Virus record (IMG/VR): IMGVR_UViG_3300022752_000250
Coordinates: 1 to 32,379 of that record
Length of the DNA: 32,379 nt
DNA from: a virus
Reading direction: 5' to 3' (one strand)
A model generated the notes under the pieces. That model was not told where the DNA came from and made no database searches. It worked only from the letters and a program-made list of their open reading frames with translations. Made by a program: the position numbers and the translations under genes. Below, in pieces: positions 1 to 32,379 of this stretch (position 1 is the first letter of the stretch; each line of letters opens with the position of its first letter).

Positions 1-158
1 TCGTTTTTGATGGCAATATTTATCACACAGGTCTATTGCCTCAAACAAGCAAAGTTAGATTGGTACTAAACTTCAACTTCATGGTAGTATCTAATGATGC
101 GGTGAATGATGTGTTCGTTTCACCTGCCACCGAAGTAGCCGAACCGCTACCAGAGTAG
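1..158 (+). CDS. 3' end of a structural (tail) gene, truncated by window edge
   Basis: An open frame enters at base 1 (first full codon at base 3) and stops at TAG 156-158, giving 51 visible residues. The C-terminus is acidic and proline-rich (ends EPLPE) after a hydrophobic beta-like stretch (VRLVLNFNFMVVS). The DNA is visibly more AT-rich than the genes that follow. I do not recognise the family. Because it immediately precedes the lysis genes, it is probably the last tail or virion gene. The frame is the exact continuation of the glycine-rich frame that leaves the window at base 32379; joined, the two would encode a 94-residue protein. That join is inference. Confidence 0.6.
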   Translation, partial: VFDGNIYHTGLLPQTSKVRLVLNFNFMVVSNDAVNDVFVSPATEVAEPLPE

Positions 159-170
159 AAAGAGATCGAG

Positions 171-380
171 ATGCCGAGCCTGACCACACAACAGAAGGCC
201 GCAGTCGCCTCCTATCTGAGGAGCGTCATCGGAGCAGTCGCCGCAGTTCTCGCCACAGGGAACAGCGAGCCGGAGGATCTGCTGAAGGCTGCGCTCGCCG
301 CGATCCTCCCTCCGCTCATGCGATGGGCCAACCCGAGGGATAAAGCGTTCGGCAGAGGCTCCTCGGATGACTGCTGCTAA
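171..380 (+). CDS. Small holin-like membrane protein
   Basis: This encodes 69 residues with two hydrophobic stretches (about residues 12-29, AVASYLRSVIGAVAAVLA, and 39-52, LKAALAAILPPLMR) separated by an acidic turn (NSEPED). The tail contains a NPRDKAFGRG motif typical of small actinophage lysis-cassette proteins. Holins of this size form holes in the inner membrane and let the endolysin reach the wall. Its position, overlapping the start of the M15-type peptidase by 14 bases, supports this role. The DUF2746-like membrane protein two genes downstream is a competing candidate for the holin, so the two may act as a holin pair. The assignment rests on topology and context, not on a catalytic motif. 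Confidence 0.6.
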   Translation: MPSLTTQQKAAVASYLRSVIGAVAAVLATGNSEPEDLLKAALAAILPPLMRWANPRDKAFGRGSSDDCC

Positions 381-867
381 GACTCCTCGCAGGTACACGG
401 GGCTTCTCGATGGCATCGCCTCGGGGGCTCGCCCGGGGCTGCTGGAGTTCGTGCGCCAGATCGAGGCTCGGACTGATCGCGCCCTCTGGAATAATGGAAC
501 CTTCGCTAACAGGAGAGCCCGAGGCAAAGAGAGTCTGAGCGTTCATGCCACAGGCAGGGCCGTAGATCTCTCCTATCGCTGGATGAGGGATGGCAGGGGG
601 CAGCCCGATGGGATCAAGGTCGCTCGCGAATGGATGCGGCTGCTGACCTCCCGGGCTGATGCCTTCGGCCTAGAGGCCATACTCGACTACCAGCCTGCCC
701 CCTATGGGAGGGGATGGCGATGCGATAGAGGCTCATGGCAGCGATACACGAAGCCGACCATCTCAGGGGCTCCGGGCGGCGATTGGATCCACATTGAACT
801 CTCGCCCTCGATGAGCGATGACCCCGAGGCCATGAAGGCCGCCTTCAACTCCCTGCAGGTTGCGTGA
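367..867 (+). CDS. M15-type zinc peptidase, probable endolysin
   Basis: This 166-residue protein carries the zinc-peptidase signature of the M15 (D-Ala-D-Ala carboxypeptidase/VanY/L-Ala-D-Glu peptidase) group. The motif SVHATGRAVD (residues 58-67) supplies a likely His60 and Asp67, and DWIHIE (139-144) supplies the second His142. These enzymes cut peptide cross-links or stem peptides in peptidoglycan. No separate cell-wall-binding domain and no signal peptide are visible, so export would need the neighbouring holin. The ATG at 367 lies inside the end of the upstream holin-like gene, and the TGA overlaps the next start (TGATG), so the three lysis genes are translationally coupled. The family is confident; the endolysin role is inferred from context. 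Confidence 0.8.
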   Translation: MTAAKTPRRYTGLLDGIASGARPGLLEFVRQIEARTDRALWNNGTFANRRARGKESLSVHATGRAVDLSYRWMRDGRGQPDGIKVAREWMRLLTSRADAFGLEAILDYQPAPYGRGWRCDRGSWQRYTKPTISGAPGGDWIHIELSPSMSDDPEAMKAAFNSLQVA

Positions 868-1121
868 TGGATCAGGGGCTCGCCGCAGTCATCGTGGGGC
901 TCCTCACGGCAGTCGGGGGCATCATCGTGGCCCTCATCCAGAGAGCCCGGAAGGAGAATCGGGATGACCACGCCATCGTTTCCCAGCAGATCGCTTATGT
1001 GTTCAGGTCGCTGACTCGGGTTGAGGATCTCATGCACGGTCACATACGATGGCATAAGGAGGCAGAGCGTGAGCAGACTGAGCGAGCAGATCAAGGAGCA
1101 GGCGGCGACCTCTCGGCGTAG
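867..1121 (+). CDS. DUF2746-like single-span membrane protein
   Basis: This protein of 84 residues (ATG at 867, in a TGATG overlap with the peptidase stop; a GTG at 864 would add one residue) has a hydrophobic N-terminal segment at about residues 4-24 (GLAAVIVGLLTAVGGIIVAL). A charged, probably coiled-coil cytoplasmic region follows, ending in RVEDLMHGHIRWHKEAE. A short membrane span followed by a V/R-E-x-L-x-x-H-x-x-W-H element is characteristic of DUF2746-type proteins in lysis cassettes of mycobacteriophages and relatives. It may be a second holin or a regulator of hole formation. The function of that family is not established, so I call it by similarity only. Confidence 0.6.
   Translation: MDQGLAAVIVGLLTAVGGIIVALIQRARKENRDDHAIVSQQIAYVFRSLTRVEDLMHGHIRWHKEAEREQTERADQGAGGDLSA
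1056..1062 (+). promoter_or_regulatory. Ribosome binding site that sets the GTG 1069 start
   Basis: AAGGAGG matches the anti-Shine-Dalgarno consensus and stands six bases before GTG 1069. It decides between this start and the upstream in-frame ATG at 1021. Confidence 0.75.
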
Positions 1122-1305
1122 GCACGGGATTGATGCGGCCCTAGAGCAACTGCCTGAGGGAGAGCGAGCAGATCTCATCTCTGCCATCCTCGATCCCTCT
1201 ATTCCTTTGCAGGCCATCTCCGAGGTGATGCGGCAGAGAGGCATCAGACTCTCGACACATTCGATCAGGCGAGCCCGGAGAGGCGAACTGATCTGTGACT
1301 CTTAG
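1069..1305 (+). CDS. Small basic protein, possible helix-turn-helix
   Basis: I place the start at GTG 1069 because a near-perfect Shine-Dalgarno (AAGGAGG, 1056-1062) lies six bases upstream. An in-frame ATG at 1021 would overlap the previous gene by 100 bases and has no such site. The 78-residue product contains a helical region followed by an arginine-rich C-terminus (THSIRRARRGEL). The pattern IPLQAISEVMRQRG then LSTHSIRRARRG reads like a helix-turn-helix that checks a repeat or palindrome, but I cannot name a family. It overlaps the phosphoesterase gene by 11 bases, so the two are probably co-expressed. Confidence 0.6.
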   Translation: MSRLSEQIKEQAATSRRRHGIDAALEQLPEGERADLISAILDPSIPLQAISEVMRQRGIRLSTHSIRRARRGELICDS

Positions 1306-2356
1306 GAAGGAGATAGAGGAGCAGGGCCAGATTTCCTCGGCGGCATCTCTCGTTCAGGTTCGCCGTGAGAGAGACTCCGCCGTGAAGGAGGTCGCTCGCC
1401 TCCGGGCGGCTCTGGAGACCTCCGAGCGAGCCCTCTCCCTAGTCTCTGCAGCCGAAGGGGCCGAGTTGCAGCCGCCTCGATGGATGAGCCCCGGCAAGCC
1501 GAGAACCTCGGCGGCGACCCTCGTGGTGATGCTCTCTGATACTCACTTTGACGAAGTTGTGAAACCTGAGGAGATGGAGGGCCTCAACGCCTACAATCGA
1601 GAGATCGCCGTGATCAGGCTGGAGCGATGGGCGCAGAATGTGGTGAAACTCGCTCGGCATTATCTCGCCGGGGTCAGGTATGACGGGATCATCCTGCTGC
1701 TCGGGGGAGACATATTCTCGGGCGACATTCACGAGGAACTGAAGGAGACCAATGCAGACACGATGCTCGGATCTCTCCTGTTCTGGAGCGAGCAGGTCGC
1801 CGCTGCCGTAGGGCTCCTCGCAGGCGAGTTCGGTAAGGTTCATGTGGCCTCTGTTGTCGGGAATCACGGCAGGATGAGCAGGAAGCCCCGGGCGAAACAG
1901 AGGGTGCGCACGAACTTCGATTGGCTGCTCTCAAAGATGGTGGAACGCCACTTCTCGGGAGATGCCCGAGTCTCGTTCCAGATACCCGAGTCTGCAGACT
2001 GCCTCATCTCGATCTACGAGCATCATCATCTCCTAACTCATGGCGATCAGGTCAATGGCGGAGGAGGCATCGGCGGCATTTACCCTCCGATCATGCGGCT
2101 CCGGGCGAGGAAGGCTCAGCATCATCTCGCCATCGGCTCGCAGTTCTCAACGCTGTGGCTCGGGCATTGGCATCAGTATCTCTCGACTCCCTCTCTCATC
2201 ATCAACGGCTCGCTGAAGGGATACGACGAATACGCAAAGGTGAGCAACTTCGGGTTTGAGCCGCCTCAGCAGGCTCTCGCGATAGTGACCCCGGAGCGAG
2301 GTCTGACGGTGCAGGCCCCCGTGTTCTGCGCTGACCCTAAGAGGGAGAAATGGTGA
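1295..2356 (+). CDS. Calcineurin-like metallophosphoesterase
   Basis: This 353-residue protein has an N-terminal coiled-coil region (about residues 20-52, rich in E, R, A and L) followed by a complete metallophosphoesterase core. The core motifs are SDTH (residues 81-84, metal ligands Asp82 and His84), GGD (137-139), GNH (189-191), THGD (248-251) and GHWH (290-293). Enzymes of this superfamily hydrolyse phosphomono- or diesters with two metals; phage members include nucleases of the Mre11/SbcD type and nucleotide phosphatases. No capping domain for a specific substrate is recognisable. The start is GTG at 1295, overlapping the small upstream gene. It sits beside the lysis genes, not with replication, so its substrate cannot be inferred from context. 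Confidence 0.88.
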   Translation: MTLRKEIEEQGQISSAASLVQVRRERDSAVKEVARLRAALETSERALSLVSAAEGAELQPPRWMSPGKPRTSAATLVVMLSDTHFDEVVKPEEMEGLNAYNREIAVIRLERWAQNVVKLARHYLAGVRYDGIILLLGGDIFSGDIHEELKETNADTMLGSLLFWSEQVAAAVGLLAGEFGKVHVASVVGNHGRMSRKPRAKQRVRTNFDWLLSKMVERHFSGDARVSFQIPESADCLISIYEHHHLLTHGDQVNGGGGIGGIYPPIMRLRARKAQHHLAIGSQFSTLWLGHWHQYLSTPSLIINGSLKGYDEYAKVSNFGFEPPQQALAIVTPERGLTVQAPVFCADPKREKW

Positions 2357-2658
2357 GCGACCTGCCAGCGGTCATCGTGGAGTGGGATGATACCCACTCG
2401 GATTCCGGCACATGGATCTCTGCGGATGAGATAGAGCAGGGGCCGTGTCGAGTGGTCAGCATCGGCATCCTCCTCCCGAGCGCGAAACCTGATCATGTGG
2501 TGGTGGCGCAGTCAGTCCACAGCCTCGGGCTGGATGACTATGAGCCGCAGTATGACTCGATCCTCTGCATCCCTGTAGGCATGGTGAGAGGGATGAGGGT
2601 AGTATCGCAGTCGGGTGCAGCCCCCCTGTTCCGCTGCGCTCCCTCGGAGCAGGAGTGA
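2350..2658 (+). CDS. Conserved phage protein of unknown function
   Basis: This protein of 102 residues begins with VIVEWDDTHSDSG, then PCRVVSIGILL, VVVAQSVHS and a C-terminal ILCIPVGMV. Small phage proteins with a W-D-D/S-x-S...G, V-V-S-V-G-x-L and V-x-A-Q-S layout recur in actinophage and other genomes without assigned function. The predicted fold is mostly beta. It starts within the last codons of the phosphoesterase gene (ATG 2350; GTG 2353 is an alternative with better spacing from GAGGGAG). It ends inside an inverted repeat that may terminate the operon. Confidence 0.7.
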   Translation: MVSDLPAVIVEWDDTHSDSGTWISADEIEQGPCRVVSIGILLPSAKPDHVVVAQSVHSLGLDDYEPQYDSILCIPVGMVRGMRVVSQSGAAPLFRCAPSEQE

Positions 2659-2684
2659 GTCCTCCCTTCCTCGCCTGCTCCGAG
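2643..2684. terminator. Inverted repeat between convergent operons, candidate bidirectional terminator
   Basis: CTCGGAGCAGG (2643-2653) and CCTGCTCCGAG (2674-2684) are perfect 11-base complementary arms around a 20-base loop. The left arm covers the last codons of the rightward gene and the right arm lies 11 bases short of the stop of the leftward gene. No T-tract follows on either strand, so an intrinsic terminator of the usual type is not proven. Terminators without a T-tract are common in GC-rich actinobacteria. Confidence 0.5.
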
Positions 2685-2695
2685 TGAGGGGGCTC

Positions 2696-2941
2696 TCAGT
2701 TGTCGGGGAACGCCTCGGGCCAGACTGAGCGGAGGATGCGGATGCTCTCATGCACCTGCGAGCATCTCTGACGCACATCGTTGAGATCGAACTCCATAAG
2801 GGCGGCCTCATCCTCATCAGCGAGGCAGATCACTACCTCTATGTCGTGGGCAGTCTGCTCCTGTTTCTCCAGATAGTCGCCTAGAGCGGTGAGGATGATG
2901 GTCATCTGCTCGGAGGTCAGTCTCGGAGCCTTGCGTTTCAT
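2696..2941 (-). CDS. Small helical protein of unknown function
   Basis: This 81-residue protein is the last gene of the leftward operon. It begins MKRKAPRLTSEQMTIILTAL and is predicted largely helical, with an acidic middle (LADEDEAALMEFDLND). Its start forms an ATGA overlap with the stop of the gene before it. I do not recognise a family. A basic N-terminus followed by a long helix could bind nucleic acid or a partner protein, but nothing in the sequence decides this. Confidence 0.6.
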   Translation of the reverse strand: MKRKAPRLTSEQMTIILTALGDYLEKQEQTAHDIEVVICLADEDEAALMEFDLNDVRQRCSQVHESIRILRSVWPEAFPDN

Positions 2942-3303
2942 TCCTGCTCTCGCAGTCTGCGCACGATGCGCTGGAGTTTGCGGAACGCTGGGCAGTCGAG
3001 GTCAGCAACCACGATGTTCTCCCATCGCTCCAGATAGTCCACGAACTGTTCCCAATCCACCCGTTCATCAGGATCCGGGCAGAGGTCATCGGTCAGATCG
3101 CTGATGGCTGGGAGCATCTCATCGGTGAGGTCTGCGGCCTCTCGGATGATGATGGGAGAGAGAGGTCTCTCCCTCAGGGCTCCCTCGGGCTTTGGCTGGA
3201 GTCGGGCGAGTCTCTCCGCCCACGCCCTCTCAGCCTCCGCCTTCTGGCGCAGGAAGGTGGCGTTCGCTCCAGCCATCTCCTCAGGCGAGATGTTGATGCC
3301 CAT
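2938..3303 (-). CDS. Hypothetical protein, acidic C-terminal half
   Basis: I start this at the ATG at 3303 because it overlaps the stop of the helix-turn-helix gene as TGATG, the arrangement used throughout the window. A start eight codons upstream (3327) would lengthen the overlap. The 121-residue product has a charged helical N-terminal half (ATFLRQKAEAERAWAERLAR) and an acidic segment (DLTDDLCPDPDERVDWEQF), then a basic C-terminal helix (FRKLQRIVRRLREQE). No family is recognised. It is the middle gene of the three-gene leftward operon. Confidence 0.6.
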   Translation of the reverse strand: MGINISPEEMAGANATFLRQKAEAERAWAERLARLQPKPEGALRERPLSPIIIREAADLTDEMLPAISDLTDDLCPDPDERVDWEQFVDYLERWENIVVADLDCPAFRKLQRIVRRLREQE

Positions 3304-3680
3304 CAGAGGTCTGCCTCGCCTCGGCACTCGTAGGTGCGACCCTCGGACTTGCGGAACAGGCGAGGGTTCGCCCTCACCGTGTCTCGGGCGATGCTCTGCG
3401 AGACTCCTGCCATCTCAGCGAGTTCTTTCACCGTCACCATGACTGCGAAGTTCTCTCGGGCGTACCGGATGATGGTCTCTCTGCCTGCATCCCGAGCCTG
3501 ACTCTCCCAGCCCTCGGAGATGCGAGCCCCTGCGAGGATCTCTCTGCGAGTCTCGATGGGTACCATCCTGCGGATGCGCCCGGGAACCTTCGCTATGTAG
3601 CGAGGAGCCCCGTGCTGCTCCACCGCCTCCCTGAGCAGAGCCTCGGCCTGCTCGGGGGTCGTTATCTCCTTCGTATCCAT
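3303..3680 (-). CDS. Helix-turn-helix DNA-binding protein
   Basis: The frame is open much further upstream, but I start it at ATG 3680. That codon follows a purine-rich Shine-Dalgarno (AGAGGGAGA) and a promoter, whereas the longer version would read antisense through another gene. The 125-residue product carries a clear helix-turn-helix at about residues 82-111 (VTVKELAEMAGVS, then IARDTVRANPRLFR), resembling the winged-helix or MarR/ROK-like recognition helix pair. As the first gene of the leftward operon, directly opposite the rightward operon, it is a good candidate for the regulator of the divergent promoters. That role is inference from position. Confidence 0.72.
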   Translation of the reverse strand: MDTKEITTPEQAEALLREAVEQHGAPRYIAKVPGRIRRMVPIETRREILAGARISEGWESQARDAGRETIIRYARENFAVMVTVKELAEMAGVSQSIARDTVRANPRLFRKSEGRTYECRGEADL

Positions 3681-3748
3681 TCTCAGTCTCCCTCTGATTC
3701 GGGCAGGCGGCTGCCTGCTCCTATTAGAAGCATAGCAAGGCAAGTCAA
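3681..3748 (-). promoter_or_regulatory. Leftward promoter and hairpin leader for the 2696-3680 operon
   Basis: Reading the minus strand, TTGACT (3748-3743) is followed after 16 bases by TAATAG (3726-3721). Next come a six-pair hairpin GCAGGC-AGCC-GCCTGC (3718-3703) and an AGAGGGAGA ribosome site just before ATG 3680. The -10 box sits only two bases from the hairpin, so the exact start of transcription is uncertain. The leader shares the hairpin-then-AGAGGGAGA plan with the other three promoters in the window. Confidence 0.6.
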
Positions 3749-3765
3749 ATCGGGGTCTTTGACTT
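3742..3765. promoter_or_regulatory. Symmetric -35 inverted repeat between divergent promoters
   Basis: AAGTCAAA (3742-3749) and TTTGACTT (3758-3765) are perfect eight-base inverted repeats separated by eight bases. Each arm contains the -35 box of one divergent promoter. A dimeric regulator bound here would touch both -35 elements, so this is a plausible operator as well as a promoter pair. Confidence 0.5.
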
Positions 3766-3834
3766 CGGGCAGGTCGCTCCCTATCATTCAAGGCATCGGG
3801 CATCCGCCCGACCAACAACAGAGGGAGACATGAG
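3759..3834 (+). promoter_or_regulatory. Rightward early promoter, hairpin leader and ribosome site
   Basis: TTGACT (3759-3764), a 17-base spacer and TATCAT (3782-3787) form a near-consensus sigma70-type promoter. The leader contains a five-pair GC hairpin (CGGGC 3797-3801, loop ATCC, GCCCG 3806-3810), then CAACAGAGGGAGA (3816-3828) as ribosome site. An ATG at 3830 opens a two-codon frame whose TGA overlaps the true start ATG 3835. The leader is repeated almost exactly, in the opposite orientation, near 10576-10635. Confidence 0.75.
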
Positions 3835-4236
3835 ATGAGAATCAACACACAACTGCGGAGGGATGCAGACCTCGCCCGAGATCTCTCCATCATCCTGAGA
3901 GACACTCTCGGATTCGGAGCAGAACTAGAGGTCTGGGAGACGGGAGGCGGCTGCACCGCTGGGAGACTGCAACTCAACTTTGAGCGATACCTGCTCATCA
4001 CGAGCGACGAACTAGAGATGCCGGCTCCGAACGAAACGGTCACAGTCGGATGGTATGCCGATGATGAGACTGCCGAGGCATACTGCCTCCTGCAGTTTGC
4101 GAACTGGGATGCTCTCTGCGACTTCGCCAGATGGGCTCGCACGATGTTCACATGGGGCGACTTCAGGTGCGGAACGATGGAGAAGGCTCTCCTGTTCGCT
4201 GATGAGGTCATCGAGTTGAACCCTGAGTTCCTCTGA
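3835..4236 (+). CDS. Unknown protein, first gene of the rightward early operon
   Basis: This 133-residue protein has a mixed alpha/beta composition, with YLLITSDELEMP, TVTVGWYADDETAEAY and a helical C-terminus (EKALLFADEVIELN). It is acidic overall and has no catalytic motif I can name. ATG 3835 is chosen over ATG 3830, which is out of frame and terminates after two codons. It is directly downstream of the strongest-looking promoter in the window, so it should be an early and abundant product. It may be a host-takeover protein, but that is inference only. Confidence 0.65.
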   Translation: MRINTQLRRDADLARDLSIILRDTLGFGAELEVWETGGGCTAGRLQLNFERYLLITSDELEMPAPNETVTVGWYADDETAEAYCLLQFANWDALCDFARWARTMFTWGDFRCGTMEKALLFADEVIELNPEFL

Positions 4237-4412
4237 TGAGAGTCTCCTATCGCATCCAGACTCGGAGAGCGTTCCGCAGTCATTGGGAGACTCGGTTCTC
4301 CGTTGAGAACGAGGCTCAGGCGCATCTCCTCTATGAGGGGATAAACATCGGCCTCGGATGGCAGAAGCGGCTCACGCGAAACGGCGAGGAGATACGGCGG
4401 TCAGAGTCCTGA
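4236..4412 (+). CDS. 58-residue basic protein
   Basis: This short gene starts in a TGATG overlap with the previous stop and ends at TGA 4410-4412. The product is basic, with MRVSYRIQTRRAFRSHWETR at the N-terminus and a C-terminal GLGWQKRLTRNGEEIRR. Small phage proteins ending in a G-W-x-K-x-L-x-R-N-G-x-x-I-R-R-like pattern are familiar from actinophages but lack a function. The coupling to its neighbour and sensible codon use make it a real gene. Nothing indicates its role. Confidence 0.65.
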   Translation: MRVSYRIQTRRAFRSHWETRFSVENEAQAHLLYEGINIGLGWQKRLTRNGEEIRRSES

Positions 4413-4474
4413 TCGAAACTGTGCGACACCCCTCCGCCATGATGGGAGTCACCTATCACAAGGAGGGATGAATA

Positions 4475-5440
4475 ATGCACATCGTTAGAAAGCCTGAGCA
4501 TGGCTCGGAGGAGTGGCTGCGTTTGCGATGGAGAGACTCGTCGGGGCGTTGCGTGTTCGGCGCATCGGAGGCGGCCTCGCTGATGGGGCAGAGCCCCTAT
4601 GTGAGCCGAGGCGACCTGTTCGCCTCTAAACGGAGCGAGCCGATGATCTCGGAGCAGACTGAGGCGTTCCGCCGAGGTCATGTTCTGGAGCCTGCGCTCC
4701 TCGCTGAGGCTGGGCGCATCCTCGGAGCAGAGGTCTCAACCCCGGGCGTTATGTATCGGGATGGGCGATGGATCGCGACACTCGATGGCATCGTTGGCTC
4801 GCCTGAGAAGCCAGAGGTCATCGTGGAGGCCAAGACAACCACTCGGTACTCGATCAGAGATGCCGAGGATCTCCCTGCCGAGTGGCTCTGGCAGACATGG
4901 GTTCAGGGCTCGCTCCTCGGCGCAGAGGTCTTCATCATGGCTTTAGATCGAGACCAACGGCTCTCGCTTACGAAGGTGCCGAGCAACCCTCAGGCGTGGG
5001 AGGCCCTGCTGACTGAGGCGGAGAGACTCGGCTCCTCCGTAGATGAGGGTCATCCCCTCGCCCCCGATGAGTTCAACTATGAGCAGATTACCGACCTGTG
5101 GAGGGCAACGCCCCGAGTCGCTGAGTTGCCGAACGAGGCGGCTCAGTGGCTCCATGTTCTAGTTGATGCGAGAGACCTGAAGGCGCAGGCAGAGACTCAG
5201 GAGAAACAGGCGAAGGATGCGCTCGCCCGGATGCTGCTGGATGCGGAGGTCGGAGTGCTGAACGGTCAGCAGGTCATCACATGGAAGGAGCAGGCTGGGA
5301 GAGCCTCGCTCGATGAGTCTCGGCTGCGGCAGGATCATCCTGATCTCTGCTCGGCGTATGAGAAACCGGGAAGGCCGTATCGCGTGATGCGAGTCTCCTC
5401 GGGCAAACCCACTAGGTCACGCAAGAAGGAGCAGTCATGA
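4475..5440 (+). CDS. YqaJ/lambda-type exonuclease (RecB-like nuclease fold)
   Basis: The 321-residue product matches the YqaJ viral recombinase family. It begins with the H-G-S-E-E-W-L-R-L-R motif (residues 9-18) and GASEAASLMG (29-38), then RGHVLEPAL, the metal-binding Asp104 in ATLDGI, the E-x-K pair Glu118/Lys120 in VEAKTTT, and a Gln140/Gln144 pair. These enzymes resect DNA 5' to 3' and feed a single-strand annealing protein. The C-terminal third (about 215-260) is a helical, coiled-coil-like extension. AAGGAGG sits eight bases before the ATG. The next gene starts in an ATGA overlap and is probably its recombination partner. Confidence 0.88.
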   Translation: MHIVRKPEHGSEEWLRLRWRDSSGRCVFGASEAASLMGQSPYVSRGDLFASKRSEPMISEQTEAFRRGHVLEPALLAEAGRILGAEVSTPGVMYRDGRWIATLDGIVGSPEKPEVIVEAKTTTRYSIRDAEDLPAEWLWQTWVQGSLLGAEVFIMALDRDQRLSLTKVPSNPQAWEALLTEAERLGSSVDEGHPLAPDEFNYEQITDLWRATPRVAELPNEAAQWLHVLVDARDLKAQAETQEKQAKDALARMLLDAEVGVLNGQQVITWKEQAGRASLDESRLRQDHPDLCSAYEKPGRPYRVMRVSSGKPTRSRKKEQS

Positions 5441-6093
5441 GTTTCAGTATGGAGGGGTATGTGGATGTGGCGGAGCGCATCCGCAGGTTCAAGGCGGCGT
5501 ATCCGAACGGATGCCTCCGACCTTTCAACCCGAGCGAGCCGTTCCGCATCATGGAGATCGGAGGCCGCGAGTTCATCGTTTACACCGCTGCGGCGTTCCG
5601 CTCGCCCGATGACCCCTGCCCGGGAATCGCCGTTGCGGCGGAGCCTGCAGTTGGTCAGACCTCATTTACCAAGATGAGCGAGGTCATGAATGCAGAGACC
5701 TCGGCGTGGGGCAGGGCCATCGTGGCAGTCCTAGCGGCAGACTCCCAGCGCATCGCCTCAGCCGAGGAGGTTCGCAACCGACAGATCGAGACCCCGAGAG
5801 AGGTCTCAGGAGCCCCCATCACTCCTATCGCATCGCCCGAGCGAAAGCCATCCGGGCGAGAAGCGGCAGGAGCCTCAGATCGAGTCTCCGACAAACAGTT
5901 AGGGCTCCTCAACAAACTGATCAGGGAGCGAGGCATTGAGGATGCCCTCGCCCTCGCCTCGGTGCAGGCCGATAAGGAGATCACCTCTCTGGCGCAGTTG
6001 AGCAAGAAGGAGGCGAGCGGTCTGATCTCCACGATTATGACCCTGCCTGCCGATGGTCAGCCCGAGACTGCACAGGATGAGGAGCCGTTCTGA
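5437..6093 (+). CDS. Probable single-strand annealing or ssDNA-binding protein
   Basis: This is a 218-residue protein with an N-terminal domain (about 5-116) containing VAERIRRFKAAYPNG, FIVYTAAAFRSPDDP and MNAETSAWGRAIVAVL. The E-T-S/C-A-x-G-R-A-L element is shared by ERF/Sak-type annealing proteins and by a large actinophage family of similar layout. A low-complexity linker leads to a small helical domain (about 150-200, KQLGLLNKLIRERG). It overlaps the exonuclease gene by ATGA, the usual pairing of nuclease and annealing protein in phage recombination. The role is inferred from motif and neighbour; a dedicated ssDNA-binding function is the main alternative. Confidence 0.65.
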   Translation: MSFSMEGYVDVAERIRRFKAAYPNGCLRPFNPSEPFRIMEIGGREFIVYTAAAFRSPDDPCPGIAVAAEPAVGQTSFTKMSEVMNAETSAWGRAIVAVLAADSQRIASAEEVRNRQIETPREVSGAPITPIASPERKPSGREAAGASDRVSDKQLGLLNKLIRERGIEDALALASVQADKEITSLAQLSKKEASGLISTIMTLPADGQPETAQDEEPF

Positions 6094-6497
6094 TGCAGGG
6101 CCAACTGTTCAGCCCCTCCTTCGGGCTCGGGGGCTCAGCCGAGAAGCCGAATCTGGAGTTGATCAGAGAGCCTCGGACTCTCGCCCGGGGCTCTGACCCT
6201 GAGACCTCTCGGCAGGCTGCGGCTGCAGCCGAACGCAGGAACCCATCTCAGCGAGACCGACTGCTCAGGGCCTACATGATTGCTGGGGATCGAGGTCTGA
6301 CTGATGAGGAGGCTGGAGTCTCCGCAGGTCTCTCCGGGTCGGGGTATTGGAAGCGATGCTCCGACCTGAGGAATCTCGGCCTGATTGTTCCGCTCGGCCC
6401 TCTGAGGGAGGTCTCCTCGGGGCTGATGGCACAGGTTTGCGTAATAACGCCCGAGGGATGGCGGCGTGTTGATGAGTTGAGCCGCCGTGCCGGATAG
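6093..6497 (+). CDS. Winged-helix domain protein
   Basis: This is a 134-residue protein, TGATG-coupled to the gene before. Residues about 50-115 form a compact helical unit (SQRDRLLRAYMIAGDRGLT, then EEAGVSAGLSGSGYWKRCSDLRNLGLI) followed by a beta wing (VCVITPEGWRRV). This layout fits a winged helix in which GYWKRCSDLRNLGL is the recognition region. Such small proteins occur in phage replication and recombination operons as regulators or replication accessory factors. The specific role is unknown. Confidence 0.62.
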   Translation: MQGQLFSPSFGLGGSAEKPNLELIREPRTLARGSDPETSRQAAAAAERRNPSQRDRLLRAYMIAGDRGLTDEEAGVSAGLSGSGYWKRCSDLRNLGLIVPLGPLREVSSGLMAQVCVITPEGWRRVDELSRRAG

Positions 6498-6792
6498 GGG
6501 CGATTGGCGAGAGAGAGCAGCCTGCCGAGGGAAACCCTCGGAACTGTTCTTCCCTCCGAAGCCGCTGATTGCCGCCAACTATCGGATCGCGAGAGAAATC
6601 TGCGAGGGCTGCGAGGTCAGGGAGCAGTGCCTCGCTCTGGCGATGCGGCTCGATGCGATGGATGACCGATGGGGAATGTTCGGAGGTCTGACTCCATCGG
6701 AGAGGAGGAGACTGCGCTCAGATCAGGCGTGGAGGTACGCTCTAGGTGATGGAGCAGCAGGGCCGCAAAGGCGAGTGCGAGGGGAACCGTGA
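6487..6792 (+). CDS. WhiB-like iron-sulfur protein
   Basis: This protein of 101 residues, starting at GTG 6487, has the WhiB layout. An N-terminal WRERAACRG holds Cys13, followed by FFPP and the triad C-x2-C-x5-C (Cys39, Cys42, Cys48 in ICEGCEVREQC). A WGMFGGLTPSERR turn (residues 62-74) corresponds to the family's G-[VI]-W-G-G loop, and a basic tail follows. WhiB proteins bind a 4Fe-4S cluster and modulate sigma-A-dependent transcription; they are essentially restricted to Actinobacteria and their phages. Here it probably redirects host transcription, as described for mycobacteriophage WhiB homologues. The Phe in GMFGG, where Trp is usual, is a small departure. Confidence 0.88.
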   Translation: MPDRGDWRERAACRGKPSELFFPPKPLIAANYRIAREICEGCEVREQCLALAMRLDAMDDRWGMFGGLTPSERRRLRSDQAWRYALGDGAAGPQRRVRGEP

Positions 6793-7210
6793 GCGATGCA
6801 AGGAGGAGGGATGCCCTCGCTTCGGAACGCTCGGGAGACCCGGGCGAGATGGCAAGCGCAGGATCAAAGGCTGCGGAGATCCCGTGGCGAGAGGCAAACG
6901 GAACAGGGCGAAGGGCGATGCGAAGGCCCGGAGGGCTCGCAAGAGGCTCGGGATCGCTGGGGCGAACAGTCGCCATGAGGAACTATGGGGAGGGGCTCTG
7001 CGGCTGGAGGTCAAATCTGGGGCGCAGGTCGCTCCCATCGCCACCCGTTTCCGGGCGGCTGAGCAGCAGAGCAACGCATCTCGATCTCTCGGAGATGTGC
7101 GGCCCTTCGTGTTTGTGGCGATGCCGGATGGGGAGAGCGATGGGCTCGCGATCATGCGGCTCTCAGACTTCGCAGACCTCATCCTCCTGTTGGCAGACTC
7201 CGCACCCTGA
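6746..7210 (+). CDS. Small nuclease-like protein with cysteine cluster (possible Holliday-junction resolvase-type)
   Basis: This is a protein of 154 residues. The N-terminal third has four cysteines (11, 18, 23, 43) in a basic context, suggesting a zinc-binding DNA contact region, followed by a basic stretch (RGKRNRAKGDAKARRARKR). The C-terminal domain has HEELWGG (77-83) and LEVKSG (87-92), the spacing of an E...E-x-K nuclease core of the PD-(D/E)xK type, then an acidic end. Location between WhiB and the methyltransferase in a recombination operon fits a resolvase or repair endonuclease. GTG 6746 or ATG 6749 could start it. The nuclease call is from motif spacing and moderately uncertain. 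Confidence 0.6.
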   Translation: MMEQQGRKGECEGNRERCKEEGCPRFGTLGRPGRDGKRRIKGCGDPVARGKRNRAKGDAKARRARKRLGIAGANSRHEELWGGALRLEVKSGAQVAPIATRFRAAEQQSNASRSLGDVRPFVFVAMPDGESDGLAIMRLSDFADLILLLADSAP

Positions 7211-7230
7211 CGCTAGACAAGAGGCCTCAG

Positions 7231-8601
7231 ATGGATGAGAGGCTCGGGGTCGTTTCGCTGTTCTCGGGAGTCGGAGGGATGGAACTCGGATTAGAGCGAG
7301 CAGGGATGCGCTCGGTGTATCAATGCGAGATAGACAAGAACTGCAGAGGAGTTCTGGAGCGTCATTGGCCCGGGCTCCCTCGATGGGATGATGTGCAGAC
7401 TCTCACAGGCCGTGAGATCATGTCTCGGGTAGATCGCGCCGATGTTGTGGCGTGGGGATCTCCATGCCAAGATCTCTCGTTCGCAGGCAAGAGGGCAGGT
7501 CTCTCGGGAGAGCGGTCATCGCTGTTCCACGAGGGTATGAGAGTCATCAGAGAAATCCGAGAGGAGACAAACAATGAGTATCCAAGAATCTCTATTTGGG
7601 AGAATGTGGCAGGAGCCCTCTCCTCCAACAAAGGGGCTGACTTCGGGGCAGTCCTCGACTCGATGGCTGAAGCAGGGGCGGTGGTCATCGAGTGGCGGAT
7701 GCTGGATGCACAATACTTCGGAATCCCCCAACGGCGTAGAAGAGTGTTCGTCGTCGCTGTCTTCGATCCTGCAGCCGCAGCAGGATGTGCCGATCCGCTA
7801 CTATCTCTCAGCGAAGGCCTGCGAGGGCATCCTGCGGAGGGCGGATCGCAGAGGGAAGGTTCTCCCGGAGAGACTGCGCCGAGCCCTAGAGGCAGGAATG
7901 AGGAGGGCGTGACCATCAACCTAGGGCCTCCAGCGGTCACGGTGCCGATCAACACCGCTCGCCCAACAGGCTCATCGGTCATCGGCTCGGAGATAGTCGC
8001 CAACCTCAACGCATCAGACTACAAATGGCCCCAGAATCAGCAACTCGATGAGAACAAGTTCGTCGTGTTTGAGAACTCGTATCGCGATGCTGCTCGGATC
8101 GCTGATGGAGTCACCAACACGCTCTCCGCCAAGATGGGAACAGGAGGCAACAACACTCCTATCGTCGCCTATGCGCTACAGGGCAACATGATCGGGCGAC
8201 AAGACCACAACGGGCCGAGAGGTCGAGGGCATGGAGAGGATGGCGATCCGATGTTCACGCTCACCTCTACTGATGTTCATGCGGTGGCGTTCTTGCCCGG
8301 GGCGATGGTCAGACAAGGGCTCCAGCCATACGAGGAGTTCGCTCCTCCTCTGCGAGCCGAGGATCATAACGGCGACAACGCCACTCACATTCAGCAGGCT
8401 GGGCTCATGGTGCGGAGACTGATGCCGATCGAGTGTGAACGGCTGATGGGATGGCCTGATGAGTGGACTCGCTGGAGAGCCGATGGCAAAGAGCAGGCAG
8501 ACACCGTGCGCTACAAACAGTGCGGCAACGGCGTAGCCTCCCCTGTGACTGAGTGGCTCGGCGGCATACTTGTTCGCCTGCTGGGAGGAGCCCGAGAGTG
8601 A
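7231..8601 (+). CDS. C5-cytosine DNA methyltransferase with internal target-recognition region
   Basis: This is a 456-residue protein with motif I (LFSGVGGMELGLERAG, about 10-25), the catalytic Cys79 in GSPCQDLSF, ENV (124-126), and QRRRRVFVV (167-175). After a long central region (about 180-400) come MGWPDEW and the terminal CGNGVASPV of motifs IX and X. It transfers a methyl group to C5 of cytosine in DNA. The central region, with YALQGNMIGRQDHNG and FTLTSTDVHA, is the variable target-recognition segment common in phage enzymes of this class. No restriction endonuclease partner is nearby, so protection of phage DNA is the likely role. Confidence 0.93.
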   Translation: MDERLGVVSLFSGVGGMELGLERAGMRSVYQCEIDKNCRGVLERHWPGLPRWDDVQTLTGREIMSRVDRADVVAWGSPCQDLSFAGKRAGLSGERSSLFHEGMRVIREIREETNNEYPRISIWENVAGALSSNKGADFGAVLDSMAEAGAVVIEWRMLDAQYFGIPQRRRRVFVVAVFDPAAAAGCADPLLSLSEGLRGHPAEGGSQREGSPGETAPSPRGRNEEGVTINLGPPAVTVPINTARPTGSSVIGSEIVANLNASDYKWPQNQQLDENKFVVFENSYRDAARIADGVTNTLSAKMGTGGNNTPIVAYALQGNMIGRQDHNGPRGRGHGEDGDPMFTLTSTDVHAVAFLPGAMVRQGLQPYEEFAPPLRAEDHNGDNATHIQQAGLMVRRLMPIECERLMGWPDEWTRWRADGKEQADTVRYKQCGNGVASPVTEWLGGILVRLLGGARE

Positions 8602-9350
8602 GCGTCAGGTGGATCGGGAGGGTCTGGGAGTCATCGCCCTATCAGGGAGACCGACTCCTCCTGCATCTGGCTCTCGCTGACTATGCCAACGAGGAGGGAG
8701 AGTGCTGGCCCTCGCAACGCACCCTCGCCCGGAAGGCTCGATGCTCCGAGCGGTGGGTCAGGGAGGCCATCAGCAGCATGATCGCGGATGGCTGGGTTCA
8801 GATAGTGGAGCAGACCCTTGGCAGGGGAGGCAGAACGCTCTATCGGCTGAAAGCGGAAGCCACATCCTCTTTAGAGGAGAAAGGAGGAACTCCAGAGCAG
8901 GTAAAGAGGAACTCTGGCGCATCCGCTCCTCTTATTAACCGTCAAGAACCGTCACTCTCAGTGAGCGACTTCGATCAGTTCTGGCAGGCCTATCCCCGGA
9001 AGGTCGCCAAGGGGGCGGCCCATCGGGCGTGGACTATGCTTTGTAAGAGAGCCGATGCGCCCCCCATCGGGGAGATCCTGAGCGCAGTCAAACGGTACAC
9101 AGCAGCAACAGCAGACCCGAGATACCTATGCCATCCGGCGACATGGATTCGGGCAGAGAGATGGAGCGATGAGATCGCAGCAACCGAGCAGCCGCAGACC
9201 CGAGCCCAGCCGAGCCGATTCCGCCATGCCGAGTCGCTCGCCGCAGGGCTCCGAGCGTCAGGCAGGAGCCGAGCGGAGGTGGAGGAAGCCCTTCAGGGCA
9301 GGCCGCCTGAGGAGATCGCGGCTGGGCTCGCCATCTTTGATCAGCCTTAG
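8598..9350 (+). CDS. Replication initiator / replisome organiser with helix-turn-helix
   Basis: I start the gene at GTG 8598, which overlaps the methyltransferase stop as GTGA; an ATG at 8553 would overlap it by 49 bases. The 250-residue product has an N-terminal winged helix (about 20-70) typical of phage replication proteins: LLLHLALADYANEEGECWPS, then LARKARCSERWVREAI. A charged linker follows, and then a C-terminal helical domain (about 124-192) beginning FDQFWQAYPRKV and ending HPATWIRAERW. This domain pair recurs in phage initiator proteins that recruit the host helicase. With no polymerase or helicase in the window, replication probably relies on the host replisome. Confidence 0.8.
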   Translation: MSVRWIGRVWESSPYQGDRLLLHLALADYANEEGECWPSQRTLARKARCSERWVREAISSMIADGWVQIVEQTLGRGGRTLYRLKAEATSSLEEKGGTPEQVKRNSGASAPLINRQEPSLSVSDFDQFWQAYPRKVAKGAAHRAWTMLCKRADAPPIGEILSAVKRYTAATADPRYLCHPATWIRAERWSDEIAATEQPQTRAQPSRFRHAESLAAGLRASGRSRAEVEEALQGRPPEEIAAGLAIFDQP

Positions 9351-9852
9351 TGCAGCCCTCTGCCTCATCCTCCTCGGCGTGATGCGCTCCGCTGCTGCAG
9401 CCCCGGGCGTTCCCATCTCAGAGATCGAGACTCCGAGGAGCATCCCCATCTCATCCCCAGCCATCCCCAGCCCGACCACGACCCAGCCGCCTGCCCCAGC
9501 CGATGCGCTCTGCCCCGAATGGTGGGCTGCAGCCAGAGCCGAGGGCTGGGCGGAGGAGCATCTCGCCTCACTCGATCTCGCTCTCTGGCGAGAGAGCCGA
9601 TGCGATCCCCAGCAGCACAACGCCTCGGATCCGGGCTCGGGCTCCTACGGTCTGCTCCAGATCAACTCGTTCTGGTGCGAGCCCTCCCGTTATTGGCCTG
9701 AGGGATACCTGCAGGCGCACGGCATTCTCGGCTCCTGCTCAGACCTCTATCTCCCCGAGACTGCGCTCAGGGCTGGGCTCGCCATCTACGCCTATGCGGA
9801 GGAGAACTCCGCCTGCGGCTGGGAGCCGTGGGCAACGATCACCTGCCCCTAA
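9337..9852 (+). CDS. Secreted lysozyme-like (transglycosylase SLT) protein
   Basis: The stop is certain; the start is not. I choose TTG 9337, which leaves only a 14-base overlap with the previous gene; ATG 9226 or 9169 would add a basic N-terminus but overlap by 125 or more bases. The 171-residue product has a signal-peptide-like segment (LSAALCLILLGV...AAAA), a proline/threonine-rich linker (about 30-55), and a lysozyme-like domain with catalytic Glu86 in WRESRCD and SYGLLQIN (103-110). Six or more cysteines suggest disulfides. It should cleave glycan strands outside the membrane. Placement in a replication operon, far from the lysis genes, is unusual. Confidence 0.75.
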   Translation: MISLSAALCLILLGVMRSAAAAPGVPISEIETPRSIPISSPAIPSPTTTQPPAPADALCPEWWAAARAEGWAEEHLASLDLALWRESRCDPQQHNASDPGSGSYGLLQINSFWCEPSRYWPEGYLQAHGILGSCSDLYLPETALRAGLAIYAYAEENSACGWEPWATITCP

Positions 9853-10103
9853 CGGAGCGGATGACTGATGCGGAGAGCCGCCGAGTTCCGATACTGAGCG
9901 ACCACCTCTGCCCGGAGTCCGAGGCGGTGGATGGCATCGAGTGCCTCATCCAGCCATGCCCGATGCCCATCCCACGAAACTCGCAGGCGATAGGTCTCCC
10001 CGATGCTGGAGCCTCTGCCGAGGATGGTGATGCCTGCCGTTGCCTCTAGGGCTCGGCGTACCGCAGTCGGGCTCACTCGCCCGGATTTGGTGACTCGGCT
10101 CAT
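9849..10103 (-). CDS. Small basic protein of unknown function
   Basis: This 84-residue protein starts at ATG 10103, which forms an ATGA overlap with the stop of the gene before it; nine upstream codons are open but unlikely. The product begins MSRVTKSGRVSPTAVRRALE, includes a beta-strand pair (TYRLRVSW), and ends RNSAALRISHPLR. It may be DNA-binding, given the VSPTAVRRALE helix. Its TAG overlaps the TAA of the convergent lysozyme-like gene (shared CTAA at 9849-9852), so there is no room for a terminator between them. Confidence 0.6.
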   Translation of the reverse strand: MSRVTKSGRVSPTAVRRALEATAGITILGRGSSIGETYRLRVSWDGHRAWLDEALDAIHRLGLRAEVVAQYRNSAALRISHPLR

Positions 10104-10327
10104 TGGTCGGCCTCCGCATACTCCAGCCATCCCGAGTCGTTGCCCTCGGGGTCAGACATGACTAGAGCCCACGAGCCATCGGTGAACTCGATCATTGTGC
10201 TGGGCAGGCTCGCCCGAGGGAGCCATGCCAGAGCCTCGGACTCCTCGGGGCGGAGACTGCGAACATTTGCCACCGTCTTGCCGATGATGGCTGAGGCATA
10301 GTGCCTCTTGCGAGCGGAGCGGCTCAT
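10100..10327 (-). CDS. Small conserved phage protein
   Basis: The 75-residue product has a basic N-terminal helix (MSRSARKRHYASAIIGKTV), then VRSLRPEESEALAW and a beta-rich C-terminus (MIEFTDGSWALVMSDPEGND). Proteins with a F-x-D-G-S-x-A/V-x-x-x-S/D-x-x-G-N pattern recur as short, unassigned genes in phages. It is ATGA-coupled at both ends to its neighbours in the leftward operon. No function is suggested by the sequence. Confidence 0.62.
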   Translation of the reverse strand: MSRSARKRHYASAIIGKTVANVRSLRPEESEALAWLPRASLPSTMIEFTDGSWALVMSDPEGNDSGWLEYAEADQ

Positions 10328-10584
10328 CCCTCCTCCTCCTCATCCTCATCATCGGACTCGGCGTAGGTATTGCAGTCATCCCAGAGATTCTTTGTGCCGT
10401 ACTCATCGCCATCCCCGAGAGCGAGGAACACCGTGGCGGTCTCCTCCTCTTTATCTATCAGGGTGGTGACTGCCTCTAGGTCGGTGATCAGAGGCCACCG
10501 AGGCTGGAACGCCCCTCTGACCTCGATCTCTCCATGCTCCTCCTGAATCTCAGTCAGGCGGTCTATCAACTCTCCGATTCTCAT
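10324..10584 (-). CDS. Acidic small protein, first gene of second leftward operon
   Basis: The start is ATG 10584, placed by the upstream promoter, hairpin and AGAGGGAGA site. Although the frame is open to 10818, that stretch runs across the G/C-run and the opposing promoter. The 86-residue product is strongly acidic. It begins MRIGELIDRLTEIQEEHGEI and ends in an almost continuous Asp/Glu run (residues 76-85). The N-terminal pattern, with ELIDxL...GDxEV, is that of a common small phage protein family of unknown function. The acidic tail could mimic DNA, but nothing else supports that. Confidence 0.65.
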   Translation of the reverse strand: MRIGELIDRLTEIQEEHGEIEVRGAFQPRWPLITDLEAVTTLIDKEEETATVFLALGDGDEYGTKNLWDDCNTYAESDDEDEEEEG

Positions 10585-10658
10585 TGCATTTCTCCCTCTG
10601 TTGTAGTCGGGCGGATGCCCGATGCCTTCAAGATAGGGGGATCGCGCTGGGAAGGCAA
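10585..10658 (-). promoter_or_regulatory. Leftward promoter and leader for the 9849-10584 operon
   Basis: On the minus strand TTGCCT (10658-10653) and TATCTT (10635-10630) are 17 bases apart. The leader has a GC hairpin (CGGGC, loop ATCC, GCCCG; 10621-10608) followed by CAACAGAGGGAGA, then ATG 10589 opening a two-codon frame whose TGA overlaps the true ATG 10584. This leader is nearly identical to the one before 3835, including the first three codons of the gene. Confidence 0.72.
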
Positions 10659-10670
10659 ATCGGCTCAGGA

Positions 10671-10716
10671 GGGGGGGGGAGGGGGGGGCGGCCCCCCCCG
10701 GGCGCAGGCAGGGGGG
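10671..10716. repeat. G/C homopolymer tract with hairpin
   Basis: Nine G, an A, eight G, then CGG and eight C occupy 10671-10699, followed by more G-rich sequence to 10716. The G8 and C8 runs (10681-10688 and 10692-10699) can pair into a very stable stem with a three-base loop, and the G9AG8 strand could also form a quadruplex. It lies between the two divergent -35 boxes. Homopolymer length is prone to sequencing error. Confidence 0.6.
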
Positions 10717-10720
10717 CGAT

Positions 10721-10797
10721 TTGCATTCCGCAGACCCCCTCCCTATTGTGAAGCCATCGCCTCCATCGGGGAGGCGCACAACAGAGGGAGAGAAGAA
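10721..10797 (+). promoter_or_regulatory. Rightward promoter, hairpin leader and ribosome site for 10798 operon
   Basis: TTGCAT (10721-10726), a 17-base spacer and TATTGT (10744-10749) precede a seven-pair hairpin (CGCCTCC 10758-10764, GGAGGCG 10770-10776). CACAACAGAGGGAGA follows just before ATG 10798. The stem sequence differs from the other leaders while the hairpin position and the AACAGAGGGAGA element are kept, so structure rather than stem sequence appears to be conserved. Confidence 0.68.
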
Positions 10798-11250
10798 ATG
10801 GCAACGAAGGCAACGCATGAGGTCTCACGAGACCTCTCAGCGAAAGTCACGGCGGAGATCGCAGAGGCGGCGAGAGCCATCCTGCAGAAGCACGGACTAG
10901 AGATGGCACCAACTCGATCAAAGTACGGTGCGGAGTATCAACTGACCCTGAAGGCCTCGCCCCTGCGGCTCGGCAAGAACGGCGTGAACCTCGCCTCTAT
11001 GGAGGCTCAGGAATGGCAGGTCTATGCAACCTCCATGTACGGTCTGACTGCGGAGCAGGCGCAGGATGCGCTCGGGGAGATCATCACCTCCTCCTATGTG
11101 AACGGCGACCTCATCCTCATCGGGTTCAACGGCAGGAAGCGCAGGAATCCGGTCATCGGTAAGAGCCTCGCCAACGGCAACACCTACTATCTGAGCGAGA
11201 ACTGCCTCAGCAGGTTCGGCATCAAGCCTCTCCGAGGGATGTACGCCTGA
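10798..11250 (+). CDS. Unknown conserved phage protein, first gene of accessory operon
   Basis: The frame is open from 10534, but ATG 10798 is the only start with a promoter, leader and Shine-Dalgarno. The 150-residue product has a helical N-terminal half (DLSAKVTAEIAEAARAILQ) and a beta-rich C-terminal half with LILIGFNGRKRRNPVIG and NTYYLSENCLSRFG. I recognise the general look of small phage proteins of unassigned function but cannot name a domain. First position behind a strong promoter suggests high expression. Confidence 0.68.
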   Translation: MATKATHEVSRDLSAKVTAEIAEAARAILQKHGLEMAPTRSKYGAEYQLTLKASPLRLGKNGVNLASMEAQEWQVYATSMYGLTAEQAQDALGEIITSSYVNGDLILIGFNGRKRRNPVIGKSLANGNTYYLSENCLSRFGIKPLRGMYA

Positions 11251-11486
11251 TGGCTCTCCGCTCCTATCCCTGCTCCTACTGCGAGCAGACCTTCCCATCA
11301 CCGCAGGCTCATCTCCATCATCTCGGAGAGGAGCATCGCTCCATCATCCAGAAGGCAGGCAGAGTGCCGAGGGAGCAGATGCTCCGCCGTTCCTGTTTCT
11401 GTTGGTCATGCGCCTCCGAGATAGCAGTCGGAGAGAGGCTCTGCTCATGCGGAGCAGTCTCCCCAGCGTTCCGAGGCAAGCCATGA
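11250..11486 (+). CDS. Small double zinc-finger protein
   Basis: This is a protein of 78 residues, TGATG-coupled to the gene before. The N-terminus reads as a C2H2-like finger (Cys8 and Cys11 in YPCSYCEQTF, then histidines in AHLHHLGEEH). The C-terminal half has a cysteine ribbon (CFCWSCASEIAVGERLCSCG). Both would bind zinc, giving a compact nucleic-acid or protein-binding adaptor. Its stop overlaps the start of the ArdA-like gene. Function is unknown; regulation of the downstream operon is one possibility. Confidence 0.65.
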   Translation: MALRSYPCSYCEQTFPSPQAHLHHLGEEHRSIIQKAGRVPREQMLRRSCFCWSCASEIAVGERLCSCGAVSPAFRGKP

Positions 11487-12091
11487 GGGCCTACATCGAG
11501 TGCCTCGGTTGCCGCAACGAGGGGAGGATGCACGGCAGGTGGCTCTCTCTGGAGCAGATAGAGGAGGAGACCGACCTCATCTCGGACTCGGAGGCGACTC
11601 CGCCCGGGAACTCGATCTACGGTGGTATCGCCACGATGGAGCCCTATCCCAACGGAGGGAGACTCGCCCCCCGATGCACCAAATGCTTCGGGGATGAGTT
11701 TGAGGTCTCCGACTCCGAGGGCATCCCAGCAGCCTCCAGCATCAGCATCCGCGATCTCTATGAGAACGCCGAACTGCTCCGCTCCCTAGAGGAGGATGAC
11801 TATCTCTGCGAGCGCATCACGGCAGTCTGCGCCAACTTTCACTATCCGCTCTCCTCTCTGGAGGAGGCCATCGCCTACGATGAGGATCACTATCGAGGTC
11901 ATCACGACTCGGTAGGGGATTTCGCCTTCTCCTATCTGGAGGATTGCACTCCCCATCATCTGCAGGAGGAGACTCTGCTCGGCAGACCTCTGCTGGATTG
12001 GCTGGATGGCGATGAGGTCTGGCGGTACACTCTGCAGTACGAGCATTGGCACGAGAGCAACAGCGAGGGGGTTCATGTATGGGCGAACTGA
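11483..12091 (+). CDS. ardA: ArdA-like antirestriction protein with zinc-ribbon insertion
   Basis: I start the gene at ATG 11483 (ATGA overlap); an upstream in-frame GTG at 11402 would overlap the previous gene. The 202-residue product follows the ArdA pattern. The N-terminus reads RAYIECLGCRNEGRMHGRWL (compare the family's V/I-A-x-L-x-x-Y-N-x-G...HG-x-W), then FEVSDSEG and a helical acidic domain with SLEEAIAYDEDHYRGHHDSV near the end. ArdA proteins mimic B-form DNA by surface acidity and block type I restriction enzymes. Two CxxC pairs (Cys7/Cys10 and Cys65/Cys68) and about 30 extra residues between them are not in the classical family and could bind zinc. Confidence 0.8.
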   Translation: MRAYIECLGCRNEGRMHGRWLSLEQIEEETDLISDSEATPPGNSIYGGIATMEPYPNGGRLAPRCTKCFGDEFEVSDSEGIPAASSISIRDLYENAELLRSLEEDDYLCERITAVCANFHYPLSSLEEAIAYDEDHYRGHHDSVGDFAFSYLEDCTPHHLQEETLLGRPLLDWLDGDEVWRYTLQYEHWHESNSEGVHVWAN

Positions 12092-12426
12092 CTGTTCCGG
12101 GCATACCGCAGGAGACCGATGGCAGGTTCTATCGGATGACCATCACCATCCTCGCTCTGGATGCCCCCGATGACCCCGAGTATGACCCCACTCCGCTGAT
12201 CGAGGTCAGCCGCATCGGAGCCGAGGTCATCGGATGGCAGGTTGAGGAACTGTTCCTGATGGAGCCCGTTTGCCCCGACTGCGCCGAAGATGCCTCTGCG
12301 AGGGATGCCGTGCTGCAGGCGATGGATGCCATCGTGCAGCAGGAACTCGGAGAGGGATGGAGTCTGGAAGCGCACATGGAGCGCAAGGCCGCCCTGCTCC
12401 GTATCGTAGATGGGGAGGAGAGATGA
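12079..12426 (+). CDS. Hypothetical acidic protein
   Basis: I choose ATG 12079, preceded by GAGGGGG, over an upstream in-frame ATG at 12046 that would increase overlap with the ArdA gene. The 115-residue product has a beta-rich N-terminal half (FYRMTITILAL, TPLIEVSRIGAEVIGWQVEE) and a cysteine pair (PVCPDCAED), then a long helix (QAMDAIVQQELGEG). No family is recognised. Its acidity and adjacency to ArdA hint at a second anti-defence protein, but that is speculation. Confidence 0.58.
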   Translation: MGELTVPGIPQETDGRFYRMTITILALDAPDDPEYDPTPLIEVSRIGAEVIGWQVEELFLMEPVCPDCAEDASARDAVLQAMDAIVQQELGEGWSLEAHMERKAALLRIVDGEER

Positions 12427-12623
12427 GAGTCGTTGATCCCGAGCGTTGGGGCAACACCAAACTTGCGGTGTTCTTCATCGGTCTGCTCATCATCATCGCA
12501 GGCATCGGAGGGCTGGAGAGCAACGACCCGACAGAGCCCCTCCTGCCGTTTCCGGGTCTGTTCTTCATAGGCGTTCTGATCTGCCTGATCACAGGAACCC
12601 ATCTCGGGCCTCCTAAACGCTGA
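12423..12623 (+). CDS. Small two-span membrane protein
   Basis: This 66-residue protein starts at ATG 12423 in an ATGA overlap. There are two hydrophobic segments, about residues 13-30 (KLAVFFIGLLIIIAGIGG) and 44-60 (PGLFFIGVLICLITGTH), joined by a short acidic loop. It is an inner-membrane protein by topology. Superinfection exclusion or an auxiliary holin are possible roles; the sequence does not decide. Confidence 0.62.
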   Translation: MRVVDPERWGNTKLAVFFIGLLIIIAGIGGLESNDPTEPLLPFPGLFFIGVLICLITGTHLGPPKR

Positions 12624-12667
12624 CGCTCTCTGCCTGCACGGGTTCCGCAGTGTAGGCTCGGAGGCTC

Positions 12668-12707
12668 CCCTCGGTCTGCCCTGACTCCCTCTGTGGCAGG
12701 CCGAGGG
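12668..12707 (+). promoter_or_regulatory. Strong 13-pair hairpin in an intergenic gap
   Basis: CCCTCGGTCTGCC (12668-12680) pairs with GGCAGGCCGAGGG (12695-12707), 13 pairs including one G-T wobble, around a 14-base loop. It is the largest hairpin I see outside genes, in a 104-base gap that otherwise holds nothing clear. It could be a terminator or attenuator. No T-tract follows. Confidence 0.5.
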
Positions 12708-12727
12708 TGAGTCCTATCCTCGGGGAG

Positions 12728-12874
12728 ATGATGAGAACAGCAGACCTGATCAACGCCGTTTATTTCTTGCGCCGAGTTGTCGCAGGTAAACTCGATGAGG
12801 AGCGACTCATCCAGACAGTCGCCGCCCTAGAGGCTGAGATCAGGAGGCGTAAGAGTGACCGGGAGCCCCGATGA
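12728..12874 (+). CDS. 48-residue helical protein
   Basis: The gene starts at ATG 12728 (or ATG 12731, with better spacing from GGGGAG) and ends at TGA 12874, inside the next gene. The product, beginning MMRTADLINAVYFLRRVVAG and followed by DEERLIQTVAALEAEI, is predicted as two helices with a charged basic tail. It overlaps the coiled-coil gene by 20 bases. No function is recognised. Small size lowers confidence. Confidence 0.5.
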   Translation: MMRTADLINAVYFLRRVVAGKLDEERLIQTVAALEAEIRRRKSDREPR

Positions 12875-13118
12875 TTTGCACTACCATAGAGCCGTGGCCC
12901 AAGAACAGGGGATTCATGCCGAGGCTCTGCGGATGGAGCGCGACGAACTAGCGCAGAGAGTCTCGGAACTATCGGCTGCTCTGGAGTTGCTCCGAGAGAA
13001 GGCGGAGATCGCGGAGGATGCAGCCGCATCTCTCCTCGCAGAACTCGATCATGCGAAACGGCAGAACTCAACGCTCCGGGCGCAGATCCAACGCATCAGA
13101 GAGACCTTCGACTCCTGA
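12855..13118 (+). CDS. Small coiled-coil protein
   Basis: This protein of 87 residues starts at GTG 12855, which stands seven bases after AGGAGG. From about residue 20 to 85 it is one long amphipathic helix (MERDELAQRVSELSAALELL, then LLAELDHAKRQNSTLRAQIQ), a typical two-stranded coiled coil. It is TGATG-coupled to the ParB-methyltransferase, so it may be an oligomerisation partner for that enzyme. That is inference from coupling. Confidence 0.6.
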   Translation: MTGSPDDLHYHRAVAQEQGIHAEALRMERDELAQRVSELSAALELLREKAEIAEDAAASLLAELDHAKRQNSTLRAQIQRIRETFDS

Positions 13119-14569
13119 TGGCTCGCATCATCTCAACGGAGCAGGTCGCTCTCAGCAGCATCTCTCCGCATCCCCGGAATGTTCGGCAGGGAGATGTTGG
13201 CGCGATCTCTCGCAGCCTCAAAGCGCACGGTCAGTATCGCCCGATAGTCGTGCAAGCCGGAACCGAACTCATCATCGCAGGCAACCACACCTACAAAGCG
13301 GCAAAGGCCCTCGGATGGAGCGAGATCATGGCGACTCTCGTGGAGTGCGATGATGATGAGGCCCTCCGCATCCTGCTCGCAGACAACAAGAGTTCCGACC
13401 TCGCCGCCTACGACGAATCGCAGTTAGCAGAACTGCTCCGGGAGATCGCAGCAACCTCCGCTGGGCTGGAGGGAACTCTCTACGATGGCGATGACCTCGA
13501 TCAGATAATCCACGACATAAACGCAGAAGCCACCGATGGGATGGCAGACAGTCTCTCAACAGGAAACATCATCGCACGGTTCGGCATCGCTCCGTTCTCC
13601 CTGCTGGATTGCCGCCGAGGCTGGTGGCGAGAACGGCGCAAGCGATGGCTCGATCTCGGCATCCTCTCAGAGGTCGGGAGAGATGGGAACCTGCTGCAGA
13701 TCTCCGACATGATCGCAGAGAAACAGGGCTTCGCAGTTCTCGGGGCCGAGGGCCGAGACAAGAATCTCCTACTGCCCAACAGCGCGATCTATCGCAACAA
13801 GAACCCGGAGACTCCGCAGTACACAGGAACCTCGGTCTTCGATCCTGTTCTCTGCGAGATTGCCTACAGGTGGTTCGCCCCGGCAGGCGGCCTCATCCTC
13901 GACCCTTTCGCAGGCGGCTCGGTGAGAGGCATCGTGGCCTCACAACTCGGGATGCATTACCGAGGGATCGAGTTGCGCCCGGAGCAGGTCGCAGCGAACC
14001 GTGAGCAGTTGGCGACCATCGGCTCCGGCTCAGGCTCAGCGGAGTGGACTCAGGGAGACTCTGCCGAGGTGCTGCAAACGCAGAACGCAGAGGATGGCGG
14101 CGAGGAGTTCGATCTCCTGTTCTCCTGCCCTCCGTACCACTCGCTGGAGGTTTACAGCGACCTCCCCGGCGATCTCTCCAACATCAAGGACTACGAGGAC
14201 TTTCTAGAAATCTACGAGCAGATTATCATCGCATCCTCGGCCCGACTGAAACAGAACAGGTTCGCAGTCTGGGTAATCTCCGAGATCAGGGATGGCGATG
14301 GAAACTACCGCAACTTCGTGGGCGACACCATCGCAGCATTCGAGGAGGCAGGTCTCTGCTACTACAACGAGGCCATCTACATCCAGCAGGCAGGCTCATG
14401 GCCTCTCCGCATCGGGCGAGTCTTCGGCGGCTCCCGTAAGATCGCCAGACTGCATCAGAATGTTCTCGTGTTCGCCAAAGGCGACCCGTTCGCCGCAGCA
14501 TCCGAGTTCGGAGAACCTGAGTGGGGCTTCGACAACGAACCCCAGATGCTCGCAGAGGAGCCGACCTGA
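13118..14569 (+). CDS. ParB-like domain fused to DNA methyltransferase
   Basis: This 483-residue protein has a ParB/sulfiredoxin-like domain at about 5-92 (ISPHPRNVRQGD, then AGNHTYKAAKALGW and LLADNK). A C-terminal class I methyltransferase domain carries DPFAGGS (262-268, AdoMet binding) and SCPPY (336-340, catalytic). The order and the CPPY motif place it among N6-adenine or N4-cytosine amino-methyltransferases of the beta-like class. Phage enzymes with this fusion are well known; the ParB part may bind DNA, hydrolyse CTP or nick DNA. The domain here keeps the basic residues but has NHTYKA in place of the canonical E-R-R-x-x-A. It heads a coupled modification cassette. Confidence 0.88.
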   Translation: MARIISTEQVALSSISPHPRNVRQGDVGAISRSLKAHGQYRPIVVQAGTELIIAGNHTYKAAKALGWSEIMATLVECDDDEALRILLADNKSSDLAAYDESQLAELLREIAATSAGLEGTLYDGDDLDQIIHDINAEATDGMADSLSTGNIIARFGIAPFSLLDCRRGWWRERRKRWLDLGILSEVGRDGNLLQISDMIAEKQGFAVLGAEGRDKNLLLPNSAIYRNKNPETPQYTGTSVFDPVLCEIAYRWFAPAGGLILDPFAGGSVRGIVASQLGMHYRGIELRPEQVAANREQLATIGSGSGSAEWTQGDSAEVLQTQNAEDGGEEFDLLFSCPPYHSLEVYSDLPGDLSNIKDYEDFLEIYEQIIIASSARLKQNRFAVWVISEIRDGDGNYRNFVGDTIAAFEEAGLCYYNEAIYIQQAGSWPLRIGRVFGGSRKIARLHQNVLVFAKGDPFAAASEFGEPEWGFDNEPQMLAEEPT

Positions 14570-15723
14570 TGAAGCCGTGGCAGCACGGCTTCGCTCTCGA
14601 TGAACTGAAATCGCTCCGGCAACTGTTCGCCAGATACGAGCCCTACTCGTTTGGCAGATTCGCAATCCCAGATGAGGCGCAGATCGCGCTCGCCCTCCAT
14701 CAGCAGGAGGCGGCCCTGCTCTACGCCGATGGCAAACCTGCAGGGCTGATGATCGGCAAAGTCGCCCAGAGAGACTCCATCCGCAAAGACTTCGTGGGCC
14801 GAGGGTTCCGGGTCAAACAGGGCGACTTCTGCATTGACCACCTCACCTATGTCGGAGACCTCCCTCCCTCCATCATTCAGGAGTATCTCCTGATCTACGC
14901 AGGGAACCGCTCTATCTGGGCGACCATCCACGCCGAGGATCGAGCCCGGATCAGACTCATGGAGCATCTCGGCTTCGCCGTTGTCGGATCAAAGATTGCG
15001 GCAGGCTCCGAGATTTACTCCATCCTGCTCCGCTCCAATAGGCCAGCCATCCGCCTCCCCGAGCCTCTCGATCCAGCGCATCGGCCCACGCTCGCCCGAC
15101 TCTCTCCGGCATGGATAACGCCCGGGGAGACTGCGAGCATCATCTCCGAGATCGAGACCTCTCAAGCGGAGTGGGCAGACCACTACTCCTCCTACAACCT
15201 GCGGAAGTCGTGGTCAGCGATCAGCCTTCGAGGCTTCTCCGATGACCCCTCCTTCATCATCAAGCCTGCAGAGATGAGCCGTAAGTGGAAGGCGGAGAAC
15301 CCGGAGATGCTCGCCGCCGAGGTCAGGGATACCGCCATGTTCCAGCGGTTCCCGACAGTGAGAGAAATCTGCCAGAGATCAGGGCTGCAGTTTCAGCGCA
15401 TCCGCCTGATGAGGGTCAGGGCAGGCGATGGAGCCCTCTCTCGACACGCCGACATAATAGACAGAGAGGCAGGGCCGCTCCCCGGGCAGATCAGCAGACT
15501 GCACATACCCATCATCTCCGACCCCTGCTGCAGGTTCATGGCATGGAACCTCTCGGGGGAGATGATCTCCCATCATCTCGCTCCGGGCTCGCTCTGGTAT
15601 CTCGACACTCGGAAGCCTCACGCAGTCACCAACGAGGGCTCTACCTCTGATCGCATCCACCTTGTGCTGGATGCCATCTCCGACCCCATCCTCCGCGAGG
15701 CCATCGCTAGAGCAGAGACATGA
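14569..15723 (+). CDS. Fusion of GNAT-like domain and AspH-type 2-oxoglutarate/Fe(II) oxygenase
   Basis: I place the start at ATG 14569 (TGATG overlap with the methyltransferase). The 384-residue product has two parts. Residues about 1-155 resemble a divergent GNAT fold, including DFCIDHLTYV and a C-terminal core IWATIHAEDRARIRLMEHLG then FAVVG. Residues about 250-375 are an aspartyl/asparaginyl hydroxylase-like jelly roll: SRHAD (likely Fe ligands His293 and Asp295), LHIPI, PGSLWYLDTRKPH (His351), and DRIHLVLD (Arg362 for 2-oxoglutarate). The second part is the surer. Sitting between two methyltransferases, it may elaborate a base; a protein substrate is the alternative. Confidence 0.72.
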   Translation: MKPWQHGFALDELKSLRQLFARYEPYSFGRFAIPDEAQIALALHQQEAALLYADGKPAGLMIGKVAQRDSIRKDFVGRGFRVKQGDFCIDHLTYVGDLPPSIIQEYLLIYAGNRSIWATIHAEDRARIRLMEHLGFAVVGSKIAAGSEIYSILLRSNRPAIRLPEPLDPAHRPTLARLSPAWITPGETASIISEIETSQAEWADHYSSYNLRKSWSAISLRGFSDDPSFIIKPAEMSRKWKAENPEMLAAEVRDTAMFQRFPTVREICQRSGLQFQRIRLMRVRAGDGALSRHADIIDREAGPLPGQISRLHIPIISDPCCRFMAWNLSGEMISHHLAPGSLWYLDTRKPHAVTNEGSTSDRIHLVLDAISDPILREAIARAET

Positions 15724-16382
15724 GGAGGCTGCTCATCCTCGACCTGTTCTCAGGAACAGGCTCCAGCACTCAGGCCTTCCACGACGCTGGGCATACTGTC
15801 GTTCGAGTTGAACTCAACCCCGAGTTTGAGGCGACCCTGCTCATGAGCGTTCTCGATCTCACAGCCGAGATGATCCTCAGCCGATGGGGCCGCCCCGACT
15901 TCATCTGGGCATCGCCTCCCTGCACAGCGTTCTCAGTCTCCTCCATCTCCCACCATTGGGATAACAGCAGCGGCTCGCCTCAGCCTCGCACCGAGGCCGC
16001 AATCCATAATCAGGAACTCGTGCGCCATACCGTCGCCCTCATCAGAGACCTCAGCCCCCCGGGCGGATGGCTGATTGAGAACCCCAGAGGGATGCTCCGC
16101 AAACTCCCACCCGTTCAAGGACTGCCTCGGCGCACCGTCACCTACTGCCAATACGGAGATACGAGGATGAAGCCAACAGACCTCTGGGGAGAGGTCATCG
16201 GCTGGGAACCTAAGCCGCCATGCAACAAAGGAGACCCCTGCCATGAGGCCGCTCCGCGAGGATCGAGAACGGGAACGCAGGGCATCGCATCAGCCAAAGA
16301 CAAGGCGAGGGTTCCCTACGGCCTCGGGCTGGAACTGCTCCGGGCTCTGGAGCCCTCCGTTCGCTACCCTGAGAGCGCATGA
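15720..16382 (+). CDS. Short C5-cytosine-methyltransferase-like protein
   Basis: The 220-residue product contains a motif I-like DLFSGTGSSTQAF (8-20), SPPCTAFS (65-72) with candidate catalytic Cys68, and ENPRG (120-124) where ENV is typical. RRTVTYCQYGDTRMKPTDLW follows. There is no target-recognition insertion and no clear motif IX/X block, so it is about half the size of normal enzymes. This compact family is widespread in actinophages and is annotated as DNA methylase, but its true reaction is unproven; it may use a partner for target choice. It is ATGA-coupled at both ends within the modification cassette. Confidence 0.75.
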   Translation: MRRLLILDLFSGTGSSTQAFHDAGHTVVRVELNPEFEATLLMSVLDLTAEMILSRWGRPDFIWASPPCTAFSVSSISHHWDNSSGSPQPRTEAAIHNQELVRHTVALIRDLSPPGGWLIENPRGMLRKLPPVQGLPRRTVTYCQYGDTRMKPTDLWGEVIGWEPKPPCNKGDPCHEAAPRGSRTGTQGIASAKDKARVPYGLGLELLRALEPSVRYPESA

Positions 16383-17182
16383 CTGATCGGTTTATCTCCT
16401 ACGGTGGAGGAGTTCAAAGCACAGCCCTGATAGTCCTTGCAGTGCAAGGCCGAATCCCGAAGGTTGATGCAGCGTTGTTCTGCAACACAGGCGATGACTC
16501 TGAGCATCCTGCAACCCTTCGTTTCGTTAGAGAGGTTATGATGCCCTACGCCAGCAGTCACGGGCTGCCGATTCACGAGATTCAGCGAGTGACGAAAGGC
16601 AAGTCACAGACGCTATGGGATCGGATGATGAACCATGAGAGAGACAGTCTCTCGGAGCCAATCCCCGTGTATGGCTGGAAGGGTGCGCCAATGTCACGAG
16701 CGTGCACCGTAGATCACAAGATTCTGGTGTTGAAACGATGGATCAAGCAGAACTGTGTAACTCTGCCTGCACAAACCCTTGTTGGTATCTCGGTTGATGA
16801 GATAGAGCGAGCGAAACTCGGTGAGTCTGACTATGAGATTCGGACTTACCCTTTGTTGGATTTAGGAATGACTCGTGCCGACTGCGCCGCCGTCATCAGA
16901 GAGGCAGGTCTCCCCGTTCCTCCTAAGTCATCATGCTTCTTCTGCCCGTTCCACTCGTTGCTTACTTGGTCGGAACTAAGACGTGATGAACCCGAGTTGT
17001 TCGAGAAGGCAGCACAACTTGAGGATGTGCTGATTCAACGGCGACTAAACCGCAATCAACCACCTGTGCATTTGACCCGAAAGCAACTGCCGTTGCGTGA
17101 GGCAATCCCAATCGCTCAAGACTCTCTATTCCACTCCGATGAGATGGAAGGCCAATGTGATGGTGGAGTTTGTTTCGTATGA
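16379..17182 (+). CDS. PP-loop ATPase of the PAPS reductase / DndC-like superfamily
   Basis: This is a 267-residue protein. SYGGGVQST (7-15) is the PP-loop that binds ATP pyrophosphate; CNTGDDSEHP (35-44) is the second nucleotide-binding element. Cysteines at 109 (SRACTVDHKI), 186 and 189 (SSCFFCPF), plus 260 and 265 near the C-terminus, could hold an iron-sulfur cluster or zinc. Members adenylate or thiolate substrates, for example in sulfate reduction, tRNA thiolation and DNA phosphorothioation. No DndD/E or cysteine desulfurase is present. Codon use is distinctly more AT-rich (GTT, TTG, CTT, ATT) than neighbours, suggesting later acquisition. Confidence 0.8.
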   Translation: MTDRFISYGGGVQSTALIVLAVQGRIPKVDAALFCNTGDDSEHPATLRFVREVMMPYASSHGLPIHEIQRVTKGKSQTLWDRMMNHERDSLSEPIPVYGWKGAPMSRACTVDHKILVLKRWIKQNCVTLPAQTLVGISVDEIERAKLGESDYEIRTYPLLDLGMTRADCAAVIREAGLPVPPKSSCFFCPFHSLLTWSELRRDEPELFEKAAQLEDVLIQRRLNRNQPPVHLTRKQLPLREAIPIAQDSLFHSDEMEGQCDGGVCFV

Positions 17183-17352
17183 GTGACCTCAGGCTGAGCG
17201 TTCTCTGCCGCAACTGCGAGGCAATCATCCTGCACTCGCCCCGGCATCTCACGGGATGCCTCTGCGATCCTGATGCCCCGACATGGATCTACATCAGCCC
17301 AGAGGGCCAGATCAGAGGCGGCTCCCACGCAGACTACGAGAGACTGACCTAG
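17179..17352 (+). CDS. Small zinc-knuckle protein
   Basis: This protein of 57 residues starts at ATG 17179 in an ATGA overlap with the PP-loop gene. Cys10 and Cys13 (LCRNCEAII) and the later CLC (28-30) form a probable zinc knuckle, followed by WIYISPEGQIRGG. Very short phage proteins with this C-x-x-C...C-x-C...D-G-G-like layout are common and unassigned. The sequence returns to the GC-rich composition of the rest of the window. A function in nucleic-acid contact is possible but unsupported. Confidence 0.6.
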   Translation: MSDLRLSVLCRNCEAIILHSPRHLTGCLCDPDAPTWIYISPEGQIRGGSHADYERLT

Positions 17353-17360
17353 CAGCCGCC

Positions 17361-17915
17361 GTGAGGATCCGCATCAACATCCGAGCGATGCAACAGAGGT
17401 TCCATCCCTGCACAGCAGACTTCATCGCCAACACTTGCCACGCCTCATGCTGCAGATCATCAACCGACCCCTCCGGCATCGCAGTAGTCGTGACCATCGA
17501 GGAAGCCCCGAGACTGCGAGCCCGAGGAGCCACCGTTGATCCCGAGACCCTCCGCCTCCAGCCCGTCAACAAACGTTGCCCCTTCCAGCATCCCGAGAGC
17601 CATCTCTGCGGCCTGCATGGCTCCCCCGACAAACCGAGAGGCTGCATCATCTCCCCGTTCACCATCAACCCCAACGGAACCCTCATAGTCAGGAACCGCT
17701 ACCGACTCCTCCCCTGCTTCAAAGCCCCGGGCTCCCTCCCCGTTTATGAGGCGCACTATCCATCCCTCGTGCAGATGTTCGGCCCCTCCGAGGCAGAGAC
17801 CATCCGGGCGGCCTGCGCCAACCCAGCCCTCCTCGACTCCTCCATCACGGCAGAGATGCCCGATGCTCTCGCATCAGCCCTCCTCTACAAGAACCGTGCC
17901 TCTCGATCATCCTGA
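17361..17915 (+). CDS. YkgJ-like cysteine-cluster protein
   Basis: The start is GTG 17361; a more upstream ATG at 17283 would overlap the previous gene. The 184-residue product carries a cysteine cluster, with Cys17, Cys26, Cys30 and Cys31 (FHPCTADF and TCHASCC), then RCPF (Cys73), LCGLHG (Cys83) and RGCIISPF (Cys95). This spacing resembles the YkgJ/UPF0153 family, predicted to chelate zinc or iron and frequent in phages. What it does is not known. Position between a PP-loop ATPase and an HNH nuclease is consistent with the DNA-modification region but proves nothing. Confidence 0.68.
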   Translation: MRIRINIRAMQQRFHPCTADFIANTCHASCCRSSTDPSGIAVVVTIEEAPRLRARGATVDPETLRLQPVNKRCPFQHPESHLCGLHGSPDKPRGCIISPFTINPNGTLIVRNRYRLLPCFKAPGSLPVYEAHYPSLVQMFGPSEAETIRAACANPALLDSSITAEMPDALASALLYKNRASRSS

Positions 17916-17917
17916 GC

Positions 17918-18220
17918 ATGGCGATCCTCCGAGCCTGCATAGAGTGCGGCAACCTCTCAGAGCAGACCCGATGCCGAGCCTGCTTCAGGCGCAGAGATCG
18001 AGAAAGGAAGCAGCGGCGCATCCACTACAAAGGCGACTACAAACGCAGGGCCGCAGAGATCAGAGCCAACGCCGAGGTCTGCTGGATCTGCCGCGAGGGA
18101 TCGAGAGAAGATGATCCTTGGACTGCAGACCACATCATCCCCGGAGACCCCGAGAGCCCCCTGATCGCCGCCCACCGCTCCTGCAACAGCCGCAGAGGCG
18201 CGACCTCCCCTCGGGCCTGA
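17918..18220 (+). CDS. HNH endonuclease
   Basis: This protein of 100 residues has an N-terminal zinc ribbon (Cys7/Cys10 and Cys19/Cys22), a basic helix (RRRDRERKQRRIHYKG), and the HNH core. In the core CWIC (55-58) and DHIIP (71-75) precede HRSCNSRRG (86-94), giving His72, His86 and Asn90. HNH proteins next to the terminase are required for DNA packaging cleavage in several cos-type phages of the HK97 group. It lies about 130 bases before the small terminase gene, which fits that role. The homing-endonuclease alternative is less likely because the gene is free-standing and compact. Confidence 0.87.
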   Translation: MAILRACIECGNLSEQTRCRACFRRRDRERKQRRIHYKGDYKRRAAEIRANAEVCWICREGSREDDPWTADHIIPGDPESPLIAAHRSCNSRRGATSPRA

Positions 18221-18348
18221 CCCCCAGCCCCCCCCCACGATTTTCTGCAGGCGCATGGCACGGAATCCCCCGGCCCATCTCTCTGTGCACCTCCGCAGAT
18301 AAAGCAGGTTTATGATGGAGCCCCTGATGCGTGAGATCGAGGCGACCT

Positions 18349-18822
18349 ATGGGCGGTAGAGGCTCCGGGCGCAGGCCGAAGCCAACTGAGCAGAAGCGGC
18401 GACTCGGGAACCCCGGAAAGCGAGCCCTGCCCTCGCAGGTCGCTGAGGTCATCGTTGGGGCTTTCGCCCCGGAGCCGATGGAGCCGCCTCGGACTCTGGG
18501 CCGATTCGGCAGGGCTCTGTGGGATCAGGTCTGGCAGGGAGGAGCCGCATGGCTGAAACGTTCCCTAGACACGGAGTTGGTGCTAATGGCCTGCGAGATG
18601 ACCGATGAGCGCATCATCCTCCGGGCGGCTGTGCTGCAGAACCCCGAGGATTGGCGCAAACGGCGAGCCCTCCGCGACCTCGATAAGCAACTGCAGTCTC
18701 TCCTCGGGCAACTCGGCTTCTCTCCGACTGATCGAGGTACGCTAGGGATCGGTGAGATAAGGGAGCATGGCTTCAGCGAACTCCACAAGCGCATCGCCGC
18801 CAAGAGGCACGGCTCCGCATAG
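18349..18822 (+). CDS. terS: Terminase small subunit (P27-like)
   Basis: I choose ATG 18349 because MGGRGSGRRPKPTEQKRR is the usual family N-terminus; a GTG at 18331 would add six residues. The 157-residue product has a basic, glycine/proline-rich start, then GNPGKRALP, a helical core (RALWDQVWQGG...LKRSLDTELV) and the P27-like end (LGQLGFSPTDRGTLGIGE). It binds the packaging site on DNA and recruits the large subunit. Its end overlaps the large subunit gene by 56 bases. Confidence 0.85.
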   Translation: MGGRGSGRRPKPTEQKRRLGNPGKRALPSQVAEVIVGAFAPEPMEPPRTLGRFGRALWDQVWQGGAAWLKRSLDTELVLMACEMTDERIILRAAVLQNPEDWRKRRALRDLDKQLQSLLGQLGFSPTDRGTLGIGEIREHGFSELHKRIAAKRHGSA

Positions 18823-20272
18823 CAGGTGGGCTCCGACCTATTTCACGCCTCGCATCCATCGGCCCAGCGATGGCGATGAGATCATTGAGTTCGCCCGGGA
18901 GCATTTCACCGTTCTCAAAGGTTTCAAGGCTGGGCATCCTCTGGAGTTCACCGCATGGCAGAGATGGCTCCTCCGCTCTCTCTATGAGCGGCGACCCGAT
19001 GGCAGGCTGCGCTACCGCAGGGCTCTAATCGGCCTGCCTCGCAAGCAGGGCAAGAGTCTCCTCGGCTCTGCCATCGCCGTTTATGGGATGGTGGCAGGCG
19101 AGCCGGGGGCCGAGATCTACGCCGTTGCTGGAGATCGCCAACAGGCAAGGATCATCTTCAACGAAGCCAAATCGCAGATTATGGCCTCCCCGATGCTGAC
19201 CGCTGAAACGAAGGTGTATCGAGATGCCGTTGAGATGCCTCGCTTCGGCTCCGTGTTCAGGGTTCTCTCCTCCGAGTTCAGATCGCAGGCAGGCCTCAAC
19301 CCGAGCCTCGTGCTGTTTGACGAACTATGGAATCAGCAGAGCCCGGATCTCTACGATCAGATGAGCCTCGGCTCGGGCGCGAGGCTGGAGCCGCTCATCA
19401 TCTCCATCACTACCGCAGGCTTTGACCTCGACTCCGTTTGTGGGCAGCAGTATCAGTACGGCAAGCAGATCGCTTCCGGGGAGATCGCGGATGAGCAGTT
19501 CGGATTCTGGTGGTGGGAGGCTCCAGCAGAGTGCGCCATCACCAGCCGCAAAGCATGGAAGCAGGCCAACCCGAACATTGCTGAGGGGCTCCTCGATCCT
19601 GCAGACCTAGAGGCCGCAACGAAGCAGACTGCGGAACTCGCCTTCAGGAGATGGCGGCTGAATCAGTGGGTTCGCACTCAGGAGTCGTGGCTTCCTATCG
19701 GGGCGTGGGATGCCTGCCGCTCAGACCTCGCTCTCCGCCCGGATCTCCCCGTGTGGGTCGGGATAGACATGGCGTTGAAGCATGACTCCATCGCCGTAGT
19801 CGTAGCGCAGCCACAGGATGACCGCCTCGTAGTCAGAGCCCGAGTCTGGAACCCGAGCGAGCAGGGCGTGGATGTGGCAGAGGTCGAGCATCATCTCCGG
19901 GGGCTCGCCGCCTCCTATCAGGTGCAGGAGTTCGCCTACGACCCCTCGTTCTTTCAACGCTCAGCAGAAGCCCTCGCGGATGATGGCCTCCCTATGGTTG
20001 AGTTCCCACAGAGCGCACAGCGGATGGTGCCTGCCTGCGGCAACGCCTACGAACTCATCGTTGCCGGGAAGGTCGCCCACGATGGCAGCCCAACGCTCAC
20101 CGATCATGTTCTCTCCGCAGCCCAGAGGATGACTGAGCAGGGCTGGAGACTGAGCAAGGGCAAGAGCAAGCGGAAGATAGATGCCTGCATCGCTCTCGTG
20201 TTAGCGTTAGATCGAGCAACGAAACGGCAGCGATCCGAGGCGGCCCCAACGGTTCTCAACATTTGGCGATGA
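18767..20272 (+). CDS. terL: Terminase large subunit
   Basis: The 501-residue product has a packaging ATPase domain with a Walker A variant GLPRKQGKS (89-97) and Walker B LVLFDE (181-186). A C-terminal RNase H-like nuclease has likely metal ligands Asp334 (VGIDMALKHD), Asp392 (AYDPSFF) and Asp472 (KRKIDACIAL). It pumps DNA into proheads and cuts it at the ends. The ATG at 18767 lies within the end of the small subunit gene; no better start is visible before conserved sequence begins. Confidence 0.93.
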   Translation: MASANSTSASPPRGTAPHSRWAPTYFTPRIHRPSDGDEIIEFAREHFTVLKGFKAGHPLEFTAWQRWLLRSLYERRPDGRLRYRRALIGLPRKQGKSLLGSAIAVYGMVAGEPGAEIYAVAGDRQQARIIFNEAKSQIMASPMLTAETKVYRDAVEMPRFGSVFRVLSSEFRSQAGLNPSLVLFDELWNQQSPDLYDQMSLGSGARLEPLIISITTAGFDLDSVCGQQYQYGKQIASGEIADEQFGFWWWEAPAECAITSRKAWKQANPNIAEGLLDPADLEAATKQTAELAFRRWRLNQWVRTQESWLPIGAWDACRSDLALRPDLPVWVGIDMALKHDSIAVVVAQPQDDRLVVRARVWNPSEQGVDVAEVEHHLRGLAASYQVQEFAYDPSFFQRSAEALADDGLPMVEFPQSAQRMVPACGNAYELIVAGKVAHDGSPTLTDHVLSAAQRMTEQGWRLSKGKSKRKIDACIALVLALDRATKRQRSEAAPTVLNIWR

Positions 20273-20409
20273 ACAGAACCCACCTAACAACAGCAGCAGA
20301 GATCCTCGGCGGAGGTCTCATCGTTCTCGGCATCGGCCTGTGGACTATCCCCGGAGCCCTTATCGCGGCAGGTATCCTTCTCATCCTCGCAGGAGGTCTC
20401 GCAGCATGA
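20269..20409 (+). CDS. 46-residue two-span membrane protein
   Basis: The gene is coupled by ATGA to both the terminase and the portal genes. The product (MNRTHLTTAAEILGGGLIVL, then a WTIPGAL turn and a second hydrophobic stretch LIAAGILLILAGGLAA) is nearly all hydrophobic with one turn. Tiny membrane proteins between terminase and portal appear in other actinophages without known function. The strict overlaps make the gene convincing despite its size. Confidence 0.62.
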   Translation: MNRTHLTTAAEILGGGLIVLGIGLWTIPGALIAAGILLILAGGLAA

Positions 20410-21602
20410 GTTTGTGGCGCAACAGAGAGAAGCGAGCCCTGCCCTATGATCTCGACCCCTATCAGATTACGGCTCGGCCCTACTACCCGAACTATTCAGG
20501 TGAGGTGGTCACCGAGTCATCGGCGTTCGCATCCTCGGCGTTCCTCTCCGCAGTCTCCATCATCGCAGACTCCATCGCGGCGATGCCTCTGGAGTTGTAC
20601 CGCAAGCGAGGAGATCGCATTGAGGTTCTGCCAACGCCGAGCGTTCTGCAGAAGCCGAACGAACACCAAACAATGTTTGAGTTCATCCACCAGACCGTTC
20701 TCTCCCTGACCACGCATGGATGCGCCTACATCTTTGCGCCTCGCAAACCCGGGGAGATGCCCGTTGAGATGATCAACCTGCATCCTCAACGAATCAAGGA
20801 TGTGTACTCGGATACCGATGGCTCGTTTGAGTATGAGATCAACAAGCAGAGATACTCGACCTCGCAGATCAAGGCGATCCATTGGATCATTCTTCCGGGC
20901 AGGCGCAGGGGCATCTCTCCGCTGGAGGCCAACCGCAACGCAATCGGTACGGCGATGGCGATGGATCGCTACCTCGCTCAGTTCTATGGCGAAGGAGCAA
21001 CTCCATCCTCCGTGCTGGAGACCGATGGCTCTCTGACGCAGGAGCAGGCCGAACTCGTGCGCCGCAACTGGGAAGATTCGCACTACAAGCATCGCCGCCC
21101 AGCAGTCCTCACCTCCGGGCTGAAATGGAAACCGATAGTGACCTCCGCCGCCGATCTGCAAATGCTGGAGCATCGAGAGGCTCTCGTGCGCGACATAGCA
21201 CGGGCCTACCGCATCCCTCTGCATCTCATCAACGGAACAGGCGGAGACTCTCAGACTTATCAGAATGTGGAATCTGCTGGTATCAACTTCGTGCGCTACA
21301 CGCTCCTACCGTGGATGCGGAGGATCGAGGTCGCCATCTCCGACCTCCTGCCGATGCCGCAACAGGTAAAGTTCAATGCCGATGAGTTCGAGAGGGCAGA
21401 CCTGCTCACCCGAGTCCGAGCGCAGCAGGCACAGATCATGTCTGGAACGCTGACTCCGAACGAGGCCAGAGATCAGGAGGATCGCGAGCCATACGAGGGC
21501 GGAGATCAGTTCGTTCTCGGCATTTCCGGCACGGCAGTCGCAGGAGTCGAAGGCGGAGCGTTGCCAACTATCGGATCAGATGCCCAGCCGCCTGCGAGAT
21601 AG
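20406..21602 (+). CDS. HK97-family portal protein
   Basis: The true start is ATG 20406 (MSLWRNREKRALP), since an earlier in-frame ATG would read through the small membrane gene. The 398-residue product has SAVSIIADSIAAMPLELYRK near the N-terminus and MINLHPQRIKDVY in the middle. Later come IHWIILPGRRRGISPLE, the stem region with LEHREALVRDIARAYRIP, and a C-terminal LTPNEARDQEDREP. These are typical of HK97-type portals, which form the dodecameric ring at the head vertex through which DNA passes. Confidence 0.92.
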   Translation: MSLWRNREKRALPYDLDPYQITARPYYPNYSGEVVTESSAFASSAFLSAVSIIADSIAAMPLELYRKRGDRIEVLPTPSVLQKPNEHQTMFEFIHQTVLSLTTHGCAYIFAPRKPGEMPVEMINLHPQRIKDVYSDTDGSFEYEINKQRYSTSQIKAIHWIILPGRRRGISPLEANRNAIGTAMAMDRYLAQFYGEGATPSSVLETDGSLTQEQAELVRRNWEDSHYKHRRPAVLTSGLKWKPIVTSAADLQMLEHREALVRDIARAYRIPLHLINGTGGDSQTYQNVESAGINFVRYTLLPWMRRIEVAISDLLPMPQQVKFNADEFERADLLTRVRAQQAQIMSGTLTPNEARDQEDREPYEGGDQFVLGISGTAVAGVEGGALPTIGSDAQPPAR

Positions 21603-21605
21603 CGC

Positions 21606-21863
21606 ATGAAGTCAGCAGCAGTCACCGTCGCCACTACCGCAGTTCTAGTAGTGTCTGCCGATGATAAGAACCGCACGGTCTATCTGCATAACTCAGGAGG
21701 CGGCAAGGTCTATCTCGGAGGCTCCACAGTCACCTCATCCATCGGGTTCCATCTCGGGAACGGAGAGGCTGTAGAACTGTTCATCCCGACACGAGAGACT
21801 CTCTACGGCATCTCTGCCTCTGGCTCCAACGAAGTCATCGTTCTCACCCCGGATGCTGACTGA
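21606..21863 (+). CDS. Small beta-rich virion protein
   Basis: This protein of 85 residues is rich in beta strands, with VTVATTAVLVVSADDKNRTV then YLHNSGGGKVYLGG, and ELFIPTRETLYGISASGS. Small proteins with this pattern occur in head modules of many phages and probably sit on the virion as a decoration or fibre element. It lies between portal and protease and starts three bases after the portal stop. The precise virion position is unknown. Confidence 0.65.
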   Translation: MKSAAVTVATTAVLVVSADDKNRTVYLHNSGGGKVYLGGSTVTSSIGFHLGNGEAVELFIPTRETLYGISASGSNEVIVLTPDAD

Positions 21864-23305
21864 TGCCATACGGAATCTCAGATAACGCTCCGGGCTGCAG
21901 CGGATGGGCGGCAGTCAAGCAGGGAGATGATGGCAGTATTGATGTGATCGGATGCCACGACACGAAAGATGAGGCCATCGCCCAGATGGTCGCCGCCTCG
22001 ATCTCCGAAGGCATGGAGCCGCTCGGGGAGGTCTCGGCTGCAGAGCCCAGCATCGAGGAGCGCGAACAGCCTGATCTCTCGGCCCCTGCCTTCATGCGAG
22101 ACTCAGCCGAGAGAGGTCTCCGACTGCATGAGGAGGGCAAGTCTGGCTCCGGGCTGAAGCCTCAGACTGTCGAGGATGCCCGAAAGATGGCGGCTGGACA
22201 GGTCTCAGAGCAGAAGTGGCGCAAGATAGGGCCGTGGATTGCGAGGCACATCGTTGATCTGGCTGCCGTTGATGAGCCCAGAGAGGTCACGCCGGGGCTC
22301 GTTGCCATGCTTCTGTGGGGCGGAGGCTCCAGCAGATCGAGCGCAGAGAGAGCGCAGGCCTACGCCGAACGGATAGTGGAGAGGCTCGATGCCAGAGCGG
22401 TACACTCATCGGCTGAGATGAGCATCGCCGCGACTGAACCCCGAGCATCCATTGAGGATCTCTCCGTTGGCACCTTTGTGAAATGGGAGGCGGCTGGAGG
22501 CGAGGCCTACGGCAGGATCGAGCAGGTGCAGACCGATGGCTCAGTCTCCGCATCCCCGGGCGATTTCACGATGGAGGGCTCCGAGGATGAGCCTGCCTAC
22601 CTAGTCAGAGTTTATGAAGCAGAGGTTGAAGCAGGAGAAATCATGTGGGAGGACACAGACACTCTCGTAGTCCACAGGGCTGAGACTCTGACGGTGACTG
22701 CCGAGCGCAGCATCCGGGCTCATCGCTGGGTATCTAAGAAGGTAGATGAGCGGCGCACCGTCGCCTACTCAACGATGGAGATCCGCCGCGAGGCTGGGAA
22801 CCGACTCGTAGGCTACGCCGCAGTCTTTGACTCGCCCTCGGAGCCGATGCCGTTCATCGAGTATGTGCGCCGGGGAGCGTTCACCAAGACCCTCAACGAT
22901 GGAGCCGATGTGAGACTCCTCGTAGATCACGAGGGAGTGCCTCTGGCCCGAACAAAGTCAGGAACCCTCAGACTCTCCGAGGATGAGCGAGGCCTGCTCG
23001 TGGAAGCCGAACTTGATCCTGCCAACCCTGACGCTCAGAGAGTTCTCTCTGCCATGAGCCGAGGAGACCTCTCGCAAATGTCGTTCGCCTTCCGCACGAT
23101 CAAGGATTCGTGGAACCGTGAGATGAGCATCCGGGAACTGAAGGAGGTGCAACTGTTTGATGTTTCGGTAGTGACCTTCCCTGCCTATGAGGAGACCTCG
23201 GCAGAGTTGCGAACCGCTCAGACCTCTGGTACGCTCCCTAATGTCGCTATGGCACTCAGGCAAGCACAACTGAGGATTGCCAGAGTGAAACGGCAGCCGC
23301 AATAG
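21863..23305 (+). CDS. HK97-type prohead protease with N-terminal accessory domains
   Basis: The 480-residue product is more than twice as long as a simple prohead protease. The C-terminal part (about 305-440) is the S78 protease: GYAAVFDSP, LLVDHEG with catalytic His356, SQMSFAF with Ser407, and VQLFDVSVVTFPAY. Residues 1-50 form a small module with two cysteines. About 76-178 is a helical domain (FMRDSAERGLRLHEEG then LVAMLLWGGG). About 200-275 is an SH3-like beta module (SVGTFVKWEAAGGEAYGRIE). The protease cuts the capsid scaffold domain during maturation. The front modules may deliver it into the prohead. Confidence 0.88.
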   Translation: MPYGISDNAPGCSGWAAVKQGDDGSIDVIGCHDTKDEAIAQMVAASISEGMEPLGEVSAAEPSIEEREQPDLSAPAFMRDSAERGLRLHEEGKSGSGLKPQTVEDARKMAAGQVSEQKWRKIGPWIARHIVDLAAVDEPREVTPGLVAMLLWGGGSSRSSAERAQAYAERIVERLDARAVHSSAEMSIAATEPRASIEDLSVGTFVKWEAAGGEAYGRIEQVQTDGSVSASPGDFTMEGSEDEPAYLVRVYEAEVEAGEIMWEDTDTLVVHRAETLTVTAERSIRAHRWVSKKVDERRTVAYSTMEIRREAGNRLVGYAAVFDSPSEPMPFIEYVRRGAFTKTLNDGADVRLLVDHEGVPLARTKSGTLRLSEDERGLLVEAELDPANPDAQRVLSAMSRGDLSQMSFAFRTIKDSWNREMSIRELKEVQLFDVSVVTFPAYEETSAELRTAQTSGTLPNVAMALRQAQLRIARVKRQPQ

Positions 23306-23374
23306 AGCCGACCCGATCAGGGCCACTCGCAGAAGCACTCCGAGACAGTCAGAGACAACAGAAACGGAGCAACC

Positions 23375-24676
23375 GTGAAGCACTCAGCCACTCTCATCGA
23401 GAAGCGCAATGCGCTGATCACCGCAAGCGAGAACATCGTGAACGAGGCGCAAGCCGCAGGTCGCGACATTACCTCCGAGGAGGATGCCGCAGTTGCAGCC
23501 AACCTCGATCAGATTCGCTCGCTGGATGAGCAGATCGCTCGCTACAGCGAACTCGAAGAGCGTCAGGCGAAGGCTGCGGAGATCCGTGCCGAGGTCAAAC
23601 TAGAGGAGACCGCCGTGACCACCATCAAGTCAGAACCACGCACCTACAGCCCGGAGAGCAGCAACTCGTTCCTCCGCGATGCGTTCGCAGCACAGTTCAA
23701 CAACGACTACGCCGCCCGGGAGCGACTCGCTCGCCACATGAACGAGGAGCGTGTTGAGCGTCGTGATGTGACCTCAGCGAACTTCGCAGGGTTGGTCGTT
23801 CCGCAGTTCCTCACCGACCTCGCAGCACCGCTCGCACGAGCAGGTCGCCCCGTTGCAGATCGCGCTCGCAAGCACGCTCTCCCGGATGCAGGCCTGACGA
23901 TCTCGATCTCGAAGGTCACCACAGGTTCCGCAGTTGCGGAGCAGACCGAAGGTGCAGCCGTTCAAGAAACGGACATGGATGACACCAAACTCGACCTGAC
24001 GGTTAAGACCATCGCAGGTCAGCAGAATGTTTCGCGTCAGGCCATCGAGCGTGGCACGAATGTGGATTCGTTGGTCATCGCAGACCTCATCGCCGCATAC
24101 CACACGAAACTCGATGAACTGCTCGTGGCAGAACTGTTCGCCTCGGCAGGTCAGACCGTGACCTACACCGATGCCTCCCCAACGGTGCCAGAGTTGTACC
24201 CGAAGTTGGCGGATGCTGTGCAGAAGGTTCAGACCACCTTCTTCGCAGGCCCCAACGCGATCATCATGCACCCACGCCGCCTCGCCTTCATCTTGGCTGC
24301 AGTGGATGGCCAGAACCGCCCACTCGCGGTTCCATCACCCGTCGCACTGAACCCTGTAGCAACAGGTGCGGGATCTCCGCAGTACGGCAACAGCGGCTAC
24401 AGCATCCTCGGCCTCCCGGTCATCACGGATGCAAATGTCGCCACCAATAAGGGTGCTGGCACGAATCAAGACACAATCTATGTCGGCAACCTGCAGGAAC
24501 TCCACCTGTGGGAGCAGGCTGGTGGCGACCCGATGCTCCTCCGATTCGAGCAGCCGAAGGTTGCTGAACTTGATGTGAACCTCGTGGTGTACGGATACTC
24601 GGCTTTCACGGCGAACCGCTACCCGAACGCTTGGGCGCAGATCAACGGCACCGGGCTTGTCACACCGACCTTCTAA
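23375..24676 (+). CDS. HK97-fold major capsid protein
   Basis: This 433-residue protein starts at GTG 23375 with GGAG five bases upstream. Residues about 1-85 form a helical, charged delta-domain that acts as internal scaffold and is probably removed by the adjacent protease. The mature shell protein follows, with AEQTEGAAVQETDMDD, RQAIERGTNVDSLVI, FFAGPNAIIMHPRRLAFI and LGLPVITDANV, all typical of the HK97 fold. Codon use shifts here toward CGT, CGC and GCA, as expected for the most expressed virion protein. Confidence 0.93.
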   Translation: MKHSATLIEKRNALITASENIVNEAQAAGRDITSEEDAAVAANLDQIRSLDEQIARYSELEERQAKAAEIRAEVKLEETAVTTIKSEPRTYSPESSNSFLRDAFAAQFNNDYAARERLARHMNEERVERRDVTSANFAGLVVPQFLTDLAAPLARAGRPVADRARKHALPDAGLTISISKVTTGSAVAEQTEGAAVQETDMDDTKLDLTVKTIAGQQNVSRQAIERGTNVDSLVIADLIAAYHTKLDELLVAELFASAGQTVTYTDASPTVPELYPKLADAVQKVQTTFFAGPNAIIMHPRRLAFILAAVDGQNRPLAVPSPVALNPVATGAGSPQYGNSGYSILGLPVITDANVATNKGAGTNQDTIYVGNLQELHLWEQAGGDPMLLRFEQPKVAELDVNLVVYGYSAFTANRYPNAWAQINGTGLVTPTF

Positions 24677-24695
24677 CTGAAGGTTCTCTGATCGC

Positions 24696-24711
24696 GGAGG
24701 CATCAGCCTCC
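24696..24711 (+). terminator. Short hairpin after capsid gene
   Basis: GGAGGC (24696-24701) and GCCTCC (24706-24711) pair around ATCA, 20 bases after the capsid stop. With no T-tract it could give partial termination, or protect the capsid mRNA end, reducing expression of the downstream connector genes relative to the capsid. Confidence 0.4.
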
Positions 24712-24728
24712 TCTACGATGGAGGCATG

Positions 24729-24926
24729 ATGAGCCACGCACGACAACAGGAGATCACTGCTCTGCTCGTTGAGCGGAGAGGCTACGAGGCCAGAGGTCTC
24801 CGAGATCGAGTCGCTGCGGTTGATGCCGCTCTTGCAGCCCTCGGGCATGAGATCGAGACCACCTCAATCTCCCCGGAGACTGAGCGAGCCATCGCTCCTC
24901 GCGCTCGGAAGCGCAGGAAGCCGTGA
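24729..24926 (+). CDS. Small helical virion-module protein
   Basis: I choose ATG 24729 over ATG 24726 because GGAGG is then five bases away rather than two. The 65-residue product is a helical hairpin (MSHARQQEITALLVERRGYE, then RDRVAAVDAALAALGHEIE) with a basic end (RARKRRKP). Small helical proteins of this kind between capsid and connector are frequent in actinophages and have no assigned role. It overlaps the connector gene by four bases. Confidence 0.6.
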   Translation: MSHARQQEITALLVERRGYEARGLRDRVAAVDAALAALGHEIETTSISPETERAIAPRARKRRKP

Positions 24927-25522
24927 CCATCACCAACGGATACGCAACCCTCGCAGAGGTCAAAGCCGTGCTGCGGCTGACCGACAACACCGATAATGCT
25001 CTGCTGGAGCAGGCCATCGAGGGCGCATCTCGCCGCATTGACGGGTACTGCAACAGGTTCTTCTATCAGACTCCCTCGACTGCGATCAAGCTCTACGCCA
25101 ACTACTCCTACCATCTGACCGTGCAGGATCTCTCCTCCACAAGCATCACGCTGCAGACCGATGATAATGGGGATGGAACCTACGAGACCACATGGAGCCT
25201 GAATACGGACTACATCCTCGGCCCTACGAACGCCTCGCTGCAGTCTCGGCCCTACACGCTGATCCAAGCAACGGGAGGGAAATCGTTCCCTCTGTTCTCT
25301 CCCCCTGACCTCCCGGGCGTTCAGGTCACCGCAGTCTGGGGATGGCCCTCGGTTCCCGATGATGTGCGCGAGGCCTGCATCCTCCTCTCGATCCGAGGCT
25401 TCGCAAGATACAACGCAGCCCTCGGCGTAGTCGGCTTCGGAGACATGGCCCTACAGGTGCGCTCCGTTGATCCCGATGTGCGAGACCTCCTCCAGCCTTA
25501 TCGCATCCTCGGGCTCGCCTGA
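24923..25522 (+). CDS. Head-tail connector (gp6-like adaptor)
   Basis: This 199-residue protein starts at GTG 24923. It has the N-terminal pattern of head-tail adaptors (YATLAEVKAVLRLTDNTDN, LLEQAIEGASRRIDGYCNR), a beta-rich middle, and the C-terminal VTAVWGWPSVPDDVREACI-like helix common to this family. It forms the ring below the portal. Location directly after the capsid genes and before the tail terminator candidate supports the call. Confidence 0.82.
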   Translation: MTITNGYATLAEVKAVLRLTDNTDNALLEQAIEGASRRIDGYCNRFFYQTPSTAIKLYANYSYHLTVQDLSSTSITLQTDDNGDGTYETTWSLNTDYILGPTNASLQSRPYTLIQATGGKSFPLFSPPDLPGVQVTAVWGWPSVPDDVREACILLSIRGFARYNAALGVVGFGDMALQVRSVDPDVRDLLQPYRILGLA

Positions 25523-25929
25523 TGCCTGCTACGGTCTCGCAGGTCGCCTCCGGGCTGCAGGCTCGCCTCGCGACCATCTCAGGGCTCAGGGCCTACTCCT
25601 ATCAGCCGGAGCAACTCAATCCCCCGTTTGCGTTCCCCGTTCTGCAGCAGGTCGAGTACCACAGGGCGATGGGAGGAGGCGATGTGCTGATGACTTGGGG
25701 CATCACGGCAGTCACAGGTCGCTGGGTTGATCGCACCGCCCACTCGCTGCTGGATGGATACCTCGCATACTCGGGAGCATCCTCGATCAGAGCAGCCATC
25801 GAGGCAGACCCGACTCTCGGAGGAGTCTGCAGCACCCTGATCCTCGCCTCGGCTGCGAACATTACCTCTCTCACGGTTGCGGATGCTGACTTCCTTCAGG
25901 TACAGTTCACGGTGACGGTTCACGGCTAG
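25522..25929 (+). CDS. Probable tail terminator / head-tail completion protein
   Basis: This protein of 135 residues is TGATG-coupled to the connector. It opens with a helix (SQVASGLQARLATISGLRAY), then PPFAFPVLQQVEYHRAMGGG and a beta sheet with WGITAVTGRWVDR and ANITSLTVADADFLQVQFTV. This alpha/beta plan fits small completion proteins that cap the tail tube and join it to the head. The family is not recognised by a strict motif, so the role comes mainly from position and fold pattern. Confidence 0.7.
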   Translation: MPATVSQVASGLQARLATISGLRAYSYQPEQLNPPFAFPVLQQVEYHRAMGGGDVLMTWGITAVTGRWVDRTAHSLLDGYLAYSGASSIRAAIEADPTLGGVCSTLILASAANITSLTVADADFLQVQFTVTVHG

Positions 25930-25939
25930 GAGACTCCAC

Positions 25940-26104
25940 ATGGCTCAGTACAAAGTGACTAGCGACCTGCTCTCAGGTCACAAGCACGGCGATCTGGTGA
26001 CTGAGGAGGATCTCCCGGGCGCGAACATCGCGGCTCTCATCGAGGCAGGCCACCTCGGAGCCGTAGGCGTTCCCAAGAGCAAGGCCGACAAGGATAAGGA
26101 GTAA
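25940..26104 (+). CDS. 54-residue connector-region protein
   Basis: The gene has AGGAG eight bases before ATG 25940 and ends at TAA 26104. The product reads MAQYKVTSDLLSGHKHGDLV, then TEEDLPGANIAALIEAGHLG and a lysine-rich tail. This Y-x-V-T-S-D...G-D-x-V-x-E...G-A-N-I-A-A-L-I-x-x-G-H-L pattern is well known in actinophage virion modules, just before the major tail protein. Its function is unassigned. Confidence 0.72.
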   Translation: MAQYKVTSDLLSGHKHGDLVTEEDLPGANIAALIEAGHLGAVGVPKSKADKDKE

Positions 26105-26110
26105 TCGCTC

Positions 26111-26518
26111 ATGGCACAAATCGTTCTCAAGGATGTGACTGTCTCAATCAACGCTGTGGATCTCTCCAGCAGAGCCACAAATGTTGTGATCAACTACGAG
26201 AAGGAGGCCGTGGAGGTCACAGCGTTCGGAGACAACAACCGCAAGTTCACCGATGGTCTCGGGAACATCTCAGCAACGGTGACTCTCAATCAGGACTTCG
26301 CTGCCTCAAATGTCGAGGCGACCATCTACCCTCTCGTTGGCACAACCACAACGGTTGTCTTCAAGCCGACCTCCTCGGCAGCCGGAGCGACCAACCCCTC
26401 CTACACCATCACGGGAACATACCTCGCATCTCACACCCCGATCAACGGCGGAGTCGGAGAACTCGGCACCACCGAACTGACCTTCCAAGGCGGATCTCTC
26501 GCAAAGGCAGTTGCGTAG
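26111..26518 (+). CDS. Major tail tube protein
   Basis: This is a protein of 135 residues with a beta-sandwich character: IVLKDVTVSINAVDLSSRAT, VEVTAFGDNNRKFTDGLGN, then TLNQDFAASNVEATIYPLVG and a C-terminal TELTFQGG. The pattern of N-terminal ...D-L-S, then V-E-V-T-x-F-G-D and G-L-x-x-x-x-x-T-V/I-T-L is typical of tail tube proteins in this phage group. Position directly before the frameshifted chaperone pair supports it. It stacks as hexamers to form the tail tube. Confidence 0.82.
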   Translation: MAQIVLKDVTVSINAVDLSSRATNVVINYEKEAVEVTAFGDNNRKFTDGLGNISATVTLNQDFAASNVEATIYPLVGTTTTVVFKPTSSAAGATNPSYTITGTYLASHTPINGGVGELGTTELTFQGGSLAKAVA

Positions 26519-26545
26519 TCTGAGATTCGGAGAGGAGCAGGGCCG

Positions 26546-26830
26546 ATGAAGATTGCGCTGACGGTTGAGTTCATCAACGGCGACAAAGCCGATGTGGATG
26601 CGGCGTTCCCCGATTTCGTGGGGTTTGAGCGCACATGGAATCGGAGCGTGGCTCGCCTCGACTCCGACCTCCGGCTCACCGACCTCGCTTGGCTCGCTTG
26701 GTCTGCTCTGACTCGCACGAAGCAGACTGCGCTCCGCTTCGATCCCGATTGGATCAGCACCGTGGTCTCGTGCGCTCCGCGAGAGGCGGCTGATCCCGGC
26801 CCTTTGGCTCAGAGTCAGCCACCTACCTGA
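26546..26830 (+). CDS. Tail assembly chaperone, short (G-like) product
   Basis: The 94-residue product starts at ATG 26546 after GGAG. It begins MKIALTVEFINGDKADVDAA and holds a tryptophan-rich helix (LAWLAWSALTRTKQ). It lies between tail tube and tape measure genes, the invariant place of the G/GT pair. In most such phages a fraction of ribosomes slip back one base near the end to make a longer protein that binds the tape measure. The heptamer CCCTTTG at 26800-26806 fits this, see the extended product. Confidence 0.82.
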   Translation: MKIALTVEFINGDKADVDAAFPDFVGFERTWNRSVARLDSDLRLTDLAWLAWSALTRTKQTALRFDPDWISTVVSCAPREAADPGPLAQSQPPT

Positions 26831-26949
26831 TCGCGGCCCTCGCCTGCGAAACAGGAATAGCACCGCTCGATCTCCTCGACTCGGGCGATGAGATGATTAG
26901 AGAAATGTGGGCGTACCTACGCTGGAAAGCGGAGAGGATGCGCCGCTGA
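26546..26949 (+). CDS. Tail assembly chaperone, -1 frameshift (GT-like) product
   Basis: Ribosomes slipping one base back at CCCTTTG (26800-26806) would leave the first frame after 87 codons and enter a frame that runs to TGA 26947-26949, adding about 47 residues. The added part reads GSESATYLIAALACETGIAP, then LDLLDSGDEMIREMWAYLR, a helical domain like the T part of lambda GT proteins. The added frame has no good independent start of its own, which supports frameshifting. Efficiency is not predictable from sequence. Confidence 0.8.
26800..26806 (+). promoter_or_regulatory. -1 slippery heptamer CCCTTTG
   Basis: In the zero frame this reads C-CCT-TTG; after a -1 slip, CCC and TTT. It matches the X-XXY-YYZ rule exactly and is in the correct phase. 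The stop of the short product follows 21 bases later. Confidence 0.82.
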
Positions 26950-26965
26950 TACCATCGGAGTAATC

Positions 26966-27571
26966 ATGGCGGCAGTGACTCAGATTGACGGAATCAAGAG
27001 GGTGCTGCAAGAACTGTATTATCTGGATAGGTCGCTGCATAAGACCATCACGGGGAGGATGCGCACGGCGGCCCAGCCCATCGCAGACTATGTGGGTTCG
27101 CTGTTCCCCGAGTCGGATGCTCTGAGCGGCTGGGAGGCATCAGCCTCCGGGCAGAGAACCGCTGGAGGGTTCCCTAAATACTACGGCCCATCGGCCCGTA
27201 AGGGAGTCAAGGTCAGAACGGGCGGCAGAACGAATCGGCTCACGGGGATGGCCCCCATCGTGAAACTTGTGCAGACTGATCCTGCAGGAGCCATCTTCGA
27301 CATTTCAGGCCGCACCTCCTCAGGGAAACATCCGAACTTCATCCCGAACCTGCGAGGGAAGCAGGGGGAGGCATCGAGAGCGATGTGGCCCGGAGTCTTT
27401 TCTAAGTTCCCAGCCATTGAGAGCGAGATCAGGGCCGCAGTCGCGGAGGCGGAGAAGGTCGTGAACGAGTCGCTCGCGGCAGGAGCCGAGTCTCGCACGG
27501 CGAAGCAGTCAGCGTTCGCATCCGCCCGGGGCCGCACATCGCTCGGCAGGTTCGGAGCGAGAGGGATCTGA
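26966..27571 (+). CDS. Tail-module protein of unknown function
   Basis: This 201-residue protein lies between the chaperone pair and the tape measure. It begins with helical sequence (IDGIKRVLQELYYLDRSLHK then GRMRTAAQPIADYVGSLFPE) and then becomes basic and glycine-rich (GGFPKYYGPSARKG, RTGGRTNRLTG). The N-terminal pattern resembles HK97 gp10-like or tail completion proteins, which more often sit before the tail tube gene. The gene order is therefore mildly unusual. A tail completion role is my best guess. Confidence 0.62.
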   Translation: MAAVTQIDGIKRVLQELYYLDRSLHKTITGRMRTAAQPIADYVGSLFPESDALSGWEASASGQRTAGGFPKYYGPSARKGVKVRTGGRTNRLTGMAPIVKLVQTDPAGAIFDISGRTSSGKHPNFIPNLRGKQGEASRAMWPGVFSKFPAIESEIRAAVAEAEKVVNESLAAGAESRTAKQSAFASARGRTSLGRFGARGI

Positions 27572-27572
27572 G

Positions 27573-30314
27573 ATGGCAGTAGTCGTTCCAATCATTTCTA
27601 CCTTCGATGCGAAGGGAATAGATCGAGCCATCCGCGACTTCAAGCGGCTGGAAACGGGCTCCGACAAGGCGGCGTTCGGTCTCCTCAACGCCAACAAGGC
27701 GGCAGGATCTCTCGTTGCTGGGCTCGCCAAGATTTCAGCAGTCGCCATCGGGGCGGCTGCAGTCATCGGCAAGAACCTCGTGGATGCGGCCTCTGCGCTG
27801 GAGGAGTCACAGAGCAAGGTCAATGTCGTGTTCGGAGACTCCGCAGGCATCATCGAGGACTTCGCAGCCAAGAGCGCAGTCGCCGCAGGCATCTCCAAGC
27901 AGGCGGCTCTAGAGGCTGCAGGAACCTACGGCAACCTGTTCCAAGCGTTCGGAGTCGGGAGGGAGCAGGCCGCGAACATGAGCGTCACGCTCGTTCAGTT
28001 GGCCTCAGATCTCGCCTCGTTCAACAACACGAGTGTTGAGGATGCGATTCAAGCCCTGCGCTCGGGTCTCTCCGGGGAGACTGAGCCGCTCAAACGGTTC
28101 GGAGTCGCCCTCAACGATGTGCGCCTGAAGCAGGAGGCTCTAAATCTCGGGCTCTACAGCGGAAAGGGGAACCTCGATGTTGCGGCGAAATCTCAGGCGG
28201 CCTACGCCCTCATCCTGAAGGACACGGCCCTCGCTCAGGGAGACTTCGCTCGCACCTCGGATGGGGCGGCGAATCAGCAGCGCATCCTCGCAGCGCAGTT
28301 CCAGAACATCCGGGCAGAGATCGGCACGGCCCTGCTGCCCGTGTTCAAGGCGATGCTTTCGTTCATCAACGACTCGATCCTCCCCGTTCTCCAGCAGTTC
28401 GCAAACCTGCTCGGAGAGCGAGGAGCCGGAGCAGCGTTCAGATTCTTGGGGCAGTCGGTTCTCAACTTCACCTCAAATCTCGGGCCGATGGGAACCGCCA
28501 TCCTGTTCATTGCCGGGGCTCTGGTGACTCTTCGCACCGCAGCAGTCGCCTACACCGTTGCGGCAAACGCAGCGAAACTCGCCAACCTCGCTCTGGGAGC
28601 CTCGTTCGCAGTCACCCCAATCGGGCTCATCGCAGCCGCCATCGCTGCAGTCATCTCGCTGATGGTCGTGCTGTATGTTCGGTTTGAGGGATTCCGTAAG
28701 GTCGCCAATGTTGCAATAAATGTCGTGATCAAGGCGTTCGAGTTGCTGCTCAACGCGATCATCGGCGTAATCAACTCGGTTATCCAATGGGCGAATGTGT
28801 TCAACAAAGTGTTCCGGGCGTTCGGAGTCAATGTCGGAGACCTCGCCTACATCAGTGAGGTATCGTTCGGCAGAATCGGAGATGCCGCCGAGAAGGCCGC
28901 AGGTCGGGCGAACGCAGCACTCAACTCCTTCGATGTTGCGGAGACTGCCAGATTCCATCGCCGCAGATTGCAGTATCAGGAGGAGCAGAAAGAGCAGCAG
29001 GAGACCTTCGGGGGAGGGGCCGCAAAGGTCAAGACTGCGGCGGAGATGCTGAAGGAATACACCTCAGCCCTCCGAGGCGTGACCTCGCAGCAGAAGGATC
29101 TCTCGAAGGCGAGTGCAGCAACAGCCGAGGCTCAGAGAGCCCTCGGGAACGCAACCGAGGGAGTCAGGGTCGCCCAAGCGCAGTTCAACCTCGTGACTCA
29201 GGGATACCCGAAGGAGTCTAAGAAAGCGCAGGAGGCGACTCGGGCTCTGGAGGATGCCAACAGGCGGCTCCGCGATAGCAACCTCTCACAGGCCGATGCT
29301 CTGCGGAGGGTCACGCAGGCAGAGCAGGCTCTCGCCGCCCTCCGGGCGATCAAGGCAGACCCGGAGGCAGTTGCGAAGGCCGAGAGGGATCTCTCCCGTT
29401 CTAAGTTCGATGTTGAGGAGGCTGCGTTCCGGGTCGCTGAGGCAGAGCAGGAACTCGCAGACCTCCGCAACAGCCCCGAGGCCTCAGCAGTCGAGATCCG
29501 CAGGGCTGAGATCGCGCTAGAGGAAGCGAAGTTCAGGGTTGCGGAGGCAACGCTCGGAGTCAGGGATGCAGAGGGAGCCCTTGCGGCTCAGCGCAACAAG
29601 GCGGCGACCCCGGAGGAGTTGGCTGAGGCGGAGAGGGATCTCGATGCAGCCAAGCGAGGAGTCGAGGATGCCATCAGGGATCAGAAGGATGCGACGATTG
29701 AGCAGGCGGCTGCTCAGGCCTATCTCAACGAGGTGCTGACCGGAGCGAAGGAGGGCTCCGATGCCTACAGGGAGGCTCTCGATGACCTCAACGAGGCCAA
29801 GAAGCGAGAGCAGGAGGCGATTGATGCCGTTGCTGAGGCGTTCGAGAGGGAGAGGGATGCGCTGCTCTCGCTGATCGAGGCTCAGAAGGAACTCAACACC
29901 CTGAAGCGGCAGACCCCCTCGGAGATCATCTCCCGGGCCGAGACTCGGATTGCCGCCCAGCAGGGGGCTGCTCTGCCCTCGCAGGTCGCCGCAGCCGCAG
30001 CCGCAGCCGCTCAGGCCGCAGCCGCAGCCGCAGCCGCTCCGGCGTTCTTTGGCAGCAGCCCGTTCATAGCCACCGCCTTCGCCTCCGGGGGCATCGTGAC
30101 TCGCCCGACCATCGGCCTCGTAGGAGAGGCAGGCCCCGAGGCCATCATCCCTCTCCGCGATGCCGCAGGGATGGGCTCGATCAACATCACGGTAAATGCT
30201 GGGATGGGGGCAAACGGCCCAGAGATAGGAGATGCCATCGTTGAGGCCCTCCGCAAGTGGCAGTTCCGCAACGGAGCCCTAGTCGGAGCCGCCCAACCGC
30301 TGAAGGTCGCCTGA
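27573..30314 (+). CDS. Tape measure protein
   Basis: At 913 residues this is the largest gene. It has a conserved N-terminal region (VVPIISTFDAKGIDRAIRDF), a hydrophobic middle with predicted membrane-inserting segments (about 305-415), and a long coiled-coil region (about 500-790) built from repeated A-E-x-x-L-x-x-A heptads. An alanine run follows, and a C-terminal element GIVTRPTIGLVGEAGPEAI common to phage tape measures. It sets tail length and is ejected with DNA; at the usual 0.15 nm per residue the tail would be about 137 nm. The ATG is one base after the previous stop. Confidence 0.93.
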   Translation: MAVVVPIISTFDAKGIDRAIRDFKRLETGSDKAAFGLLNANKAAGSLVAGLAKISAVAIGAAAVIGKNLVDAASALEESQSKVNVVFGDSAGIIEDFAAKSAVAAGISKQAALEAAGTYGNLFQAFGVGREQAANMSVTLVQLASDLASFNNTSVEDAIQALRSGLSGETEPLKRFGVALNDVRLKQEALNLGLYSGKGNLDVAAKSQAAYALILKDTALAQGDFARTSDGAANQQRILAAQFQNIRAEIGTALLPVFKAMLSFINDSILPVLQQFANLLGERGAGAAFRFLGQSVLNFTSNLGPMGTAILFIAGALVTLRTAAVAYTVAANAAKLANLALGASFAVTPIGLIAAAIAAVISLMVVLYVRFEGFRKVANVAINVVIKAFELLLNAIIGVINSVIQWANVFNKVFRAFGVNVGDLAYISEVSFGRIGDAAEKAAGRANAALNSFDVAETARFHRRRLQYQEEQKEQQETFGGGAAKVKTAAEMLKEYTSALRGVTSQQKDLSKASAATAEAQRALGNATEGVRVAQAQFNLVTQGYPKESKKAQEATRALEDANRRLRDSNLSQADALRRVTQAEQALAALRAIKADPEAVAKAERDLSRSKFDVEEAAFRVAEAEQELADLRNSPEASAVEIRRAEIALEEAKFRVAEATLGVRDAEGALAAQRNKAATPEELAEAERDLDAAKRGVEDAIRDQKDATIEQAAAQAYLNEVLTGAKEGSDAYREALDDLNEAKKREQEAIDAVAEAFERERDALLSLIEAQKELNTLKRQTPSEIISRAETRIAAQQGAALPSQVAAAAAAAAQAAAAAAAAPAFFGSSPFIATAFASGGIVTRPTIGLVGEAGPEAIIPLRDAAGMGSINITVNAGMGANGPEIGDAIVEALRKWQFRNGALVGAAQPLKVA
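29988..30041 (+). repeat. GCC-GCA alanine-coding repeat in tape measure gene
   Basis: Two runs of alternating GCC and GCA alanine codons, separated by CAG, encode two blocks of eight alanines (split by Gln) followed by PAFFG. Such tracts can expand or contract by slippage and would alter tape length slightly. They probably form a flexible helix or hinge before the C-terminal domain. Confidence 0.8.
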
Positions 30315-31573
30315 TGGCCTCCAACCTGCCGTGGGGCGAGCAGATCGAGATCCTCGCGGAACTCGGCTTCATAGTCCGGGAGTTCACGCTCAACTCATCG
30401 GCCCTCAACGGAACCGATGTTCTGGATGGAACCCTAGAGGGTCTCGACATAGCACCGTATGTTCAGGAGGCCCGGATCTCTCGCGGCAGGCAGGATCAAC
30501 TCGCCTCCTTCCCAGCAGGCTCCCTCTCCCTCAAACTGCTGAACAATGATCGCCGCTTCGATCCCCTGAATCAGGACTCGCCTTATTGGGATGCGGCTGC
30601 AGGTCGCTCAGGAGTCGTTCCTCGGCGCAAGGTCTCGATTTCAGCCGATGGCGAGCCGCTCTTTGTGGGCCGCATCACAGATGTAGATGTGCAGTATGAC
30701 CCTGCCCCCTCCGGGCAGGATCGCTCAACGGCAGTTCTGACCTGCGCCGATGACTTCCAGATTCTCGCCAACACAGCAACAGAGGCGGCTGTGACCCCCT
30801 CGGCCCAACTCTCCGGGGCAAGAGTCTCCTACCTCCTCGACCTCCCAGAGGTCGCCTATCCAGCAACCCGAGACATAGACACAGGCGTTGCGAGCCTCGG
30901 CTCCTATCAGATTGCGGAGAACACCAACGCCCTGACCTATCTCCAGCGCATCGCGGAGGCCGAGCAGGGGCTCTGCTTCATTGCCCGGAACGGAGACCTG
31001 ACCTTCCTAGACAGAGCAGCCACCACCTTCTCAAACCCCGTAGAGTCGTTCTCTGACTCTGGCATCGGTCTCCCCTACCAGACTCTCTCTATCCGCTACG
31101 GCTCAGAGATTCTGTTCAACAAGGTGGTCGTGACCCCGGAGGGCCTGACTCCGCAGACTGCGGATGATGCAGCCTCGCAGGCAGAGTTCGGCATCCAGAC
31201 CCTCTCTCTCACGGACTCGCTGCTCGGCTCCGAGGCGCAAGCCTTGACGCTCGCAGAGGATCTCATCGGGCAGTTCGCTGAACCTGAGTACCGCTTCGAT
31301 GCGATGAGCCTCATCCTCAACGATAAATCGGAGGCTGATCGGGTCGCCATCCTTGGGCTGGAGATTGGGGATCAGATTTCCATCACCCGAACCTTCGCCT
31401 CGGGCTCTCCCCTGCAGGTCTCGGACACCTACCAGATCCAGAGCATCTCCCATCAGATAACGCCCGGGGCTCACATCGTTGGCATCGGCCTCGCATGGAT
31501 CTCCATCGTTTATCAGTTCATACTGAACGACCCCGAGTTCGGTATCCTCTCTGCAGACAACGCCCTCGCCTGA
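30314..31573 (+). CDS. Minor tail protein (distal tail / hub-like)
   Basis: I choose ATG 30314 (TGATG overlap with the tape measure); an in-frame upstream start would extend into that gene. The 419-residue product has DGTLEGLDIAPYVQEARISR near the N-terminus, FVGRITDVDV, LTCADDFQILA, and a middle segment with FIARNGDLTFLDRA. It is mostly beta-structured, as are distal tail and hub proteins that connect the tube to the receptor-binding parts. Similar proteins follow the tape measure in many actinophages. Confidence 0.8.
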   Translation: MASNLPWGEQIEILAELGFIVREFTLNSSALNGTDVLDGTLEGLDIAPYVQEARISRGRQDQLASFPAGSLSLKLLNNDRRFDPLNQDSPYWDAAAGRSGVVPRRKVSISADGEPLFVGRITDVDVQYDPAPSGQDRSTAVLTCADDFQILANTATEAAVTPSAQLSGARVSYLLDLPEVAYPATRDIDTGVASLGSYQIAENTNALTYLQRIAEAEQGLCFIARNGDLTFLDRAATTFSNPVESFSDSGIGLPYQTLSIRYGSEILFNKVVVTPEGLTPQTADDAASQAEFGIQTLSLTDSLLGSEAQALTLAEDLIGQFAEPEYRFDAMSLILNDKSEADRVAILGLEIGDQISITRTFASGSPLQVSDTYQIQSISHQITPGAHIVGIGLAWISIVYQFILNDPEFGILSADNALA

Positions 31574-31591
31574 ACGGTAGGATGCTGAGGT

Positions 31592-31870
31592 ATGGCAGGC
31601 GCAGGAGCGAAACTATTCGTATCAGGAGATGTGCTGACTGCAGCGCAGGTAAACACCTACCTGATGGATCAATCCATAATGCGGTTCGCCACGACAACGG
31701 CGAGAGATGCTGCGTTCGGTGGAGCCGGGGAACCGACTCTCGCAGAAGGTATGTTCGCCTACATTGACGCAGACAACACGCTCTACTACTACTCGGGCTC
31801 CTCATGGGTAGCGTATGGGATCACCAACGACTCGGATCAACTCGTTCTCGGAGCGGCCCTGTTCGCATAA
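31592..31870 (+). CDS. Small minor tail protein
   Basis: This is a protein of 92 residues. The pattern FVSGDVLTAAQVNTYLMDQS, then MRFATTTARDAAF, PTLAEGMFAYIDADNTLYYY and SGSSWVAYG is a frequent short component of actinophage tail modules. The aromatic YYYSGSSW element resembles surface carbohydrate-contact segments. The role in the tip is not known. Confidence 0.75.
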   Translation: MAGAGAKLFVSGDVLTAAQVNTYLMDQSIMRFATTTARDAAFGGAGEPTLAEGMFAYIDADNTLYYYSGSSWVAYGITNDSDQLVLGAALFA

Positions 31871-31879
31871 GGAGATCTC

Positions 31880-32242
31880 ATGGCGACATACAGCAAGATT
31901 CATCTCAGCGGCTCGACTGATGGCAAACTGATAAAGGTTGCCGCGACTGCAACTCCCGGCACGACCATCCATACGGGGAGCAGCACCGCCACTACCTACG
32001 ATGAGGTCTGGCTCTATGCCGTGAACTCGGATACGACTGATCGCAAACTCACCATTGAGTTCGGAGGAGTTTCCTCCCCGGATGATCTGATCGAGCAGAC
32101 CATCACCGCAGAGAGCGGCCTGCTGCTGGTAGTTCCGGGCCTAGTCATCAAAGGGAACGCGACTGCGCTCCTCGTTCGTGCGTTCGCCGCTACTGCGAAT
32201 GTCGTGCTGGTCGGCGGTTATGTGAACCGCATCACCGCATAA
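31880..32242 (+). CDS. Small beta-rich minor virion protein
   Basis: The 120-residue product begins MATYSKIHLSGSTDGKLIKV, continues with YDEVWLYAVNSDTTDRKLTI, and ends VRAFAATANVVLVGGYVNRI. Small virion proteins with this V-W-L-Y-A-x-N...E-S-G-L-x-L-V-V-P-G-L pattern occur near tail-tip genes in several phages. They are probably tail-tip or head-fibre parts. It is preceded by AAGGAGA nine bases before the ATG. Confidence 0.75.
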   Translation: MATYSKIHLSGSTDGKLIKVAATATPGTTIHTGSSTATTYDEVWLYAVNSDTTDRKLTIEFGGVSSPDDLIEQTITAESGLLLVVPGLVIKGNATALLVRAFAATANVVLVGGYVNRITA

Positions 32243-32252
32243 GGTTCGCTGT

Positions 32253-32379
32253 ATGCGTTTCGGTGAGCGTTCACGCTCAGGCACATCAGTATCAGGGTGG
32301 ACAAAGCCAACTGTAGTCAAAACCAAGTCGATTCTGATTGACTATCTGCTTGCGTCTGGTGGCGGTGGTGGTGCAGCAG
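32253..32379 (+). CDS. 5' end of glycine-rich tail protein, truncated by window edge
   Basis: From ATG 32253 the frame is open to the end, giving 42 codons plus one base. The product begins MRFGERSRSGTSVSGWTKPT, then KSILIDYLLASGGGGGAA. A D-Y-L/V-x-A-G-G-G-G-G element is characteristic of glycine-rich phage tail or fibre proteins. The local DNA is AT-richer than the upstream genes, like the fragment at bases 1-158. If the window is circular, the reading frame continues exactly into that fragment. Confidence 0.65.
   Translation, partial: MRFGERSRSGTSVSGWTKPTVVKTKSILIDYLLASGGGGGAA

Follow-up and report, generated by a model that had tools for sequence, protein, structure and literature searches.

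Genes and layout of the locus

Do four phage genes that overlap end to start, each resembling a nucleic acid-modifying or tailoring enzyme, form a single stepwise pathway of DNA hypermodification that begins with a methylated base? A sequence-only reading of the window, by which we mean the whole 32,379-nucleotide stretch analysed here, had proposed such a pathway for one part of this 32-kb fragment of a phage genome. The four open reading frames are present, joined by TGATG (genes 1/2) and ATGA (genes 2/3 and 3/4), and all of the motifs noted were found: DPFAGGS and SCPPY in gene 1, the Fe(II)/2OG set H293-x-D295, H351 and R362 in gene 2, SPPC and ENPRG in gene 3, and SYGGGVQST and CxxC in gene 4. 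The start codon of gene 2 is the ATG at 14569; a GTG in the same frame, at 14521, falls within gene 1.

13118..14569, + strand: gene 1, ParB-domain and amino-type (N4/N6) DNA methyltransferase, 483 aa (PF02195, PF01555, phrog_498, tree)
13901-13930, + strand: gene 1 motif I, DPFAGGSVRG (GR type)
14123-14137, + strand: gene 1 motif IV, SCPPY
14569..15723, + strand: gene 2, fusion of a GNAT fold and an AspH-type Fe(II)/2OG hydroxylase, 384 aa (AlphaFold2, fold searches)
14569..15054, + strand: gene 2 N-terminal GNAT fold, residues 1-162, lacking the canonical [RQ]xxGx[GA] acyl-CoA loop
15067..15699, + strand: gene 2 AspH/proline-hydroxylase domain, residues about 167-377 (PF05118, fold, invariant residues)
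15445-15447, 15451-15453, 15619-15621 and 15652-15654, + strand: gene 2 catalytic residues H293, D295, H351 and R362
15720..16382, + strand: gene 3, short C5-cytosine methyltransferase-like protein, 220 aa, within the insertion (PF00145, phrog_757)
16379..17182, + strand: gene 4, PP-loop ATPase (PAPS-reductase/SspD-like), 267 aa, same insertion (phrog_424, SspD model)
15726..17178, + strand: two-gene insertion, missing in the relative L002 (pairwise alignment)

Stop-start overlaps were ruled out as a sign of a shared pathway. Further overlaps of this kind are widespread in the same genome, at 5437, 6093, 11250, 13118, 17179, 21863, 24923 and 25522, and since they are ordinary throughout it, they give no evidence for a pathway.

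Genes 3 and 4 as a separate insertion

The four genes do not hold together as one unit. The nearest relative of the window (L002, 90% identical) has the ParB-methyltransferase and the fusion only, and the DNA alignment between the two stops at 15725 and restarts at 17179, which delimits a clean insertion of ~1.45 kb between the fusion gene and the next conserved small open reading frame. Gene 4 also departs from its neighbours in composition (GC 0.519 and GC3 0.534 vs about 0.60 and 0.72). We regard the C5-methyltransferase and PP-loop genes as having been inserted later and separately; they may supply a further modification. They lie outside the conserved module described below, and the four-gene order as a conserved unit is ruled out by the alignment together with the neighbourhood counts.

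Gene 3 matches PF00145 (E=6.4e-5) and phrog_757 (9.7e-33). Gene 4 matches phrog_424 (5.8e-38) and resembles the phosphorothioation PP-loop ATPases SspD/DndC (SspD model, 1.7e-15 over residues 7-217); unlike them, it sits in an insertion, and no SspA/B/C or DndA/D/E partner genes were found among the 15 window proteins scanned from this fragmentary contig. The solved structure PptA (21fy_C) also resembles gene 4 (E=1.6e-4).

The GNAT-hydroxylase fusion protein

The full-length AlphaFold2 model of gene 2 (pLDDT 93.8, pTM 0.89) contains a double-stranded beta-helix fold (Z 16.4 to 4p7x and 16.0 to human AspH), for which L-proline cis-4-hydroxylase is the top solved-structure match (Z 16.4). PF05118 is matched by gene 2 (E=3e-6, 27.6 bits vs a curated cut-off of 22.6) and by 39 of 40 relatives (E up to 0.5), and the HxD...H metal ligands and 2OG-binding arginine (H293, D295, H351 and R362) are invariant in all 40. 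In fold searches the domain is closest to free-amino-acid hydroxylases, rather than to TET/JBP or AlkB.

Because the hydroxylase domain filled the matches listed for the full-length model, no GNAT appeared among them, and the N-terminal domain was then folded alone (residues 1-162; pLDDT 92.3). All 50 matches listed for it were GNAT-type acetyltransferases (best Z 12.7). Structure prediction and fold search thus bear out the GNAT-like domain that had been suspected, as well as its fusion to an AspH-type domain: as modelled, the protein combines a GNAT fold with an AspH/proline-hydroxylase domain whose predicted catalytic residues are complete. L-proline cis-4-hydroxylase and AspH (PF05118) share the fold and catalytic residues of the C-terminal domain, whereas the fusion has in addition a GNAT fold, adjoins DNA methyltransferases and is almost exclusively viral.

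The acyl-CoA pyrophosphate loop [RQ]xxGx[GA] after beta4 was found in 0 of the 40 fusion sequences, and the lack of this usual CoA-binding loop suggests that the GNAT domain may be non-catalytic. Mom of phage Mu, a GNAT-family enzyme of adenine modification, likewise ties a GNAT fold to phage DNA modification, but here that fold is joined to AspH, and sequence kinship with Mom was rejected, hhalign giving no signal (probability 0.9%, 23 columns).

Neighbours and physical fusions across the family

We identified 308 viral relatives of the fusion vs 2 in 84,980 prokaryote genomes, the two scans having used different peptide patterns. Across 85 loci, with the distant AspH matches L008 and L009 excluded from the neighbourhood counts, the conserved module consists of an amino-type DNA methyltransferase, the GNAT-AspH fusion and a PALP-fold PLP enzyme. 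PALP lies beside the fusion in 76 of the 85 loci, and an amino-type methyltransferase is near it in 46 of the 47 loci whose downstream sequence extends for 5 kb or more, the exception being LilMcDreamy. Most of the 85 loci have one common T4-like background and do not count as independent. The methyltransferase-fusion association also recurs in different genomic backgrounds, and gene orders vary (FP..M, MFP, FPM, FM and MF, where F is the fusion, P is PALP and M is the methyltransferase). In L051, L066, L072 and L074 the fusion is immediately followed by the methyltransferase, without an intervening PALP, and no credible PALP match was found in the window.

Some partners are physically fused. 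A single instance (L044) has ParB, methyltransferase, GNAT and AspH as one 918-aa protein, while in phages R6L/ZS04 PALP interrupts the methyltransferase between its motifs I and IV; the Pam4 methyltransferase likewise carries an insert between these motifs, from another PALP subfamily. The PALP lysine context RDDLxxGxKxR is invariant, and the enzyme has weak matches among dehydratase, ACC-deaminase and tryptophan-synthase-like enzymes. In LilMcDreamy, ParB, a Tet_JBP-like gene (weak, 0.0022), an amino acid:DNA transferase (ADDT, 2.7e-12) and the fusion occur together, the TET/JBP-like oxygenase and the transferase taking the place of the methyltransferase; neither has a homologue in the other fusion loci or among the scanned open reading frames of the window fragment.

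Fusion homologues consistently away from methyltransferases, which the sequence-only reading had counted as a point against itself, were looked for and are not the pattern. The link of the fusion to DNA modification holds, as its relatives adjoin or are fused with DNA-modification enzymes, including the TET/JBP-like and ADDT genes of LilMcDreamy. Such company across hundreds of viruses suggests that the fusion module probably decorates DNA bases. The fusion could otherwise act on a host or phage protein, a free amino acid or a metabolite, with methyltransferases as neighbours by chance or for some other anti-restriction reason. Classic AspH modifies protein side chains, its relatives modify free amino acids, and PfAn1 has a stand-alone AspH amid virion genes; nevertheless, the co-occurrence with methyltransferases in varied backgrounds and gene orders, the in-frame fusion in L044 and the TET/ADDT partners in LilMcDreamy make a target other than DNA very unlikely.

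The ParB-methyltransferase and its sister clade

Gene 1 matches PF01555 (E=3.9e-8, 33.9 bits vs a cut-off of 26.7), PF02195 (E=1.1e-6, over the cut-off) and phrog_498 (1.9e-103), and has both the SAM motif I DPFAGG and the catalytic xPPY motif SCPPY of amino-type (N4/N6) enzymes. It was placed in the GR group of a 180-sequence methyltransferase tree, in which a sister clade of 81 sequences is monophyletic (support 1.0) and has an altered SAM motif, DxFAGD[ST]VFG. A SAM decarboxylase is the partner in 63 of the 81 sister-clade loci, nearly always as the gene that follows, in most cases in an overlapping frame, and stands beside none of the other methyltransferases of the tree (0/99). Conversely, neither PALP nor the fusion was found beside a sister-clade methyltransferase (0/81). 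The motif switch was a single evolutionary event, so that, between clades, its association with SAM decarboxylase amounts to one observation. That association points to transfer of a SAM side arm, not of a methyl group, and we found no evidence for the proposed start from a methylated base.

A route of that kind would have an N-methyl or C5-methyl base converted by AspH to a hydroxymethyl handle, which the GNAT or PP-loop enzyme would elaborate. The methyltransferase motifs of gene 1 are intact, a TET-like oxygenase occurs in the LilMcDreamy context, and 62 of 99 GR-type loci have no recognised tailoring partner, as expected of plain methylases, so that plain methylation is possible for this enzyme family. 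Yet the hydroxylase domain has its closest matches among amino-acid hydroxylases, LilMcDreamy already has a TET-like gene of its own, and genes 3 and 4 are a separate insertion; we consider the route quite unlikely. Of the hypermodification proposal, then, the direction stands, given the DNA-modification partners of the fusion, and the four-step pathway from a methyl group does not.

The amino acid might instead be supplied by PALP, which would place an alanyl group on a methyltransferase-activated or methylated base by beta-replacement, for the fusion to hydroxylate and acylate. Beta-replacement with serine derivatives is carried out by tryptophan synthase and willardiine-type synthases, and PALP weakly matches tryptophan-synthase-like enzymes along with dehydratase and ACC-deaminase; it is also the closest partner of the fusion (76/85), is found inserted in a methyltransferase and keeps its PLP lysine context. 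This supply is nonetheless unlikely in our view, as it leaves unexplained both the SAM decarboxylase partner of the sister clade and those loci, the window included, where fusion and methyltransferase occur without an adjacent PALP.

A proposed route to amino-acid-bearing bases

With the folds, hydroxylase residues, gene association, physical fusions and partner switch of the sister clade as the observed ground, we infer the chemistry, target base, order of steps and biological role as follows. We think it fairly likely that the ParB-methyltransferase and the fusion are parts of a phage-specific DNA-hypermodification module, with PALP as the usual third part, in which the fusion tailors an amino-acid-bearing base. 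Taken singly, the presence of an amino acid on the tailored base is an evenly balanced proposition, and its identity as the 3-amino-3-carboxypropyl arm of SAM, the version that we favour, is tentative.

The ParB-methyltransferase would target the exocyclic amine of cytosine (N4) or adenine (N6) in phage DNA, and the base would acquire an alpha-amino-acid group, which in the version that we prefer is SAM's 3-amino-3-carboxypropyl arm instead of a methyl. PALP, where present, would rearrange the base-linked amino acid, the AspH domain would hydroxylate it and the GNAT domain would bind or acylate its amine, yielding a product that would shield phage DNA from restriction. More generally, the ParB-methyltransferase family might conceivably do more than methylate and move the SAM side arm to DNA bases, PALP and GNAT-AspH then converting the amino acid to hydroxylated and acylated forms; as part of the same speculative reading, aminopropyl would replace 3-amino-3-carboxypropyl where SAM decarboxylase is the partner.

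Thymidine hypermodification of the phage M6 and ViI type uses a hydroxymethyl base, a DNA kinase and an amino acid:DNA transferase. LilMcDreamy is alike in having ADDT and a TET/JBP-like gene by the fusion, a base handle preceding amino-acid tailoring, whereas the window and most relatives have no TET or ADDT and instead an amino-type methyltransferase, usually with PALP. One phage homologue of C5-methyltransferases has been found to transfer a modified SAM group, to which glycine can then be ligated (PMC12783734). This CmoA/CmoX/CmoY carboxymethylcytosine system resembles our proposal in that a methyltransferase homologue puts a larger SAM-derived group on DNA, which a tailoring enzyme then elaborates; it differs in using a C5-methyltransferase and carboxy-SAM, where here an amino-type methyltransferase is paired with PALP/fusion or, in the sister clade, with SAM decarboxylase, and our untargeted searches brought up no CmoA or CmoY homologue.

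If the proposal is true, a hypermodification module of methyltransferase, PLP enzyme and GNAT-hydroxylase is spread over hundreds of environmental phages, with many T4-like ones among them, and would bring base chemistry and DNA-active enzymes that are new; in the speculative side-arm reading, amino-acid-decorated DNA would form a class of its own. Iyer 2013 reportedly treats bases made with modified SAM derivatives and may cover the SAM-decarboxylase part; no prior description of the three-part module was found in the literature, in a comparison that excludes that work and the papers on phage base-hypermodification pathways. The module would also offer a direct test of the transfer of SAM's amino-acid arm to DNA, and the isolated phages LilMcDreamy, Vincenzo, R6L, ZRG1 and P2559S open it to mass spectrometry. 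Of these, Vincenzo has the ParB-methyltransferase with PALP, whereas ZRG1 and P2559S have SAM decarboxylase.

The stand-alone AspH among the virion genes of PfAn1 and the 'acetyltransferase' that adjoins it were considered as a split form of the fusion and set aside: this AspH is a distant relative of the fusion hydroxylase, and the 'acetyltransferase' lies ahead of the internal virion protein genes.

Gene content of the cassette

The cassette comprises four open reading frames:

13118-14569, gene 1, ParB-domain plus amino-type (N4/N6) DNA methyltransferase
14569-15723, gene 2, GNAT fold joined to an AspH-type Fe(II)/2-oxoglutarate hydroxylase (hereafter, the fusion)
15720-16382, gene 3, short C5-methyltransferase-like protein
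16379-17182, gene 4, PP-loop ATPase

Their positions, junctions and motifs were all as the sequence-only reading had described them. Pfam returned ParB_N and N6_N4_Mtase for gene 1, Asp_Arg_Hydrox for gene 2, a weak C5 DNA_methylase match for gene 3 and a sub-threshold PAPS_reduct match for gene 4; PHROGs gave stronger support for genes 1, 3 and 4. The stop-start overlaps within the cassette are nothing special, since such overlaps run along the whole phage genome. The 32,379-base record may be a fragment. Its terminase has its nearest counterparts in actinobacterial phages, a hint that the host, too, is actinobacterial. Elsewhere it encodes a full-length C5 DNA methyltransferase (7231-8601; PF00145, 8.8e-46), distinct from the short one of the cassette, and an ArdA-like antirestriction protein (11402-12091; PF07275, E=4.4e-11), which implies that the phage has several anti-restriction functions.

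The same reading had proposed that all four genes form a stepwise hypermodification pathway starting from a methylated base. This proposal was only partly right: its GNAT and AspH assignments stand, and genes 3 and 4 together form an insertion, because the DNA alignment with the nearest relative (L002, 90% identical) runs to 15725 and restarts at 17179. In L002, the methyltransferase and fusion are followed directly by the small ORF found at 17179 in the window. Gene 4 has a GC content of 0.519 and a GC3 of 0.534 versus ~0.60 and ~0.72 in its surroundings, and resembles the PADLOC SspD model (1.7e-15); no other phosphorothioation components were seen among the window proteins scanned. Nor did the window hold a credible match to the PALP-fold PLP enzyme (PALP) that is the usual third partner of the fusion.

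Structure of the fusion enzyme

The full-length fusion was modelled with AlphaFold2 from an alignment with 40 relatives (mean pLDDT 93.8, pTM 0.89), and fold matches to both parts bear out the GNAT and AspH identities. The C-terminal part resembles L-proline cis-4-hydroxylase (Z 16.4), human AspH (Z 16.0) and also a nucleoside-antibiotic hydroxylase; a profile search matched 4p7w at 2.6e-11, and H293, D295, H351 and R362 are invariant (40/40 sequences). For residues 1-162 modelled alone (pLDDT 92.3), every match among those listed was a GNAT-type acetyltransferase, with Z up to 12.7. Acyl transfer is only putative, since the [RQ]xxGx[GA] CoA loop usual in GNAT proteins occurs in 0/40 fusion sequences and comparison with Mu Mom found no sequence kinship.

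Distribution and partners of the fusion

Profile scans retrieved 308 fusion relatives from IMG/VR and just 2 from a set of 84,980 prokaryote genomes, each of these 2 on a short MAG contig; the peptide patterns used differed between the two collections. A PALP-like gene lies near the fusion in 76/85 loci; in 73 it follows at once, with reading frames that overlap. Of the 47 loci that have 5 kb or more of downstream sequence, 46 carry an amino-type DNA methyltransferase close to the fusion (44 from the main methyltransferase cluster, one physical fusion in L044 and one of another subfamily in L005); these counts are not independent, because most loci share one T4-like background. The partner set nonetheless reappears in no fewer than two distinct backgrounds and gene orders, namely fusion-PALP-(...)-methyltransferase in T4-like phages and methyltransferase-fusion-PALP in relatives of the window. 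Among isolate phages the fusion-associated PALP subfamily is rare, with 3 positive records out of 50,697.

Several partners are also physically joined. A single 918-residue frame in L044 encodes ParB-methyltransferase-GNAT-AspH, and in Erythrobacter phages R6L and ZS04 a PALP domain interrupts the ParB-methyltransferase at a point after motif I and before SCPPY, where Pseudanabaena phage Pam4 has a PALP domain of another subfamily. Methyltransferase and PALP genes adjoin in Microcystis phage Mae-JY30 and in mycobacteriophage Vincenzo, whose PALP is annotated as a 'carboxylate deaminase'. Across the aligned PALP proteins, RDDLxxGxKxR, the context of the PLP-lysine, is invariant.

The best viral structure match of the fusion, over its whole length, is gp4 of LilMcDreamy (TM 0.85). 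Just before the terminase genes, this phage encodes a ParB protein that lacks a methyltransferase domain, a protein that weakly matches Tet_JBP (E=0.0022), an amino acid:DNA transferase (PF18724, E=2.7e-12) and also the fusion. This gene set links the fusion to base hypermodification a second time, by a different way of activating the base. The module of methyltransferase, fusion and PALP is real, widespread among phages and apparently undescribed, and probably serves DNA hypermodification; neither it nor the GNAT-AspH fusion was described in the literature searched, which did not include the key computational survey by Iyer et al. (2013) or further papers on such pathways.

Other features were observed at these loci. 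LilMcDreamy gp2 (L007 855-1787), the weak Tet_JBP match adjoining the transferase gene, is probably misannotated in RefSeq as 'queuine tRNA-ribosyltransferase'. A PAPS-reductase-like PP-loop gene that echoes gene 4 lies within ~3 kb of the joined methyltransferase-PALP gene in R6L and ZS04 (L091 1254-2456, L093 1-939). Two T4-like viral contigs carry a tryptophan-halogenase gene (L069 967-2427, PF04820, 2.5e-86; L052 1699-3171) close to the fusion locus and to oxygenase genes, JmjC-like ones among them. In L006 (8706-9158) and L073 (8118-8588), a small, separate GNAT-like gene follows closely on the downstream side of the fusion locus. Limnohabitans phage DC33 (L009), which encodes a distant AspH homologue, is 39 kb yet classed in Inoviridae, a classification that looks doubtful.

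Methyltransferase clades and the group possibly transferred

ParB-N6/N4 methyltransferase fusions are frequent in phages, their role being unknown (PMC12704722), and a phage C5-methyltransferase homologue was recently shown to use carboxy-SAM, creating a handle for glycine ligation (PMC12783734). We surveyed about 180 methyltransferases from loci gathered partly by motif pattern, which biases the number of each type found, not the identity of their neighbours. A monophyletic clade of 81 (support 1.0) has motif I DxFAGD[ST]VFG; a SAM decarboxylase accompanies 63 of these, in 61 cases as the next gene, and PALP or the fusion accompanies 0/81. The other 99, including that of the window, have motif I DPFAGGxxRG, with PALP in 33/99, the fusion in 20/99 and a SAM decarboxylase in 0/99. 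The change in motif I between the groups amounts to one event.

SAM and its decarboxylated form are identical except for the amino-acid arm; most simply read, this points to a role for the arm, which in one clade would act as an aminopropyl donor. Phage DNA aminopropylation by the DxFAGD[ST]VFG clade is a prediction, and the conserved Arg of the DPFAGGxxRG group could hold the SAM carboxylate. The usual substrates of PALP, AspH-type and GNAT enzymes are amino acids or amines, and the SAM arm is an amino acid at hand; for this reason we tentatively favour, as a possibility still rather less than even, a chemistry in which the methyltransferase would transfer a 3-amino-3-carboxypropyl group that is then tailored. 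PALP may instead perform a beta-replacement in place of SAM-arm transfer, or the pathway may simply start from a methyl group.

Overlap of the SAM decarboxylase gene with the ParB-methyltransferase gene is found in the isolate phages ZRG1 and P2559S (PF02675, 1.6e-23 and 2.1e-19). The DxFAGD[ST]VFG ParB-methyltransferase followed by an overlapping SAM decarboxylase was observed in L103 (2399-4241), L097 (4512-6150) and ~60 loci among L108-L187.
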